64,000 nucleotides of DNA from a bacterium (GTDB taxonomy: Bacteria; Armatimonadota; Chthonomonadetes; Chthonomonadales; Chthonomonadaceae). The notes beneath the pieces are model-generated. The model was given only the letters and a program-made list of their open reading frames with translations, made no database searches and was not told where the DNA came from. A program made the position numbers and the translations under genes. The DNA lies in contig JAJYCW010000006.1 in NCBI GenBank assembly GCA_021777995.1, positions 1-64,000 on the forward strand, written 5' to 3'. Positions 1 to 64,000 of the stretch are shown here, one piece after another; the first letter of the stretch is position 1, and each line of letters opens with the position of its first letter.

Positions 1-1226
1 TGAGTGGGAACATCCAACAGTCTAAACTTTACTCTGAAGTTTCGCCCGTCCGGCGAAGCAACTGGGGAAATCCAACTAACGACTGCGCGTATCTGCCTAT
101 ACCCGGCTACCTGCACCGTGGCAGCAGCGCCTACATGCAATCGGGATAAATCACGTGCCGGTGCAAGTGCTTCGGCAGCGGGGTTGGTTGTGGAGACAAT
201 GGATGCCAACGGCATTCCTGGTTGAGCAATCTCGCCAACCTGGATCGACGTATTGGCTACCACTCCATTGATAGGGGAAACCACCCTCGTCATCGCGTCG
301 GCTGCTGAAGCACCGTTCTGCCCCGCTTCTGCCTGATCAACACCTGCTTTAGCCGCGTCTAACTGCGATTGCGCCGCATGGGTTGCTGCCTTAGCCCCTC
401 GTAGAGCAAGCTGAAGTCCCCTTTTGGCCGCCAATAGTCCTGATTGTGCCTGTTGAAGTTGCTCCTCGGCGTGTGACACCTGAAACGGCGTACCGCCCTG
501 GTAACCGGCCCTAAGCGCTTGTAATTGCGCCTGGGCGGCGTTGAGATCCTGCACAGCCGTAGTGTATTGCGCCTTGGCGCCTGCTACATCCATTACAGAA
601 GCTCCACCAACAGCTGCAATTTTCTTCAGCCCCAACCATGCGTTCTTCGCCTGAATCACTCCGGTTTGGGCTTTAGCAACATTGGCCTGCGCGCCTACTA
701 GCTGGGCATGCTGTTGGCTAATTGCGGCACTTACACCCACCTTCGCGGCAGTTACACCGCTTTGCGCCTGCAACAGAGCTTGTCGGGCCTGCTCCACTTC
801 CCCTGCCCCTTTTATTTCGGCAGCGTTGACGCCTGTTTGGGCCAACCTCAACTGGGCACGAGCCGTTACCAGACCAGCTTTAGCCTGTTGCACCTGTGCA
901 GTTGCAGCACTCGAATCCAGGGTTAAAATGACTTCTCCTGCCGTAACTGCGCTACCAGATCGCGCGAGAATTGCACTAACCCTGCCGGGCTGCATGACGC
1001 CGAGCGACGCCTGAGCCGAAGGTATAATAGTGCCTATAAGGTGCACAGGCTCCGCAGACACGGGGTACGATTGCTTTTCAACAGGCTCGGTATGCCGCTC
1101 AGTGGCGACATGTGGGCGTGGTGCTTCAACTGCAGGGCGACTTTGCCGAGGAAGCAACAGAAGCACGGGCGCGATAAAGCAGACCACTAAGCCGATACCT
1201 GCCCCAAGCCTGATGTTCATCTTCAT
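1..1226 (-). CDS. HlyD/AcrA-family periplasmic adaptor subunit (3' end beyond window)
   Basis: This is the membrane-fusion subunit of a tripartite efflux or export pump, bridging an inner-membrane transporter to TolC. The reading frame opens at an ATG whose bases overlap the stop of the upstream tolC-like gene (ATGA) and stays open for about 408 codons to the window edge, so the C-terminus is missing. Residues about 6-24 form an N-terminal membrane anchor. Residues about 65-115 look like the first half of a lipoyl-like domain (GRVSAIL, SGSAVTAGEVILTLDSS). A long Ala/Gln-rich coiled-coil hairpin follows (about 110-300). The second lipoyl half reads VVSPINGVV and VGEIAQPG, and beta-barrel sequence follows. 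The inner-membrane transporter is not in the window and is probably the next gene to the left. The family call is firm; the substrate is unknown, though the hopanoid genes upstream suggest a lipid or envelope cargo. Confidence 0.88.
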   Translation of the reverse strand, partial: MKMNIRLGAGIGLVVCFIAPVLLLLPRQSRPAVEAPRPHVATERHTEPVEKQSYPVSAEPVHLIGTIIPSAQASLGVMQPGRVSAILARSGSAVTAGEVILTLDSSAATAQVQQAKAGLVTARAQLRLAQTGVNAAEIKGAGEVEQARQALLQAQSGVTAAKVGVSAAISQQHAQLVGAQANVAKAQTGVIQAKNAWLGLKKIAAVGGASVMDVAGAKAQYTTAVQDLNAAQAQLQALRAGYQGGTPFQVSHAEEQLQQAQSGLLAAKRGLQLALRGAKAATHAAQSQLDAAKAGVDQAEAGQNGASAADAMTRVVSPINGVVANTSIQVGEIAQPGMPLASIVSTTNPAAEALAPARDLSRLHVGAAATVQVAGYRQIRAVVSWISPVASPDGRNFRVKFRLLDVPT

Positions 1227-2524
1227 TGCGCCGCCTCTCGATCAGGCAGATCCTGCCCCATAGCGTGACGCAAGTTCGCCGCTGCATCCAGAATTGAAAC
1301 CCGTGCAGTATCAACTGCCTCACGACTCACCCAAAGCGCGTGTAGCGCCCTCTGCAAGTCCATTGCAGAACCTTTACCAACCTGGTAACTTACCATAGCC
1401 ACACGCTCCTGCGCGATTGCGGAATCTCGCGATACAAGCGCTGTATGCAGGTCAGCCTCTGCCTCTTCCAGCTGTAGTTTGCGATGCAATACGTCCAAGG
1501 TAATCCCGTTGATCGCCGTAGTAAGCAGAGATTGAAGGCGTACAATTTGTTCCTGCGCGGCCTCCGAATCTCGTCGTGACTGACCGCGATCAAGCAATGG
1601 CCACTTAAAATGAATCATCACTGCGGCATAGTGTTCGCGTTGAAGCGCCGTTGGTGTCTGCTCAGCTGCTTCTGCGCGCAAACTTAGCTGTGGCATCGAC
1701 TGGTCAGCGGCAAGAGTTCGACCTGCGGCCGCCTCCTGCATGTGAGCACGAATCAATGCTAACTCTGGTCTACGGTTCAAGGCGATCTTAACACACTGGT
1801 CTGTGGTGCCAAATATGACTGGGGGATTTTCGTTTATCTCACAATGGACGGGCGTTGCAAAGGCACGTCCCATCAAATTGTTAAGGTTATAGCGAGCGAG
1901 TAGAAGACCATCCTGCGCACGCTTTAGCCCGGCTTGTGCCTGGGCTATCGCGTCATTGGCGTCCCCAATATCAACTGGCTTACCGAAGCCAGCACCAATT
2001 TGCTGCCGTACGACCTGTTGGAACTGCTGTGACTCGGAGACTCCGCGACGAGCTTGCGAAATACCCCACTGCGCCTTGATTACACTGTCATAGGCCTCAG
2101 CAACAGAGAGTGCGAAGGAGCTCATTTGCTCGCGCCATTTCGCGTTGGCGGCATTCCGAATTGCAAGGTAGCGTGATCGAGCAGCGCTTAACCCGGCCCT
2201 GTAGAGTGGTTGGTCCAACCGTATTCCCACTCGACCAGAGGTCTGCGGAACGGTAACGTTCTCCGTCATGCCAGGCACGTCGAGTTTGCTGCCGGGCCCC
2301 TGAATGCCGCCCGACGCCACAAGATCTACCTTAGGCAGAGCAATTGGTTTATCCGATTCGGCACCAATGAGAGCAGCATCACGTTCTGCTGTGTAGGCAC
2401 GCGCCTGTGGGCTCTGTTTTACCGCGATGGTGATGCACTCGTTAAGCGGCAACAAGCCCCCTTTACCCTGTCCCATAGCTAACGAACTCGTGAGCATAAG
2501 CATCACGCCAATTCGAAGCTTCAT
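1223..2524 (-). CDS. TolC-family outer-membrane efflux protein
   Basis: This outer-membrane channel of 433 aa matches the usual TolC/OprM length. The first ~18 residues form a signal peptide ending near SLAMGQG. The body is the duplicated alpha-helical barrel typical of the family, with heptad-rich Ala/Gln stretches such as RRGVSESQQFQQVVRQQIG and the repeat-border motif LNNLMGR at about residue 210. The start overlaps the stop of hpnG by four bases and the stop overlaps the start of the hlyD-like gene by four bases, so all three are probably translated as one coupled unit. No N-terminal lipobox cysteine was seen, so it is not an OprM-type lipoprotein. The role as the exit duct for the adjacent adaptor is secure; the exported substrate is not known. 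Confidence 0.9.
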   Translation of the reverse strand: MKLRIGVMLMLTSSLAMGQGKGGLLPLNECITIAVKQSPQARAYTAERDAALIGAESDKPIALPKVDLVASGGIQGPGSKLDVPGMTENVTVPQTSGRVGIRLDQPLYRAGLSAARSRYLAIRNAANAKWREQMSSFALSVAEAYDSVIKAQWGISQARRGVSESQQFQQVVRQQIGAGFGKPVDIGDANDAIAQAQAGLKRAQDGLLLARYNLNNLMGRAFATPVHCEINENPPVIFGTTDQCVKIALNRRPELALIRAHMQEAAAGRTLAADQSMPQLSLRAEAAEQTPTALQREHYAAVMIHFKWPLLDRGQSRRDSEAAQEQIVRLQSLLTTAINGITLDVLHRKLQLEEAEADLHTALVSRDSAIAQERVAMVSYQVGKGSAMDLQRALHALWVSREAVDTARVSILDAAANLRHAMGQDLPDREAAQ

Positions 2525-3240
2525 CTTGGGGCACCAACCGTTCTACAGAAATCGTAAAGCGCAGCATGAAGTGAGGCGGTACCCGATTTAGCCCTGTTTC
2601 CGAGTTGGATGAGACCAGGGATTGAGTTTGGCCTAATAAGACATGCCAAAATGATCTTCAGCAGATTTGGCTGCCCGTTATGATCATTCAGCCGATTAAA
2701 ATCAAGGGGCATTTTATCATCGATACTGTCAGTAACAACCCGTAAAACCCCCCACGGCACACCTCGTTCAATAGCCGCACGAGCACATGCCGCGGACTCC
2801 ATATCAACGAATGACGGATGCTGGAGTCCATAAATGTTCGCAGCCTCGATCTTTTCTTTTCGGTCAAGTAGCACACGACTACCTGAAAGAAGCGTAGCAC
2901 CACGAACAGTAGATTCGTTCAGTGATTGGTCGAGCGCAGTTAACAGACAAGCATCGGGCGTGAGACTCTGCCGAGTTGCGTTTCGGTAACCAACAATGAT
3001 AGATTTAGGGAGAACCAAGGCGCCGACGGGCATATTCGAAAATGCCCCGCAATACCCACAAATCAAGAGACATTTGATTCGGCCCTGCGCAAGTACTGTG
3101 TGGATACTGGTGTACGCAGACGTCTCACCGGCCCCTGTAACAACAACTTGTGGTGCATTGGAACACGACGATAGTGAAAAGCCCGCACGCTCCTGGGGAA
3201 GCGCGAAGGCGATACAGAGTTCCGACAAATTATCGATCAA
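2521..3240 (-). CDS. hpnG: Hopanoid-associated phosphorylase/nucleosidase HpnG
   Basis: This is a member of the purine nucleoside phosphorylase/MTAN superfamily. In the hopanoid pathway HpnG removes adenine from adenosylhopane made by HpnH, giving ribosylhopane. Visible family features are the opening beta strand CIAFALPQE, the glycine turn VVTGAG near residue 40, and the catalytic/nucleoside segment FVDMESAA followed by VLRVVTDS. The start is uncertain: only TTG codons are available, at 3315 (62 bases inside ispH), 3240 and 3228. The 3240 start is used here because homology begins just after it and overlap with ispH is avoided; none has a convincing ribosome-binding site. It follows ispH with almost no gap and its stop overlaps the tolC start (ATGA). 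The pathway assignment is supported by hpnH and hpnA in the same run. Confidence 0.82.
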   Translation of the reverse strand: MIDNLSELCIAFALPQERAGFSLSSCSNAPQVVVTGAGETSAYTSIHTVLAQGRIKCLLICGYCGAFSNMPVGALVLPKSIIVGYRNATRQSLTPDACLLTALDQSLNESTVRGATLLSGSRVLLDRKEKIEAANIYGLQHPSFVDMESAACARAAIERGVPWGVLRVVTDSIDDKMPLDFNRLNDHNGQPNLLKIILACLIRPNSIPGLIQLGNRAKSGTASLHAALYDFCRTVGAPR

Positions 3241-3253
3241 TCGGAAACAATCT

Positions 3254-4138
3254 CTAGCTAGCAGGGACCGGTTCAAGTTCTGAGGTGACAACCTTAACGC
3301 GCACCGCCTCCACAAGGTCCTCAGGTGTAGATAAACCCGACGCGATTCCGATTACCCGGAACCCATCGAGATCACTAAGCTGTAGTTCCTCTGCATTTTG
3401 GACCTGAATTGTGTTAGGATTGTGATACCGGCACAGCGCGGCAAGTTCCACGGTGTTCGCACTGGTACGAGACCCCACAACAATCATAAGATCCACTTTT
3501 GCTGCCAGTTCCAGCGCATCATCCTGACGATTCTGTACAGGCCGACAGATAGTGTTTATAATTCTGATCTCTTTACACATCATTAGCATTTCGTTCACAA
3601 TGCTGTTGCAGAGTTCTAACGCATGAGTAGTCTGGAAAATGACTCCAACTTTCCGTAACAGCTTGTAACTCTTTTTCGCTTCATGAAGCTCATGAATACT
3701 ATCGATAACGAGTGCAGGGTTTTCAAGAGCTCCCAGGATTCCCTTGATCTCTGCATGGTTGCTGTCACCGACTATGACCACCTGGTACCCGTCGCGTTCC
3801 AACATCTGTGCGGCTTCTTGGGCGCGCAGGACGATGGGGCACGTGGCGTCCACCACATCGACTCCGCGATTCTTCGCCTCTTGCAGGCGTAGCTTTGGGA
3901 GTCCGTGAGCGCGAATGATCATGGTACCGGATTTCTCGTTACCGTAATCCTCAATCTTCCGCAAACCCTTCTCTTCCAGTTCGTCCGTAACACGCTTGTT
4001 ATGTACAAGGTCACCCAGAATAAACACGTCATTACGCTCTGCAAGCGCCTGCCGAGTAAGGTTTATCGCTCGCTTAACTCCAAAACAGAATCCGACTTCG
4101 CGCGCCATTATGACGGTACGACGAGAACTCTCACTCAT
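3254..4138 (-). CDS. ispH: 4-hydroxy-3-methylbut-2-enyl diphosphate reductase (IspH/LytB)
   Basis: IspH catalyses the last step of the methylerythritol phosphate pathway, reducing HMBPP to IPP and DMAPP with a [4Fe-4S] cluster. The 294-residue protein has the three conserved cluster cysteines in their usual contexts: GFCFGVKRA (C18), DATCPIV (about residue 100) and NTICRPVQNRQ (about 197). The active-site segment HNKRVTDEL and the IASGLSTPEDLVE C-terminal motif are also present. It starts at an ATG preceded by AGGAGG-like sequence. It lies between hpnA and hpnG, so isoprenoid precursor supply is co-transcribed with hopanoid side-chain genes; this linkage is known from other hopanoid producers. 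It is full length with nothing missing. Confidence 0.96.
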   Translation of the reverse strand: MSESSRRTVIMAREVGFCFGVKRAINLTRQALAERNDVFILGDLVHNKRVTDELEEKGLRKIEDYGNEKSGTMIIRAHGLPKLRLQEAKNRGVDVVDATCPIVLRAQEAAQMLERDGYQVVIVGDSNHAEIKGILGALENPALVIDSIHELHEAKKSYKLLRKVGVIFQTTHALELCNSIVNEMLMMCKEIRIINTICRPVQNRQDDALELAAKVDLMIVVGSRTSANTVELAALCRYHNPNTIQVQNAEELQLSDLDGFRVIGIASGLSTPEDLVEAVRVKVVTSELEPVPAS

Positions 4139-4182
4139 GCAAACCCTCCTGATATGCTCGCAGCGAACTAACCACTTGTGGG

Positions 4183-5184
4183 TTAATCAGTCTTAATGTA
4201 TCCATTGGTTCGGAACCAGACAACGGCCCGCTCCAGTGCGCATTCCACCGGAGTTTGGGGCAATCCCAACTCGTGCACAGCGCGAGAGGCATCGAAGAAC
4301 ATGGGATGACGCGCCATTCTCACACCGTCTAGCGGATGAGCCGGAGCCTTACCTATAGTACGCGCAATAGCGTTTTCTACTGCCACAGCGGCAAATGCAG
4401 CAGCAAAAGGCATGCGGATCTTCGGTGCGCGTCGACCAGCGATCCGTCCAAGCATCTCAAGTATATTCTTTAGCGTAAGATTTTCGCAACCCAAAATATA
4501 CTTGCGCCCCGCAACGCCTTTCTCACCGGCAAGTATTATGCCCTGGGCGACGTCGCGAACGTCAACCAGGTTAAGGCCGGTATCCATATAGGCTGGCATC
4601 TTGCCATTTAAAAAATCTACGACGATCTGCCCTGTAGGTGTAGGCTTAATATCATGGTCGCCCACGGGCGTGCTTGGGTTGACAATGACGATATCCTGCC
4701 CACCTTGAGCTAACTTGAGAACTTCCTGCTCTGCACGGTACTTGGAAAGCTTATAATGGCCCACCATGTCCGCCTCAGAGACCGCGGTATCTTCGTTAGC
4801 GGGCAAGCCACCTGCCAGATGCCCTAGAGTACCCACGGTGCTTGTGTACACTACACGGCGGACACTTGCCTTGCGGGCAGCCCTCATGACGTTCAGTGAT
4901 CCGGTCACGTTCGACTCATACAGGTCCATGGGGTTAGGTGCCCACAAACGGTAGTCAGCAGCAACGTGATACACCATCTCGCAGCCGGCAACGGCATTTT
5001 CCAGAGTATCTAAGTCACCTAAGTCACCTAACACCACGTCCACTAAATCCGGCTCTAACTCTCTCACATTATCAAGCCGACTTGTTGGACGCACCAGCAA
5101 GCGCACGCTCTCGCCTCGTGCAACCAGAAGTGCCGCGGTGTGGTAACCCACAAATCCCGTTGCTCCCGTTACCAACGATGTCAT
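4183..5184 (-). CDS. hpnA: Hopanoid-associated NAD(P)-dependent sugar epimerase HpnA
   Basis: This is an extended short-chain dehydrogenase of the dihydroflavonol-reductase/epimerase type, 333 aa. The N-terminal Rossmann motif is TGATGFVGYHTA (residues about 6-17) and the catalytic pair is YKLSKYRAE (YxxxK, about residue 143). The substrate-region signature VNPSTPVGDHD and the conserved phrase FLNGKMPAY match the HpnA subfamily. HpnA is widely found in hopanoid clusters and is thought to modify the sugar-like side chain, but its exact reaction is not firmly established. It starts 12 bases after hpnH and ends 44 bases before ispH, consistent with one operon. Confidence 0.9.
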   Translation of the reverse strand: MTSLVTGATGFVGYHTAALLVARGESVRLLVRPTSRLDNVRELEPDLVDVVLGDLGDLDTLENAVAGCEMVYHVAADYRLWAPNPMDLYESNVTGSLNVMRAARKASVRRVVYTSTVGTLGHLAGGLPANEDTAVSEADMVGHYKLSKYRAEQEVLKLAQGGQDIVIVNPSTPVGDHDIKPTPTGQIVVDFLNGKMPAYMDTGLNLVDVRDVAQGIILAGEKGVAGRKYILGCENLTLKNILEMLGRIAGRRAPKIRMPFAAAFAAVAVENAIARTIGKAPAHPLDGVRMARHPMFFDASRAVHELGLPQTPVECALERAVVWFRTNGYIKTD

Positions 5185-5196
5185 CAGGAAATATGC

Positions 5197-6198
5197 CTAA
5201 CCGGTTAGCGACCATGCCGCTAGCTGCAGCATGCCCTTCGGCGTTTTCATTGCTTCTTCGACGGCGCTGTGCTCAAACCCACTATGCATTTTACAGTTCT
5301 TGCATTTAGCATCCTGCCGAGACTCCCAATATTCCCAGTTGGTCTTGTTCCAAAAAGTCTCCCAATCTGGAATAAATTTCTCACCAACAAGGTAACAAGG
5401 CGCTTTCCATCCCATAGGAGTGTAATTAACCGTAGACCAGGGTGCACACGGGAGTTCCCGCATACCGGCTGCAAATTCCAGGAATGCAGGCGTAGCACTC
5501 ACCTTGTATTTATTGGCAAAATCGCGGATCTTGGAAAACTTCTCGTGAATCTGATCTTGCGTCAGGAACATATTACGCTCGACGCTCTCGTACTCATAGC
5601 CCGGAGAAATCAGAATGCCCTTGGCCTTAAGCCTATCCACGAGTCGGCACAGCTCTTCTACTTCGTCGACTGAAGTCTCCTTGAAGACGGTTGTGTTGAT
5701 GTAGATAGTGTAACCAAGCTTCACGCCTTGCTCAATCATTTTGATGGCATGATCGAAAACACCCTCGCGGTTACAGACAAAATCGTGGGTCTGCTTCATA
5801 CCATCAAGGTGGATCATGAGAAAAAGATTTGGACTTGGTGGAATAACATTAAACACCTTAGAGTCTAGCTTAAGTGCGTTGGTGCAGAGGATGATATATT
5901 TACCACGCGAGATCAGCCCTTCGCACAACTCCTTTAATTCTGGATAGAGGGTTGGCTCACCACCACAGAGGTTGATGATGGGAGCTCCGCAATCCTCAAC
6001 AGCCTTAAAGCAGGTCTCAAGGGACATTCGGTCTTTTAGCTTACCCGTGTGCCGCTCAACGGAGCAACCAAGGCAGGCAAGGTTGCAGGTATAGAGTGGT
6101 TCCAACATAAGCACAGTTGGATATCGGGTTTGCCCCGATTTCTCCATCTTGCGCCGATGTCGGTACTGGGCCATAGTAAAGCCAATGGGATATCGCAT
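5197..6198 (-). CDS. hpnH: Adenosyl-hopene transferase HpnH (radical SAM)
   Basis: HpnH is the radical SAM enzyme that joins a 5'-deoxyadenosyl group to diploptene, the first step in making extended C35 hopanoids. The 333-residue protein opens with the family phrase MRYPIGFTMAQY. It carries the radical SAM cysteines C38, C42 and C45 (CNLACLGC), followed by NLCGGEPTLYPEL. A C-terminal Cys cluster (CKNCKMHSGFE) is typical of the subfamily. It is the first gene of the hopanoid run; a possible -10 element lies about 75 bases upstream. Squalene-hopene cyclase is not in this window. The assignment is secure because the N-terminal block and both Cys motifs match the family. Confidence 0.95.
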   Translation of the reverse strand: MRYPIGFTMAQYRHRRKMEKSGQTRYPTVLMLEPLYTCNLACLGCSVERHTGKLKDRMSLETCFKAVEDCGAPIINLCGGEPTLYPELKELCEGLISRGKYIILCTNALKLDSKVFNVIPPSPNLFLMIHLDGMKQTHDFVCNREGVFDHAIKMIEQGVKLGYTIYINTTVFKETSVDEVEELCRLVDRLKAKGILISPGYEYESVERNMFLTQDQIHEKFSKIRDFANKYKVSATPAFLEFAAGMRELPCAPWSTVNYTPMGWKAPCYLVGEKFIPDWETFWNKTNWEYWESRQDAKCKNCKMHSGFEHSAVEEAMKTPKGMLQLAAWSLTG

Positions 6199-6269
6199 GT
6201 AAAAACCGATCCTCCTGAAATTGGTTAAATCAGTAACGAATTAATTAAAGTTAGAGATACATCGTATCA

Positions 6270-6275
6270 ATTATA
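6270..6275 (-). promoter_or_regulatory. Possible -10 element of the hpnH operon in a 300-base gap
   Basis: The 300 bases between hpnH and the upstream dehydrogenase gene hold no convincing gene. On the minus strand the hexamer TATAAT occurs about 75 bases before the hpnH start. No good -35 hexamer is visible 16-18 bases further up, so this is a weak promoter call. A 64-codon minus-strand frame at 6251-6445 overlaps it and was rejected. Confidence 0.3.
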
Positions 6276-6498
6276 CCTTGATATACGATTTCACCGTGAT
6301 TTAGTTGATCGGTAGAGGCACCAAGGTTATATGAAGGACCACAGGACGACGCCTTGATGCCAAAGGTGCAAGTTAAAGAAATGCCTTCTGCAATCTGGCT
6401 TGGTGAAGGTAACGAATAGGGCGAAGCGATCCTCAAAAGCTTCACTCGCCACCACGATTATGGGCGCTACGTCAAGTTCGTTTGATCACATACACTTT

Positions 6499-7509
6499 CT
6501 AGGCAAGTCGACGTAGCATGTCGGCACTTACCTCATGCTGTAGGGTCGCACCGGCGACATATCTTTTGTATTCATTAATGCAAAGGTCGGCCATACGGAA
6601 CACTTCCCTATTGGTGGCGCCTGCAATGTGCGAGCTGATGATAACATTCGGCAATGACAGCAGCGCGCTCGCCTCGCCTGTGGGCTCCGGGAACGTTACG
6701 TCTAGAAGAGCCGTAAGGTCCGTTCGACGACTTAACACCGCAATGAGATCCGTCTCAACCACTGTGGCACCTCGGCCGGTGTTGATGAACGTTGCACCAG
6801 GTTTTAAAGTGGAAAGTAGCGTGTGGTCAATAGTAGCAACGGTTTCAGGCTTGTCCGGTAGATGGTTTGAGATTACTGCTGCCTGCGAAAATAGCGATGT
6901 AATAGCCACTTTCTGCACACCAAGTTGTTCCGCCTCCTGAGAAGAGAGAAACGGGTCGTAAACAAGAATGTCGAGATCAAACGGAGCCAGGAGCTCTATC
7001 ACTCTGCGTGCTACTGCGCCACACCCAAGCAAACCAACTATTTGTGCGTACACCCCTGGTCCACGCCACGCCGAGCGAAAGCTCACTGGGCCACCGTCAA
7101 ATTCTCTCACATTTCGATAAAAGCCCTTTAAGGAGAGAAGGATCTGCGCCAGGGTAAATTGCGCCACGGGTTCTGCGTTTGCCCGCCATGCGCTCACAAT
7201 CCGAACGCCGGTTTGCAGCAATGGTGCTGCGAATGACTGAACGCTGCCCGCCGCATATAAGAGCAATTTGAGGTTTGGTAACGCTGTAACCTGTTCATCG
7301 GTAAGCAGAGGCATCCCCCATGTGCTAAAGATCACCTCCACCTCATGCAGCGCATCAAGATGTTGTTCGAAATTGACCCGGGTAACTACCGTGTCGTAAA
7401 GAGACGAAATAGACGCCACTTCATCGATCCTGCCCTCACCATAGACCATTTCAATACGGTTCTTGTCACCAAAGAAAAGCGCCTTTGGCATCTTAGGGTT
7501 GGCAGTCAA
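6499..7509 (-). CDS. D-isomer-specific 2-hydroxyacid dehydrogenase family protein
   Basis: This is an NAD-dependent dehydrogenase of the phosphoglycerate/glycerate/formate dehydrogenase fold, 336 aa. The dinucleotide-binding loop is GLLGCGAVARRV (about residue 163) followed by the acidic residue in LVYDPF. The catalytic Arg is in NTGRGATV, the Glu is in the TFPEP region, and the His is in SSHIAGATNRE near residue 293. The substrate is not predictable; hydroxypyruvate, phosphoglycerate and sugar-acid substrates are all possible. It is a single gene with its own upstream space (192 bases to the prepilin stop). An ATG start with an AGGAGG-type site just upstream is clear. Confidence 0.88.
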   Translation of the reverse strand: MTANPKMPKALFFGDKNRIEMVYGEGRIDEVASISSLYDTVVTRVNFEQHLDALHEVEVIFSTWGMPLLTDEQVTALPNLKLLLYAAGSVQSFAAPLLQTGVRIVSAWRANAEPVAQFTLAQILLSLKGFYRNVREFDGGPVSFRSAWRGPGVYAQIVGLLGCGAVARRVIELLAPFDLDILVYDPFLSSQEAEQLGVQKVAITSLFSQAAVISNHLPDKPETVATIDHTLLSTLKPGATFINTGRGATVVETDLIAVLSRRTDLTALLDVTFPEPTGEASALLSLPNVIISSHIAGATNREVFRMADLCINEYKRYVAGATLQHEVSADMLRRLA

Positions 7510-7596
7510 TTTTAACCTCCTGGCGCCAAGATTTAACTGTCAAGTGCAATTATACATCACTTTAGCGGTGCTGCGGCGAACCAGGACTGTTGTAGC

Positions 7597-7622
7597 CCGC
7601 GAGTGTGCCGTTTGTCTCGCGG
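7597..7622 (-). terminator. Possible hairpin terminator downstream of the prepilin operon
   Basis: A 7-base stem (CCGCGAG/CTCGCGG) with a 12-base loop lies about 80 bases past the prepilin stop on the minus strand. There is no clear U-tract, so this is only a candidate end for the operon at 7703-15682. Confidence 0.35.
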
Positions 7623-7702
7623 AGGAATAAACCATGGCCTCTTCATCAACGGAGCAATCCTTCAACCGCGGTGCGCACATTTACGAGCCGCATCGCCATC
7701 TA

Positions 7703-8542
7703 TTACGGCCACTTGCCGTTACCCCCAATCGACCAGTACCGAGAATCGGTAATCAGACTACCGGTTAGTAGTGCCGCAGCGTGCCCATCGCAAAAGAGAG
7801 TCATATTTCGGGATTTTGGATCTGGAAGCTTCAAGAGGTCGGTCAGCCCACTTTTGACCCATTGCGCGTTGTGGCGCCCGGCAAGTGTAGCTGCCGCACC
7901 ATTCACGTCTCCAGATAGTGGGCCACCACTGGCGCCTTCAAGATTGCTAAGTGCCAGGGCCGCGCCGGGTTCGTGGCCGTTGCACAGCCAGTCAGTCGTT
8001 TCGGTGATGAGGAGTGTACCAGACGGCGCGTCGACGGCGGCAGTTGTAGCGGCAAGGAACGTGCGAAAAGCGGACGAAGGGGTACGCCAGTTGACTATGT
8101 CATCGCTTACTCCATATGAGCTCACATTGCCGTGCCCACCGCATGCTAACTGCCCGTTTCGGTCTGGTGAGGTATCAGGGCACACGAAAACTGAAGGCAA
8201 ATCTGTTATAAGTGCTTCACCATGTGAACCGTTACCTGTTACAGGCTGAATATAGACACTAACAAGCTGAGGCCAGTACATGTACGGCTCACCAAACGTT
8301 ACATCGCCTGGTGTCTCATGCACGCCGCTGTAGTAAGGGAAATAGACTCCGTCGTAGTCCTGTGTATACATATCTGTGGCCAAGCCAATCTGGTGCAAAT
8401 TAGACAGGCATGCTGTTCTCCGGGCGGCCTCCCGAGCCTGCATGAACGACGGAAAGAGAAGAGCAGCAAGCAGGGCCACAATCGCAATAACTACAAGCAG
8501 TTCGATGAGCGTAAAAGCGCATCGATGAAGTGATTTTGTCAT
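7703..8542 (-). CDS. Prepilin-like secreted protein, N-terminal methylation motif and H-X9-DG-type C-terminus
   Basis: This is a 279-aa type-IV-pilin-like protein (pseudopilin). The prepilin peptidase site and hydrophobic helix are at residues about 9-32 ([23 protein letters not shown]), with the Glu at position +5. The following [18 protein letters not shown] and [14 protein letters not shown] blocks are the typical DUF1559/Armatimonadota-Planctomycetota form. The C-terminal [11 protein letters not shown] is the counterpart of the DG motif after conserved His. It is probably exported by a type II/IV-pilus-like machine. It is the last gene of the envelope operon and overlaps the upstream gene by four bases (ATGA), which argues for a role linked to it. 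The function of such proteins is unknown. Confidence 0.88.
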
Positions 8543-10689
8543 GGATGGAACCTCTGTCGCGGTTTAATTACTCGTGGTTCGTTTACCTCACAATGAAAAT
8601 GTGTGTCGTGCCACAATGGGTCAGATCGCCAATCGATTACAAACCTAAAATAGCGCTTGAGTATCTTCTCGATACCTAGCAAACGTGCGCCTATTACCTT
8701 GTTCTTGTGGTCGGCTACTACAATATGACTGCCGTCTCGAAACCGAAAGCCTGTGATGTCTATTGCCCTGCCATAAGCGTGACTCGAGAGTATTCGGGGA
8801 TGCCCACGTACCGCACGGTCACAGTAGACCCCCACATTGTCTATACCAGTAAGTCCTATTGACTTGTGTGCTAGGATTACAAACTTTCTGAGCTGTGACT
8901 TAAGGCACGGAGCTACATTTGCCAGTGCCATTGGTTGATCGGGTGATGCGAATGAATAAAAGGAAACACCGTGCCAGACAGCCGGAATCGTATCTACGGC
9001 TCCCCTGTCCAATGCGTCTTTCCAGGGATAAACGAGCGAGGTAATTGGCGTCTGTTCGGCCCGAACGACTTCAGCCGCAGAATAGCGTTTCGAATAGGCA
9101 ACGCGCAGCCTCGAAAGCGCCAGCTTCCGCCCATGCTCTAGAAGTGCAATGGGCGGGTACGGCGGCTCGCCATCTGCAGTGGTATACAGCGACAGGCGTG
9201 GTGGCTGCGGCACGATGCCAACCAGCAGGGCGCTCTGGGCCAATGTAAGTCTCGCAGGCGTGCAATGGAAATAACCCTGAGCCGCGGCAAACACACCGCG
9301 ACGCCCCATGCCATAGTTCACAATATTCAAGTATAGTTCCAGCACCCGCTCTTTGGTCAGCATCCGCGCCATTATGAGCGCATATACGGCTTCCTCCAGT
9401 TTCCTGCCAATGGTTTTACGCTTATTCAGGAAGAGGTTGCGGGCCAACTGCTGGGTGATGGTACTCCCACCAAGAATTGGGCGACCAGCACGCAAATCCA
9501 CCCTGAGCGCATAGTGCTCCGCGTAAAGGTCGATTCCGCAATTATGATAGAACGAACCGTCCTCCATCGAGATAGTTGCGTCCTGCATTTCCTGAGACAC
9601 TGCCGATAGAGGCACCCATCGGTTCGGCCATTTGTATGGCACTCCACTTCCTCGTAGCGGCAGTACCTGGTGGTACGCATGAAGTGAGACGTCGGCCAAC
9701 GCTATTCCCGTGACTGCCGCGAGAACAACAAATACAACGGCTGAATTGCGCATCCGGGTTTTTAGTCGATGAAGTGAACGGCGAACTTCTGCCGGTGATT
9801 GAATATCGAGCACCATCACGCCCACTGCCGTCAACGTTGCAAACGCAAACGTTCCTCCTGTTGTTTTAGTGGTAAGAAATGGTGGGCTGGCATGAGCCAA
9901 TAGCATCGCGCCTGCAAATCCGCCACACGCTACAGCCGCATTGAGTCGACTCTCTCGGCTCACACCCCCGTCAGAAAGCACCATCAATGACGACAACAGA
10001 ACAAGATAACTGATGGCAGCCGTCGAAAAGAGACCCAGTACGCCTTGCTCGTCCAACAGCAGACTTCCAAGGTGCCGCGAACTCGACTGCCCAAAACCAA
10101 CACCAAAAAGACTGACTTGAGAGGTATTACCTGGCAGGAAATTGACGGCAACAAACACCGCAATAAGTGCGATGCCGAGAGGGACCACAACATCACGGCG
10201 AAGTGATCGGCTCAGGTCAGGAACCGAGCAGATGGAGGTGAACCCTACGGTAGTACATGCAGCGGCGAAGCCCATCAGCGAGATGTGCGCAAGTAAGCTA
10301 AACGAAGCAGTTGCACAAATGAAGGCAGCTGTCCGAGCATCGCGGCGCAGTTCAGAACCAACCGCGAGTGCGGTTGATATTGCTGCTGCTGCAACCAGCA
10401 GTGCTGGTGACAGGGTCCAGGCGGCGCAAATAACTACCAGCACCCACAGGAGTGACAGCTTTGAAATGCGGCTCGCTGGCCAGAGCAGTATCGCCGCAAC
10501 AATCAGTATGCTGCCTGCCTGTTCGGCGAATATACGTTCCGGGTATTGAATTGCTTTGGAAGTAAACCAGTCCTTCAAAAAGCTTAACACCCATAAACCG
10601 TACACGAGCCGAAATCCGGCAGCCCATCGGTTTTGGCTACGCGACGGACTACGATCTAACGTCGATGGTTGTAGAGGTGTACTAGTCAT
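8539..10689 (-). CDS. Fusion: polytopic membrane module + GT51 transglycosylase + extensin-like (M15-type) peptidase
   Basis: This 716-aa protein combines three modules. Residues about 1-330 hold some ten hydrophobic segments; the stretch [17 protein letters not shown] resembles the loop region of O-antigen ligase/Wzy proteins (weak). Residues about 345-540 are a GT51 peptidoglycan glycosyltransferase: EDGSFY with the catalytic Glu near residue 375, [30 protein letters not shown]. Residues about 590-705 match the extensin-like C-terminal domain with metal ligands in [10 protein letters not shown] and [10 protein letters not shown]51 polymerises lipid II outside the membrane; the extensin-like domain is M15-peptidase-related. 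No transpeptidase domain was found. The ATG at 10689 overlaps the previous stop by eight bases and was preferred to an upstream ATG at 10749. The last two modules are clear; the identity of the membrane module is an inference. Confidence 0.85.
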
Positions 10690-11962
10690 TAGTTGGTGAT
10701 GCCGGCCCGGCGGTGTCCAGAGCTGGTGCAAACGCAATACCTCCAGCAAGGCCCAAAAGTGTTAGCAGCGCAACAGTAACCGGAAGAGTATTGCCGTGAA
10801 AAAACAGTGTGTCCTCCACTAGAGACTCGAGACCGAGCCCGATGATCGCGAGCACGCACCACAAAATGATCATCTTGTGTGTATAGTGCAGCGATGACAC
10901 TTTGAGAGCCTGCAAACAGCGCCATGCGATCGCGGCGAATGACAGGACCATAAGCAGTAGTGCCGGGATGCCAAAATCAATCGCAAAATCCAGATAAGTG
11001 CACTTCGCGGACAGCGGGATATCCTTGTACCCCTGTGCGGTAAGGAGGATTGTCGTACGTCGCTGAAGGGTTCGTTGTTCCGTTTGATTGAGCCCCTCGA
11101 TGGGATGCTGAATGACGGCCCGTCCTGCTAACGCCCATATTTTCGTGCGCCCAGTAATAGAACGCTCGTGAGCAATTTTTGAAATTCTTCCATCAGCCCG
11201 AACCATGAATGCTCCTAAAATGACCACCACCGATAATGTCAACATCCATAACCTTGCTGACTTACGCGGGTATCCCACGCCCGCCGCAATAGCGATAGCC
11301 GTGGCAATCCATCCCGCGCGCGTAAATGTCAACACCTGCATGACGCCGGAAAGCAGCACAACCACCAGTGCAGTGAAGCGTACCCATTGTTTTGTCGTGC
11401 TTAATATGAGCGCGGCGCTGCCAAAGATCGTTAACATACAAAGTGGACTAAATAGTAGCGGGGAACCTGAGAGACCAGAGGCTCGCACACCAACCACTTC
11501 TGCAGAAAACTGGTGGTAGTGCATAACATAAGCAATGGCTCCTACGGTAACATTCGCGATCAACATCGTATATAGGAATGCAGCAATAATAAGGCGTGCC
11601 TCCCCTGTAACAGCCAAACATAGTATAAACGCCAGCCAAGGCAGAATCATTGCGCTGTCGTAACTGTACCAAACAGCGGTACATGCCGCGAAAAACAGGC
11701 CAACAAGTGAGAGGGCGCCTGCCGCCTCCCCCTTCGTCGCATAGACTGCTACTGTCGCTAGCAGACCCACTACTAGCGCGATATAGGCAATACCAGGGCG
11801 ATTTACGGTCGCCCTGAGAAGCAGGGAAAGGGGCACGTGGCCGACATTAGGACTGAACAGCAGGTATGGCCAAAGCAGGCACGGTAGAATACAACCTACC
11901 GTGAGCACTTCTGCGGCAAACTCAACGGCCTGCGTTACTATCGTACAGCGACGATCAGTCAT
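10682..11962 (-). CDS. O-antigen ligase/Wzy-like polysaccharide polymerase
   Basis: This polytopic membrane protein of 426 aa has about ten hydrophobic helices. The central block LTFTRAGWIATAIA resembles the TRxGW/SR(G)A motif after the fifth or sixth helix of WaaL/Wzy proteins. The periplasmic loop reads WALAGRAVIQHPIEGL and later TYLDFAIDFGIPALLLM, the expected 'hPi.G ... yL....~G~~~ll' pattern of the family. Such enzymes polymerise or transfer undecaprenyl-linked glycans on the outer side of the membrane. The start ATG overlaps the stop of the DUF1573-like gene by four bases. Whether it is a ligase or a polymerase cannot be told from sequence. Confidence 0.75.
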   Translation of the reverse strand: MTDRRCTIVTQAVEFAAEVLTVGCILPCLLWPYLLFSPNVGHVPLSLLLRATVNRPGIAYIALVVGLLATVAVYATKGEAAGALSLVGLFFAACTAVWYSYDSAMILPWLAFILCLAVTGEARLIIAAFLYTMLIANVTVGAIAYVMHYHQFSAEVVGVRASGLSGSPLLFSPLCMLTIFGSAALILSTTKQWVRFTALVVVLLSGVMQVLTFTRAGWIATAIAIAAGVGYPRKSARLWMLTLSVVVILGAFMVRADGRISKIAHERSITGRTKIWALAGRAVIQHPIEGLNQTEQRTLQRRTTILLTAQGYKDIPLSAKCTYLDFAIDFGIPALLLMVLSFAAIAWRCLQALKVSSLHYTHKMIILWCVLAIIGLGLESLVEDTLFFHGNTLPVTVALLTLLGLAGGIAFAPALDTAGPASPTND

Positions 11963-12972
11963 TTGGGTACGACAAATGCGGAGACAGGCACTCGTGCAAC
12001 GGCTCTTTTACCCACATTTATCGTAATGCTACCGGAAATGTTTCCGGGATTGTGCGCGGCAAAATGCACCATAACAGTAAGTGTTCCCCCTTTTACACCT
12101 ACAAAATCGCAGTGGAGACCAGGAACGCCGCACAGTATGTCAACCTTGTTAGACGCGCCAAAATTACCACTCAACATCACTGGGATGTTGCCGCTCACTT
12201 GTCCGGTATGCATAACACCAAAGAACAGAGTGTGAGGTTTGACGGCGACGGCAGACCGTACGATGCAAACGCACGGCATCTCCCCCTTGGCGCTGTGGCC
12301 ATTGTATTGAATTACCATCCGCGCAATAGTCTGTGACGTACCTTCTGGCGCATCAGCGTCGGCGTAGAGAAGAGCCTGAAAAATCCCGTTCGTTACTGAA
12401 GCTTGGCGTACGTGAAGCCATGGTATATCTGTTCGTAGCGCGATGTTCGTGATACCAGGAGCCACGGGCGCCGTGAATTTCGTGGCGGTGGTTGGGCTGC
12501 CGTAAACAGCTCTATGGAATATTGGAAAACTGAGAGTGTTCCCATCACATAGAATTGGATCGAGTACACGGACTGTGATGGGTTCCTCGGTCACCGGAAA
12601 GGGCGACGGCCCATCAGATGCATTGATACTCTCTGACATTATCCCCGGCTTTATACAATCTAAGTGGAACTTTATGTTCTTTGAGGCACCCGGTTGCAGC
12701 GTGCCGAGGGAAATACGGCCGTCAACATGCGTACAAAAGCAGCTTGTCGTGAGCCGAACGTTAGAGACTGGCTCTGCGGATTTGTTTTGCAGAATGGCCA
12801 CACCATTATATGTCCCAGGCAACACCGAAGGGATTTTTGATGATGGAGCCACAAATGTAAGGCCAACCTTAACAGCGGGGTTTGCTAGTGGAGCCCGGCG
12901 GTGCATCCACAGAAGCGCTAGCCAGCACCATAGTGCCACAACTGTAAGTACCGTTAGTACGCGCATTTTCAT
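11959..12972 (-). CDS. Membrane-anchored DUF1573/ASH-like beta-sandwich protein
   Basis: This 337-aa protein has one N-terminal membrane helix (residues about 5-23, VLTVVALWCWLALLWM), probably an uncleaved anchor. Residues about 50-115 resemble DUF1573: NKSAEPVSNVRLTTSCFCTHVD with the characteristic closely spaced cysteines (CxC), followed by GTLQPGASKNIKFHLD. A second beta-sandwich with the ASH/DUF1573-like phrase LFFGVMHTGQ and a third similar block FAAHNPGNISGSITINV follow toward the C-terminus. These domains are extracytoplasmic binding modules of unknown ligand. The gene overlaps both neighbours by four bases, so it belongs to the operon. No enzymatic motif was seen. Confidence 0.65.
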   Translation of the reverse strand: MKMRVLTVLTVVALWCWLALLWMHRRAPLANPAVKVGLTFVAPSSKIPSVLPGTYNGVAILQNKSAEPVSNVRLTTSCFCTHVDGRISLGTLQPGASKNIKFHLDCIKPGIMSESINASDGPSPFPVTEEPITVRVLDPILCDGNTLSFPIFHRAVYGSPTTATKFTAPVAPGITNIALRTDIPWLHVRQASVTNGIFQALLYADADAPEGTSQTIARMVIQYNGHSAKGEMPCVCIVRSAVAVKPHTLFFGVMHTGQVSGNIPVMLSGNFGASNKVDILCGVPGLHCDFVGVKGGTLTVMVHFAAHNPGNISGSITINVGKRAVARVPVSAFVVPK

Positions 12973-14120
12973 TTAGGTTGTTTGCCCTCTTTACCGTTTT
13001 TCTTGCTTCTTTGCATCATAACCCAGGCGAATAGTACGATGGATAACCCCACAATGATCACGACTGCTCGAACATTCAAATGACGCCTTGGTTGAGAGCC
13101 ATAGCCAGGTGAAGCGGCAACGTCACCCACCATTTGCGTCCCTGTTGGGAATTCAATTGTGAAGTCGGAAGGAGGGAATTCGTGGTTAACGTCGCTAATG
13201 GTAATGGTATAAACACCACCGAGGCTTTTCTGAGGCAGCCAGACCCGTTTGGGGATACCACTAGTCCGTGCGCTCCCACTGGTCGACATCGCAACGGCGA
13301 CATTGATAACAGTTGGCAACCATACTCCCGCGTACCGTGCTTCGTGCACAAATCTGATGTTATACCGGATGCCGGAAGCTGTCGTGCGATCGCAGACGTA
13401 AGCCACAAAGGCTATGGGCACAAACGTACCGGATTTTTCAACAAACTCCACGTTGCAAGGCACAACCAGTCCCGACGGGATAAGGCGAGCCGGTAACGAA
13501 AGCCGATACCGCGCATTGATATTTTTGCCACGGGAAAACACCTCATGTACGGCAAGGCTCCCAAGGTTATCTGCAAAGTAATCTACCAACGGCTTTTGGT
13601 ACTCAACAGGCGAGTCGGCTATCAAGAGGTGTGGATACTGACAAAAGTCCTGTAGATTAAATGGCATACGTTGAGCGAGGAACCAATGCAGGTACGGTTG
13701 TAGCTGGTCGTGATCATTCTGGTAGCTGGCGCCTGTAAGCGGAGCGGGTTCACCAAGAATTCTTTTGTGGTGCTCCAGACAGTAGAAACGTGAGTCGTTA
13801 ACAGCCAGTGTATCGGACCTAATATCCTGCTGATATCCCTTTATCCGCGGATATCGATACCACCAGCGATAGCGTGTGCCATCCGTAATTGAGTGCCATT
13901 GGATATGCTTTGCAGAGTAGGTAACCAACGCGGATCCATCAAGCCTGTACGAGCGAATGCTTGTATTCACTAACGCCGCCCATTGCTGCCAGGCACCAAC
14001 TAACACCTGAGGCGATGGAGTGGTCGGCAGGTGTGCAGCCTGGGTTGGGCCAGGGAGCAACAGCTCACTGATTACAATAGCTACCCACAGCGTGTAAGTC
14101 CGCGTAAGACGGGCGGTCAC
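12969..14120 (-). CDS. Secreted, C-terminally anchored protein of unknown function (paralog of the 14546-15682 product)
   Basis: The GTG at 14120 is chosen as start because it overlaps the stop of a short upstream gene (GTGA), and the resulting 383 aa match the paralog's 378. A longer frame from 14192 is possible. The N-terminus has a signal sequence (LWVAIVISELLLPGPTQAA). One membrane helix lies near the C-terminus (VVIIVGLSIVLFAWVMM) with a basic tail, so most of the protein should be outside. Shared with its paralog are PSPQVLVGAWQQW, LHWF-AQ-PFNL, RLIPSGL-VP, AGVW-P and SDFTIEFPTGT. The last motif resembles LolA-like lipoprotein-sorting folds seen in Planctomycetota, which is an inference. 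It is followed by the DUF1573-like gene with a four-base overlap. Confidence 0.7.
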   Translation of the reverse strand: MTARLTRTYTLWVAIVISELLLPGPTQAAHLPTTPSPQVLVGAWQQWAALVNTSIRSYRLDGSALVTYSAKHIQWHSITDGTRYRWWYRYPRIKGYQQDIRSDTLAVNDSRFYCLEHHKRILGEPAPLTGASYQNDHDQLQPYLHWFLAQRMPFNLQDFCQYPHLLIADSPVEYQKPLVDYFADNLGSLAVHEVFSRGKNINARYRLSLPARLIPSGLVVPCNVEFVEKSGTFVPIAFVAYVCDRTTASGIRYNIRFVHEARYAGVWLPTVINVAVAMSTSGSARTSGIPKRVWLPQKSLGGVYTITISDVNHEFPPSDFTIEFPTGTQMVGDVAASPGYGSQPRRHLNVRAVVIIVGLSIVLFAWVMMQRSKKNGKEGKQPK

Positions 14121-14302
14121 GGCCGCACCACGGTTCTTCGAGGAAACTGGGCTAAAATTCCCGAAGTATGCGATATCTGCGGCATTGTACACACACCGCA
14201 GTAACGAGCAGGAAGTCTGCTCAACCGTGAATTAGCGGCACAATACATGAGCCCACAGATTGCAACTGCAATTCCTACACGGATCATGATACGGTAAATC
14301 AT
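14117..14302 (-). CDS. Small membrane peptide, 61 aa, unknown function
   Basis: This short gene encodes one hydrophobic helix at residues about 5-24 (IMIRVGIAVAICGLMYCAAN) followed by a basic tail. It has an AGGGG-type ribosome-binding site seven bases before its ATG. Its TGA stop overlaps the GTG of the next gene (GTGA), the same coupling style as the rest of the operon. Those two facts make it more likely to be real than most frames of this size. It could instead be only a translational lead-in for the downstream gene. Confidence 0.45.
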   Translation of the reverse strand: MIYRIMIRVGIAVAICGLMYCAANSRLSRLPARYCGVCTMPQISHTSGILAQFPRRTVVRP

Positions 14303-14545
14303 TGTTTTCCCCTACAGTTTCATGAAGATTACGCACTAAACCAGCGCCCACAACTGCAAGCGGTTGGATAACCAATCCGTGCGAATTGAAGAACTGATTT
14401 CGACAACCGGCAACGGCCGTGCATTTAGATTGATGTGCTTCGGAAGTGAGGCACCGAGCCCTGCCTACCTATGGGCGATTGCCCGAGTGCACACCAGGTC
14501 CACCTTCAATCAGAGGATCACATTCACTAGACTAGCACCGCCGCC

Positions 14546-15682
14546 CTAATGAGCGTAACTGCCTCGTGATCGTGCCCGACGTAATGCGATTACCATTATG
14601 CAAACTACAACAAATGCCATAATTGCCAGGAGTGATTTCACTACGAGCACCTTCCATTTGGGTTGCACGTGGTTAAGGGGGATAACCTTACTCACATCGT
14701 TGACATAAACGTGCGTGCCAGGGGGAAAATCAATAGTAAAGTCCGATTCAGGAAAGGGCTGGTTGACCTTACTGATACGCAGGTTGAATTTGGATCTAAA
14801 TATTTCGTCCCAGAACCTGGCTTGCGGGCGCGACGGGTAATACGAAACAAAATCCGAGTCTGCCAGGATTTGCATAGGAAACCAGACCCCTGCGTACATC
14901 CCGCCGTGGGTGATATAGAGTCGGAGGCGCGCTGAACCCATCTTTTTGAGTGTGCCAACATAAACAACTAGCCGAACCGGGATGAACATGCCATCTATCA
15001 CCTTAAAATCCACTATCCTGGGCAGTGCAAGATCAGATGGAATCAGGCGCTGAGGCATTGTGAGTCGGTATCTAATGCTCTTCGAAACACCGTGCGGTTT
15101 CACCACACTCACAGAAAGGTGCCCCAACTCTCGTTCATAATATGATATGAGCGGTAACTGTTTCTCAAGAGGAAAAGGCGACCATAGTATTTGCGGATAA
15201 CGAGCGAATTCGGCCAGGTTGAATGGCTCGTTCTGCGCATAGAACCAATGAAGTCCACTGTGGAGCTCCGTGAATGAGTGGGTGTACAGCGTACCAAGGT
15301 AACTCTTGTCCGGCGGCGCAGCGCCAGTTTTGTACGTTAAAAAAGACCACCCCACATGGTTTACGGCTAAGATAGCACTCGTCATCGTCGCGGCTTGGGG
15401 ATTCACTATAGGGTTTTGATAGGACCAACGATACTGTTTACCATCTACAATAGCCTGCCATTGGCTGTGCGAGGGTGGCTGTACACAACTGGAAGTTGCA
15501 TTAAGTTGATATGAATGCAACTTCGCTCCAACATTTTGAGTCCATGCCTGCCAGGAGTTCAACAGCACCTGGGCCGATGGGGTCGATGGAGTTTGAACTG
15601 CAGATGCGCCGATTGGCGCGAACACTAATGCAAAAAGAACAGATAAACAAGCAACAATTTGCATGCGATTAATATTCAACAT
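14546..15682 (-). CDS. Secreted, C-terminally anchored protein of unknown function (first gene of envelope operon)
   Basis: This 378-aa protein starts with a clear signal peptide (residues 1-29, ending GASAVQ) and ends with a membrane helix and basic tail (about 345-378, LLAIMAFVVVCIMVIALRRARSR). The body has about 300 extracytoplasmic residues and contains the same landmarks as the 12969-14120 product: PSAQVLLNSWQAW, DGKQYRWSY, LHWFYAQNEPFNL, RLIPSDLALP, YAGVWFP and SDFTIDFPPGT. The pair probably arose by tandem duplication and has diverged strongly. The gene has an ATG and is separated from the small downstream peptide gene by about 240 bases, so an additional promoter for the rest of the operon is possible. 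No enzymatic motif was recognised. Confidence 0.7.
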   Translation of the reverse strand: MLNINRMQIVACLSVLFALVFAPIGASAVQTPSTPSAQVLLNSWQAWTQNVGAKLHSYQLNATSSCVQPPSHSQWQAIVDGKQYRWSYQNPIVNPQAATMTSAILAVNHVGWSFLTYKTGAAPPDKSYLGTLYTHSFTELHSGLHWFYAQNEPFNLAEFARYPQILWSPFPLEKQLPLISYYERELGHLSVSVVKPHGVSKSIRYRLTMPQRLIPSDLALPRIVDFKVIDGMFIPVRLVVYVGTLKKMGSARLRLYITHGGMYAGVWFPMQILADSDFVSYYPSRPQARFWDEIFRSKFNLRISKVNQPFPESDFTIDFPPGTHVYVNDVSKVIPLNHVQPKWKVLVVKSLLAIMAFVVVCIMVIALRRARSRGSYAH

Positions 15683-16447
15683 TTGTGCACCTTGTTTCTT
15701 CTATTCGCGTGGTCGTTCGCACCTGCAGGATGTACTACCGCGGTGAGTGTCATACCATTACCTCGCGGTCCCGGCCCCTGACGCTTACCTCGCTTACGAA
15801 AGCGCCATCGGGGCCACCATCGTTCCCAGGTCGGATTTTTGGCAGGACAATCAACCTAATCGAATTTCGGCTCAGAGCACCAAAACGTGCAAATTAAGCC
15901 GGCAGTGCTCATCAACACGCAATTAGTTAACCGAACTGGATTTCGCAACATTCGTCTGGCCGTGCAGCGAGCGAAGAGCTGTCAAGTATTCCCGGACGAA
16001 TGTAAGCTGGATGTATTGCACAATCCACATCGTTACATAATTAACTTAATTTGTCAATTAGGTTGATATCCATTGCAATAATCGTTCCTTCATTGAGTAA
16101 TTGCAATGCCAGTGCACTCATTAAATTCGTTCTATAAGCTGGCAACTGACTCATAATTACTTACGGATACGGGTGCGTTAGCCAAAGGTACCAAAACCGA
16201 CTTTGTCTACGCTCAGGAGCCGTTCAAGCGGCTGCCGAATTGAATCGATCCTGCTGTTAAGCCCGGCTGCCAACCTCGTACAGGACGCGCCAGCGGTAGG
16301 TGAGGAGTAGCCACCACGTCCATGCCCGACCAAGTTGAAACTTGGATGGTGCGAAAGCCAACATTGGCGGCGAACTGCCACCTCATATTGGCCTAATGTT
16401 CCTGAATTATCGTAGTAGGTGTGCAATTAATAGCAACACCGCTTACA
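15683..16447. other. Long divergent intergenic region without a recognisable gene
   Basis: About 770 bases separate the minus-strand envelope operon from the plus-strand genes. The middle (about 16030-16160) is AT-rich with short repeats of AATTA-like words and is a plausible promoter/operator region. Short frames at 15685-15897 (+) and 16178-16426 (-) show no family resemblance and no good ribosome-binding site. No tRNA, riboswitch or known RNA fold was recognised. Confidence 0.5.
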
Positions 16448-16477
16448 TTGACAAACGTATCTTCACTCTACTATAAT
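16448..16477 (+). promoter_or_regulatory. Strong housekeeping sigma promoter (TTGACA-18-TATAAT)
   Basis: A perfect -35 TTGACA (16448-16453) and perfect -10 TATAAT (16472-16477) are separated by 18 bases. The expected transcript start is near 16484, which is also the A of an ATG opening a 27-codon frame. It should drive the surface-protein genes that begin at 16577. Confidence 0.8.
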
Positions 16478-16483
16478 GACTCC

Positions 16484-16567
16484 ATGGCTAATATTTTTAC
16501 TCGTACCGTACATATACTGTATTTGCAAAACATTGTCTGTCCTATTTGCCCACTTGCGGGAGTTTAA
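16484..16567 (+). CDS. Possible leader peptide, 27 aa
   Basis: An ATG sits exactly where transcription is expected to begin and opens a 27-codon frame ending nine bases before the next start. Its last codons (GCG GGA GTT TAA) cover the ribosome-binding sequence GGGAG of the downstream gene. If translated, it would be leaderless and could gate translation of the 578-aa protein. The peptide is mildly hydrophobic with two nearby cysteines (CPIC) and has no recognised family. This is a tentative call based on position only. Confidence 0.25.
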   Translation: MANIFTRTVHILYLQNIVCPICPLAGV

Positions 16568-16576
16568 GTCCAGCAT

Positions 16577-18313
16577 ATGTCCTCTACAACACCAGAGATA
16601 CAAAAAATAGTAGTTACGCTGTCAGAACCGGATCTTGTTGCAGAGCCTGGTACGTCAGTAAAATTAAGCGTCACCATGGTCAATCAGCAGCCCGCTCCAG
16701 ATCGACTTGTAATTGAGATCGAAGGCGTCGACATAGAGTGGTACAACATTCCCGTCCCGGCAGTTAACGTCGCCGCGGGTGCCACTGCCGAAGAGCGTGT
16801 TAACTTTCGCATCGCGCGTTCTAGTGCTAACCGTGCAGGCTCCTACCCCTTCGTGGTGCGCGTACAGGCAATGGAAACCGGTGAGGTAGGCGTCGCGCAA
16901 GCGATGCTGACGGTAAAGCCTTTCGGATCTCTTCAGGCCGACATGGCCCCGCGCCGCGCTGCCGCGACCTTCCTGCGGCCACTGAACGATTTTGACGTAC
17001 AGGTCACCAATTTGGGCAATTCTGAGCAGGTTGTAGAGCTCTCGGCAAGTGACCCTGATGACGAATGTGCCTACGAATTTGATGTTGACCGGCTAACACT
17101 AAAACCTAGTGAAGTGCGAACTGTCCCTTTAGCGGTTCGCCCCAAGGTTTCCGCATGGCTTGGTAATCCTCGTCTCTTTGGCTTCACGGTTTGGGCGCGT
17201 TCGATGGATGACTCGTATGTTGCAGGGAAAACGCAGGGACAGATTGAACGGTATGCCTTGCTCTCGCCAGTGGTTGGCCTGCTGCTATTAGTTGTCATGT
17301 TGGGCACGGCAGGGTACGCATTGTTTCGCCCACCCAAACCACCTGTCACCCACATAGTCGCTTTCAATATTACACCGGCTGTAGTAACGGCCGGCGCGCC
17401 GGTCACTCTTTCGTGGAATGTTCAGGGCGAACACCTGAAATTCACGCTCAGTCACCGGGAGATGCCGATTCCAAATGCACCCTCGTCGGTGAACGAAACT
17501 TCTAATCAGGCCGTTTATGACGTGCCGCCGAATACCTCAAGCGGTAACATGACAGTCACGCCTGAGTTGTGCAGCCATGTCGAAATCATTCGCTACACCC
17601 TTACCGCAAGTGGCGCCGGTGGTAGAGCCGACGCCTCTGCACAGGTACAGGTAAACCCAGCACCGCTGCCACCGCCTCCCTCTTTGCAGTCGTTCGCCGC
17701 TGACAGCACCGAGATACATATGGGCGAACCTGTAACGTTTACGTGGCAGGGCAAAAACACCTCAGGCTACATTCTCGATCCTGGCGATAAGCACCTCTCA
17801 GGCTTTACATTATCCACAGACGTAAAGCCGGCTCCACCCACGCTTCCATCGTCTGTAACTTACACGCTACGTGCAATGCCCCTCCCGGGCAGCAAAGGCA
17901 ATCCGGCACAGCGTTCCGTTCGCATCGTCGTTGTATCCGCAGATACCAGCGTCGCCAAAATTGTGGGTTTCAACTACCAGCCCAAGAAAGTAACCACGGG
18001 CAGTACCATCACCCTCAAATGGTCTGCAATCCGTAGCCAGGGTGTAACTATAACCAGCGATCAGGGGGCATCGCTAGGTACCAATCTTCCATCCTCAGGC
18101 ACTGTGCAGGTACAGGTCAATACTCCGACCACATTTGAGCTAACTGCAGTAGATAACCTGGGAAAAACTGTTAGCCAGTCAATCACCGTCACACCGGTTC
18201 CCCCGGTGCAATCTGCGCCAAACACAAGTGCAACTCCCGCGGCGGGCGGCATTCCGCCTTCGTCACAGTCACCAGCTCCGCAGGTTCCCGGTGCACCTGG
18301 TACAAACCCCTAG
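16577..18313 (+). CDS. Membrane-spanning multi-Ig/NEW3-like beta-sandwich protein
   Basis: This 578-aa protein has no signal peptide. Residues about 5-110 and 115-210 are two NEW3/COG1470-like beta-sandwiches (EPGTSVKLSVTMVNQ, IEWYNIP, RAGSYPFVVRV; then LQADMAPRRA, VQVTNLGNSEQVVELSASDP). One membrane helix lies at about 232-253 (LLSPVVGLLLLVVMLGTAGYALF). Three Ig-like repeats follow (about 260-355, 370-455, 460-535), each opening with phrases like ITPAVVTAGAPVTLSWNVQG, and the end is a Pro/Ser-rich tail. Similar 'NEW3-TM' proteins of unknown role are common in Chloroflexota and relatives. Topology is ambiguous: either the N-terminal or the C-terminal part is outside, the latter being likelier. 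It is probably co-transcribed with the next two genes. No catalytic motif was seen. Confidence 0.75.
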   Translation: MSSTTPEIQKIVVTLSEPDLVAEPGTSVKLSVTMVNQQPAPDRLVIEIEGVDIEWYNIPVPAVNVAAGATAEERVNFRIARSSANRAGSYPFVVRVQAMETGEVGVAQAMLTVKPFGSLQADMAPRRAAATFLRPLNDFDVQVTNLGNSEQVVELSASDPDDECAYEFDVDRLTLKPSEVRTVPLAVRPKVSAWLGNPRLFGFTVWARSMDDSYVAGKTQGQIERYALLSPVVGLLLLVVMLGTAGYALFRPPKPPVTHIVAFNITPAVVTAGAPVTLSWNVQGEHLKFTLSHREMPIPNAPSSVNETSNQAVYDVPPNTSSGNMTVTPELCSHVEIIRYTLTASGAGGRADASAQVQVNPAPLPPPPSLQSFAADSTEIHMGEPVTFTWQGKNTSGYILDPGDKHLSGFTLSTDVKPAPPTLPSSVTYTLRAMPLPGSKGNPAQRSVRIVVVSADTSVAKIVGFNYQPKKVTTGSTITLKWSAIRSQGVTITSDQGASLGTNLPSSGTVQVQVNTPTTFELTAVDNLGKTVSQSITVTPVPPVQSAPNTSATPAAGGIPPSSQSPAPQVPGAPGTNP

Positions 18314-18343
18314 CAACAAATATAAACTGGAGACACTTTCCTG

Positions 18344-18529
18344 ATGGCCGATATTAAGGAAGACGATTTTAAACGGTTAGTGACACTGTACGCACCTGAA
18401 ATGGTGAGCAGCATTGCGTTTTCTCCAGATGGATCACTGCTAGCAATAGCCGCTGGAGATAAGGTTCACCTGTATTCGGTGCCAAAATACCAAACCAGAG
18501 ACCAGAACGAGAATCTACAACCTAAATAG
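18344..18529 (+). CDS. Single WD40-blade mini-protein or gene remnant, 61 aa
   Basis: The peptide contains one canonical WD40 strand set (VSSIAFSPDGSLLAIAAGDKVHLYSV, quoted only in part here as SIAFSPDGSLLAIAAG) and then stops. It has an ATG with GGAG about ten bases upstream. One blade cannot form a propeller, so this is either the remnant of a larger WD40 gene, a small interaction module, or an insert of another protein's repeat. No further WD40-like sequence was seen downstream in any frame before the next gene at 18625. Confidence 0.5.
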   Translation: MADIKEDDFKRLVTLYAPEMVSSIAFSPDGSLLAIAAGDKVHLYSVPKYQTRDQNENLQPK

Positions 18530-18573
18530 CCGATCGCTCTATGAGTTAGTACCGGTTTCCTGCCAATAATACT

Positions 18574-18597
18574 GGTATCGCCAAGTCTGGTGATACC
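18574..18597 (+). promoter_or_regulatory. Hairpin just upstream of the carboxypeptidase gene
   Basis: A 10-base stem with one G-U pair (GGTATCGCCA / TGGTGATACC) closes a four-base loop, 10 bases before the GGAGG ribosome-binding site. It is followed by GATGATTTTCC. It may be a weak terminator for the WD40 mini-gene or an attenuating 5' structure. Confidence 0.4.
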
Positions 18598-18624
18598 GAT
18601 GATTTTCCAGGAGGTCGGCACATA

Positions 18625-21600
18625 GTGGGCGCCTGCACAAGGGCTATTTCTGTTTGCCTGGCTGCAGGCGTTATATTAGGAATGCCCGCAATGCTGCGTG
18701 CTGTGACGCCGCCAGTCATCAGCGCAAGGGCAGCAATCGCTATGGATGCCGGTACGGGAGCGGTGCTTTTTGCGCACAATCCAGATCTACCACTACCACC
18801 CGCAAGTACCACCAAGATCGTTACCGCTCTGCTATTAGCCAGGATTTCACCTTCTACACCTATTCTTGCCACTCCGGCTGCGGTATCCACTCCTGGGTTG
18901 ACATTGGGTATGCAGCCACTCCAGAAGTACTCTGCCCGCACATTGTTATACGCCATGCTGTTGAAAAGCGCTAACGATGCTGCCGTAGCTGTGGGGCAAG
19001 CACTTGGCCCAGGAATTCCCGCGTTCACTGCAAAAATGAATAGACTGGCTGCTTCTGCGGGAGCGACACACTCTCATTTCGTGAATCCTGATGGGCTGGA
19101 TGCACCAGCGCACCTGGCATCTGCTAGAGACCTGGCGTTAATTGCACGCCTTGCGATGCAGAATCCCACATTTGCCAAAGCAGTAGGTACACGTTCTGCC
19201 GTGGTCTCGTTGCCAGGCGGCCGCACGCAACGACTGGTAAACAGCGACACTCTACTTCGTTCATTCCCCGGTGTGGAGGGAATTAAAACTGGCTACACTA
19301 CCCAGGCAGGCTACTGCTTTGTTGGTGAAGCGAAGGTTCACGGCAGACAGATCATAACCGTTGTGTTACACAGCACAAACTGGCAACAAGACACGCGCAC
19401 ACTACTTCGCTTTGCCGAGGCTTCAGCACCTCAAGGCATACGACACGGTATTAGACAAGCGACAAAAACCAACCTGCCACAAGCTCTTCACCACCCTTCT
19501 CCTATGATTGGTCGAGCTACACCACCAGGCGTCGGCCCCACTGGCTTTACTGATACTTCGCAAAACACGCCATCGTCAGGCATCGCCACCATTCATCCTT
19601 ACGGCAATGCACATAGCCGCGCAGCCCATTGGAACAGTAATCCCGGCAGTTCCTCTAGTACTAGTCCGGCTTCCGGTTCAACGCACAGTGGTGCACCAGG
19701 TAACGAGGTGCCGGTAGCCTCCGGACCGGGAGGCAGTACCGGAGTTTTGGGTACATCGCCAACGCCTGGAGTTACGCCTGCAGGCAGCAAGTCAGGGCAA
19801 GCTAACTACTCCGGTGCTATACCCGCACGCTCCGGTCCTGCGGACATGAGCAGGTCAACTCCCACTTCATCGCCACCCGCAGATGGCAAGGTGGAAGGAG
19901 CGCAGCTAAGTAACGGGACGCACTCACAGCATGCTCACACAGGAACTCCGCAGGCAAACAACGCCACCGGTTCCGCCACAACACGCCGTGGGACTGTAAC
20001 GGATATTCCGGCCGGCATGCACCAGATACCAGGATGGTTGTGGTGGATGCTCTTGGTTCTGGTCGTTTTAACTCTCTTAACGAATTTACGACGAATACGT
20101 ACGAGCCTCAAGGTAGCACTACCACGGTTTAGGGCACTACTGCCTCAATGGAGATACAGGATGAAAACGAAGGGTTTTCCATGGAATCGCACGCAGTCGG
20201 CACCGCTTTCACCGGCCGAGACGCCGGTGGAGCGGCCGGCTAAAAAAACACAATCAAACGCACCGGAGATTCCACCGCTCTTATACGACGCAGAACCTCC
20301 TAGCCGTTGCGCGAGCCTCGATTGGTTAGGCAAGCTCGCCTCCACGCCACCTCGCTTACTAGAAAGTTCGGTAATCAGGCACGCGCGGGCTGTATTGGAC
20401 TGTGCTCAACCGTCCCACGCAGCCACCCTCCTGCCACTGCTGCAAGCCCCTACTGCCAAAATCCGCACCTCGGCTGCTACATTGCTGATTCCCTACGCGC
20501 CGCGAAAGAGTGAGGAGGTTCTCTTGGCCGCAATGCAGGATGAAAAAAGTGGCGCGGACCTGCGTGCGGAGTGTGCAGCTACACTTGCTCGCCAAACAGG
20601 TGATCGTCATGAAAAAACGTGGGTTCAGTTACTCTTGGGTGATGGATTTTTGCCTGCTGCAACGGCACTCGCAACTCTGCCATGGCTTGATGACAACACA
20701 ACCCGTGCACTGAAACATGTGCTAGAGCAAGACCGGCAACTGCAAACTGACAGCGAAGTGGTACTAAGAACAAACACCCGTGACACGGCAATAGCTGGCG
20801 TACTTGCTCTGCATGGCCACATTGACGGCGAAATACTCGATGCAAAACTCCATGAATTACCTGCCCGGCAGCGCGAGAACATTATTAGCGCTCTATTTCT
20901 GGAAAGCGATCATCCACTCGCTCTGAAACACGCCTTGCACGCGGTGCTGCATAGCAAAAGCGGGTATGCCATTCCCGCCCTCATGCGAGCGAAACCCAGT
21001 AGCATAAAGGATTTGCTGGATGCCGCCGAGGAGCGAGCAGACGCAGCAGAAAAAACGCGTATCATGATTGTGAGATGGCTGCTGTTCAAGCAGGGAGACA
21101 GCGAGCGAGTTCAAAAGCTTGCCGCTGCTGGCAACGACCTAGCAGTTGCCGCTTCCGCCATCGCTCAACATTCACACTGGCAGCCGGAGAGCCAGGAGGC
21201 CAATGTACTCACCGCTGCAGCACGAATTGTATCGTTGCGACTGGGATATGGTGACTACAGTTCAGAAGAGATATCGCGGGCGTTTAGGCGCGCCAGTGCC
21301 GAAGAGGACGCTACCGGCCCAGAACTGCCCGCCGGCCTGCAGGAACTCTCGCAGGCGTACCAGCATCCCGAAGTGTACACAGCGGTACAAAGTGCGTTGC
21401 GGTCTGAGGACGGAATTGAGCAGATTGTGATGGCCCTGGCAAAGCAGCATAGTTCGCGCATGGCAATGCAAGAGTCGTTGTTCTGGTCGGATAAACTCAG
21501 CAGAGAATTTAGAATCGCTCACATTGCAGAACTTGCCAGTGAAACGGGTGACGAACCCAGAACCGCTGTGATGGCCCGATCCGCAGATGCGGATAGCTAC

Positions 21601-21756
21601 ATACGGTTGGCTGCCCACCGAGCCCTGAGCGGGATGCCTGAAACTCTGCTAGAAGTGGATGCCGGCACTCCGCAACAATCTGAGGATCTGGTACCGGAGG
21701 TGATAAACCAACCAGACATCGACGAACGTAGTGAAATAATTAATGAAGCGGCCTAG
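18625..21756 (+). CDS. D-alanyl-D-alanine carboxypeptidase (S11) fused through a membrane helix to a HEAT-like solenoid
   Basis: This 1043-aa protein begins at GTG 18625 with a strong GGAGG site. A signal sequence (residues 1-27) precedes an S11 carboxypeptidase domain (about 30-270) with the catalytic triad of motifs STTK (S61), SAN (S115) and KTG (K221). These enzymes remove the terminal D-Ala of the wall stem peptide. Residues about 280-460 are a Ser/Thr/Pro/Gly-rich linker. A membrane helix at about 470-488 (WLWWMLLVLVVLTLL) is followed by basic residues RRIR, which places the C-terminus in the cytoplasm. Residues about 520-1030 are alpha-helical HEAT-like repeats (LLPLLQAPTAKIRTSAATLL; ADLRAECAATLARQ; YIRLAAHRALSGM). 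A wall enzyme linked across the membrane to a cytoplasmic scaffold is unusual. The domains are clear, but the role of the solenoid is unknown. Confidence 0.9.
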   Translation: MGACTRAISVCLAAGVILGMPAMLRAVTPPVISARAAIAMDAGTGAVLFAHNPDLPLPPASTTKIVTALLLARISPSTPILATPAAVSTPGLTLGMQPLQKYSARTLLYAMLLKSANDAAVAVGQALGPGIPAFTAKMNRLAASAGATHSHFVNPDGLDAPAHLASARDLALIARLAMQNPTFAKAVGTRSAVVSLPGGRTQRLVNSDTLLRSFPGVEGIKTGYTTQAGYCFVGEAKVHGRQIITVVLHSTNWQQDTRTLLRFAEASAPQGIRHGIRQATKTNLPQALHHPSPMIGRATPPGVGPTGFTDTSQNTPSSGIATIHPYGNAHSRAAHWNSNPGSSSSTSPASGSTHSGAPGNEVPVASGPGGSTGVLGTSPTPGVTPAGSKSGQANYSGAIPARSGPADMSRSTPTSSPPADGKVEGAQLSNGTHSQHAHTGTPQANNATGSATTRRGTVTDIPAGMHQIPGWLWWMLLVLVVLTLLTNLRRIRTSLKVALPRFRALLPQWRYRMKTKGFPWNRTQSAPLSPAETPVERPAKKTQSNAPEIPPLLYDAEPPSRCASLDWLGKLASTPPRLLESSVIRHARAVLDCAQPSHAATLLPLLQAPTAKIRTSAATLLIPYAPRKSEEVLLAAMQDEKSGADLRAECAATLARQTGDRHEKTWVQLLLGDGFLPAATALATLPWLDDNTTRALKHVLEQDRQLQTDSEVVLRTNTRDTAIAGVLALHGHIDGEILDAKLHELPARQRENIISALFLESDHPLALKHALHAVLHSKSGYAIPALMRAKPSSIKDLLDAAEERADAAEKTRIMIVRWLLFKQGDSERVQKLAAAGNDLAVAASAIAQHSHWQPESQEANVLTAAARIVSLRLGYGDYSSEEISRAFRRASAEEDATGPELPAGLQELSQAYQHPEVYTAVQSALRSEDGIEQIVMALAKQHSSRMAMQESLFWSDKLSREFRIAHIAELASETGDEPRTAVMARSADADSYIRLAAHRALSGMPETLLEVDAGTPQQSEDLVPEVINQPDIDERSEIINEAA

Positions 21757-21780
21757 TGCTTCATTAACCCAACGAGGAAA

Positions 21781-21812
21781 CGAACCCCGTACATCATGAT
21801 GCACGGGGTTCG
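21781..21812. terminator. Bidirectional terminator palindrome between convergent genes
   Basis: A 32-base palindrome, CGAACCCCGT followed by ACATCATGATGC and ACGGGGTTCG, has a single A/C mismatch. It lies in the 86-base gap between two convergent genes. No U-tract follows on either strand, so it may act by stem strength or as a transcript-stabilising hairpin. Confidence 0.6.
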
Positions 21813-21842
21813 AATGACTTACTGACGTTGTTGAACGAAGAG

Positions 21843-23399
21843 TTACTGCTTGCTTTCAATGTTGATGTGGCCAGTGCGGGGATCGAAATGCACAGTCACA
21901 TTCAACGCCTGTTTAACAAACGATAGTGGAACGATTGACCTTCCACGATCGATGTAGGGAGTTACCTGCATCTTCACGCGTTGATTATTGATCGTGGCAT
22001 GCTTATGACCAATTCGGAACACTATCTCATGGTTGCTGTTGATTGCCCGAACGGTCTTTGAGTGATTAAACCACTGCACAACTCCACCAGTGTGCTCGAA
22101 GATCTGGCGGAAAGGAGCAAGGGGTATGCCATTGACGACGCGAGGTGGAACATCAAAGACGAGCCGGGTGCTATCAAACGCGATCTGAACACCGCCCGCG
22201 CTGGTAAACCGATTGGAGTGGCCCACAACCACCGGACTTGCGGTGCGGAAAACACGCTTGGTGTTCGCCTGGGCACTGGCTATCTCGATACCTGACGCCG
22301 GCATTGCCGCAAAGTTTCCTGCGCGGTGGGGCGCAAGAAGCGCTGGCGCGGCGAGTCTACCCGGGTTGTGGAAGGAAGCCGAAACACTTTCGTGGGTGTT
22401 CTCCAGAACTCCAAGAATACCTGGATTGAAGGGTCGTGCACTGTTGGTTGCGTTAGGAACCGCAGTGAAATGCAGTGCCCCGGTGTTATGCTCGGCAACA
22501 ACTGGCACAGTATGTGATGGATCGTTGAAGCCAGCAATTTTGGGCGCGCCCAGTGCTGCTGTGCCCGAAAGGCTTCCAGAGACAAGAGCGGGTGCGGCGA
22601 GGTCTGCCGGCTGAGCTGCGGCAACCGTACCGTTAATACCCCTGGTGATGTGGTTTACCGGTGAAGCCAGTGCCGGGGATTTCTGCTGCTTTTGGCTCGA
22701 CGTGAAGTCGTGCCGCATCGTTAAACCACCCGGGTTATTTACTACCACCGGAATATTGAGCGTTTGCACACGAACCTGTGTATTCCCATCAATCACTTCT
22801 ATCGTGATCGTATGGGGCCCGTTGGCGATATGGGCACTATTCCAGTTGAAGGAAAATGGCGCGTAGTTGGTGAGATCCAGAAACTGATTGTCCACCAGGA
22901 AGGTAACAAACGGCTGTGAAACCGACGGATCGATCTTAACCTGAATGGGAATGACACCCTGAACAACAGCGCCCCGCTTAGGATATACCAGCGAAACGGG
23001 CCCGGAAATCACCGGAGCTTCACCTTGAACGGTCGTGCGGGCTTCGACAGAGTTACCCTGAAGGTCTGTCGCGGCAACAGTGATGCGATGGTCCCCTGCG
23101 GGAATTAGCCCGGGTTCAATCCGAAACTCAATTGTACCATGTCCAGTTCGGGTAACCAACGGCTTACGACTCACCAGCGAGCCATCAATGTACAGCGCGA
23201 TAGTGCCGATGTTACCACCGTTATAACGAACCTTTAGCAGAACAGGACCGCCGTTAGGCGGTGTGACCGGCGAACTTACCGCCAACTGCAACGAACCTGC
23301 TTTTGAAATTACAGGTTGTTCCGCGGCTGCGGGCGCTGTAGCCCCCAGCGGGTAAGCGGCACCAGCGATAACAGCCAGTGCGCATGCCATCCTCTTCAT
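21843..23399 (-). CDS. Secreted protein with Ig-like domains and C-terminal copper-amine-oxidase stalk domain
   Basis: This 518-aa protein has a signal peptide (residues 1-25, ending ATAPAAA). Two beta-sandwich modules follow (about 30-130 and 135-225): the first reads VLLKVRYNGGNIGTIALYIDG, the second FVTFLVDNQFLDLTNYAPFSF. Both are of the Big/Ig type seen in surface proteins. A low-complexity Ala/Pro/Gly-rich linker covers about 230-395. The C-terminal ~115 residues form a 'Cu amine oxidase N-terminal' stalk domain (FDVPPRVVNGIPLAPFRQIF; FRIGHKHATINNQRVKM; IVPLSFVKQALNVTVHFD). That domain is a non-catalytic wall-associated module common in Bacillota and Armatimonadota. It is a stand-alone gene with its own 5' region. 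Function: probably surface structure or wall binding. Confidence 0.85.
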   Translation of the reverse strand: MKRMACALAVIAGAAYPLGATAPAAAEQPVISKAGSLQLAVSSPVTPPNGGPVLLKVRYNGGNIGTIALYIDGSLVSRKPLVTRTGHGTIEFRIEPGLIPAGDHRITVAATDLQGNSVEARTTVQGEAPVISGPVSLVYPKRGAVVQGVIPIQVKIDPSVSQPFVTFLVDNQFLDLTNYAPFSFNWNSAHIANGPHTITIEVIDGNTQVRVQTLNIPVVVNNPGGLTMRHDFTSSQKQQKSPALASPVNHITRGINGTVAAAQPADLAAPALVSGSLSGTAALGAPKIAGFNDPSHTVPVVAEHNTGALHFTAVPNATNSARPFNPGILGVLENTHESVSASFHNPGRLAAPALLAPHRAGNFAAMPASGIEIASAQANTKRVFRTASPVVVGHSNRFTSAGGVQIAFDSTRLVFDVPPRVVNGIPLAPFRQIFEHTGGVVQWFNHSKTVRAINSNHEIVFRIGHKHATINNQRVKMQVTPYIDRGRSIVPLSFVKQALNVTVHFDPRTGHINIESKQ

Positions 23400-23720
23400 T
23401 CAGTATTGCCTCCTTGATAAACTTGCCGCGCCCGTTGATGTCCTCATCACTTTGGCAGGCTACCTGGCGTTTCCAGGTGAGTTATGATGCTCAACCATGA
23501 TGCTTTTCTGAACACGGATCTCCATGCAATTGCAACTGTGTTACAAAGCGCTGCAGCCACAAACGGAAATGGGTATTAGGAACATGAACATAGCCCAAGC
23601 CATGATCTTTCCGAAGCTTTGCAACTTTAACACAAATGCCTGCGTATGTCAATACCCAATTTCAAAATTGCACGCCGCTGCCGGAAGTTATAGACGAGGT
23701 GAAGGGAGGGTTCTTGTTGA
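23400..23720. other. Intergenic region with a short hairpin, no gene
   Basis: About 320 bases lie upstream of the stalk-domain gene. On the minus strand a small hairpin (ACCTGG, loop AAACG, CCAGGT; 23462-23478) lies 60-80 bases before the start codon. It was compared with known riboswitch cores (c-di-GMP, cobalamin, c-di-AMP) and matches none well. A 69-codon plus-strand frame at 23524-23733 runs into the terminator and was not accepted. Confidence 0.4.
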
Positions 23721-23757
23721 AAAGGCTGACTGATCGTTTTAGGACCAGTCAGCCTTT
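23721..23757 (-). terminator. Hairpin terminator of the proline-rich protein gene
   Basis: A perfect 12-base stem (AAAGGCTGACTG / CAGTCAGCCTTT) with a 13-base loop lies 14 bases past the stop codon at 23772 on the minus strand. A short run of T follows the stem end. Confidence 0.75.
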
Positions 23758-23771
23758 AGTGGATATGAGGA

Positions 23772-24260
23772 CTATTTAGTCTTTTCGGCCTTCGCGGTGG
23801 AAGGATTTGGCACCGGAGAAGCCGTCTTACCAGGGCTTGCTACAGGCGGATTGCCGGGAGGTCCAGCATCTGGCGGCGGCATAGGCGGCGCTAGCGGATG
23901 CGCCTTTAGCCAGGCCTCCTCCTGCTTAACCTTTGCGCGTTCGGCTTTAATGCCTGTCACACCCATCTTGCCGTGGAACCAGTAGTTATCGCTAACGTTG
24001 ATGGAATAGGGATTAGGACGCGGTTTGGCTGGTTTGTTGCCGTGCATTTTTGCCGCCATGGACTTTTGCGCTTCTTGGGCCATTTTGTGCTGCATGGTCA
24101 TTTGGCGCTTTTGGCTGTCCGCAGGCGAAACCGGAGGTGGCGGCGGTGTCACCTTTGGGGGCTGCGGTGGTGGCGTATTCACCCTCACCGAGATGGCGTA
24201 AAGTGCTGCCACCATCACAACAATAAGGATGAGCGGCGTAACACTCGATTTCTTGTTCAT
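23772..24260 (-). CDS. Membrane-anchored proline-rich protein, unknown function
   Basis: This 162-aa protein starts at the ATG at 24260, with GGGAG ten bases upstream; a TTG two codons earlier is less likely. Residues about 6-24 form a signal anchor (TPLILIVVMVAALYAISV). A Pro-rich stretch (PPPQPPKVTPPPPP) follows, then a Met/Gln/Lys/Ala-rich helical segment, and a short conserved-looking block around NPYSINVSDNYWFHGKMGV. The C-terminus is Pro/Ala/Lys-rich. It resembles the linker of TonB-like or pilus-assembly proteins only in composition. No family was recognised. It is a monocistronic gene with its own terminator. Confidence 0.7.
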   Translation of the reverse strand: MNKKSSVTPLILIVVMVAALYAISVRVNTPPPQPPKVTPPPPPVSPADSQKRQMTMQHKMAQEAQKSMAAKMHGNKPAKPRPNPYSINVSDNYWFHGKMGVTGIKAERAKVKQEEAWLKAHPLAPPMPPPDAGPPGNPPVASPGKTASPVPNPSTAKAEKTK

Positions 24261-24404
24261 AAACAACGGGCTCCCACGTTATATTGCACATGGACGGCAC
24301 TAGGGCACGCCCTTCATATAAATTGTGCCATAAACATTGCACGATTTAACGACCACTTACAATACGTAAACACAATGAAATCTATCACCTTGGTTAAAGC
24401 GCGC

Positions 24405-24665
24405 TTATCGCAGTTCTTCCTCGTTAACGCGGTGCGCAAATGCGAAGGTGCGCTCTCCGTAAACTGGCGCGGTGTATTTTTTGCTAAGCCTGTATTCCTC
24501 ATCAATTACAAACGTAAACGCATCGGTAAGGCGGCAGAACCTTTTTAACTCAGCCACCTCATCCGTTGTTTCCGGTACAAGCTTGAGAACCAGTGCCACA
24601 CGACGACCGTCGGAGTCTGTAAGTACGGGCTCGCCAGGCCGCATGCCCTCGATCACTGCTTTCAT
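24405..24665 (-). CDS. Small conserved-looking protein, 86 aa, unknown
   Basis: The gene has an ATG with a GGGAGA ribosome-binding site seven bases upstream and ordinary codon use. The first 30 residues (MKAVIEGMRPGEPVLTDSDG, then RRVALVLKL) resemble the strand-turn-strand part of Phd/YefM antitoxins ('GE.v.it..GkpvAvlv'), but the preceding helix and strand of that fold are missing. No toxin-like gene lies next to it. It is transcribed divergently from the histidine kinase gene. The function is unknown. Confidence 0.6.
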   Translation of the reverse strand: MKAVIEGMRPGEPVLTDSDGRRVALVLKLVPETTDEVAELKRFCRLTDAFTFVIDEEYRLSKKYTAPVYGERTFAFAHRVNEEELR

Positions 24666-24768
24666 CGCTTAATCTCCCTTCACGGCGACAAAAACTCGTT
24701 CTGTACGCCATTCAGTTACCCGGTAATATTGCCGATTATCCCATTATGGCAGATGAGATGGTGTGTAC

Positions 24769-26511
24769 ATGACGGAAGACTATACTGGCTGTGTCAATGC
24801 GTTGCTGTCCCGTGCACGGTTACACCATGAAACCGAAGCAGTGATTAACGACACACTGACGGAAGCACTCAAGTTCACCTCCTCGTTACGTTCGTTTGTA
24901 GCCGGAATAGATCCTGCAACCGGCCTCATGGAGGTTATTGCAGCGCAGGGCAGAGATTGGTCTCCGCGAGAAAAAGATAACCGCCTTACCGTGCATAACG
25001 CCACACAGAGCGGTATTACAGCTCGAGCCGCTATCACAGCTAACACATATGTTGCACAGGACGTACGGACCGATCCGTACTACGTGTCGCATTTTAACGA
25101 TGTGCTAAGTGAGGCAGCACTGCCCATACTGGATGCGGAGGGCGTGGTACAAGCTGTCCTTAACGTTCAGAGCGGCACCGCGGCCTGGTACACTCCGGAG
25201 CGGGTCGCTAAATTGCAGATACTCGCAAATGTAATAGGTACGGCGCTTGTTACACAGACATTTGTTCAAAGGGAACGCGCCCTGGGACAGATTGGCCTCG
25301 AACTTGCCGCCGCTACCTCCAGGGAACATCTCACTCGCAAGGTTCTTGATCTGGTTGTATCGACCTTGCACTGTCAGGCATGCTCCTTGTTCCTCATGAA
25401 TGACTCACAAACACAACTCATATTGCATTCTGCTCGTGGTTCGCTCCAGGAGCAGGTGGGTGAGGCTGCATACGATGTGGGCGAGGGGTTGACGGGCACT
25501 GTAGCTCGAACGGGCAGGCCAATACGGCTGGAGGATCCACGGAAGGATTCACGATGGCTGGGCAGGTTCACTGAAATGACACCCGACGCAATGGGAGCAT
25601 TTTTAGCTGCGCCAGTTTATTTCCGTGAGCGCGTACTGGGAGTGTTGAGGGTTTCGCGTCCTAGGAATACGCCCAGCTGGTTTCAGGCGCGCTTCACAGA
25701 GAGCGATGAACGAATACTCTGCGCTACTGGAGCGCAGCTAGGTTCCGCGCTAGAGACCCTTAATGCTTTTGATGCTCGCTTAAAGAACGAGCGTATGGCA
25801 GCCTGGGGCGAGCTTTCTGCGAGGTCAGTGCACATGGTTGGCAACAAAACATTTGCAATTAAGGGCCATGTCAACGAAATCAAGCATCACGTACGAAACC
25901 TGCCAGACGAATGGCAGCAGCCTCTCTGCCAGCTTACCGACAGTATGGAGCAGAGTATATACCGCCTGGAAGACATCTTGACGGAATTCCGGGATTTTCT
26001 TACTGCAACGCAGTTAAATAAGCAGAGATGCTCCATTAACGATCTTCTTCACGAGGCGGCGCACGAATGCTTTCTCCACCACCAGAGTGTGCAACTGCGC
26101 GAACAATACTGCGACGATGCACCACTGGTTTTGGCGGATCCTGTACGTCTGAAGCGAGCGATAGGCGAATTGCTAGAAAATGCAGTCTCGTTCATGCCCC
26201 GAGGCGGCTGTGTTCAGCTGATGACAAACATCGGCTCTACCCAATCCATCGCAGAGCCAGAACAACCCAACAGCAAATTATCCGTTAGAGCGGAGATCGC
26301 GGATACTGGCGCTGGTGTACCCGCAGGCATTAAAGACCAGATTTTTCAACCATTTTATTCTACGAGATCACGAGGAATGGGCTTGGGCCTTTCCATAGTG
26401 AAAGGCGTAATAGAGGCCCACGGTGGCACCATACGAGAAATTGGTAAACCTGGTTTAGGGGCGGTATTTGAAATCGTATTACCGGTAACAACATTAGAGG
26501 AGACGAATTGA
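24769..26511 (+). CDS. Sensor histidine kinase with two GAF domains
   Basis: This 580-aa cytoplasmic kinase lacks membrane helices. The start is the ATG at 24769; a GTG two codons upstream is also open. GAF domain 1 covers about residues 25-160 (SSLRSFVAGIDPATGLMEVIA, ending VLNVQSG) and GAF domain 2 about 175-325 (CSLFLMNDS, VGEGLTGTVARTGRPIRLED, VLRVSR). The phospho-acceptor helix is near residue 350 (ARSVHMVGNKTFAIKGH), an NtrB-like form. The ATPase domain has the N box ELLENAVSF, DTGAGVP, FYSTRSRGMGLGLSIVKG. It starts three bases before the receiver gene, so the two form a two-component pair. The ligand of the GAF domains is unknown. Confidence 0.92.
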   Translation: MTEDYTGCVNALLSRARLHHETEAVINDTLTEALKFTSSLRSFVAGIDPATGLMEVIAAQGRDWSPREKDNRLTVHNATQSGITARAAITANTYVAQDVRTDPYYVSHFNDVLSEAALPILDAEGVVQAVLNVQSGTAAWYTPERVAKLQILANVIGTALVTQTFVQRERALGQIGLELAAATSREHLTRKVLDLVVSTLHCQACSLFLMNDSQTQLILHSARGSLQEQVGEAAYDVGEGLTGTVARTGRPIRLEDPRKDSRWLGRFTEMTPDAMGAFLAAPVYFRERVLGVLRVSRPRNTPSWFQARFTESDERILCATGAQLGSALETLNAFDARLKNERMAAWGELSARSVHMVGNKTFAIKGHVNEIKHHVRNLPDEWQQPLCQLTDSMEQSIYRLEDILTEFRDFLTATQLNKQRCSINDLLHEAAHECFLHHQSVQLREQYCDDAPLVLADPVRLKRAIGELLENAVSFMPRGGCVQLMTNIGSTQSIAEPEQPNSKLSVRAEIADTGAGVPAGIKDQIFQPFYSTRSRGMGLGLSIVKGVIEAHGGTIREIGKPGLGAVFEIVLPVTTLEETN

Positions 26512-26514
26512 CCC

Positions 26515-26949
26515 ATGGCCCGAATATTGGTGGTTGACGATGAACCCGACGTGCAAAACGCGCTTAAAAGGCGGCTTGAACGAGCAGGTCACTCGGTTCA
26601 CTGTGCAGGCTCCACAGATGTGGCGCTTACGATGCTGGTTGCCGGCGGGCCGGCATTTGAGGTTATCGTTACAGATATGTCCATGGAGCAGGAGAACAGC
26701 GGCGTCAAAATTCTAGAGGCGGCGCTGCTTCGCGACAGTTTCACAGCCGTAATCATTCTTACTGCCTATGGTAATGTTCGCAACGCTGTAACCTGTATGC
26801 AGATGGGTGCCTACGATTACGTTGAAAAGAACATTCCCGACGTAGACGTTTTTGAACTCATTACCTTAAAAGCCAACAGGGCAGCACAACAGGTTCGCGA
26901 GCGCAGGACGGGATCTGGCCCTGCGTTTAGAGTTGGCAGCGCCGCATGA
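26515..26949 (+). CDS. Stand-alone receiver-domain response regulator
   Basis: This 144-aa protein is a CheY-like receiver without an output domain. The acidic pocket is VVDDEPD (residues about 6-12), the phospho-acceptor Asp is in VIVTDMSME (about 54), the switch Thr is in ILTAYG and the Lys is in DYVEKN. It is probably translated with the adjacent histidine kinase and must pass its signal on by protein contact. A strong terminator follows directly. Confidence 0.92.
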   Translation: MARILVVDDEPDVQNALKRRLERAGHSVHCAGSTDVALTMLVAGGPAFEVIVTDMSMEQENSGVKILEAALLRDSFTAVIILTAYGNVRNAVTCMQMGAYDYVEKNIPDVDVFELITLKANRAAQQVRERRTGSGPAFRVGSAA

Positions 26950-26988
26950 AAATACCCGGCGGCGATCAGGTATCGCCACCGGGTATTT
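26950..26988 (+). terminator. Rho-independent-type terminator after the two-component pair
   Basis: A 10-base outer stem (AAATACCCGG / CCGGGTATTT) contains an inner stem (GGCGAT / ATCGCC), starting right at the stop codon. The right arm ends in ATTTCTGTT. This ends the kinase-receiver transcript. Confidence 0.8.
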
Positions 26989-27015
26989 CTGTTCACCTTC
27001 CAATGCGACTGCTCT

Positions 27016-27261
27016 TTAGGCAGCTATTTTCATTGATTCTGTGTAAACAGCGGCTACTGGTGTAGCGGTTTCTGCGGCGACAATATCAACGATTTTATCA
27101 AGTCGGATATCATCGGTATCGGTAACGACGTATCCACCGTAAAGCGGTACAAAGGTTACATCATAGATGAGCGATACGCACGATTGCTCTGTACCAGAAC
27201 GATCCAGCCATCGCACCTCGCACAGCTTATTGATAAACTCTTTTGCCTCGTGTAATTTCAC
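27016..27261 (-). CDS. Small protein, 81 aa, unknown
   Basis: The gene begins at GTG 27261 with an AGGAGGG ribosome-binding site eight bases upstream, which makes it credible despite its size. The sequence looks like a compact soluble alpha/beta protein (HEAKEFINKLCEVRWLD; LIYDVTFVPLYGGYVVTD; IRLDKIVDIVAAE). No family was recognised. It is convergent with the receiver gene, sharing the terminator region, and divergent from the SDR gene. Confidence 0.65.
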   Translation of the reverse strand: MKLHEAKEFINKLCEVRWLDRSGTEQSCVSLIYDVTFVPLYGGYVVTDTDDIRLDKIVDIVAAETATPVAAVYTESMKIAA

Positions 27262-27457
27262 CGTTTTTCCCTCCTGACCTGAACCAAGGTTCCGTCGGTT
27301 TCAATTATACGGTTGACCACCTATTCCACCTCATCAGTGTTAGTACCTGCTTTTGCCCAAGAGGCATTCCTGCAGTTTGAAACCAATCTATTACACCAGT
27401 TCGTAAATGTGCCGGGTACTACAATAATCTTGGATTTCTACCTGGAGGAGGTCGGGA

Positions 27458-28201
27458 ATGCAGTTAAAAGGGAAAACTGCGCTAGTGACTGGCGCAACAT
27501 CGGGTATTGGACAGGTTACCGCCATCATGCTCGCCGGGGAGGGAGCAAATGTGGTGGTCTGTGGACGCCGGGAAGATCGTCTGCAGCAGACGATGGCGAG
27601 TATCGCATCCCTCGGCAGCTCGGTCCTCCCCATCCAGATGGATGTTACGCGAGAGGCGGAGTGTGACGCAGCCGTAGCAAAAGCAGTCGACACCTTTGGC
27701 AGCATCGACATCCTTGTTAACAATGCAGGAGTTATGTTACTGGGTCCCATTCATGAGGCAGATACAGAAGATTGGCGCCGAATGGTTGATACAAATGTAA
27801 TGGGCGTTCTCTATTGCACCCACGCTGCCCTGCGCTATATGATGCCAGCGAAAAGCGGTCATATCGTCAACATCTCCTCTACTGCCGGACGCACGGTTCG
27901 CGCGGGTGCGGGTATTTACAACCTAACGAAATGGGGAGTAAACGCATTTAGTGAGGCATTAAGACAAGAGGTGCACGCACATAATATACGGGTCACTATC
28001 GTGGAGCCAGGAATAGTCGCTACCGAACTACGTGATCACATCACCCACCAGCAGGCCAAGTCAGCAATTGAAGCTACAGCGAATAGCATTACGCAACTCA
28101 CATCAGAAGATGTCGCGAGAGCAATTCTGTATGCCACCACGCAGCCGAGCCATGTAAACGTGAACGAAATTCTCATAAGGCCCACAGAACAGGCAATGTA
28201 G
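27458..28201 (+). CDS. Short-chain dehydrogenase/reductase (classical SDR)
   Basis: This 247-aa NAD(P)-dependent oxidoreductase has the classical cofactor loop TGATSGIGQ (residues 10-18), the NNAG structural motif (about 88) and the catalytic Ser-Tyr-Lys in NISSTAG and YNLTKWG. The C-terminal block VEPGIVATEL is also typical. The start ATG follows GGAGGAGG. The length is normal for the family (about 250 aa). It resembles YdfG-type SDRs acting on small hydroxy acids, but the substrate is not predictable. It is a single gene. Confidence 0.92.
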   Translation: MQLKGKTALVTGATSGIGQVTAIMLAGEGANVVVCGRREDRLQQTMASIASLGSSVLPIQMDVTREAECDAAVAKAVDTFGSIDILVNNAGVMLLGPIHEADTEDWRRMVDTNVMGVLYCTHAALRYMMPAKSGHIVNISSTAGRTVRAGAGIYNLTKWGVNAFSEALRQEVHAHNIRVTIVEPGIVATELRDHITHQQAKSAIEATANSITQLTSEDVARAILYATTQPSHVNVNEILIRPTEQAM

Positions 28202-28248
28202 TAGCACGCCTCCGGTTAATATTACCGTGGCACCTAGCGGAACGCGAC

Positions 28249-29370
28249 TCACGGGGTTGCCCTCTTTTTCAGTTCGGCCCACCTAGACTCAGGCACCTTC
28301 AAGAACGTATCTACCACAGCGGGATCAAACTGCTTGCCGGCATGGCTCACGATTTCAGAGCGCGCCGCGGCAAACGGTAACGCCGCACGGTATGGGCGAT
28401 CGCTGGTGATTGCATCCAGAGTGTCGGCGACAGCAAAAAGGCGTGCACCAAGAGGAATGTCGGTACCGTGTAGGTGATATGGATACCCGCTGCCGTTCCA
28501 GGCCTCATGATGGTGGAGAACAATCTGTGCTGCCTGACGTAACGACTCAATCCTGCTGCACATCGCATATCCTATAATGGGATGCTTACGCATTTCAACC
28601 CACTCTTCGGGGGTAAGCTTGCCAGGCTTGAGCAAAATGCGGTCTGGAACGCCAATCTTACCGATGTCGTGGAGTAACGCTCCCCTTTCCACGTGATACA
28701 TCTCATCTGAGGAGAGTTTGAGGCGCTCTGCTAACTGGATCGTGTATGCTGTAACGCGTTCAGAATGTCCGTGCGTCTCGGTATCTCGGGTGTCTAGAGC
28801 AGTGAGCAGAGCATCTAATACAGTTTCATGACTAGACAGAAGAGCCTGCTGATAAAGCTCGGTGGTCTTACTCTGCATAGCCTTACGCAGCAGGTTTCTT
28901 TCCACCACAATTGGAAGTTCACCCGGGCCGCAAGGCTTCGTGACAAAGTCGCACGCACCATGCTCCAGGGCCTCTCGTGCCATGGAGGTGTTTCCGTAAC
29001 CAGTAATCATGATTACTGGCAGATCATCGTAATCTTGCCGGATGCGGTTTAGCAGTTCCAGGCCATTCATGTCTGGCATGAACACGTCGCTTAACACCAG
29101 GTCGAATTTGGAATCTGACAGGCAGACTAGAGCCTCTTTGCCACTGGCTGCGGTCTCGGTGCTGTAGCCCTCGTCATTAAGTACGGCGGCAAATGTTTCA
29201 CGTACCAGGTCATCATCATCCACCACGAGAGTTCTAAGGCCCGTCGATCGCTCTGGGCGATCCAGTGCATCCATATCCACGCACAACAATGAATCGTGAA
29301 TATCCCCTGTACTACTGCGACCTGGCAGATCAACATTAGAGCTTAGTACACGATGTTTTGGTTGGTACAT
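28249..29370 (-). CDS. Response regulator with HD-GYP phosphodiesterase domain
   Basis: This 373-aa protein has a receiver domain (about residues 45-160; VVDDDDLVRE, phospho-Asp in LVLSDVFMPDMNG, VMITGYG, FVTKPCG) followed by an HD-GYP domain (about 185-365). The HD-GYP motifs are complete: HSERV, HDIGKIGVPD, KHPIIGYAM, HHHEAWNGSGYP, and DTLDAITSDRPYR. HD-GYP domains hydrolyse cyclic di-GMP to pGpG or GMP. An N-terminal extension of about 40 residues has no recognisable fold. It lies 11 bases after the degenerate GGDEF gene, so the two are probably co-expressed. Confidence 0.93.
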   Translation of the reverse strand: MYQPKHRVLSSNVDLPGRSSTGDIHDSLLCVDMDALDRPERSTGLRTLVVDDDDLVRETFAAVLNDEGYSTETAASGKEALVCLSDSKFDLVLSDVFMPDMNGLELLNRIRQDYDDLPVIMITGYGNTSMAREALEHGACDFVTKPCGPGELPIVVERNLLRKAMQSKTTELYQQALLSSHETVLDALLTALDTRDTETHGHSERVTAYTIQLAERLKLSSDEMYHVERGALLHDIGKIGVPDRILLKPGKLTPEEWVEMRKHPIIGYAMCSRIESLRQAAQIVLHHHEAWNGSGYPYHLHGTDIPLGARLFAVADTLDAITSDRPYRAALPFAAARSEIVSHAGKQFDPAVVDTFLKVPESRWAELKKRATP

Positions 29371-29381
29371 AGAGTGCTTTA

Positions 29382-30023
29382 CTATTCCTGCGGGTATTTA
29401 TCGTCCGCAATTATCGCATTAACAGTGTCACCATGTGTCCATAGCGTGCCAGGCCCGGCATTCCTGGCACGACGAAGCGAGGCAACGGCCCGAGACCGTA
29501 ACGCCTCCGCGTCAGAAGCATCCAACGACAGGCTAGCAATTCCCGCGCTTACAGAAAGCCACGGTGTGTCGCCATGAGGGGATTCCGCGGTCATGGCCAC
29601 TTGCAGACGGTGAGCCATCTGCTTAACGCTCTCTTCCCCTTGCATAGGGCACGTTATCATGAAGACGAGAGGAATGCCGGGGACACGGACCCTGGAAACA
29701 ACGTCGTAGTCACGGGTTTCCTGGCGGATACATCGAACCATCGCCTTACCAATTAGTGCAGTTGCATCGGGTCCAAGAAAGGTTAGAAGCGGGAGCTCAT
29801 CAGCAGCTACACACGCCAGGGTGAGTGGCTGCTGGGTGCGACCAACCATATCAATCATTGCCCGCAAGTAGACAGAAGCCGCATTTTCATCTACCGCCTG
29901 CGACTCCTCATCGGCGGGAAGTAACATATCGAACCTGCCAACAGGCTGGCTGAACTTAGGTTTGTTTGCGTTTTCGGTCTCTCTGCCGCGTTCGGCGTTA
30001 GCCTCGTCCCAATCCATCCACAT
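29382..30023 (-). CDS. Degenerate GGDEF-domain protein
   Basis: This 213-aa cytoplasmic protein has a diguanylate-cyclase-like fold over residues about 50-195, recognisable from DYDVVSRVRVPGIPLVF and the family block LSVSAGIASL followed by the AVASLRRARNAG helix. The catalytic GGDEF motif is replaced by VPGIP, so cyclase activity is very unlikely. No upstream RxxD inhibitory site was seen either. It could be a nucleotide-binding or protein-binding partner of the downstream receiver-HD-GYP protein. The start is ATG at 30023 with AGGTG upstream. Confidence 0.7.
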   Translation of the reverse strand: MWMDWDEANAERGRETENANKPKFSQPVGRFDMLLPADEESQAVDENAASVYLRAMIDMVGRTQQPLTLACVAADELPLLTFLGPDATALIGKAMVRCIRQETRDYDVVSRVRVPGIPLVFMITCPMQGEESVKQMAHRLQVAMTAESPHGDTPWLSVSAGIASLSLDASDAEALRSRAVASLRRARNAGPGTLWTHGDTVNAIIADDKYPQE

Positions 30024-30233
30024 ATTTCACCTGCTCTCAATGTTCACTATTAATTAATCGTTTCCATTCTGCGTCTAACGATGCGGTTCTATTATCGGCG
30101 AGTATTTCGGATGTCTGTATAACGATCCGGCAGTTAAATTGAAACACCCTAAATACTTGTACAATTCACAGACGAAGCACCCGAGGTGTGGCAGCTTTAC
30201 GAAGTTGAGGCCCAGAAGGTATGGTACAATGCA

Positions 30234-30262
30234 TTAACAACTTGCCTTAAACTTGCTATAAT
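30234..30262 (+). promoter_or_regulatory. Housekeeping sigma promoter of the sugar-kinase gene (TTAACA-17-TATAAT)
   Basis: A near-consensus -35 (TTAACA, 30234-30239) and perfect -10 (TATAAT, 30257-30262) with a 17-base spacer lie just upstream. The transcript would start near 30269, only about ten bases before the ATG at 30279, and no ribosome-binding site is visible in between. This suggests leaderless or very short-leader translation. Confidence 0.75.
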
Positions 30263-30278
30263 GCCGTCATAAACCTAG

Positions 30279-31229
30279 ATGATTCTCACTGTAACACCAA
30301 ACCTCTGTATGGATAAGACCTACAAGATTCCCGGGTTCACCATTGACGTCGTTAATCGACCGTCATTAGTGCACACTATGGCGGGTGGTAAAGGGGTGAA
30401 TACGGCTCGCGCCTTTCGCACGCTTGGCGGCGATGCCGTAGTGACAGGGTTTGCGGGCGGGCTCACCGGCGCAACGTTAATCAACGCACTGCACAAGGAA
30501 GGGATGAATGCACAATGTGTTAAAGTGCAGGGCGAAACCCGCACGTGTATAGCAGTAATTAATCCCGATGACGGCACGCAGACCGAGATAAATGAAACCG
30601 GCCCACTTATCGTGGCCAGTGAAGCTGGAGAACTGTTAGAACAGTTCAAACGTCTAGTAACAAGGTATCCAATTAAGGTAATTGCCCTGTGTGGTAGCCT
30701 TCCACCTGGTACGCCGGTTGATTTGTACTCGCAGATGCAGGAGATCGCGAGGCAGCATTCGGTTCCCTGCGCCGTAGATACTAGCGGTGAACCTCTGACA
30801 TGTGCGGTTCAATCTGCGCCATGGCTCATCAAGCCCAATCGCAGGGAGGCTGAGTATTTGTTAGGCAAGGAACTAGGCTCCGAGTCTGACGTGCTTTGGG
30901 CTGCTCGCACATTACTGAGCAGGTTTGAGTGCCGATACGCATTGGTTTCGATGGGGCATATGGGTGCTATACTCGCCTGCGCGGAAGGTGCATGGCATGC
31001 CGCACCTCCCGTAATAGAGTTTGCCAGCGCTGTGGCGTCCGGTGACACAATGCTGGCAGCATTCCTGTGGTCGATACTTTATGCGGATTCCGAGGCAAAT
31101 CCTGTGCGTGCCCTGCGAATGGCAGTTGGTGCAGGAGCAGCAAACGCTAGTGTAATTGGAGCGGCAATATGCTCCAAAGAAAGCATGTTAGACTTGGCAG
31201 AACATGTCACCACGAGGCAACTGAATTGA
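30279..31229 (+). CDS. PfkB-family hexose-phosphate kinase (1-phosphofructokinase type)
   Basis: This 316-aa protein belongs to the FruK/LacC/PfkB group, which phosphorylates fructose-1-phosphate, fructose-6-phosphate or tagatose-6-phosphate with ATP. The N-terminal signature is MAGGKGVNTARAFRTLGG (residues about 33-50) and the C-terminal catalytic motif is ASAVASGDTMLAAFL with the base Asp (about 255). The LPPGTPVD and TSGEPL motifs are those of the hexose-phosphate kinase subgroup. No PTS transporter or fruR gene is near, so phosphofructokinase (glycolytic) use is as likely as fructose catabolism. It is followed 50 bases later by tatA. Confidence 0.88.
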   Translation: MILTVTPNLCMDKTYKIPGFTIDVVNRPSLVHTMAGGKGVNTARAFRTLGGDAVVTGFAGGLTGATLINALHKEGMNAQCVKVQGETRTCIAVINPDDGTQTEINETGPLIVASEAGELLEQFKRLVTRYPIKVIALCGSLPPGTPVDLYSQMQEIARQHSVPCAVDTSGEPLTCAVQSAPWLIKPNRREAEYLLGKELGSESDVLWAARTLLSRFECRYALVSMGHMGAILACAEGAWHAAPPVIEFASAVASGDTMLAAFLWSILYADSEANPVRALRMAVGAGAANASVIGAAICSKESMLDLAEHVTTRQLN

Positions 31230-31281
31230 AAACGCGAACCACCAACGTTGAACATAATTGCTGGCTGCGGGAGACTGCCCG

Positions 31282-31773
31282 ATGACGTTAATACCAGCCT
31301 TTTTAGACAGCCCGGTACAGTTACTCATTGCTGCAGTGGTCATTCTAGTTCTATTCGGGCCCGATAAGCTGCCTCAAATGCTGAAACAACTGGGTTCCGG
31401 TATACGAGAGTTCAAGAAGTACACATCCGAGCTGTCGAACTCGATCAAATTTGACGATGAGCCGACTTACAGCACTGGATATCAGCCACCACGCTACGAT
31501 GCGTACGGTAATCCGGTTGACACGCCAACTCCCGTTCCAAACACGCCTACCGCTATAACGTCGTCGCAACCTTCCAACTTTAGCGGCTCACGAACCAGCA
31601 ACTATTATGAACCAACGAGCGGGCCAATCGGTGACTTTGCATCGGCGGCTTTTGCCGGGGATGAAACAGTGCACCCACGGCCAGCACCAACACAAATGCC
31701 TGCTATTAAGCCCGCTGCAAACTCGGCCTCACAGCCAGTCGACGGCGCCGCCGAACACAACCAAAACAACTAG
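31282..31773 (+). CDS. tatA: TatA/TatB-type twin-arginine translocase subunit with long tail
   Basis: Single-span subunit of the Tat pathway, which exports folded proteins. The ATG at 31282 follows GGGAGA and is preferred to an upstream TTG. The membrane helix is at about residues 10-28 (VQLLIAAVVILVLFG) and the amphipathic helix with FGPDKLPQMLKQLGSGIREFKKY follows, the standard TatA form. The remaining ~110 residues are Pro/Ser/Thr-rich and likely disordered. At 163 aa it is longer than a typical TatA (about 60-90) and may be a TatB-like protein. No TatC gene is in the window. Confidence 0.85.
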   Translation: MTLIPAFLDSPVQLLIAAVVILVLFGPDKLPQMLKQLGSGIREFKKYTSELSNSIKFDDEPTYSTGYQPPRYDAYGNPVDTPTPVPNTPTAITSSQPSNFSGSRTSNYYEPTSGPIGDFASAAFAGDETVHPRPAPTQMPAIKPAANSASQPVDGAAEHNQNN

Positions 31774-31790
31774 CGGGGAGTATTTCAATC

Positions 31791-32045
31791 ATGTTCACTA
31801 TCGCAAATATCGATAACCCAACAATCTGGATTGTTGGGTTCATTACTATCGTCATACTTTTCGGCGGGCAAAAGATACCAGAGCTTATGCGGAGCATTGG
31901 TAAAGGCAAACGGGAATTTGAGCGCGGACTTCGAGGCGACGACGAGGAGCTGCTGGCGCAGCAGCGCCGTGAGGAAGAAGTTCGACGCCGAGTTGAAGAA
32001 GAGATGCGCAAAGAGGACGAACAGAAGCGACGTGGCGTGCAATAA
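31791..32045 (+). CDS. tatA: TatA-family twin-arginine translocase subunit
   Basis: An 84-aa TatA-like protein. The membrane helix WIVGFITIVILFGGQ is followed by KIPELMRSIGKGKREFERGL, the hinge and amphipathic helix of TatA. The C-terminal ~35 residues are an extremely charged helix (EEELLAQQRREEEVRRRVEEEM...), probably a coiled coil. The ATG has GGGGAG nine bases upstream. It sits 17 bases after the first tatA and the two are only distantly alike beyond the core. Confidence 0.88.
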   Translation: MFTIANIDNPTIWIVGFITIVILFGGQKIPELMRSIGKGKREFERGLRGDDEELLAQQRREEEVRRRVEEEMRKEDEQKRRGVQ

Positions 32046-32122
32046 CTTGCACTGCCGTGCCATAATATACAACTATTCGCTGTTTGGCGGCAGTTTGTAC
32101 ACTCACGGAGAATATCTGCTTA

Positions 32123-32365
32123 ATGCATTATGTATATGAGTTTCTGTCGTTCGTGGATCTCGTCGTAGCCGTTGCACTGATCTACATCATTACAATTCAA
32201 GAGAGCAAGAATGATGGCCTCACAGGTCAAATTGGCTCTAAAACTACGTCGTCATTTAAGGGCAAGGCTGGCAAGGAAGAGAAGCTAAATGAGATCACCA
32301 TCAAAATCTCCAGCCTCTTTTTTGTGCTGCTAATCATTATCAGCATGCTCAGTAAATTTAAGTAA
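32123..32365 (+). CDS. secG: Preprotein translocase subunit SecG
   Basis: SecG is the small accessory subunit of the SecYEG channel. The 80-aa product has two membrane helices at about 5-23 and 58-77 separated by the conserved SecG loop (QESKNDGLTGQIG). The ATG at 32123 is chosen because family homology begins there. It completes a row of protein-export genes with the two tatA genes. SecG usually stands near tpi or pgk, so the neighbourhood is not the classical one. Confidence 0.85.
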   Translation: MHYVYEFLSFVDLVVAVALIYIITIQESKNDGLTGQIGSKTTSSFKGKAGKEEKLNEITIKISSLFFVLLIIISMLSKFK

Positions 32366-32401
32366 CATGTCGTTTGGATATTCGCGTACGCCACTTTGCA
32401 T

Positions 32402-32416
32402 TGGCACGACGGCTGC
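32402..32416 (+). promoter_or_regulatory. Possible sigma-54 promoter upstream of the SEDS-PBP gene
   Basis: The sequence TGGCACGACGGCTGC matches the sigma-54 -24 element (TGGCACG) exactly and has GC at the correct GG-N10-GC distance for the -12 element, about 65 bases before the next start codon. The -12 T is changed to C. A chance match of this quality in 64 kb is expected roughly once in two windows, so it is only a lead. Confidence 0.3.
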
Positions 32417-32480
32417 GGTACTCTCAGCGTTAAAATGGGAGTCAGGAGATTGTTTTACACTTACGTTCGATTGCTAACCG

Positions 32481-35474
32481 ATGCAAGACCGTATTCCTTG
32501 CATTAAAACCGCAGCAGCAGCCAGCGTAGCCGCAGCATGTGTTGTAGGGCTTCTTTTTGTCCAGGCAATTCTAAGCCTCATCCCGATAGGCGGCCACCAT
32601 TCTATTGACCTAAGTGCGCCTCAGAGGAATGCTGTGCTGCAGCAACTGCAACATCTGCAAGACCGACATCACTACACGTCGGTACCGATGCTTGCACGGG
32701 CAGCAGTTAAGCGCCAACTGCTTACCGCAGATCAGGCTAGACGGCTCGCCCCACAGGCAGCCATCCGATCCAGGGGTAGCGCACTTAGTGCGGCTCTATA
32801 CTCGTTCGTCCCTGTGCTGTGTCTACTCTTGCTCTGGCCCGTTTACTTTGCCCGATCGCGAGCCGGACGTGGCGACCCGATGCTCGTGCCCATCGCACTT
32901 ACGTTATGCCTTTTGAATCTTGTTGACCTGCTATCCTTACGTAACCCTCTCAGCGACACTCCGCTCACAACTCACCAAACCGTCGGAATTCTGTTTGGAA
33001 TTTTTGTTTTCCTGTTACTCTCGCGCATGCCGGAAGCCCGTCGGCGATCACTACGACACTATCCGTACGTTTGGGGCCTCTCCGCGCTTGCAATATTTCT
33101 GATGCTACTCCTGTTCGGACATGGCCCTGGTGGCGTTAGGCTGGAATTAGGACCGCTGCAGCCTATTGAGATAGCAAAGTTACTTCTGGTTCTGTTTGCC
33201 GCGGCATACCTTACCGAAAGGGCCAATGTCGTATCCGAACGGCATAAGCAAAAGCGTCTCATAGGTAGCTGGTACGATCTTGCTCCGCTCCTGTTACTAT
33301 TCGGGCTGTCATTATTGCTTTTCTACATTTGTAGAGATATGGGTCCAGGGCTTTTGCTGTTTGCCGTGTTGGCCGCAATGATCACGATAACCACCGGCGA
33401 GCCGCAATTTGCAATAGTAGGCGCTGTACTCATTCTTACCGGCGGTATTTTGGGATATATTGCCCACGTTGGCGTTTTTCCAGTGAGAGTCGACATGTGG
33501 CTCCATCCGTTTAGCAACAGATATCCGCAGGGTATGCAGTTGGGTCAGGGACTGTGGGGATTTTCAAGCAGTGGGCTGCCGGGTAGTGGTTTTGGAATGG
33601 GATTGCCTATGACCATTCCCCGTGGGCAGGATGACCTGTCATTTGCATCGTGGGGTGAGCAGGGTGGCTGGATAGGTTCAGTGGCGGTATTAACACTATT
33701 TGCCATTCTGGTAGCCCGCAGTATGAAGATCGGTACGAATGCAGCCCATCCATTTGACCGCGCATTAGCATACGGTATTGGAATTCTTTTTGGAATGCAA
33801 ACCCTGCTTATTGTGGGGGGCGTTACAGGCATAATTCCGCTTACGGGCCTGTCACTCCCCTTTTTCAGTTATGGCGATAGTGCACTGCTTCTGGACTTTG
33901 CGGCACTTGGGCTTCTGCAGGGCATTTCTCAATCGACCGGGCAAGCGGCGCCCATCCATCAATCCGTATTGAAAGCCGCAAAGGTTTTCACCATTTCCTG
34001 CGCAGTGCTTCTGGTTGGCATTGTAGGCATTGTCAGACTAGGTGAAGTACAGGTTATCTCTAGTACCTCAATAGCTACAACGTCGATTAACACTCCGGAT
34101 AGAGATGGTGTTATACGCCCGCACGTCAACCCACGGCTGCTTATCATAGCCAATACGCTGAAACGGGCGAGTATCCTTGATCGCCAAGGTAAGGTGATAG
34201 CAGCATCTGTAGCGCAATCACCAAACACAAATGGCGCCCCGGTTCGTGAATACCCACTGGGCGCTTCCGCCGTTCAGGTCATTGGTTACTACAGCCGACT
34301 TACAGGAGCCGTAGGTGGTATCGAACAAAAATACGACTATCGGCTACGTGGATACTCCAGCCTCAAGGATCTACTGCCCTATTACCGCAACCGATTTATG
34401 CCCGGTGCCCGGCTTCCCCGTCCTCAAAATGTCCATAGTACCCTAAGCATCATAGTGCAGGAAGATGCTTATAAGGCACTTGTAGCAGCATGCCGTCGCG
34501 TACACAAAAGCAAGGGAGCACTCATCGTACTGAATGCGGACACCGGAGACGTACTTGCAGAGGTGTCGCTGCCCGCGCTTACACCAGGCCAGCTTGCAAC
34601 AGGAACCGGAGCGGGCCAAGTACTCGTTACAGGCGAGCACCCACTTGTCAATCGAGCAGTGGATGGGCGTTATCCACCTGGCTCCACGTTTAAGCTCGCA
34701 ACCGCAGCGTGTGCACTACAGGACACACCGCAGTCTGCTTCGCTTATCGTGCCGTGCAACCGCGCGGGGGTTGTACGATGGCAAGCCGGCGGCCAGTACT
34801 ACAGTCGCCTTATTCACGATGATATTCACGATCCTGCATTCGGCAGTATCGGAATGAATGAGGCATTTACCGTATCATCCAACATCTACTTTGCAACTCT
34901 TGCTACCAAAATTGGCGCGCGTACCTTTAGAGCGTTTCTCCAGGAGGGTCCATTCGCCCGCGTTCCGACACTTTCCGCCTTTAGGGCCGAGCTAGCAGAT
35001 ATTGGCTACGGACAGGGTGAATTAGAGGTTTCACCCATGCAGATGGCACTACTGGCAGGCGCAGTGGCCAATGGAGGAGTGCTGCAGAAGCCTCGTATTG
35101 TAATTCAGACAGGCAAAATGACGGCGGCAGAGCAGTACTCGGAAACATCTTTAACCGGCGGACACCAGTGGTTTTCACAGCAGGTTGCCCAGGCGGTTCG
35201 TCAAATGATGGTAGACGTTGCGTCACGAGGGACAGCAGCCGGCCTGTTCAATGGCTTATCTGGACCAATTGGTGCAAAAACAGGTACGGCGCAGGTAGGT
35301 CCTGCACACCCGCCCCACTCATGGTTTGTCGGTTACGCGCACGTATCCGCCCTGCCCACGATACGGCGCATAGCGTTTGCATGCATTATTGAGCACGGTG
35401 GGTACGGCCGCACCGGCGCAGGTGAAGCATGCGCAGCGATGGTGAGACATCTGGATGGCGGTACGGCAAACTAG
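32481..35474 (+). CDS. Fusion of SEDS glycan polymerase (FtsW/RodA) and class B penicillin-binding protein
   Basis: This 997-aa protein carries both halves of a peptidoglycan synthase in one chain. Residues about 10-30 form a first helix, followed by a ~70-residue extracytoplasmic loop. Residues about 100-490 are the SEDS module with ten or so helices; the catalytic Asp is in GQDDLSFASWGEQGG near residue 384, and the C-terminal signature is TGLSLPFFSYGDSALL. Residues about 530-620 are a short pedestal like PbpA (VREYPLGASAVQVIGYYS, GGIEQKYDYRLRGY). The transpeptidase domain has STFK (S735), SSN (799-801) and KTG (K933). SEDS proteins polymerise lipid II and bPBPs cross-link it; they normally are separate partners. 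The in-frame stop three codons upstream fixes the ATG. Whether it serves division or elongation is unclear. Confidence 0.92.
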   Translation: MQDRIPCIKTAAAASVAAACVVGLLFVQAILSLIPIGGHHSIDLSAPQRNAVLQQLQHLQDRHHYTSVPMLARAAVKRQLLTADQARRLAPQAAIRSRGSALSAALYSFVPVLCLLLLWPVYFARSRAGRGDPMLVPIALTLCLLNLVDLLSLRNPLSDTPLTTHQTVGILFGIFVFLLLSRMPEARRRSLRHYPYVWGLSALAIFLMLLLFGHGPGGVRLELGPLQPIEIAKLLLVLFAAAYLTERANVVSERHKQKRLIGSWYDLAPLLLLFGLSLLLFYICRDMGPGLLLFAVLAAMITITTGEPQFAIVGAVLILTGGILGYIAHVGVFPVRVDMWLHPFSNRYPQGMQLGQGLWGFSSSGLPGSGFGMGLPMTIPRGQDDLSFASWGEQGGWIGSVAVLTLFAILVARSMKIGTNAAHPFDRALAYGIGILFGMQTLLIVGGVTGIIPLTGLSLPFFSYGDSALLLDFAALGLLQGISQSTGQAAPIHQSVLKAAKVFTISCAVLLVGIVGIVRLGEVQVISSTSIATTSINTPDRDGVIRPHVNPRLLIIANTLKRASILDRQGKVIAASVAQSPNTNGAPVREYPLGASAVQVIGYYSRLTGAVGGIEQKYDYRLRGYSSLKDLLPYYRNRFMPGARLPRPQNVHSTLSIIVQEDAYKALVAACRRVHKSKGALIVLNADTGDVLAEVSLPALTPGQLATGTGAGQVLVTGEHPLVNRAVDGRYPPGSTFKLATAACALQDTPQSASLIVPCNRAGVVRWQAGGQYYSRLIHDDIHDPAFGSIGMNEAFTVSSNIYFATLATKIGARTFRAFLQEGPFARVPTLSAFRAELADIGYGQGELEVSPMQMALLAGAVANGGVLQKPRIVIQTGKMTAAEQYSETSLTGGHQWFSQQVAQAVRQMMVDVASRGTAAGLFNGLSGPIGAKTGTAQVGPAHPPHSWFVGYAHVSALPTIRRIAFACIIEHGGYGRTGAGEACAAMVRHLDGGTAN

Positions 35475-35501
35475 CGAGTGGCACTCCTGGTTCGATTGAA
35501 C

Positions 35502-35533
35502 GCACCGACAGATCTGTCTATATTTCTCGGTGC
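35502..35533. terminator. Putative terminator hairpin between convergent genes
   Basis: A 7-base stem (GCACCGA / TCGGTGC) encloses an inner palindrome CAGATCTG. It lies in the gap between the SEDS-PBP gene and argD, which converge. The call is modest because there is no U-tract. Confidence 0.45.
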
Positions 35534-35587
35534 AGGGCATGCCTCATAGCGTCCACGCGCCAGCCGTGTAATCATTTTACATAGCAA

Positions 35588-36817
35588 TTACGCTGCGATT
35601 TGCGTGAGTTCGATATCAAGTGCCTCAATAAGGCGCGTACACTGCTCGCGCGTTATGACAAGCGGCGGAACCAGGCGAATGATTGAATCACCCACGGCAT
35701 TTGCAATGATAAATCGCTTAAACAGTCCGGCGAGTAGCTGCTTTGCAACAGGCTTTGTAAACTCCACGCCTACCATAAGCCCAATGCCCCTCACCTCGTT
35801 TACAAGATGCGAATGGCGTGAGGCGATGCTCTTTAGACCGTCCACAAGAAAGGCTCCAACTTCCTCGGCATTTTGCATTAGCCCTTCGTCTTCTAAAACG
35901 TCCAGGGTTGCCAATGCTGCCGCACAGGCCAATGGCTGACCAGCAAACGTTGAACCATGATCACCTGGTACCAGGGTATTAGCCGCTTCACCAGATGCCA
36001 AACATGCGCCCATGGGGAAACCATCCGCAATGCCCTTGGCCATCGTGATAACGTCACCTTTTACACCAAACTGGTGGCTACCCAGGAAGCAGCCCGTTCG
36101 GCCCGTTCCGCACTGCACCTCATCAAGGATGAGCAGCACCTCAGCTTCGTCGCACAACGCACGTACCGCTTTCAAAAACGCTGGTAAAACGGGCCGCACC
36201 CCAGACTCACCCTGAATTGGTTCTACCATGACAGCACATGTCCGTTCAGAGATAAGGTTGTCCAGAGCCGTCAAATCGTTAAGTTTGGTATAGATGAAGC
36301 CCAGTGGCATCGGCGCAAATGCTTCCTGGTATTTTGGCTGCGCAGTTGCTGCAAGTGCACCTAGAGTTCGACCGTGAAAACTTCCTTCAAAGGTAATAAT
36401 CTCATAGCAATCTGGACCTCGCAATTGTTTGCCGCGTTTTCGGGCAAGCTTTATGGCACATTCATTTGCCTCAGCACCAGAATTACAGAAGAACACCTTG
36501 TCCATGCCGGTAAGTCCACACAACCGGGCAGCTAGCTGAGCCTGCAGTGCGTTATGAAACAGGTTACTCACATGCATAAGGGTGTGAGCCTGTTTGCTAA
36601 TTGCCTCCGCAATTTTGGGGTGGCAGTGCCCCACCTGTGTGACAGCAATCCCTGCGAGGAAGTCGAGGTATTCGTTCCCCTCGCTGTCCCATAGCCTCGC
36701 CCCATCGCCCTTCACAAACACCATTGGCTGGCGTATATAGGTGCCCATTACAAACTGCTTGTCCTGCGCGTGTATCGCCGCTACATCAATAGGCGCTCCG
36801 TCGGCATCGATGCCCAT
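35588..36817 (-). CDS. argD: Acetylornithine aminotransferase ArgD
   Basis: ArgD is a PLP-dependent class III aminotransferase that converts N-acetylglutamate semialdehyde to N-acetylornithine. The protein of 409 aa has the family sequence LDFLAGIAVTQVGHCHP (about residue 30), the substrate/PLP block FCNSGAEANECAIKLARK, the PLP phosphate region FEGSFHGRTLGA, LILDEVQCGTGRTG and the Schiff-base lysine in TMAKGIADGFPMG. The ATG at 36817 has AAGGA upstream; a longer frame to 36856 is less likely. It is the last gene of argJ-argB-argD. Confidence 0.95.
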   Translation of the reverse strand: MGIDADGAPIDVAAIHAQDKQFVMGTYIRQPMVFVKGDGARLWDSEGNEYLDFLAGIAVTQVGHCHPKIAEAISKQAHTLMHVSNLFHNALQAQLAARLCGLTGMDKVFFCNSGAEANECAIKLARKRGKQLRGPDCYEIITFEGSFHGRTLGALAATAQPKYQEAFAPMPLGFIYTKLNDLTALDNLISERTCAVMVEPIQGESGVRPVLPAFLKAVRALCDEAEVLLILDEVQCGTGRTGCFLGSHQFGVKGDVITMAKGIADGFPMGACLASGEAANTLVPGDHGSTFAGQPLACAAALATLDVLEDEGLMQNAEEVGAFLVDGLKSIASRHSHLVNEVRGIGLMVGVEFTKPVAKQLLAGLFKRFIIANAVGDSIIRLVPPLVITREQCTRLIEALDIELTQIAA

Positions 36818-36856
36818 ATTTATCGTCCTTCTACTATCGCAAGTTGTATGGCACAA

Positions 36857-37726
36857 CTATGCGTAAACCATTGTACCTATTCCAGAATCCGTAAAAATTT
36901 CTATCAAAAGGGAGTGTGGTACCCGGCCGTCGATGAGGTGCGCCCGCTCCACCCCTCCTTCTATGGCAGTAATGCAGGCCTCAAGCTTTGGAATCATTCC
37001 GTGGTCGGCTTTGCCAGATTTGATCATTTCGTCTGCTCGTTGAATAGTCATTCGGTTTATGAGGCTAGCCTTATCTGGGTAATCTGCATACAACCCTTCC
37101 ACGTCCGTAAGCAACACCAGTTTTGCCGCCCCCACCGCCGACGCGATGTGGCCAGCAACGTGATCAGCATTCACGTTGTAGCTATTGCCATCTGGTCCAA
37201 TTGCTATCGACGAAACAACCGGTATATAAGACTGTTCCACCAGTAGGGAGAGAATGGCAGGGTTAACCTGTGCGACCTCGCCTACAAATCCCAAATCACC
37301 TTTGGTAGAGTGCATTTTACACGCTACGATCATGTTGGCGTCTTTGCCGCTCAATCCAACTGCTCGCGCTCCCTGCCTGTTCAAAAGGGACACGATATTC
37401 TTGTTTGTCTTGCCCGCCAATACCATCTCTACAATTTCCATCGTGGCGGCATCGGTAACCCTAAGACCGCCTACAAATGTAGGCTCTATGCCCACCTGCT
37501 TCATCATTGCGTTGATATCGGGGCCGCCTCCATGCACAAGGATTACATGAATGCCGACATAGTGCAGCAAGGCCACGTCCTGCATGACCTGCGACTTTAG
37601 AGTGTCGTCTATCATGGCGTTTCCACCGTATTTTACAACTATGGTCTTTCCGTAAAACTGGCGCAGATATGGCAGGGCCTCAATAAGAACCGCTGCCGAG
37701 GTTTCTGACGAAATTGGGATGTTCAT
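36857..37726 (-). CDS. argB: Acetylglutamate kinase ArgB
   Basis: ArgB phosphorylates N-acetylglutamate with ATP in the second step of arginine synthesis. The 289-aa protein shows VKYGGNAM (about residue 34), LVHGGGPDINAMMKQ, RVTDAATMEIVEMVLAG, NADHVAGHIA and the LIDGRVPHSLLIEIFTDSGIGTM C-terminus. It carries an N-terminal helix of about 20 residues before the first strand (AVLIEALPYLRQFYGK), which is typical of hexameric, arginine-inhibited kinases and absent from the E. coli type. Feedback control by arginine is therefore likely. It lies between argJ (18 bases) and argD (39 bases). Confidence 0.96.
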   Translation of the reverse strand: MNIPISSETSAAVLIEALPYLRQFYGKTIVVKYGGNAMIDDTLKSQVMQDVALLHYVGIHVILVHGGGPDINAMMKQVGIEPTFVGGLRVTDAATMEIVEMVLAGKTNKNIVSLLNRQGARAVGLSGKDANMIVACKMHSTKGDLGFVGEVAQVNPAILSLLVEQSYIPVVSSIAIGPDGNSYNVNADHVAGHIASAVGAAKLVLLTDVEGLYADYPDKASLINRMTIQRADEMIKSGKADHGMIPKLEACITAIEGGVERAHLIDGRVPHSLLIEIFTDSGIGTMVYA

Positions 37727-37744
37727 TCGCTAGTCCAAGCCTTA

Positions 37745-38965
37745 TCAGGTATGATATTCGGCGTTAATTTTAATGTAGTCGTAACTATAGTCACATGTCC
37801 ACACTGTATCTGCAAACTCACCCATACCTGCGTCGAGTGTAAGGACAATTTCTCTGTTTGTAAGGTATTCGTGCGCGGTATCACGATCGAAATCTACACC
37901 GGTTCCTGCTTGAAAAACCACTATTTCGCCAACGGACAACGTGGCATGCTCGGGATCAAACGGAACCATCGCGCGGCCTGCGGCCATCAAAACACGGCCC
38001 CAATTGGGATCGCAGCCGTACAGTGCCGTCTTTACCAACGGGGACTCTGCGATGGTGCGCGCTATGGAATGTGCAGCGGCCGAGGAAACTGCTCCTTTAA
38101 CCCGTACTTCAACCAGTTTTGTCGCGCCCTCGCCATCCCGTGCTAGTTCCTTTGCAAGTGAGCGGCATAGACGGGTAAGTGCCTCTACAAAGTCTTCAAA
38201 GGCTTCGCCTGCACGCGAAATCTCGCCATTGCCCATTCCACTCGCAAGAATAACACACATATCGTTGGTAGAGGTGTCACCGTCCACCGTAACGCGATTG
38301 AACGATGAGTCACAAGCACGGCGTAGCGCTTCCTGAAGAAGCGAGGGAGGTATACGGGCGTCTGTAGTGACGAACGCCAACATCGTCGCCATATTAGGTG
38401 CAATCATACCGGCGCCCTTGCACATTCCACCTAGACGGATGGGTGCAACCCATCCGTCTGCGTCTACTTCAGCGGCCCTATACTTGGGGTAAGTATCAGT
38501 AGTCATGATGGCACGGGCCGCCGCGGTATCAACGGTTAGCCCAGATTCCAGCGAATTGATGGCAAGTTCAACACCCTGCCGTATGTTGTCCATCGGCAGC
38601 AAATGCCCAATTACACCGGTGGAGGCGGTTAGTACCCTGTCTGGTGGAACGCGCAGGTGGCGTGAAACCCAGTCAGCCATGGTGCGGTTGTCAGTGTCCC
38701 CTTGCTCGCCGTTACAGGTGTTGGCGTTGCCTGCGTTGATGACCACAGCTTGTGCCGCACCACCCCGTACAACTCGGCGCGAGTAGCGAACGCACGCTCC
38801 CTGCACCTTATTTGTGGTGAACAAACCCGCAACAGAGGCCTCGCTCTCGCTTACAATCAATGCGAAGTCCTCTCCGGATGTCTTAAGTCCACACCTTACG
38901 CCTGCCGCGGCGAAACCCTCGGGGAAAGTTACTCCGGCTTCCACTTCGCGCCAACTCGTAATCAC
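37745..38965 (-). CDS. argJ: Bifunctional ornithine acetyltransferase/N-acetylglutamate synthase ArgJ
   Basis: ArgJ recycles the acetyl group from N-acetylornithine to glutamate; some forms also use acetyl-CoA. The precursor of 406 aa cleaves itself at the conserved Thr in GMIAPNMATMLAF (near residue 190). Other family motifs are GFAAAGVRCGLK, VVINAGNANTCNG, STGVIG and GDTSTNDMC. The start is GTG at 38965 with GGAGA eight bases upstream. It is the first gene of the arginine run and no argC is present in the window. The order argJ-argB-argD indicates the cyclic acetyl pathway. Confidence 0.95.
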   Translation of the reverse strand: MITSWREVEAGVTFPEGFAAAGVRCGLKTSGEDFALIVSESEASVAGLFTTNKVQGACVRYSRRVVRGGAAQAVVINAGNANTCNGEQGDTDNRTMADWVSRHLRVPPDRVLTASTGVIGHLLPMDNIRQGVELAINSLESGLTVDTAAARAIMTTDTYPKYRAAEVDADGWVAPIRLGGMCKGAGMIAPNMATMLAFVTTDARIPPSLLQEALRRACDSSFNRVTVDGDTSTNDMCVILASGMGNGEISRAGEAFEDFVEALTRLCRSLAKELARDGEGATKLVEVRVKGAVSSAAAHSIARTIAESPLVKTALYGCDPNWGRVLMAAGRAMVPFDPEHATLSVGEIVVFQAGTGVDFDRDTAHEYLTNREIVLTLDAGMGEFADTVWTCDYSYDYIKINAEYHT

Positions 38966-39158
38966 CTGCTGTCTCCGTTCAAGAAAGATAGTACGCCCTA
39001 TAGATCCATTTCTGCCGGTTCAGCAGGAATGATCACAAAATGAGGAGAATTGTCATTAAGTATACCACCGCACATAACCGCAATATCGTTCGTTACTTGT
39101 ATCAGTGAGACCTTTGAAACATTGCCAGGTGGTGTTCAATTTACTGTTGGAGTACCAT

Positions 39159-40640
39159 ATGAGATTTCGTTGGTTGTCTGTAGCCTTGCTTGCCACAACA
39201 ATTGTGGGTGGTGTAAAGGGTTCACAGGCTGCATCCACGCTACCCTTTGTTAGTCGGCTTTATTCCAATGACATGGTCATTCAGCGCGATCACCTGGTTC
39301 CGGTGTGGGGATGGACTACACCTGGATCAAGGGTCACTGTAGAGATAGCAGGAAGGACGTTCACGGGCAAGGCGGCGCCAGATGGAGAGTGGGAGGCAGA
39401 CATTGCACCCATGCACGAAGGTGGGCCATACACGCTCACCGTAACCGGTCCTGCCACACGTACTTTTACCAATGTAATGGTTGGTGACGTGTGGTTGTGC
39501 TCTGGTCAAAGTAATATGCAATTTGGAGTGGGAAACCTGCTCGACCCCAAGAAGGTTGAGGCTGCCGCCAATTATCCCAACCTGCGCCTGTATAACGTGC
39601 TAATGGCGATCTCGCCCACTCCATTGAAATCACTGTGGGCCGATCACGCCTATTACCATGCCAACGAGTGGCTAACCTGTAACCCCACCAATATTACCCA
39701 GGGTTCCTGGAACGGTTTTTCCGCAGTGGCTTATTATTTTGGCAGAGATTTGGTTCGAAACCTGAAAATCCCCATTGGCCTCATTCATTCGTCCTGGGGT
39801 GGGACGATTGCCGAGGCGTGGACGAGTGCAGGTGCTCTGGAAACGATGCCTGATTTCAAAATGGCGGCAGAACGGATGGCGAATTTTCCGGCGTCAATGC
39901 GACCCAAAAATCCGAACCAGGTGACGGTCCTGTACAATGCCATGATCGCGCCACTAGAGAAGTTTCCTATCAAGGGCGTTATTTGGTATCAGGGTGAGTC
40001 CAATGTAGGGCGTGCAAAGCAATACCGCACGTTGCTGCCCACCATGATTAAGGATTGGCGAGAGCATTGGCATGAGGGTAACTTCCCGTTTTATATCGTT
40101 CAAATCGCACCGTGGCAGGCGGTGAAGCCAGAGCCATCGAATAGTGCATGGGCGGAGTTGCAGGAGGCGCAGGCTATTACCGCGCGTACCGTTCCTAACT
40201 CTGGCCTTGCCACATGCATTGACATCGGAAATCCACACAATATCCATCCAAAGGATAAGCGTGATGTTGGATTGCGTCTCTGTCTCCTTGCATTGCGACA
40301 CACTTATCACAAAAATGTTGTAGATTCTGGCCCGCAATTCAGATCTATGCGTGTTAACGGCAGCCAGGTAACAATATTCTTCACGCACACCAATGGCGGC
40401 TTGAAAACCGAAGAGACCACGCTGGCCCATGGGTCAAAACTTCAGGGATTTGCTATTGCTGGAGCGGACAGACATTTTGTGTGGGCCGACGCACATATCG
40501 TCGGCAACACTGTGGTGTTGAGCTCACCAGACGTCCCTCATCCTGTGGCTGTCCGATATGCTTGGGCCGACGCACCGGTCTGCAACCTGTTCAATGGTGC
40601 TAACCTCCCTGCACCACCTTTTAGAACAGATAAGTGGTAG
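39159..40640 (+). CDS. Sialate O-acetylesterase-like secreted enzyme
   Basis: This 493-aa protein has a signal peptide (residues 1-24, ending GSQAAS). The N-terminal ~95 residues are a beta-sandwich (MVIQRDHLVPVWGWTTPGSRV). The SGNH-type esterase follows with the catalytic Ser in LCSGQSNMQFGVGN (near residue 117), the block IWYQGESNVGRA, and the Asp-His pair in DIGNPHNIHPKDKRDVG. A C-terminal jelly-roll closes with ADAPVCNLFN, typical of the family. Such enzymes remove acetyl groups from sialic acids or plant glycans. It is a single gene with TTGGAG before the ATG at 39159. Family assignment is firm; substrate is unknown. Confidence 0.92.
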   Translation: MRFRWLSVALLATTIVGGVKGSQAASTLPFVSRLYSNDMVIQRDHLVPVWGWTTPGSRVTVEIAGRTFTGKAAPDGEWEADIAPMHEGGPYTLTVTGPATRTFTNVMVGDVWLCSGQSNMQFGVGNLLDPKKVEAAANYPNLRLYNVLMAISPTPLKSLWADHAYYHANEWLTCNPTNITQGSWNGFSAVAYYFGRDLVRNLKIPIGLIHSSWGGTIAEAWTSAGALETMPDFKMAAERMANFPASMRPKNPNQVTVLYNAMIAPLEKFPIKGVIWYQGESNVGRAKQYRTLLPTMIKDWREHWHEGNFPFYIVQIAPWQAVKPEPSNSAWAELQEAQAITARTVPNSGLATCIDIGNPHNIHPKDKRDVGLRLCLLALRHTYHKNVVDSGPQFRSMRVNGSQVTIFFTHTNGGLKTEETTLAHGSKLQGFAIAGADRHFVWADAHIVGNTVVLSSPDVPHPVAVRYAWADAPVCNLFNGANLPAPPFRTDKW

Positions 40641-40989
40641 TAGATAGCCAACTTCAGGCGTAGCCTGTGGGCAGATTTCCAATAACTGCCGCCGTATCAT
40701 CGTAACTAATTAGTTGGATGCGCGCGGCAGCTGTACGCCTGTTAACAAAGTGATGTATTCAGGGCATAAACATGCCGAATAGGTCTACCTGCCCATCTTT
40801 GGGCACGTAATATACCCACAACATCAGGTACTTGTGATAGTCGGTAATTTTGCAGAATTTTTCATCTAAATGTTTGATTCAGGTAAGATTGCCGATGAAA
40901 ATTCAAGAGTTTTGTATTTTGCACCGATACTGCAGTATTCATTGTGTCGTACTAAACGGGCACATGAATACAGCCTTAGGAGTGCGAGT
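40641..40989. other. Intergenic region with a 5' hairpin before the lipoprotein gene
   Basis: No gene was found in this 349-base gap. Just upstream of the ribosome-binding site of the next gene, an interrupted stem (GTATTCAT ... ATGAATAC plus TGTG/CAC, 40935-40971) ends seven bases before AGGAG. It may regulate translation start. A reading frame from 40870 joins the lipoprotein gene in frame, but the downstream ATG at 40990 has the better signals. Confidence 0.4.
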
Positions 40990-42345
40990 ATGAATGATCT
41001 TTTAAAATCAGGTAGATTCACCAGGTTGCTTGTGGCAGCCTCACCTCTATTGATTGCCAGCGTAGCCGGCTGCGGCGGGGGCGGTGGTGCCATTACGAAA
41101 GCCGCTGCACTCAGTGGCACAGTGACTGTGCCGTCTGGAACGCCCACCCGAGGAGTTTCTGGCTCCATCCCGCTTCCCGGCGCCACCGTCAACCTTTACG
41201 ACATCACCAATAGTGGTGTTGCAGCACTATCCGGCACACCTAGCGAAACCACCACCAGTGACAGTAGCGGAAATTACAGCTTTAGTAACACAACTGCCGG
41301 GCATAGCTATATTGTAGAAGCTACCAAAACCGTTACATCGAGTACTGGCACACCCACGACATTGCAACTGGGAAGTTATGTGCACGTAGCTGCTACCACT
41401 CCTGTAACAGAGCCAGTGGACCAGGATACCACAGTTGCGAGCAGCTACGTCCTTCAGCAGATTTCTTCCAACGTCGTTACACCCAGCGACGACCTAACAA
41501 CGATTGAACAAAACTTCGAGGCGACGGTCGCTGCGCAAGCTGCAGCAGGAACGGCTCCGACTATCGACCTAACGAAAGGGCTGGAACAGCACCAATCTGA
41601 GGTCGCTAGCGTGGAGACAGAGGCTGCCAAGTCTATTGCACGTTTAGCTTTCGTTAGCAAAGACCCCTGGGCATCAAATTCTTCCGACAGCGGCGACTCA
41701 GGTTCCTCCTCCCAGGCACATGGCCTTGTGCAACTCGTATCAGATCCCACCACAAGCACCGTTCAAGCAGTTATTCTAATCACTGATGGTAACTGGAACG
41801 TGACGGACGCAGACCAGGTGACTGCAACGATAGCATCCGACGGCTCATTTTCCGGCAGCAGCACAGATGGATTGTATAAGATTACGGGACAGCTTGACGG
41901 AGGTGAGGCCCATGGTACATGGACCGCAAGCACAGGAAACGTCTCCGGTCATTGGGAAGCCACGTCGCACAACGACGCAGGAACCAAAAGCGCTGCGGTC
42001 ATAGGCACGTTTACCACTTCGGGCAACATTGCACCGGCCAACACTGGCACCGGAGGCGTGTTTATCATGCCAGACGGCCGTGCAATTGCATTTGTACAGG
42101 ATGGATCCTCGACAGCTTCACACAGTACCGGTACCGCAGTAACCCTAGGAACCGCGGTCATTACTACGGGAACAATGACAGTGACCAACGGTTGGCCCGC
42201 GGCAACGGGAGTAATTCCTTCCGGAACCGTTGTGGTGACAACTTCTCCTGGTACCAGCGCCGTGAAGGGCACATTCACCTTTCTTGGGCTCGCGAAAGGC
42301 AACGAGTTTAACAATAGCGGTACCTTTGCGGGCAACAGCTACTGA
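40990..42345 (+). CDS. Surface lipoprotein with carboxypeptidase-regulatory-like domain
   Basis: This 451-aa protein starts at an ATG with AGGAG eight bases upstream. The signal peptide ends in a lipobox (ASVAGC, Cys near residue 29) followed by GGGG, so it is a lipid-anchored protein. Residues about 40-130 look like a CnaB/carboxypeptidase-regulatory fold (LSGTVTVPSG, PGATVNLYD, TSDSSGNYSFSNTTAGHSYIVEA). The middle is Ser/Thr/Ala-rich and helical; the last ~150 residues are Thr/Gly-rich repeats of beta strands (GTWTASTGNVSGHWEA, GTFTTSGN, GTAVTLGTAVITTGTMTVT). No enzyme motif was seen. It is probably a surface-exposed structural or binding protein. Confidence 0.75.
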   Translation: MNDLLKSGRFTRLLVAASPLLIASVAGCGGGGGAITKAAALSGTVTVPSGTPTRGVSGSIPLPGATVNLYDITNSGVAALSGTPSETTTSDSSGNYSFSNTTAGHSYIVEATKTVTSSTGTPTTLQLGSYVHVAATTPVTEPVDQDTTVASSYVLQQISSNVVTPSDDLTTIEQNFEATVAAQAAAGTAPTIDLTKGLEQHQSEVASVETEAAKSIARLAFVSKDPWASNSSDSGDSGSSSQAHGLVQLVSDPTTSTVQAVILITDGNWNVTDADQVTATIASDGSFSGSSTDGLYKITGQLDGGEAHGTWTASTGNVSGHWEATSHNDAGTKSAAVIGTFTTSGNIAPANTGTGGVFIMPDGRAIAFVQDGSSTASHSTGTAVTLGTAVITTGTMTVTNGWPAATGVIPSGTVVVTTSPGTSAVKGTFTFLGLAKGNEFNNSGTFAGNSY

Positions 42346-42358
42346 GCTGAAAGTAACG

Positions 42359-42420
42359 AAGCCTGACTGGTACGTCATGTTTAACCGTACCGCGGTGAAT
42401 GGTCAGGCTTTACCTTCGCT
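42359..42420 (+). terminator. Hairpin terminator after the lipoprotein gene
   Basis: The arms AAGCCTGAC (42359-42367) and GTCAGGCTT (42412-42420) pair, with an inner GGTAC/GTACC stem. It begins 14 bases past the stop codon. A short run of T follows the right arm only partly. Confidence 0.55.
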
Positions 42421-42501
42421 AAATGCCGTGGCCTGCCATATGTCTCGCTGAATACAGCGAATTGACAACCCTGCAGAGGGGCGCGCACTCGTTAACTATG
42501 A

Positions 42502-42537
42502 CAACTGGGCTGGGCTATTGAAAGCCCAGCCCAGTTG
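42502..42537 (-). terminator. Strong hairpin terminator of the pnt operon
   Basis: A perfect 15-base stem (CAACTGGGCTGGGCT / AGCCCAGCCCAGTTG) with a six-base loop lies 25 bases past the pntB stop on the minus strand. It may also stop plus-strand transcripts from the lipoprotein gene, as CTTT follows on that strand. Confidence 0.75.
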
Positions 42538-42562
42538 CTTTGATACGAAACCACTTCTACGA

Positions 42563-43981
42563 TCAATGATTTTCGGCGATTGCTTTAACCATGTCGGCAA
42601 CGAACCCTTTTGCATCTCCAAATAGCATAAGAGACTTGTCCATAAAGTACAACTCGTTCTGTATGCCGGCGAATCCCGCGTTCATGCTCCTTTTGATGAC
42701 CATTACTGAGTTGGCTTTGTCGACATCAATAATTGGCATGCCGTAAATTGGGCTTGATTTGTCATATCGTGCAGCGGGGTTAGTTACGTCGTTTGCACCG
42801 ATGATAAGGGCGACATCCGTACGAGGCATTTCAGGATTGATCTCATCCATCTCAAACAACCTGTCATACGGAATATCTGCTTCAGCTAACAGGACATTCA
42901 TGTGACCAGGCATTCGTCCCGCGACGGGATGAATACCGAACTTCACGTCAACACCCTTCTTGGTGAGGGCATCGTACAGCTCACGCACTTTGTGCTGGGC
43001 CTGTGCCACGGCCATACCGTATCCTGGAACTATAACGACGTTGGAACACGACTGAAGAATTTCCGCCGCCTCTTCTGCCTGAGCGCTGCGTACACTCCGT
43101 TGCTCCTTAGCCTCGCCAGTAGAGGCAACCACCTGCCCGAAAGCACCGAATAGCACGTTGGTAAACGACCGGTTCATTGCTTTGCACATGATGACCGACA
43201 GGATAAACCCCGACGACCCATCAAGCGTTCCTGCTATAATGAGCATCTTGTTATTGAGTACAAACCCCATTGCTGAAGCAGAGAGGCCAGCATAGGAGTT
43301 TAACAGTGCAATAACAGTGGGCATGTCCGCGCCGCCAATTGGCAGAATAAGAAGCACACCAAAGATCATTGCCATTACGGCAAACGGCAGAAACAGTTCT
43401 GTTTGGCTAGGATCAACTGTCAGCCAGACGCCGAGAAGAATGGCAATTCCAAGCAGGATGAAGTTAATGATGTTCTGGCCCTTATAAGTCATCGGCCTGG
43501 TGGGGATGAGTTCCTGCAGCTTGGCAACTGCCATTAGGCTGCCGGTAAAAGTCAGGAATCCTAAAAGCACCTCAAGGCACAGCACGCCAACGTTAAAGTG
43601 CGTGAGCTTCTCGTGTTCATGAGCATGCCACACAAAGAACTCGGCGACACCAACACAGCCTACCGCCAGGCCACCGAACGAATGGGAAAGAGCTGTTCGC
43701 TGTGGTACAGCGGTCATTGGTGTGTAGACTGCAATGGGGATTCCTACAGCTGTACCGAGCAGAAGGGTGATAATGATCCATTTGAATGATTCAATACTGG
43801 GCAGAACCAATGTCCCTGCAATGGCAACGATCATCCCCAATTCGCCTGCGAGCACACCTCTACGAGCGGTAGACGGAGTGTTAAGCCATTTTAGGGAGAG
43901 TATGAACAAGACTGCCGCAGCAAGGTATGTTACCGATGTGAATAAGGGCAGACTACTGCTTACTTGGTGAAGGTTGTTCAT
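42563..43981 (-). CDS. pntB: NAD(P) transhydrogenase subunit beta PntB
   Basis: PntB is the membrane and NADP-binding part of proton-translocating transhydrogenase, which drives NADPH formation from NADH with the proton gradient. The 472-aa protein has about nine membrane helices (residues 15-265) and the C-terminal NADP domain with VIVPGYGMAVAQAQ, KFGIHPVAGRMPGHMNVLLAEA, VALIIGANDVTNPAA and GMPIIDVDKANSVMVIKRSM. The start overlaps pntA2 by 29 bases. A strong terminator follows. Confidence 0.96.
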   Translation of the reverse strand: MNNLHQVSSSLPLFTSVTYLAAAVLFILSLKWLNTPSTARRGVLAGELGMIVAIAGTLVLPSIESFKWIIITLLLGTAVGIPIAVYTPMTAVPQRTALSHSFGGLAVGCVGVAEFFVWHAHEHEKLTHFNVGVLCLEVLLGFLTFTGSLMAVAKLQELIPTRPMTYKGQNIINFILLGIAILLGVWLTVDPSQTELFLPFAVMAMIFGVLLILPIGGADMPTVIALLNSYAGLSASAMGFVLNNKMLIIAGTLDGSSGFILSVIMCKAMNRSFTNVLFGAFGQVVASTGEAKEQRSVRSAQAEEAAEILQSCSNVVIVPGYGMAVAQAQHKVRELYDALTKKGVDVKFGIHPVAGRMPGHMNVLLAEADIPYDRLFEMDEINPEMPRTDVALIIGANDVTNPAARYDKSSPIYGMPIIDVDKANSVMVIKRSMNAGFAGIQNELYFMDKSLMLFGDAKGFVADMVKAIAENH

Positions 43982-44270
43982 TTTGTTTGGGCTCGCGTTT
44001 CTTGAACATCTTAAGGATGCGGTCGGTTAGAAGGAATCCACTTACAACGTTGGTCATGGAGGCGAATACGGCAACAGCACCTAGAACAGTACTCAGTGTG
44101 TTAACCTGCTCCCCAAGCAACACGATCGAGCCCACCAGGCTGATTGCGGAAATGGCATTGGTGAGCGACATGAGCGGGGTATGAAGCAGTGGTGAAACCC
44201 GCCTAATGATTTCCAGCCCCAAAAACGTGGCCAGCACGAATATATAGAGGTTCTCGATGATAGAGGACAT
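43953..44270 (-). CDS. pntAB: NAD(P) transhydrogenase subunit alpha, C-terminal membrane part (PntA2)
   Basis: This 105-aa protein corresponds to the membrane part of PntA, split from the NAD-binding part as in many bacteria. Three membrane helices are visible, with the family motif HTPLMSLTNAISAI. Its ATG follows the pntA1 stop directly (TGAATG). It is co-translated with pntB. The C-terminal tail is Lys/Glu-rich and cytoplasmic. Confidence 0.93.
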   Translation of the reverse strand: MSSIIENLYIFVLATFLGLEIIRRVSPLLHTPLMSLTNAISAISLVGSIVLLGEQVNTLSTVLGAVAVFASMTNVVSGFLLTDRILKMFKKREPKQNEQPSPSKQ

Positions 44271-45455
44271 TCAGCTCTCCTTCTCGGCCGTCGCCGTTTG
44301 CGGCGTAATGCCCAGACGCTCAATGAGTCGAGCGCTAGTAATAGTTCCCTTGTGTGTCAGCATGGTATCGCGGATGATCTCATCTTCAAGGTCTAACTGC
44401 AATTCGCCCTTCTTAATCATGTTCAGCAGAAATGTTGAGATGTTCTTACTAAACAGCCGACTTGCATGAACGGGAACAGTTGAGGCAAGGTTAAGAGGAC
44501 CCAACACTGTAACGCCCTTGTGGTGCACCACCTCACCGGGCACGGTAAGCTCACAGTTTCCGCCTCGTTCCGCTGCAATATCAACCACTACAGATCCGGG
44601 CTGCATCTGCTCAACCATGGCGGTAGTAACAAGAACAGGTGCGCGCTGGCCTGGTACTGCCGCGGTCGTGATCACGATGTCACTTTCCGCCACTACCTGC
44701 GCCAACAATTCAGCCTGCTTTGCGTAGAAAGCCGCATCCATTGCTTTCGCATATCCACCCGCGTCTTGCGACTGCTCTGTAGAAATTGCCAGTTCAACGG
44801 CTCGCGCGCCCAAACTCTCAATTTGCTCTTTTGCAGCCGGACGCACATCGTACCCGCTTACCACGGCACCTAACCTTCGTGCGGTAGCAATAGATTGCAG
44901 GCCGGCTACTCCAGCTCCCATCACAAGCACCTTAGCTGGAGTGATGGTTCCAGCGGCGGTCATCAACATCGGTAAGATCTTTGGTAGTGCATTCGCCCCT
45001 ACCAAAACGGCACAGTAGCCTGCCAAATTCGCCTGCGAGGAGAGCACATCCATAGCCTGGGCACGTGAAATGCGCGGTACCATGTCTAACGCGAACGCTG
45101 TAATTCCCTTTGCCATGGCGTCTTTAAGGGGTTCTGGTGCGGCTAGCGCATCCATGGTTGCTACAAGTAGTTGGCCTTCGTGCATCGCTTCCAGATCGGC
45201 TTTCCATCCGTCTGGGTTTGCCCCTAGCCCTCGAACCTGAACGAGAATGTCTGCACTTTTGAAGAGTTCATTGCGTGTTGCAATGACGGTGGCTCCCGCG
45301 TCCACGTAAGCCTGATCCAACACACCACTTTCGATGCCTGCCCCAGATTCAATCACGACCTCCACACCTGCTTTTTTCAGCGGTGCAATCGCGGTGGGCA
45401 CAAGGGCAACGCGTCTCTCGGTGGTATAGGACTCTTTGGGCACTCCGATTCGCAT
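44271..45455 (-). CDS. pntAA: NAD(P) transhydrogenase subunit alpha part 1 (PntA1)
   Basis: This 394-aa protein is the NAD(H)-binding dI subunit. Features are RIGVPKESYTTERRVALVP at the N-terminus, TMDALAAPEPLKDAMAKG, and the Rossmann loop MGAGVAGLQSIATARRLGAVV with DVRPAAKEQIESLGA. It shares its fold with alanine dehydrogenase but the adjacent membrane subunits settle the role. The ATG has AAGGAGT eight bases upstream. It is the first gene of the three-gene operon. Confidence 0.95.
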   Translation of the reverse strand: MRIGVPKESYTTERRVALVPTAIAPLKKAGVEVVIESGAGIESGVLDQAYVDAGATVIATRNELFKSADILVQVRGLGANPDGWKADLEAMHEGQLLVATMDALAAPEPLKDAMAKGITAFALDMVPRISRAQAMDVLSSQANLAGYCAVLVGANALPKILPMLMTAAGTITPAKVLVMGAGVAGLQSIATARRLGAVVSGYDVRPAAKEQIESLGARAVELAISTEQSQDAGGYAKAMDAAFYAKQAELLAQVVAESDIVITTAAVPGQRAPVLVTTAMVEQMQPGSVVVDIAAERGGNCELTVPGEVVHHKGVTVLGPLNLASTVPVHASRLFSKNISTFLLNMIKKGELQLDLEDEIIRDTMLTHKGTITSARLIERLGITPQTATAEKES

Positions 45456-45795
45456 GTCGGACTCCTTCGTTTAAGAGCTCGATTCAGTGAGATTCATCGT
45501 GTTCAATAAGAACCCGCTCTTATAAAGAAGTCTACCGTACAAGCAGTTTTTGCACATCCTACTAACGGCGGATGCACAAACGAATTATCGTAATCACAAA
45601 TGTAATATGCAGTTTTTAGTTTAAAGAAGCATCAACCGATTGTTCACAATGCCTATAGAATTAAATTGCTTGCAAATAACGGGGTTTTATCAGTCCGGTA
45701 TCAGGTAGATGCCTGTGACTCACTGGTTTCACGAGCCATATTCCCTACCTTCCTGCATCTTGCTTATGTTAAAACTTAACGTTTCGTGGTGAACC
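45456..45795. other. Intergenic region upstream of the pnt operon, no gene seen
   Basis: This 340-base stretch is fairly AT-rich and should carry the pnt promoter on the minus strand, but no convincing -35/-10 pair with correct spacing was found. No open frame with a ribosome-binding site, RNA fold or terminator stood out. Confidence 0.4.
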
Positions 45796-46923
45796 TTAAG
45801 GTTGATCGGTTTGGGACAAGCGTGCTAGCGAAAAACGGGAAACGTCGATGTTCAAGTCATCGCCAGTTACTGCTGCCGCGGCGATTTCACCCAATAGCGG
45901 TGTGAACTTGAAACCATGCCCAGAACAACCGCTTACAATGTAAACACGATCGCTTCCTGGTGCCCAGTCAAGTATGAAGTCTTCATCTGGCGTATTCGTG
46001 TACATACAGACCTGTGACTTTACAATTCTATCTGAGAGCCCCGGAAGACGCTTTTGAACATCCGCTGCGAGTGCCTGCTGGTAGAGCGAGTCTTGCGACC
46101 TCGGCAACCTGTCGGGATCCACAATTGCTCCCGTCTTATGTGAGGCTGCTTTCACGCCGTCAATAACTCCGTCCAACGGAAAACCATAGTTAAGGTTTTT
46201 GAGATCTATCCACACCGGCATTCTGTTGGATTCAAAATCTTGGGCGCCGTGGTCAATTTTGAAATAACCGATCTCCTGACGCGTCACTGTAACAGGTAAC
46301 GAAGGCGAAAGCAGCTTACCGACCCACGGACCTGCGGCTACAACCACCTTGTCAAATGATCTTCTGCTGCCATCCTTAAATACCAGGTCTACCCCAGTAG
46401 GGGAATCTTCAATGCTCCTCACTTCCATATTCTCTAGAAGGATTGCACCGCAGTTCGCCGCTTGCGCGCTGATAGCCTGCACGCACCGTGTTGCGCGCAA
46501 GAAGCCACCCTCGGCTTGAAATATAGCGCACTCATGGCTCTGCAGTCGAATTGCAGGAGCAAGTTCCTTGCACTCCTCTGGAGTGATCAACGTAAATTCC
46601 ACACCCGAGGCCCGAAGGCTGGAGACGACATCCTGAAATGCAGGCTGGTGCGGAGTTCCGATGATCATTATTCCGGTTTGCACCAGTAGTTCCTGTCGTG
46701 CTTCAACCTGGATCTCTCGCCAGAGGTCGTATGCACGCCCCATAAGCCGGGTGTAAAATGCGTCAGGGTATGTGTATCGGATAATACGGCTTTCGCCAAA
46801 AGAGCTGCCTTTGTCCGAGCCAATCGTGAACTGCTCGAAAGCTGAAACTTTGTGTCCACGCCTTGCAAGCTGCCGGCAGGTCGAAGCGCCAGCAGCCCCT
46901 AACCCGATTACGGCGATGTTCAT
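45796..46923 (-). CDS. FAD-dependent amine oxidase of the monomeric sarcosine oxidase/N-methyltryptophan oxidase family
   Basis: This 375-aa flavoprotein opens with the FAD-binding loop VIGLGAAGASTCRQLARRG and has SSFGESRIIRYTYPD, typical of the MSOX/MTOX family. The Cys that covalently holds FAD in monomeric sarcosine oxidase is present in CMYTNTPDEDFILD (near residue 308), and the C-terminal SGCSGHGFKFTPLLGE block is conserved. The enzymes oxidise N-methyl or cyclic secondary amines to imines, yielding hydrogen peroxide. It begins nine bases after the P5C dehydrogenase stop, so the two are co-transcribed. Sarcosine, N-methyl amino acids, pipecolate or proline are candidate substrates. Confidence 0.88.
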   Translation of the reverse strand: MNIAVIGLGAAGASTCRQLARRGHKVSAFEQFTIGSDKGSSFGESRIIRYTYPDAFYTRLMGRAYDLWREIQVEARQELLVQTGIMIIGTPHQPAFQDVVSSLRASGVEFTLITPEECKELAPAIRLQSHECAIFQAEGGFLRATRCVQAISAQAANCGAILLENMEVRSIEDSPTGVDLVFKDGSRRSFDKVVVAAGPWVGKLLSPSLPVTVTRQEIGYFKIDHGAQDFESNRMPVWIDLKNLNYGFPLDGVIDGVKAASHKTGAIVDPDRLPRSQDSLYQQALAADVQKRLPGLSDRIVKSQVCMYTNTPDEDFILDWAPGSDRVYIVSGCSGHGFKFTPLLGEIAAAAVTGDDLNIDVSRFSLARLSQTDQP

Positions 46924-46932
46924 GAGCGCAGA

Positions 46933-48492
46933 TTACCACCGTTCGGAAATGGATTTTGCCTGAAGAAAGTGACCGAGGTACTCGCGCCCACCTGCCTTGC
47001 TATCCGTTCCCGACATGTTGAAGCCGCCGAATGGCTGAACGTCAACCAGTGCACCTGTACATTTTCGGTTAAGGTAGAGGTTCCCCACATGAAACTCGCG
47101 CCGAGCCTGTTCCAGGTGCGCCCGGTTATACGAAAACGCTGCACCTGTAAGGCCGTAATCGGTGCCATTGGCAATTTCAATTGCATGATCCCAGCTGTCA
47201 GCACGAATGCAGCTCAATACGGGACCGAAGATCTCCTCGCAAGCGATACGTGCATCCGGCGCTACATCCGCGAAAATGACCGGATGCACATACCAGCCAG
47301 TCTGGTCCTGCGTCTCGCGATCGGCCCCACCCATTAGAATGCGTCCTTCCTGCTGACCAATACTTACATAGTTCAATATTTTCGTATAGGCTTCGCGATC
47401 TATCACCGCCCCCATGTGCACACCAAATTGGGCAGGATCTCCTACCACCAGCTTTCTAGTTCGCTCCACTATCTTTATTAGCAATTCATCGTAGACGGCA
47501 GTATGTGCAATAAGTCGGGAACAGGCCGAGCACTTTTGGCCCTGAAAGCCGAAGGCGCTCGCCACCACTTCGGCCGCAACAACATCAAGGTTCACTCCCT
47601 GGTCTACTATAATTGCGTCCTTGCCGCCCATCTCGAGCACGGTGCGCTTCAACCATTTCTGTCCGGGTTGCACAACCGCAGCCTTTGCGTGTATCTGCAC
47701 TCCAACATCGCGGCTCCCTGTAAACGAGATGAAGCGCACCCCGGGATGCTCTACCAGAGCGGCGCCAACTGACTCACCGGGACCTGGCAAATAGTTAACT
47801 ACGCCAGCTGGCAGGCCCGCAAGTTCCAGTAAATCCATGAACCGGCTTGCGATTATAGACGTTTGTTCAGCAGGCTTCATGACAACTGTGTTACCTGTTA
47901 CGGCAGCCGCGGCGGTCATACCAGCAAGTATAGCAAGTGGAAAATTCCACGGGGCGATTATAACCCCCACCCCCAGCGGAAGTTGCAACACCTCATTCTC
48001 TTCCCCCGCAAATGGCGTGGTGGCGCCAGGCTGCTGCCAGCGCACTGCTTCACGCGCGTAGAACTCAAGGAAGTCAATTGCCTCTGCGGCGTCAGCATAG
48101 GCTTCAATCCAACTCTTACTAGCCTCTAAGACCATTGCTGCAGAGAACTCATAAATGCGCCTGCGCAGAATCGCGGCCGCCGCAACAAAGTAACGTGCCC
48201 GTTCAGTAGCCGATAGCGCTGACCAGGAGGGAAATGCAGCAGATGCCGCTTTCACGGCGACGTCTGCCATCTCTAACGGTGCCTGACACACAGACCCTAG
48301 AATTTGTGACCACCGTGCCGGATTTTTAATCTCGCGCTGCTCCACCGTTTCAATACGGCGACCACCTATAACCAACGGACAAACGCGCCCGGATTGGCCG
48401 CTGACCAGGTTAAGTGCCTCCTCCATTTTTCTCTTGGGTCGATCTTCAGAGAAATTGGCGTACGGATATTCATTCTGAAACGGTGTAAACAT
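46933..48492 (-). CDS. L-glutamate gamma-semialdehyde (P5C) dehydrogenase
   Basis: This 519-aa aldehyde dehydrogenase oxidises glutamate-5-semialdehyde to glutamate using NAD. The start at 48492 has a perfect GGAGG site and restores the RocA-type N-terminus (NEYPYANFSEDRPKRKMEEAL, given here in part: NEYPYANFSEDR). Catalytic Cys is in GFQGQKCSACSR and Glu in VLEMGGKDAI; other motifs are PWNFPLAI and GPVLSC. The protein is the single-domain form, without a proline dehydrogenase domain. No putA or prodh gene is in the window, which leaves the adjacent oxidase as the nearest possible source of its substrate. Confidence 0.9.
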   Translation of the reverse strand: MFTPFQNEYPYANFSEDRPKRKMEEALNLVSGQSGRVCPLVIGGRRIETVEQREIKNPARWSQILGSVCQAPLEMADVAVKAASAAFPSWSALSATERARYFVAAAAILRRRIYEFSAAMVLEASKSWIEAYADAAEAIDFLEFYAREAVRWQQPGATTPFAGEENEVLQLPLGVGVIIAPWNFPLAILAGMTAAAAVTGNTVVMKPAEQTSIIASRFMDLLELAGLPAGVVNYLPGPGESVGAALVEHPGVRFISFTGSRDVGVQIHAKAAVVQPGQKWLKRTVLEMGGKDAIIVDQGVNLDVVAAEVVASAFGFQGQKCSACSRLIAHTAVYDELLIKIVERTRKLVVGDPAQFGVHMGAVIDREAYTKILNYVSIGQQEGRILMGGADRETQDQTGWYVHPVIFADVAPDARIACEEIFGPVLSCIRADSWDHAIEIANGTDYGLTGAAFSYNRAHLEQARREFHVGNLYLNRKCTGALVDVQPFGGFNMSGTDSKAGGREYLGHFLQAKSISERW

Positions 48493-48544
48493 ATAAATTC
48501 CTCCGGATAATGTGTCCCAGCAACCAGACGGCCAACCACGAGAA

Positions 48545-51190
48545 CTAACCTTGCGGTTGTGATTCATCAATACCGTTAAGCACACGCAAAAGTCGCTCAC
48601 GCGCGATCCGCTCGGGTACGTCGCGCAAGCCTCTCACGTAAAAAACGGCCCTTACAGCGCCCTGCCAGGTGCTGCTTCGTGCACTAACAACATCCCAGCC
48701 CAAACGGGCAATTGCTGCCGAGGGCCAATAGAGGGCTCCCTGTTCATCAGGCCCTGATGTTTCAATGACAGTGTGGGCCTCGGAAATGTCGTTACGAATG
48801 TTAAGCAGTTCTACTGGTTTAGGCGGCCGTTCTACGGGAGCTTGCAGCTGCGTACCCGGCGACAGTGCATCAAGCAGTTTTACGCGAATCTCCTTCTGCT
48901 TTCCCAGCAGTAACTGGCGTCCCCGGTGTTCTATCCACACCACGTCGAGCGCTATGCGGTCGGTCTCGCTGACTCGCGTGGCAACCTGTGCTCCGTGAAC
49001 GACGACACCTGCATGGTAGAGAACGCCTGCTATGCGGCTAAGCAGACCAGGGCTGTCTGGCGCCACCACAGTAAGCTCTGTGTAAGCAGCGCGAGGCTCG
49101 TCCTGAAAATCGGCTATTATCTCGCCTTGTCTCACACGATCAACGAAGCCAATGTGAACGGCAATTCTGTTAGGAGGCTGATTGAGCAAGTAGCCTGCCG
49201 GCATTGCGGCTATATGCTCGCTTACGGCATCTGCTGGAAGGTTTTGCAGGGTGAGATCACGATGCAGCCGCCGTTGGGCACGCATTAGGGTCTTATCTTC
49301 CATCTCACTGCTCTCCGGCTTGTAGAGCATCGCCCCTGCTCTTAACCACAGCTCGCGAAGGAACTTACCCTTTACAGAAGTCCATACCCCATTGCCAACC
49401 GCACGCGTATCGGCATAGGTTAAGAGATACAGCATGTTTAGCCTATCTTCGTCATTCACCACCTTGCAGAAATCGTTGATTGTACTGTCCAGATTCAAGT
49501 CACGCAGACGAGACGTCTCAGCCATTAGCAGGTGCTGTTTTACGAGAAATGCGGTGTCTTCGCACGCAGCAGAGTCCCAGCCCAGCCTTTGGGCGATGGT
49601 TCGTGCAAGGATCTCGCCACTTTCTGCATGGGGCACCTCCGGATTTGCTTTGCCGCAGTCGTGCACCAGCGCTGCCAGCATCAGGCGCTCGGGATGAGGC
49701 AGTTCCTCAAGCACCTGCCGAAATTCCACTGCCTCTTCGCCATCCGCAGTTGTCCAGGTGAGAATAGACTCCAGGTTGCGCACCACAAAGAGAGTATGCT
49801 GACCAACGGTAAAATCGTGCGCGGGGTCATACGGAATAAGATTCATAAGTCCGCGGAATTCTGGTACGTACCATTCTAATATTGAGAGGTCAGCCATTCG
49901 CTGAAGCGTGGGATACACCCTGCCTAAATTGCTAAGTATGCGCGTGAAACATTGTGCGGCAGTTATGTCATCGTGTGTGCATGCACCCTGCCCGACCAGA
50001 TCTATCGCAAGGTTCTCTAGCGAACGGCTAAAATCCAAACCGTACTTTTGGGCAAGTTCACACGCCCATAACAACCAGGTAGGATCGTCGCTTGTGAGTG
50101 AATCGTTTGCGGGTACCAGCTTCTTGCGCCTGCAATCTAGTCCAACACCCACAATCAACCTGCAGTTTTCGATGTGCTCCATCGTTTGACGAGTCACACG
50201 GCGTACGAGTTTCAGGTGGGCATACAAGTCAGCCATCAACCGCTCAATCGGCGGGGAATGATCATCTGCTACGTAGCCTAGAAGCTCGGCAACCTCTTCT
50301 TGCCTTGTTACAACCAACTGATCGCGCTCTGCCGATGCAGATGCATGGAGACAGTTGCGAACCTGCAGTATTCTCTCTTTGGCGATACCTAGTCCAGTGC
50401 AAGTTTCAGAGCTGAGCTCCATCTCACGCGAGATTGCCTCCCATGCTCGGTCACCACGCACTCTGGCAGCACTGAGGTGTTGACGCGCCTGAATGAGCCA
50501 CACCATTGTCTGTATATCGCGCAGGCCACCCGGTCCCTCTTTTAGGTTGGGTTCCACCTGAAGCGGAGTATCGCCCCACTTCTTCAGTATCGATCGCCGC
50601 TCATCCAGTTTGCTAAAAATGAAATCAGTTGCGTTAAACCCCGTCCAGTAGGCATCCTCAAACTGTATAAACAGGCGTTCGCTGCCAGTTATAAACCTTG
50701 CATCCAGTAAGCCACAAGCTGTTTGGTGATCCAGGCTGGTGCAATCCTCAAATAGTCGGTATGCATAGCCAACTTCCAATCCGCATCGCGTGTTACCAAC
50801 ATCCATGAGGAGTGCGAAAAGATCGCGAATGACCTTGTCTGTTCTGGTGTCACCATCGCGTTGCGGTATAAACGTGATATCTATATCTGAGTAGGGACTG
50901 AGTTCGCGCCTACCGTACCCGCCTGTAGCGGCAAGGGCGATCGGCAATGTAGTGGGATCGACCTCATGTTTGGCGCAAGCGATATGAAACAGTCTTCGAA
51001 TAACCCTGTCCATAAGATCAGAAAATGCATGTGCCATTGCGAAGCCGCCGGCAGGTAGCCCAGCGGGGTGAAGGATGCGCTGAATGAGAGACTCGCGCTC
51101 TGTTTGCAGGTAACCGGCAACTTCGTCCGTATTCACCATGGCATCCAGCCTGATATCAGCGTCGGGATGCCGACGTGCTGCAAATGTCAT
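48545..51190 (-). CDS. glnD: Bifunctional uridylyltransferase/uridylyl-removing enzyme GlnD
   Basis: GlnD modifies PII proteins according to glutamine level. The 881-aa protein has the nucleotidyltransferase motif GGYGRRELSPYSDIDITF (near residue 90), a GlnD helical region with EGPGGLRDIQTMVWL, an HD domain (FTVGQHTLFVVRNLE; LVHDCGKANPEVPHA) and two ACT domains at the C-terminus (VVAPDSPGLLSRIAGVLY; VIETSGPDEQGALY). The second ACT domain deviates from the usual glutamine-site pattern. The start ATG 51190 with AGGGA upstream was preferred over a TTG at 51229. No glnB or glnK lies nearby. Confidence 0.93.
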   Translation of the reverse strand: MTFAARRHPDADIRLDAMVNTDEVAGYLQTERESLIQRILHPAGLPAGGFAMAHAFSDLMDRVIRRLFHIACAKHEVDPTTLPIALAATGGYGRRELSPYSDIDITFIPQRDGDTRTDKVIRDLFALLMDVGNTRCGLEVGYAYRLFEDCTSLDHQTACGLLDARFITGSERLFIQFEDAYWTGFNATDFIFSKLDERRSILKKWGDTPLQVEPNLKEGPGGLRDIQTMVWLIQARQHLSAARVRGDRAWEAISREMELSSETCTGLGIAKERILQVRNCLHASASAERDQLVVTRQEEVAELLGYVADDHSPPIERLMADLYAHLKLVRRVTRQTMEHIENCRLIVGVGLDCRRKKLVPANDSLTSDDPTWLLWACELAQKYGLDFSRSLENLAIDLVGQGACTHDDITAAQCFTRILSNLGRVYPTLQRMADLSILEWYVPEFRGLMNLIPYDPAHDFTVGQHTLFVVRNLESILTWTTADGEEAVEFRQVLEELPHPERLMLAALVHDCGKANPEVPHAESGEILARTIAQRLGWDSAACEDTAFLVKQHLLMAETSRLRDLNLDSTINDFCKVVNDEDRLNMLYLLTYADTRAVGNGVWTSVKGKFLRELWLRAGAMLYKPESSEMEDKTLMRAQRRLHRDLTLQNLPADAVSEHIAAMPAGYLLNQPPNRIAVHIGFVDRVRQGEIIADFQDEPRAAYTELTVVAPDSPGLLSRIAGVLYHAGVVVHGAQVATRVSETDRIALDVVWIEHRGRQLLLGKQKEIRVKLLDALSPGTQLQAPVERPPKPVELLNIRNDISEAHTVIETSGPDEQGALYWPSAAIARLGWDVVSARSSTWQGAVRAVFYVRGLRDVPERIARERLLRVLNGIDESQPQG

Positions 51191-51270
51191 GGGTATCCCT
51201 GCTAAATCTCTACCTTTTCTCGTGCCCAACTAAATTTCCCCGCATAATGGTTTAGACTGACTCGCTGTAC

Positions 51271-51603
51271 TTACGATTCCTCCACCACTTCTACCCTTAT
51301 ACCTATGGTCCGTATAATCCCAGCTACACGTTCGCACTCTGGACGGTCACCATGATGAACCACAGATTTCCCAAGGTGGTGTACCTCCCAGGTCTCTATT
51401 TCAGCCTCAGCAATGGAACACTTCGTAGCCGTAATTAGAATGCGTATCACCTGGTCGACTGTATTGAAATCGTTGTCGTAAACTACAACAATCCAGTGGC
51501 TCCGGCTGTCAACGGTACTGTCATCTGCTGCCAGATCCTGCTGGGGTAGTTCTACACCGGCGGACGAAACAATAACTAGTACAGTGGCTGATAAAGATTG
51601 CAT
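51271..51603 (-). CDS. clpS: ATP-dependent Clp protease adaptor ClpS
   Basis: ClpS delivers N-degron substrates to ClpAP. The 110-aa protein has the core VVVYDNDFNTVDQVIRIL, the helix SIAEAEIETWEVHHLGKSVVHHG and the end AGIIRTIGIRVEVVEE, with the normal ClpS length. The first ~35 residues are an extension without homology. The ATG at 51603 is preferred; a TTG five codons up is open. No clpA gene is adjacent. Confidence 0.88.
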   Translation of the reverse strand: MQSLSATVLVIVSSAGVELPQQDLAADDSTVDSRSHWIVVVYDNDFNTVDQVIRILITATKCSIAEAEIETWEVHHLGKSVVHHGDRPECERVAGIIRTIGIRVEVVEES

Positions 51604-51649
51604 AAGGATCCGAACCAAACTGATTTCACGGTGGTGTTAGTATAATACC

Positions 51650-54244
51650 TTACCCGGGTACGCCTCGGGATTTCAGCAGGGCAACATGTGATCCATCCTC
51701 GTCTCGCGTAATCTCAATTCTCGTTGCAAAGGATTCTTTGATTTCGTCAACATGGGTGATTACCACCACCTTTGCAAACTGGTTCTCGATGGCCCGAAGC
51801 ATTTCAACCACTCGCTGCCGACCAGATCCATCCTGAGAACCAAACCCCTCATCAATAAAAATTGTATGCAGCGGCACCCCGGCAACACTCGCCAGGAGCT
51901 TTGAGAGCGCCAGCCTGAGAGCAAAGTTTACGCGAAACGCCTCGCCTCCGCTGAATAGTTCGTAAGGCCGACAGCCAGCACCATCGTTTACCAGAATCTC
52001 AAGTACCGCCCCCTCCCTAATGGATGTTCTGGCGGCCTTTTCCAGCAGCAGCTCAATCGAGAGCTTTCCTGCTGAGAGCGCTGCAAGCAAGGAATTAGTG
52101 AGGTGTTGTAACCTGGGAATCAGATCCGAAAGAATAGTATGAGGGATTCCCTCTGGACCAAAAACCTCGGTAAGCGTTGTGTTTAGCGCGAGTTGCTCTG
52201 ATGATGCGGCTATCTCCTGTTTTAATCTAGCGGCTTCCATGGCCGCCTGTTCGACCGACATAAACTCAAGCTCAAGAGCTGCTAATCTCTTCTGGCGGTC
52301 CTGAAGCTCCATTTGCGCGGCATCCACCTCACGTTGGCACTGTTCTACCGCAAGGCTCACGTCTGCGGAGTTATCAGGCACGCCCAGATTAGCAAGTTCA
52401 CTCTCAAAAGCAGAAATTCTATTGCCAAGCTCCTGGAGCTGCGTGCGCTTCCTTTGCACCTCCGCAGAAAGCTCCACTATTTGCTTTGCAGCCTGCGAGA
52501 ATCGCTGGTAGCGATCACGAGCGGGCTCAAGCTGAGTAATCTGCCCCTGTACATCCTGTAGTTGTGCTGCCAGTATACACAGTCGTTGATGCTCGCCTTC
52601 TAGCTGGCGCACTTTTATTCTGAGCGCGGGTCCAAAGTCACCGGATTTGTGACGAGCTTTAAGATTTGTCAATCTTGCCATGCTGGCATCGTACGGAGCT
52701 GCCTGGGTTCGTAAGTCCTCGCGCTCTCGTTGCCGTTCCTCCAATGCGCCTCGTATTCTGGAGGCCTCCTCGGCAGCCTGAGCTGCCATTGTCACACCCG
52801 AAGCAAGACTGCGCTTTTCCTGCGACAGCCTCGCTCCTCGCGTGCGCAACTTCTCCAGCTCAGCGGCCATCTCAGCCCGCTGCCGGTTTTGCCTCTCCAC
52901 AAGTAGCTGCAGTTGTGAAGTGTCTAGTGACGTCTCACATTCTGAACAGCGATGCTGCCGCATAACAGCCGCCATCAAAGCCTCATAATCGGCAAGCTGC
53001 TTCTTCAAAATATCGTGACGCCCTCGCTCCTGCTCAAACTGCTGCTCAACCTGATCAAACTGCGATTTAAGCAGCCCGAGTTCACCAGCACGCTCTTCAG
53101 CGGGCCTAAGTTCCATGGTCAGATGTGCTATTCTCGCGTCAATTTCTACGATCCTGGCAGCTTCCTTTTTGTAAGCCTCCACATCGACTTCTGCCAGGCG
53201 TATTTCTGCAAGCAGCTTGTCCTCTTCCTGTTGCAGGCGCCCGCGGACCTCGTTTAATTCGTTCTCACACCGAGCCTGGTCCGCTAGCGCAGGCGTGAGC
53301 GTGTCCCGCTGAACAACGAGCTGCTGAAGAAGAAAATAGTCGCGCTCCACAGCCTCCCGCGCGTTTACAACATCCTGTGTTTGCCGCAGTTCGTCCTCGC
53401 GTTCTGTCAACTCCCTGGTTAATTCTTTGTACTGGTCGGAACTGGTATGAAGCTGTTCAATGAGGCTTAGCCGGTGCAAAAGTACCTGGCTACTGCTAAC
53501 CGCCTCGGCATGAAGCCTTGCAAGGCGCTCTTCACATACGGCATGCGCACGTGCGGCCTCCATCACCGCGAGTTCAGCAGCTTGTTTTGCCGCTGCAATC
53601 CGAGGTAGCGCTACGCTATTTGTATCGACTTTGCGTAGCAATGCGTCCAACTTGGCAATGTCCTTACGACACCGACGAGCCTCGTCTGCCGCGGCCGCAG
53701 AGAGTTTTTCGTAGACATCCAAACCCAAAGCTTCACTTAAGAGTGCTCGCCTTTTGGCTGGCGAATTACGGGATAGCATATCCCAGCGGCCCTGCAAGAG
53801 GTAGGCACTCTGCACAAACACCTCAAAGCTTATGCCAACAATTCTGTCAATCCTCTTCTGAAAACTTCCCTGTAATGCACCGAGCTTCTTCCAGGTACCG
53901 TCGGCCTGCAACGTTGACAGTGCGACCGTTAGTGAAGGTTTGCGGGACGTTCCACCTCGCTTAAGGCGCTTGATAATGCGGTATCGCGCGTGGTCAACCT
54001 CAAACTCAAGGCGCACAGCCATCTCTTCCGCGCCTGTTCGAATTAATGCCTCATCGCTTGTTACTGCGTAACCAGAAACTCTTGTTCTTCCCCAAATGGC
54101 CCACGTAATTGCATCTAGCAGTGCACTTTTCCCATTTCCATTATCGCCGGACAGGCAGGCAATGTGAAATTCCTGAAATGACAAAACTTCTGGTCGTTCG
54201 CCGTAGCTCATGAAGTTCTTAAGTGTAAGCTCCACAGGAATCAC
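51650..54244 (-). CDS. sbcC: Exonuclease subunit SbcC (Rad50-like ATPase)
   Basis: SbcC is the SMC-like ATPase of the SbcCD nuclease, which opens hairpins and processes DNA ends. The 864-aa protein has Walker A SGDNGNGKSALLDAI near residue 31, a long coiled coil with a zinc hook CSECET (near 436), the ABC signature LFSGGEAFRVNFALRLALSK and Walker B IFIDEGFGSQD. It overlaps sbcD by four bases, so the two are made together. It is full length. Confidence 0.95.
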   Translation of the reverse strand: MIPVELTLKNFMSYGERPEVLSFQEFHIACLSGDNGNGKSALLDAITWAIWGRTRVSGYAVTSDEALIRTGAEEMAVRLEFEVDHARYRIIKRLKRGGTSRKPSLTVALSTLQADGTWKKLGALQGSFQKRIDRIVGISFEVFVQSAYLLQGRWDMLSRNSPAKRRALLSEALGLDVYEKLSAAAADEARRCRKDIAKLDALLRKVDTNSVALPRIAAAKQAAELAVMEAARAHAVCEERLARLHAEAVSSSQVLLHRLSLIEQLHTSSDQYKELTRELTEREDELRQTQDVVNAREAVERDYFLLQQLVVQRDTLTPALADQARCENELNEVRGRLQQEEDKLLAEIRLAEVDVEAYKKEAARIVEIDARIAHLTMELRPAEERAGELGLLKSQFDQVEQQFEQERGRHDILKKQLADYEALMAAVMRQHRCSECETSLDTSQLQLLVERQNRQRAEMAAELEKLRTRGARLSQEKRSLASGVTMAAQAAEEASRIRGALEERQREREDLRTQAAPYDASMARLTNLKARHKSGDFGPALRIKVRQLEGEHQRLCILAAQLQDVQGQITQLEPARDRYQRFSQAAKQIVELSAEVQRKRTQLQELGNRISAFESELANLGVPDNSADVSLAVEQCQREVDAAQMELQDRQKRLAALELEFMSVEQAAMEAARLKQEIAASSEQLALNTTLTEVFGPEGIPHTILSDLIPRLQHLTNSLLAALSAGKLSIELLLEKAARTSIREGAVLEILVNDGAGCRPYELFSGGEAFRVNFALRLALSKLLASVAGVPLHTIFIDEGFGSQDGSGRQRVVEMLRAIENQFAKVVVITHVDEIKESFATRIEITRDEDGSHVALLKSRGVPG

Positions 54245-55491
54245 TGCGTCATTTCCTTCTCGTCTGGTTCAGCCATTACCTGCTGTAGCAGTGGTTCCGC
54301 AGTCTGCAACAGTACCTGCTTACGGCTGCGCAAGTCCGGTCGACTAAGATAGCTCTCTAACTGAGCCCGCACATCAGATGGCTTAATCGTAACCATGTCT
54401 GTAGTAGTTTCTGGGGTGAGCGACTGATAGACGATGGAGATGTCCTGGGCCGAAGCGAGCGCCGATCGAACCCTCGCCTCATCTACGACACCTCGTCGTC
54501 CGTGTTCACATGCAAGAATAAGCCGCACGATTACACCATTCCAGTCACGCGTTACCAGTTCATCCAGAACTGCCTTAGTAGGGTTGTCGCCAACTGCTTT
54601 AATCTCAAGCTGGCACATGGGGCGGCAGACGTCCACATCAACAAATCTGTGAATAGCTCTGCCTCTGCTTACCTCGGCAAGCACAAAGCCGCGCGACTCT
54701 CCTGCTTCTGCAATGTCAATTCGATCCACGCTTCCGCAGTACACCACTGGTGGCGCACTTCCGAGCGAAAGCACCTGATACCTGTGTAGATGTCCAAGAG
54801 CGACGTAGTCCCACGGGCCCTGTTGCAACTCGTTAACTGTTAACGTAGGTTCAAGATAGTGCGTTGACGAGCCATGTTGCCAGGGAGATAGCGTTGCACC
54901 CTCCACGAGCAAATGGCCTACGAGCACTACCGGACACTCCTTAGGATCCCCAACTTCAACGGCGAGGTTCCCGAGAGCCTTCCGATAGAGCGCAGCCGCT
55001 GCGTGCTGACGCTGCCGGATCGTGCCAACATCATCGGCATGCGCCAAAGAGCTAGACATATAAGGTAAAGCAGCAACCTTGAGCGGGCCACGTGGACATT
55101 GCAAAGTGTACACTGCCGGAGCATCGGCCACGGTAACGCCTGGAACTCGCAGGGCCCTGTAAATATCGACGCTAGCCGCTCGCCCCCTAGCCGTTGGCAT
55201 ATCATGATTGCCTGTTACCAGCACAATCGGAACTCCAGCTTCGAGGAGAGGCCGCAAAGCGTCGGCAAATTCACGTTGCTCTGTGGGGCGCGGAGCCTGC
55301 AAATGAAAGGCATCCCCTGCAAACAGGGCGTAGTCTATTCCTGCCTGCAGCGCTAGTTCCACGGCTCGCCCCAAAGACCTGCGGAAGTCGAGTAGTCGGG
55401 AGTGAATACCCGTGGCAATGTCCAATTTGCCGTAATTCTCAACGCCAAAGTGTGTATCCGCAAAATGCATGATACGCAACGGGTCACTCAT
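54241..55491 (-). CDS. sbcD: Exonuclease subunit SbcD (Mre11-like)
   Basis: SbcD is the metallophosphoesterase nuclease of the SbcCD complex. The 416-aa protein starts at the ATG at 55491 with AAAGG upstream; a longer TTG frame exists. Phosphoesterase motifs are HFADTHFG, FAGDAFH, VTGNHD, VLVGHLLV and ALGHLHRYQ, all in order within the first 260 residues. The C-terminal ~150 residues form the SbcC-binding cap region. It is the first gene of sbcD-sbcC. Confidence 0.95.
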   Translation of the reverse strand: MSDPLRIMHFADTHFGVENYGKLDIATGIHSRLLDFRRSLGRAVELALQAGIDYALFAGDAFHLQAPRPTEQREFADALRPLLEAGVPIVLVTGNHDMPTARGRAASVDIYRALRVPGVTVADAPAVYTLQCPRGPLKVAALPYMSSSLAHADDVGTIRQRQHAAAALYRKALGNLAVEVGDPKECPVVLVGHLLVEGATLSPWQHGSSTHYLEPTLTVNELQQGPWDYVALGHLHRYQVLSLGSAPPVVYCGSVDRIDIAEAGESRGFVLAEVSRGRAIHRFVDVDVCRPMCQLEIKAVGDNPTKAVLDELVTRDWNGVIVRLILACEHGRRGVVDEARVRSALASAQDISIVYQSLTPETTTDMVTIKPSDVRAQLESYLSRPDLRSRKQVLLQTAEPLLQQVMAEPDEKEMTQ

Positions 55492-55839
55492 TCTAAATCG
55501 CCTTTTTATAGCAGCGGTACTCGCTAATCGCACATACAGGCCGGGTTAAATCTGGCAAAGTGGTCCATGCACATATGTCCCAATGAAATAATACTCTGCC
55601 TCGGCAAGGTTTATCGTAAAGATCTCTAAAGTGCGTGTGTCCCTCACGTGCCTGAGCAGCCTCCACGATATCTGACTCATTCCACCCCGTAAATTTGCCT
55701 GAAGATGCCCTGAAGTTCGGCCGATAATGAGTAGGGATAAAAGGTGTCGCAGAACATCGACATCCATTAGGTAACTCGTTAGCCGGTGCAGTTCTCCCGC
55801 TTTAAGCCGGCGCATAGTGCAAAAGTAGAGGAAGAACTC
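55492..55839 (+). promoter_or_regulatory. Divergent region before fliM with a FliA-type -10 octamer
   Basis: About 350 bases separate sbcD and fliM. The octamer GCCGATAA, identical to the sigma-28 (FliA) -10 consensus, occurs at 55720-55727, about 110 bases before the fliM start. The usual TAAA -35 is not found at the usual distance, and about two chance copies of the octamer are expected in the window on both strands together. A minus-strand frame at 55546-55815 has no homology. Confidence 0.3.
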
Positions 55840-56937
55840 GTGGCAGAAATACTCTCCCAGGTCGAGATAGAGGCGCTGTTGGCTTCCCTAAGCGGCGACG
55901 GTGGTGAATCACCTGGTGCAGCCCCAGAGCCCGTTAGAAGCAGCTCATCTACGGCGACGGCTGGCGCTGCGGCTCCGCCGGCCCCGACGTCCGCCCGACG
56001 CGACAACAAAACCCCGATCGCCTATGAGATTTACGATTTCAGGCGGCCTGACAAATTCGCAAAAGACCAGCTGCGCACGCTGCAGATGCTGCATGAAACC
56101 TTTGCACGTCTATTCGCTTCCTCACTATCCGCCTACCTTAGGGTACCCGTTCATGTCGATCTGGTTAGCGTGGAGCAAGTCCCCTATGACGAGTACATTC
56201 GATCTCTTACAAGCAGCATAATCAATATCTTTAGTATGGCTCCTCTCGCAGGCCAGGCACTTCTAGAAGTAGAGTTTAACGTTATCCTCTCTATGATAGA
56301 CCGCCTGCTTGGTGGACCAGGCAGTATGGTGAAAAACACCAGTGTACTCACAGACATTGAAAAAGCACTCACTGAGTCGATTATTAATCGAGCACTCAAA
56401 GATTTCCATACCGCCTGGGAGGGCATTGCCCAGTTTACAACCAAGCGGGAGTCCATGGAGACACAGGCACAGTTCGTACAGATAGTGCCCCCCAATGACG
56501 TGGTCGTGTCCATTCTCTTTGAAATCAAGGTGGGCGACCTTCGTGGGGCAATGTCTATCTGCATACCATATCTGCTTCTAAAACCCATTACGACCAAGCT
56601 TAGCGCGCAACGCTGGTTCTCTAGCAGCATTAAGAAAAACACAGGTAAACATGCCGGAGTTCTGGCAAAGCGGCTGGAGCGAACATCCATTGAGCTATCT
56701 GTAAAATTGGGCAGCACCATGCTCGCAGTGACCGACCTGCTTAATATGAAAGTTGGCGATGTAGTAAGACTAAACCGTGAGCAGCACGAGGATGTAGAAG
56801 TAATGGTAGACAACCGAACCAAGTTCCGGGGTAAGCCCGGTATTCGGGGCAAAAAACTGGCCATTTACATAAGCCGTCGAAGCAACGACACAGACAACGG
56901 TGCCGCTCCTGGCACAAGACACCGCCGTACCGCGTAA
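55840..56937 (+). CDS. fliM: Flagellar motor switch protein FliM
   Basis: FliM is the CheY-P-binding ring protein of the flagellar switch. The GTG start at 55840 (GAGG upstream) gives the canonical N-terminus [17 protein letters not shown], the CheY-binding peptide. A Pro/Ala/Ser-rich linker follows and then the core: [48 protein letters not shown], and the C-terminal SpoA domain. The length of 365 aa is normal. It begins the fliM-fliY-fliO-fliP run. Confidence 0.95.
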
Positions 56938-56962
56938 ACGATTTACCATTCTGGAGGATTTC

Positions 56963-57949
56963 ATGCCGGATATTACACCTGTTGAACTTGAGGGCATTCA
57001 GTCGCAAATCGCTGAATATTGCCCCGGGCTCGCACTGGCATTCGCCGAGCAGCTAAACCACGAAACAATACTAGAGTCTCCGGTGGTACGCGAGGTACCT
57101 ATTCAGGAGCTACTTGCCCGAGATGACTCGGTACTTTGCTCTCAGTTTCACTTTAACAACCTGCTTACAAGCGAGAGCCTATTTGTCGTCTCAGAAGAGA
57201 CCGCCGCATTGATGCTGGACCTTGTGAAAGGGAACAGCGGAGCAAATCCACCTGCTCAGGTAGCCGATGACCAGATACCTGCCCTAGAAACCGCAATGAC
57301 TGGTGTCGCGCGGGGGTTAGGAACAGTCATTGGTAACCAGGTTGGCGAAACGCTAGACCTTGAAACCTGCAACAGCCATTTAGGTACCTTAAGCCTTCCG
57401 CCAGTTTTCGCCATGAGCGGCTCCGCGGTGGAGATAACGTTTTCCTTCACAATTAACGACCTTTCGGACACCCAGCTCACGCTTTTTATGACTCCAGACA
57501 TGGCACGCGTTCTCGCGCCGGCGGAGAGTCAGCAATCCTCAGGTGATCAGCTTCTTGACCAGGATGAGCTAGCTGCAATGCTTGGCGATCTCACGTCAGG
57601 GCTCGATGCACCGGCTCCCGGTTTACAACCAACAGCTGCCGCACCCACAGGTGCAACACCTGCGCCGGATCTTGGTATGCCACGCGGTCTCGACATGATA
57701 CTAGACATCCCTCTTGATGTAACCGTAGAACTCGGTCGCGTCAGGATGCTCATCAAGGACGTTCTAGAACTCTCATCCGGTTCGATAGTTGAACTAGATC
57801 GAGTGGCAGGAGAGCCAGTAGATCTGCTCGTTAACGGCCGTCTGATTGCCAAGGGCGAAGTCGTCGTTATTGAAGACAACTTTGGTATTAGAGTCACCGA
57901 GATTATTAGTCCCGTTGAGAGAGTTGCCGGCTTAGGCCGGGGAAGGTAG
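56963..57949 (+). CDS. fliY: Flagellar switch protein FliN/FliY (CheC-like + SpoA)
   Basis: The 328-aa product fits the FliY form: an N-terminal CheC-like domain (about residues 5-205) that in relatives dephosphorylates CheY-P, and a C-terminal SpoA/FliN domain (about 245-325; [47 protein letters not shown]). The start ATG at 56963 has GGAGG eight bases upstream. It lies 25 bases after fliM. Whether the CheC-like part keeps the phosphatase residues was not resolved. Confidence 0.92.
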
Positions 57950-57955
57950 GTTACC

Positions 57956-58930
57956 ATGGTCGCCAGAAGAATGACAGTTGCTGCCGCTACACTTAGCGTC
58001 ATCTGCCTGATGGGTACGGGCGCAAACGCGCAGAACATTACTACAGCCAGTCATGAAGCCCATTCAATACCGGCGGCTATCTCAACCGCTCGAGGTCAGT
58101 CATGGCGGGCTAGATGGCGGCAGCGCTGGATTTATCGATGGCGGATGCGCACCGAACGTTCCTTCCGGCATAACCTGCACAACGTTGGCGGTCATTCTCC
58201 TCAGTCGGTGTTTCTGGCGCACGGCAAGTCGCAAAACACAGCCGTCACCGCTGGAGCGATCAAATCTCCAACCATTGCAGCGATGAACACATCGAACCCG
58301 ATAGCGCTCACCAGGCAAGATACCAACGCAGCTAACGACAAGCCAATTTCAAGCCCAATGCGAACAGTTGGACAGGGCGTGTCTATGCTGGTTTACCTCT
58401 TACCAGTGCTATTTGTGATTGTGGGTGCTCTGCAGATTATCAAGCGTCTTCAGCAGAAACTTACTGGTAGCAGCGCTGCAAATCTGTCTTTGCAAACCTT
58501 GCCTAAACCCAGTGCCACCAGCCGACAATCAGGCAGTACGGTAGCGGCGATTGCACGGTCCATGGTTTCTAAAAAACAGCCGGTAAACGCTAACAGCTGT
58601 AATATCCGCCTGGTAGAGAGTACCCCCCTGGGCAACAGTTGCCTTGCACTAGTGGAAGTTCGAGGTAAGTTGCTGCTACTAGGTGTAAGTGGCTCGAGTG
58701 TGGCTCTCATTACCGAATTTCAGGAACAGGGGCACGAGAACGACAGCGATTTTCGAGCGCTAATGCGTGCTGCGGCAATGGACCTTGACGGTGTAGATTT
58801 CGCTGCGGCCGAGCTTCCATCCAGTGCGATCATGGGTGATCTCGGGGAAGCTGTGGCAGCCGCAGGCACCGCAGTGACGCGCTCAATGCAGCGGCTGCGT
58901 ACCGTCGCCGAGGTGGAAGGGGCACTGTGA
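57956..58930 (+). CDS. fliO: FliO-like flagellar biosynthesis protein
   Basis: This 324-aa protein has a signal sequence (residues 1-23), an unusually long, basic, Ser/Thr-rich extracytoplasmic segment (about 25-140), one membrane helix (about 141-165; MLVYLLPVLFVIVGALQII) and a C-terminal FliO-type cytoplasmic domain (RLVESTPLGNSCLALVEVRGKLLLLGVS). FliO chaperones FliP assembly. It is larger than typical FliO proteins (about 100-220 aa). Its stop overlaps the fliP start (GTGA). The call relies on position and the C-terminal block. Confidence 0.8.
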   Translation: MVARRMTVAAATLSVICLMGTGANAQNITTASHEAHSIPAAISTARGQSWRARWRQRWIYRWRMRTERSFRHNLHNVGGHSPQSVFLAHGKSQNTAVTAGAIKSPTIAAMNTSNPIALTRQDTNAANDKPISSPMRTVGQGVSMLVYLLPVLFVIVGALQIIKRLQQKLTGSSAANLSLQTLPKPSATSRQSGSTVAAIARSMVSKKQPVNANSCNIRLVESTPLGNSCLALVEVRGKLLLLGVSGSSVALITEFQEQGHENDSDFRALMRAAAMDLDGVDFAAAELPSSAIMGDLGEAVAAAGTAVTRSMQRLRTVAEVEGAL

Positions 58931-59743
58931 AGTTGATGACGTTTTCTGCGAGAATAAAATCCGGAATGGTTCAACTCGTTGGATCGCGAGCATTTCGCCT
59001 TGCACTCATTACGCTGAGTCTGAGTGCGCTGTGCATCTTAATCCAGCATGGGGCATCGGCAGCCGATTTGCCCGTCCCCAGCGTTCAGCTAGGCATGGGT
59101 TCCTCGCACAATCCTAAGCAGGTGGCCGTAACGCTACAGATACTGATACTGATGACCGTGCTGACCCTTGCACCGTCCATTATTATCATGACTACTGCCT
59201 TCACGCGAATAGTAATCGTCTTTAGCATACTACGCAGCGCATTAGGCACACCGCAAATTCCACCAAATCAGGTACTTATAGGGCTGGCGCTTTTTCTCAC
59301 CCTATTCATTATGCAGCCCACAATTCGAGCGATTGATACGAATGCATACGAGCCGTACATGCACAAACAGATAGGGTTTGCTACGGCTCTTGACAGAGCA
59401 GAAACACCGCTACGGTCATTTATGATCCGGCAGACATACAAAAGCGACCTGACGTTCTTCATCTCAATCTCCCATTCACCCATGCCAAAGACGGCAGATA
59501 ACGTCAGTATGGTAACTCTTGTACCCGATCCTCACTAGTGAGATGAAAACTGCCTTCATTATTGGGTTCTACATCTACCTACCGTTTCTGGTCATAGACC
59601 TTGTGGTTGCCTCCACGCTAATGAGTATGGGCATGATGATGTTACCTCCTGTAGTAGTCTCGCTACCGGCAAAGCTTCTGCTCTTTGTTCTTGCAAACGG
59701 GTGGGCATTGCTCATTGGCAGCCTGGTAAGAGGTTTCAGGTAA
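58927..59743 (+). pseudogene. fliP: Flagellar export-gate protein FliP with a frameshift near its C-terminus
   Basis: FliP forms the core of the flagellar export gate. The first frame (GTG at 58927) runs 203 codons with the family hallmarks: a signal peptide, VAVTLQILILMTVLTLAPS, IMTTAFTRIVIVFSILRSALG, PPNQVLIGLALFLTLFIMQP. It then ends prematurely at 59538 after VTLVPDPH. The continuation is in another frame, [29 protein letters not shown] and [14 protein letters not shown] to the stop at 59743. Alignment to the family (P-A-x-x-T-S-E) fits a two-base loss between CCCG and ATCC at about 59529-59531. It may be a real inactivating mutation, an assembly error, or a recoding site. The rest is full length. 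Confidence 0.85.
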
Positions 59744-59761
59744 AAGAATAACAGCCGTCGG

Positions 59762-59787
59762 CCCGCACCTCTACAGGGAGTTGCGGG
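59762..59787 (+). terminator. Possible terminator hairpin after fliP
   Basis: A six-base stem (CCCGCA / TGCGGG), extended with one mismatch, occurs 19 bases past the fliP stop. No U-tract follows. It suggests the flagellar run ends here. Confidence 0.4.
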
Positions 59788-60162
59788 TCAACGAGCACAT
59801 ACGGTTCGCTCCCACCACTACCTCGAATCGTACTCATCGTGCTTCCATCCCCAGTCGTTTAACTCTCCAGTCGCCAAATGCAATGCCTTCAGTAAGTCGT
59901 GCGCCAATACGCCAACAGAGAATGCTTCCACAGTAACACTTCATAGCCGCCGCGCCCCTTCCTCTCCCCTGATTTTTACCGCAGCAACTCGCTAGCACCA
60001 CAATGGGCACTCTGCAAAAATCCAATTTATGGATCTCGGTTGAAAAAGGAATGATCGATTGCAATTATAATGTATTGACAGTTTCAGTATAAATCTCAAT
60101 TTTTGAGTTATAACGCTTTTAGCTCTACCACAGTTGCTGCAGTATAGTGCCGGAGAACTGAA
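59788..60162. other. Intergenic region, AT-rich toward the regulator gene
   Basis: The 375 bases hold no recognisable gene, including no trace of fliQ. The last 120 bases are AT-rich and contain TATAAT (60066-60071) and a TTGACA (60075-60080) but not in a standard arrangement; a promoter for the regulator is likely here. Confidence 0.4.
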
Positions 60163-63100
60163 ATGACTGACCTTGTCAACCTCCAAATTCTCGGTGGATT
60201 CCAACTAACTGTAGATGGTGCAGAATTTAAGGCATGGCGCTCACGAAGCATGCGTTGGCTGCTCGGAATACTGGCACTGCACGGCGGGCAGGCGGTGGAT
60301 CGCTCGTGGTTGGCTGGAAGCCTGTGGCCAGATAGTACGGAGCAGCAGGCTCTCGCCAATTTACGACTTAACCTCAGCTACTTGCGGTCAGCGCTAGGAA
60401 TGCACCGAGCTATACTTGTGCAGACCGGTCACAGACTGATTTCACTCGACTCCTCAAAATATTGCTGTGATGCCCTGCAATTCAGTGCAACAGCAAGTTC
60501 CACCAAGCCTGAAGAATTGCTGGCATGCGTCGATATATACCAGGGAGAATTGCTGAGAGGCTGTGAGCTGCCATGGATTTTAGCGCAGCGAACCCAGTTC
60601 GAATTCGATTTCATACGATGTGTGCAGCTTTTGGCCAGTGTACAGATAGCCCAGGGGCACTGCGCAACAGCAATCCCTATTCTGGACAAAGGCTTACGGG
60701 TTGATCCCTACAATGAACCCTTGACCCAGCTGTTGTTGGAGTGCTACGTCGCATTAGGTGACAATGCACGTGCGGTTGTTTCGTTCCGTCAGTTCCGGTC
60801 ACGGCTTCTCCACGATCTAAACCTAGATGTATCCGCGGAGTTGATACAGATTTACTCCAGGGCGCGTATGAATCCCGGTACCGCTAACGATGTCGTCGCC
60901 CCCACGACATCAGCATGTGAGGCACCACAATTCGCATCATTTCCACAGCCAATTGCCACCATACACGGGCGCGAGCAGGAGCTTGCCGAAATATGCCAAC
61001 TCCTGAGAAAGTCACGCCTTATAACGCTTACAGGAAGCGGCGGCGTAGGCAAAACACGACTTGCACTTGAGGCGGCGCACCAGATTACCACGGTAATGCG
61101 CACACCGGTATGCTTCGTTGAGTTAGCTCCAGTAACGGATCGAGCACACATTTTTGCCGCCATCGCCCGCGCTTTAGGGCTATTCGATGACCACAGTGAC
61201 GAGCGCGAAATCCGCATTAAAAGCGTTCTCCGCGCCAGAGAAACGGTTCTTTTCCTGGATAACTGTGAGCAGGTCATTGACGATGCGGCAGAAGTTGTTA
61301 AAAGCCTGCTCGCTGACCTCCCCTTACTGAAGGTGATAACAACTAGCCGTCGACCGCTGGCCATTGTAGAGGAATGGAAGCTCAATGTTGCTCCTCTTTC
61401 ACTTCCTACCGAATGCGCCTCAAACCTGGAGAGCACCATGCGCTCCTCGGCCGCGGTTAGGCTGTTCATTGAACGCGCGATGATGGCGAATTCGACGTTT
61501 CGCGCAACAGATGATAACGTGCAGCACATAGCCAGGATATGTGACCTGCTAGAGGGTATCCCCCTCGCGCTGGAAATGGCTGCGGCGCGTGCTGCCCACT
61601 TGTCAATGGTTGCACTGGAGTCTAGCCTTCGAACCAGTAAATTAACAGAGCTTGATTTACAGGATAATACACGCCCAACGCGCCATAAAACGATGGCAGC
61701 ACTGATTGATTGGACATACAGACTTCTAGGCGACGATGAGCAGATGCTCCTGGGCTATTTGGCGCTGTTCGCTGGACAATTTCATCTTGAACACGTCGCG
61801 AATATCGCCGAAGAAGCCAACATCGATCACCGAGCCACGATGCGTGCATTTTATTCTTTAACCGACTGGTCACTGGTTAGGCTGATACCAGGCGGTCCCG
61901 AGGCAACCTACGTTCTTCAGGAGCCGGTTAAGCAGTATGTACGGAGCGTACTAGCTGATTCCCCCAACTATGACGGCATGAATCTGCGCTTCCTAGCGGT
62001 TATGCACCGGTTTTCTGAAATTGCGTTGTCCCAGTTACACGGGCCGAACCAAGCGATCTGGCTGACCAGATTGGAGACGGAGCACAGCAATTACCTTTCA
62101 CTTTTTGCACATGAGATTGCACGGGGATTGAACGAGCTGAATAGACTGCTCTATCTGTCCGAAATAGCGTGGAACCTCCTACAATTTTGGGAGGCGAGGG
62201 GCCATCTCTCTTTTGCGCGCGTAGTGCTACAGGCAATAAGCCAAAGTGATCTCGCAAACACCCGGCCAGAAATGCTGCTAAAAGCCGACTTGGGCCTTCT
62301 GAAAATAGCAATTGCACAAGGCGAGGTCGAGGATGCCGAAATCCTATTAGCCCGCGCTTATAAAGGCCTAACCATGCTAGAGGCTGACAAATATCGACCA
62401 ATGCTTGCATACCTGTCCGCATCGCGGGAGAACCTGGACCGCGTACAAAAGATGAACCTGGCAAGCGATAGCCTGGCGGTTGCTCAACAAGCTGGCGACG
62501 AATTTCACGCCGCACTCTCGTTAAGCATCCTCGCTCACGAATCCTACAGAGCACGAATGTACGACGATGCAGAAGCGTACCTCGACGATTCATGGCAGCT
62601 ATCTCAGCATACTGGCGACATGAGAAATATAGCTCGTATACTCACCATCCGTGGCAACCTCGCATGGGCAAAAGGACAACGTAGTTCAGCAATGACACAT
62701 TACTATGCACCGGCACTCAGTACCTATCGTGACTTAAACGATCCCAGGGGAATTGCGACTAGCTTGATGAATATTGCTGCAGTGAACTGCGAGATGGGTC
62801 AGTTTATGCTGGCAGAGGAAGGCTATATCGAGGCAGAGACACTGCTCAAGAAACTACAGCGACGCAATAATTCCATCTACTGTAAGGATATTCGAGCGTG
62901 CGTAAAAATCGCTGCAGGCGACTACCAGACCGCAGAACAGATGCTTGAAGAGTGCCTTCATGAGGCACGCATCTTGGGCGATGAAATACTCGCGGCAGAC
63001 TGCCTGGCAGATCTTTGTCATGTCTCGCTCGTTACAGGTAACCTCTTAATCGCCCGAAGGTATTGTGCCGCATTAGCAGCAATAACTTCCGTTGACATCT

Positions 63101-63675
63101 CATGGCACCGGTACCGAGCCGAAGTAGATCTTGCGCTATCTGAGCTAAACGCAGGTAATACGGTGGCATCAATTGCCCTCTTTACTGAGGTAATAGCTAA
63201 TCGTAATGTGTGGAATGACGCTCGCTTCAACCTTTCGTGCTACCTCAATATGGCATTGGCATGCGTGCGCCTCAATGACCAGCAGCACCTTTACGATTAC
63301 CTTATGCAGGCCCACAGCCTTCACTGGGATCCAGCGCCTTTTGATATAGGCAGTCACCACGACATGTTCGAGTTGCTGGGTTCTGTTTTCGCGGCGACAT
63401 CAGATCACATGGCTGCCATCACCATGCTTACCGTTGCTGACCAACTAAGGCAGCTTGCCGAAATCGTGCAGCCAGTCCACCTGAGGCGTGAACATAATAG
63501 ACTTATGAACACCGCAATGGAGAGTGTAGGCGATATCTGTTTGCGTGAAGCGGTTCACCTCGCAGAAGACGTGAAATTAACGAATTCCGACGACATTGCC
63601 GTGCTATTTGCAGCCTATCTAGAAAGACTATGCACGCAATGTTACCCGTTGGGACATTCACTGCATGAGACTTAA
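60163..63675 (+). CDS. BTAD-type transcriptional regulator with NB-ARC ATPase and TPR region
   Basis: This 1170-aa protein has the architecture of SARP/AfsR-type regulators. Residues about 5-95 are a winged-helix DNA-binding domain (ILGGFQLTVDG, RSMRWLLGILALHGGQAVDRSWLAGSLWPD). Residues about 100-245 are a BTAD domain (AIPILDKGLRVDPYNEPLTQLLLECYVALGDNARAV). The NB-ARC ATPase has Walker A TGSGGVGKTRL (near 290) and Walker B TVLFLDNCEQV. The C-terminal half (about 600-1160) consists of TPR-like helical repeats (SLSILAHESYRARMYDDAEAYLDD; SLMNIAAVNCEMGQFMLAEEGY). It likely activates transcription after ligand or protein sensing. It stands alone between the flagellar run and two tRNA genes. The target genes are unknown. 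Confidence 0.9.
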   Translation: MTDLVNLQILGGFQLTVDGAEFKAWRSRSMRWLLGILALHGGQAVDRSWLAGSLWPDSTEQQALANLRLNLSYLRSALGMHRAILVQTGHRLISLDSSKYCCDALQFSATASSTKPEELLACVDIYQGELLRGCELPWILAQRTQFEFDFIRCVQLLASVQIAQGHCATAIPILDKGLRVDPYNEPLTQLLLECYVALGDNARAVVSFRQFRSRLLHDLNLDVSAELIQIYSRARMNPGTANDVVAPTTSACEAPQFASFPQPIATIHGREQELAEICQLLRKSRLITLTGSGGVGKTRLALEAAHQITTVMRTPVCFVELAPVTDRAHIFAAIARALGLFDDHSDEREIRIKSVLRARETVLFLDNCEQVIDDAAEVVKSLLADLPLLKVITTSRRPLAIVEEWKLNVAPLSLPTECASNLESTMRSSAAVRLFIERAMMANSTFRATDDNVQHIARICDLLEGIPLALEMAAARAAHLSMVALESSLRTSKLTELDLQDNTRPTRHKTMAALIDWTYRLLGDDEQMLLGYLALFAGQFHLEHVANIAEEANIDHRATMRAFYSLTDWSLVRLIPGGPEATYVLQEPVKQYVRSVLADSPNYDGMNLRFLAVMHRFSEIALSQLHGPNQAIWLTRLETEHSNYLSLFAHEIARGLNELNRLLYLSEIAWNLLQFWEARGHLSFARVVLQAISQSDLANTRPEMLLKADLGLLKIAIAQGEVEDAEILLARAYKGLTMLEADKYRPMLAYLSASRENLDRVQKMNLASDSLAVAQQAGDEFHAALSLSILAHESYRARMYDDAEAYLDDSWQLSQHTGDMRNIARILTIRGNLAWAKGQRSSAMTHYYAPALSTYRDLNDPRGIATSLMNIAAVNCEMGQFMLAEEGYIEAETLLKKLQRRNNSIYCKDIRACVKIAAGDYQTAEQMLEECLHEARILGDEILAADCLADLCHVSLVTGNLLIARRYCAALAAITSVDISWHRYRAEVDLALSELNAGNTVASIALFTEVIANRNVWNDARFNLSCYLNMALACVRLNDQQHLYDYLMQAHSLHWDPAPFDIGSHHDMFELLGSVFAATSDHMAAITMLTVADQLRQLAEIVQPVHLRREHNRLMNTAMESVGDICLREAVHLAEDVKLTNSDDIAVLFAAYLERLCTQCYPLGHSLHET

Positions 63676-63712
63676 TTTAGGTCCGTAACCGGAAGAAAAA
63701 TAACGTCAATCC

Positions 63713-63742
63713 TTGACATGCGCTTATCCGGCATGATATATT
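63713..63742 (+). promoter_or_regulatory. Promoter of the tRNA pair (TTGACA-18-TATATT)
   Basis: A perfect -35 (TTGACA, 63713-63718) is followed after 18 bases by TATATT (63737-63742). The first tRNA starts about 50 bases downstream. Confidence 0.7.
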
Positions 63743-63792
63743 ATTGTATCGGGCGGCCACGCGAAACTGCCGGACAAAACGTTCTGCAAATC

Positions 63793-63873
63793 GGGCGAGT
63801 GGTGGAATGGCAGACACGCTGGATTTAGGTTCCAGTGCCGCAAGGCGTAGGGGTTCAACTCCCCTCTTGCCCA
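63793..63873 (+). tRNA. tRNA-Leu (anticodon TAG)
   Basis: A full cloverleaf is visible: acceptor arms GGGCGAG / CTTGCCC, anticodon stem CTGGA / TCCAG with loop TTTAGGT (anticodon TAG), a long variable arm (TGCCGCAAGGCG) as in leucine tRNAs, and T-arm GGGGTTCAACTCCCC. The CCA end is not encoded. Confidence 0.95.
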
Positions 63874-63888
63874 TTTTTCGGATGATAT

Positions 63889-63960
63889 GCGGGAGTAGCT
63901 CAGTGGTAGAGCGCTTCCTTGCCAAGGAAGAAGTCGCGAGTTCGAACCTCGTCTCCCGCT
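63889..63960 (+). tRNA. tRNA-Gly (anticodon GCC)
   Basis: Acceptor arms GCGGGAG / CTCCCGC, anticodon stem CTTCC / GGAAG with loop TTGCCAA (anticodon GCC) and T-arm GCGAGTTCGAACCTCG... form a standard cloverleaf. It lies 15 bases after tRNA-Leu and is probably processed from the same transcript. CCA is not encoded. Confidence 0.95.
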
Positions 63961-64000
63961 TTGTTTCCCTCCTAAATTTGCCGATTTAAGGGGGAATTTG

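Follow-up and report, generated by a model that had tools for sequence, protein, structure and literature searches.

The gene at 32481–35474 (+ strand) of the window, the 64,000-nucleotide stretch of DNA that was analysed, joins a SEDS polymerase and a class B penicillin-binding protein (PBP) in a single chain. The fusion is real and is common to much of the little-studied phylum Armatimonadota. Judging from sequence comparisons, the fused protein is a member of a third SEDS–class B PBP lineage, that of the PbpA/RodA pair. We propose, with a probability of about 0.78, that it is a bifunctional, obligatorily coupled accessory peptidoglycan synthase, in which a polymerase of the PbpA-associated SEDS lineage is tethered to its cognate class B transpeptidase.

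The SEDS and PBP halves share one reading frame

The open reading frame comprises 997 codons and contains no internal stop. An in-frame TAA is located two codons 5' of the ATG, so the start cannot lie further upstream. The gene and the features discussed below are as follows.

30279–31229, + strand: PfkB-family kinase of cluster C3, conserved upstream of the fused gene in families f1 and f3 (neighbourhood comparison)
31282–31773, + strand: TatA/Hcf106-like protein of cluster C4, likewise conserved upstream in f1 and f3 (neighbourhood comparison)
32481–35474, + strand: SEDS–class B PBP fusion, 997 amino acids, stop codon at 35472–35474 (open reading frame, Pfam)
32493–32588, + strand: extra transmembrane (TM) helix A, about residues 5–36, with a cytoplasmic N-terminus in the inferred topology (hydropathy; helix 5–31 in the AlphaFold2 model, modest confidence)
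32592–32771, + strand: extracytoplasmic loop, residues 38–97, without a Pfam match in the window protein (Pfam, own profile, hhalign)
32772–32855, + strand: extra TM helix B, residues 98–125 (hydropathy, AlphaFold2 model)
32874–33938, + strand: SEDS core of 10 TM helices, residues 132–486 (Pfam, hydropathy, alignment, AlphaFold2 model)
33633–33635, + strand: SEDS catalytic-loop aspartate D385, in QDDLSF (alignments)
33939–33959, + strand: short cytoplasmic linker from SEDS TM10 to the PBP TM helix, residues 487–493 (family alignment, AlphaFold2 model)
33960–34055, + strand: PBP membrane anchor, residues 494–525 (hydropathy, AlphaFold2 model)
34164–34358, + strand: PBP_dimer_2, the PbpA-type dimerisation or pedestal domain, residues 562–626 (Pfam)
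34515–35417, + strand: transpeptidase domain, residues 679–979 (Pfam, structure matches)
34683–34694, + strand: SxxK motif, S735-T-F-K738 (sequence, alignments)
34875–34883, + strand: SxN motif, S799-S-N801 (sequence, alignments)
35277–35285, + strand: KTG motif, K933-T-G935 (sequence, alignments)

The N-terminal half is assigned to the SEDS family by its match to FTSW_RODA_SPOVE (PF01098; 158.2 bits, cut-off 26.4, residues 162–486), by the ten-helix core that follows two extra helices, and by the aspartate of the catalytic loop. The second aspartate of QDDLSF, D385, aligns with the loop aspartate of Thermus thermophilus RodA (RHTDFVF) and with the corresponding residue of FtsW, in surroundings that differ from the usual motif (DDLSF in place of TDFIF). 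The C-terminal half is a class B PBP with a Transpeptidase domain (135.2 bits, above the curated cut-off) that carries the SxxK, SxN, and KTG motifs. All three are invariant in an alignment of eight family proteins, and their positions coincide with those of Mycobacterium tuberculosis PbpA. Hydropathy and an AlphaFold2 model of moderate quality (pLDDT 61.8, pTM 0.47) agree on the order of TM helices: two extra, ten SEDS, and one PBP. The preliminary description had read the SEDS aspartate and the STFK, SSN, and KTG motifs in one frame of 997 codons, which the open reading frame, Pfam, and the alignments bear out.

Both domains lie in one uninterrupted frame that is conserved among relatives. 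A genus-mate (G002) encodes the same single frame with 75% protein identity, and the arrangement recurs throughout the family of the window genome and in other families of the phylum; those relatives that bear names belong to the Chthonomonadaceae. Re-reading of the DNA identified both halves within one stop-to-stop frame at 40 distinct representative loci, with protein identities of 27–75%, from several families and independently assembled genomes. Apparent frames of 900–1003 amino acids in five more genomes of mixed genera (G262, G255, G289, G290, and G043) were resolved by re-reading into separate open reading frames and were not counted. Purifying selection spans the SEDS–PBP junction. In the comparison of the window genome with G002, pN is far below pS in every segment: pN/pS is 0.102/0.813 in the SEDS part, 0.225/0.689 in the linker and PBP anchor, 0.175/0.765 in the transpeptidase domain, and 0.345/0.782 in the N-terminal loop, the least constrained segment.

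These data bear on the explanation that a sequencing or assembly error joined two adjacent genes. At five loci of split orthologues (L085, L086, L087, L090, and L092), a single stop parts the SEDS and PBP genes, the PBP following directly in the same frame, and one base change would turn such a pair into an apparent fusion. However, the same frame is present in independent assemblies of divergent families, including a one-contig genome of 3.4 Mb (G003), and pN is low relative to pS over the linker. The error reading, which the preliminary description had named as what would overturn it, is therefore refuted for practical purposes. The separate homologues with a stop between the genes, mentioned there as a sign of such an error, do exist; they belong to other families, have an ancestral-looking form, and show no error in the window.

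Lineage and gene neighbourhood of the fused protein

The window protein scores below the trusted cut-offs of the equivalog models of RodA (TIGR02210, 137.1 versus 336.7), PBP2 (TIGR03423, 180.5 versus 455), and FtsW (TIGR02614, 157.9 versus 337.5). The window genome contains three SEDS genes and four transpeptidase genes, each count including the fused gene. The other two SEDS genes encode RodA (TIGR02210, 370.2 over the cut-off of 336.7) and an FtsW-like protein; the other three transpeptidase genes encode PBP2 (TIGR03423, 567.3 over 455), an FtsI/SpoVD-like protein, and the class A PBP PBP1A. The FtsW-like and FtsI/SpoVD-like proteins are encoded in a mur cluster, and MreB is also present. 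The sub-cut-off scores, the trees of both halves, and the canonical genes elsewhere in the genome rule out a fusion of RodA with PBP2 or of FtsW with FtsI.

Quick trees of each half, which contain long branches, place the fused proteins apart from canonical RodA/FtsW and PBP2/FtsI. The separate orthologues occur in other families of the phylum, such as f11, f42, f43, and f45, and most of them group near the RodA–PbpA pairs of Nocardia and Tsukamurella. In the PBP tree, the pair from Monoglobus (Clostridia) joins the RodA–PbpA group, whereas in the SEDS tree it branches at the base of the canonical proteins. Assignment of the PBP half to the PbpA subfamily is based on the PBP tree, a marginal match to PBP_dimer_2 (PF21922; 28.3 bits, cut-off 27, residues 562–626), and its nearest solved structures, which are of the PbpA type (PDB: 3lo7, 3un7, 4mnr from Eggerthella, and 4jbf from Atopobium). 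The preliminary description had viewed the protein against the RodA–PBP2 and FtsW–FtsI pairs and proposed looking for separate rodA, ftsW, and ftsI genes and at the phylogeny of each half. It was right about a natural single chain of SEDS and class B PBP, which is a fusion of neither pair; all three genes, as well as that of PBP2, are present elsewhere in the genome, and the phylogeny points to a third lineage together with actinobacterial RodA–PbpA.

A core clade of fused proteins, which excludes the outlying sequences L095, L096, L103, and L113, has a weak support of 72 in the SEDS tree; it is not present in the best PBP tree, where it is not rejected (p-AU 0.488). Two independent origins of the fusion, one in the core clade and one in f39/f40, look likely from the tree topologies, but the AU tests do not reject a single one (p-AU 0.101 and 0.125).

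The RodA–PbpA pair of Actinomycetota, encoded in an FHA-FHA-PP2C-rodA-pbpA-pknA-pknB locus, belongs to the same SEDS and PBP lineages as the window fusion and shares with it the PbpA-type pedestal (PF21922) and the two additional TM helices that precede the SEDS core at the N-terminus. The actinobacterial proteins are encoded by separate genes, which overlap by 4 bp in Tsukamurella and Nocardia, and have a short first loop, whereas the window protein is a single chain with an enlarged loop. Split orthologues usually have the gene order FHA genes, SEDS, PBP, and PknB with PASTA domains; the actinobacterial locus has the same layout, and that of Monoglobus contains FHA, SEDS, and PBP genes. FHA, PP2C, or PknB genes, the neighbours of the actinobacterial pair, also adjoin several fused genes (f8, f7, and f40): in f8 (L065), FhaA, PP2C, and a kinase come after the fused gene, and in f40 (L095), a PASTA kinase adjoins it. 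The fused genes of f3 and of most of the window's family are instead positioned behind pfkB and tatA. Unlike actinobacterial rodA-pbpA, the window fusion is unlinked from the kinase locus, and the FhaA and PP2C genes of its genome are located together on another contig (C144).

Overlaps of 4 bp (ATGA) or 14 bp are frequent between the split SEDS and PBP genes, as are shared frames with a single stop in between, and fusion thus needs only a small change. Among the annotated matches examined in plasmid records, only separate SEDS and PBP genes were found, and none reached 80% coverage. Judging from the sequence alone, a GAF/histidine-kinase-like protein followed in tandem by a response regulator elsewhere in the window (24763–26949) is probably an ordinary two-component pair. 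On the same basis, the argD-, argB-, and argJ-like genes that face the fused gene in convergent orientation (35588–38965, − strand) are probably an ordinary arginine biosynthesis cluster.

According to PMC10449877, which cites the Rhodococcus RHA1 genome, natural SEDS–PBP fusions in one open reading frame exist. As a kind, according to that source, they are already known, which answers whether similar fusions had been catalogued. As described there, the Rhodococcus fusion likewise has SEDS followed by a class B PBP; compared by description only, the window family differs from it in phylum, in its family-wide conservation, and in its enlarged or helix-hairpin-helix (HhH)-bearing N-terminal loop.

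The N-terminal helices and their loop

The two extra helices, missed together with the loop between them in the preliminary account of the architecture, which was otherwise correct about the fusion, are also present in split and actinobacterial relatives, where hydropathy indicates a short connecting loop. Members of the core fused clade have a long loop, and in most fused relatives one or two HhH (HHH_3, PF12836) repeats occupy it. All nine relatives scanned individually contain HHH_3 above the cut-off (27.5–70.6 bits), and in scans of sequence sets it was detected at E ≤ 0.01 in 26 of 40 fused N-termini and in none of 31 separate ones. A profile built from the loop stretches of ten relatives identified HhH in all sampled members of f3, f8, f17, and f18 and in 10 of 13 members of f1; it found none in f6, f7, f9, f30, f39, f40, the window's genus, or G012. 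The structure predicted for the HhH loop of one relative (pLDDT 58.5) gave no significant match in a fold search; given this low-confidence model and empty search, the HhH assignment rests on the Pfam profiles.

The Pfam scan detected no PF12836 in the loop of the window protein. This loop aligns with the C-terminal half of the relatives' loops over 45 columns (hhalign E 0.003, at a probability of only 10). From this alignment, we read it as a shortened relic of the HhH-holding position, with the HhH probably reduced in the window's genus. With its reduced loop, the window protein is in itself a plain fusion.

The relatives' loops match the HhH of ComEA and of type II secretion system protein K (PF12836, PF03934), with up to 70.6 bits for HHH_3. 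In contrast to those proteins, the HhH is here inserted between two TM helices of a SEDS–PBP synthase, and is unrecognisable in the window protein. ComEA uses its HhH domain to bind DNA on the outside of the membrane. By analogy, DNA, a wall glycan, or a protein partner are candidate ligands of the loop. The combination of extra N-terminal TM helices with a ComEA-type HhH in an extracytoplasmic loop is apparently new: we found no description of a SEDS protein with an HhH domain, or of this clade, in the literature searched, whose partial coverage makes this weak evidence. One of the 40 fused N-termini matches TonB_C (3.6e-10), which by inspection is probably the loop of L103 (G041). The loop of L113, a second copy in G036, is possibly similar to it, with this other domain in the HhH slot.

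Proposed function and alternatives

SEDS proteins polymerise lipid II, and their full activity requires the cognate class B PBP. We infer enzymatic activity and an accessory role for the fused protein, and the function of the HhH domain, from the features described above. In this model, D385 is the essential acid with which the SEDS part would polymerise lipid II at the external side of the membrane. Packing of the PBP anchor beside SEDS is expected to resemble that in RodA–PBP2, the pedestal would pass on activation, and the tethered transpeptidase would cross-link the nascent strand through S735. The fusion would impose obligatory assembly and 1:1 stoichiometry, and the protein would act as a third, accessory synthase alongside the separate RodA–PBP2 and FtsW–FtsI pairs. 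The HhH between the two extra helices would be displayed outside in most fused relatives and is probably a docking or regulatory module. Since the SEDS part has its C-terminal end in the cytoplasm and the PBP anchor runs outward from there, the transpeptidase is placed outside without an added helix, and the topology therefore supports both steps in cis. Engineered fusions of SEDS with class B PBPs are functional (PMC6207328, PMC10449877).

The catalytic chemistry and the expected TM packing are those of the RodA–PBP2 and FtsW–FtsI complexes (PDB 6pl5, 8tj3, and 8bh1 were matched), which are composed of separate polypeptides from different clades and are also encoded in the window genome. A class A PBP likewise combines polymerase and transpeptidase in one chain; its GT51 polymerase is unrelated to SEDS, and no GT51 transglycosylase domain is among the Pfam matches of the window protein. 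The resemblance to a bifunctional class A PBP of different origin, pointed out in the preliminary description, thus holds as an analogy of layout.

The retention of catalytic motifs in both halves and the conservation of the gene in most of the window's family would also fit a main synthase that has replaced the RodA–PBP2 pair in elongation or the FtsW–FtsI pair in division. We consider this improbable, because separate RodA, PBP2, FtsW-like, FtsI-like, and PBP1A genes are present in the same genome, and three near-complete order-mates (G022, G023, and G026; genus g16, f3) contain no match to the fused gene at E ≤ 1e-36. The gene is therefore dispensable or was lost in g16. It is slightly less probable still that the fused protein has lost one or both activities and serves a regulatory or structural role. 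Three fused relatives, L100 (G021), L101 (G024), and L102 (G020) of f3, lack the SEDS aspartate and/or residues of the SxxK, SxN, and KTG motifs, keep the architecture and the HhH loop, and are likely pseudoenzymes judging from these substitutions; because of such losses, not every fused member is an active synthase. The window protein, however, retains D385 and the three PBP motifs, which are invariant in the eight-protein alignment. We give similarly little weight to the idea that the chain is translated as a fusion and acts for the most part as two proteins, produced by internal initiation or by cleavage of the linker; part of an engineered RodA–PBP2 fusion was cleaved in its linker (PMC6207328). 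The natural linker is short, with about 7–10 residues between the predicted helices, and several families share the one-frame arrangement, both of which favour the coupled synthase.

Artificial fusions have served to study the coupling and activation of SEDS proteins and class B PBPs, which is still an unsettled question. A natural family with fixed coupling, whose relatives are split by as little as one in-frame stop, offers a test system that already exists, and its sequences, aligned across the phylum, lend themselves to coevolution analysis of the SEDS–PBP interface in cis. The HhH insertion suggests that wall synthesis receives an extracytoplasmic input not recognised so far. More tentatively, and with greater doubt than belief, the fused proteins might constitute an undescribed class of self-contained synthases, in which a built-in extracytoplasmic HhH (ComEA-like) or other module (for example TonB_C) ties wall synthesis to an extracellular ligand such as DNA, a glycan, or a protein partner, and replaces the PASTA-kinase/FHA control of the split ancestors.

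Among the split relatives, the PBPs of L091 and L114 (f45) and L106 (f38) lack the SxxK and KTG residues (PPGTVLQ, RPGAALQ). The SEDS genes beside them keep the aspartate, and the transpeptidases are apparently inactive.
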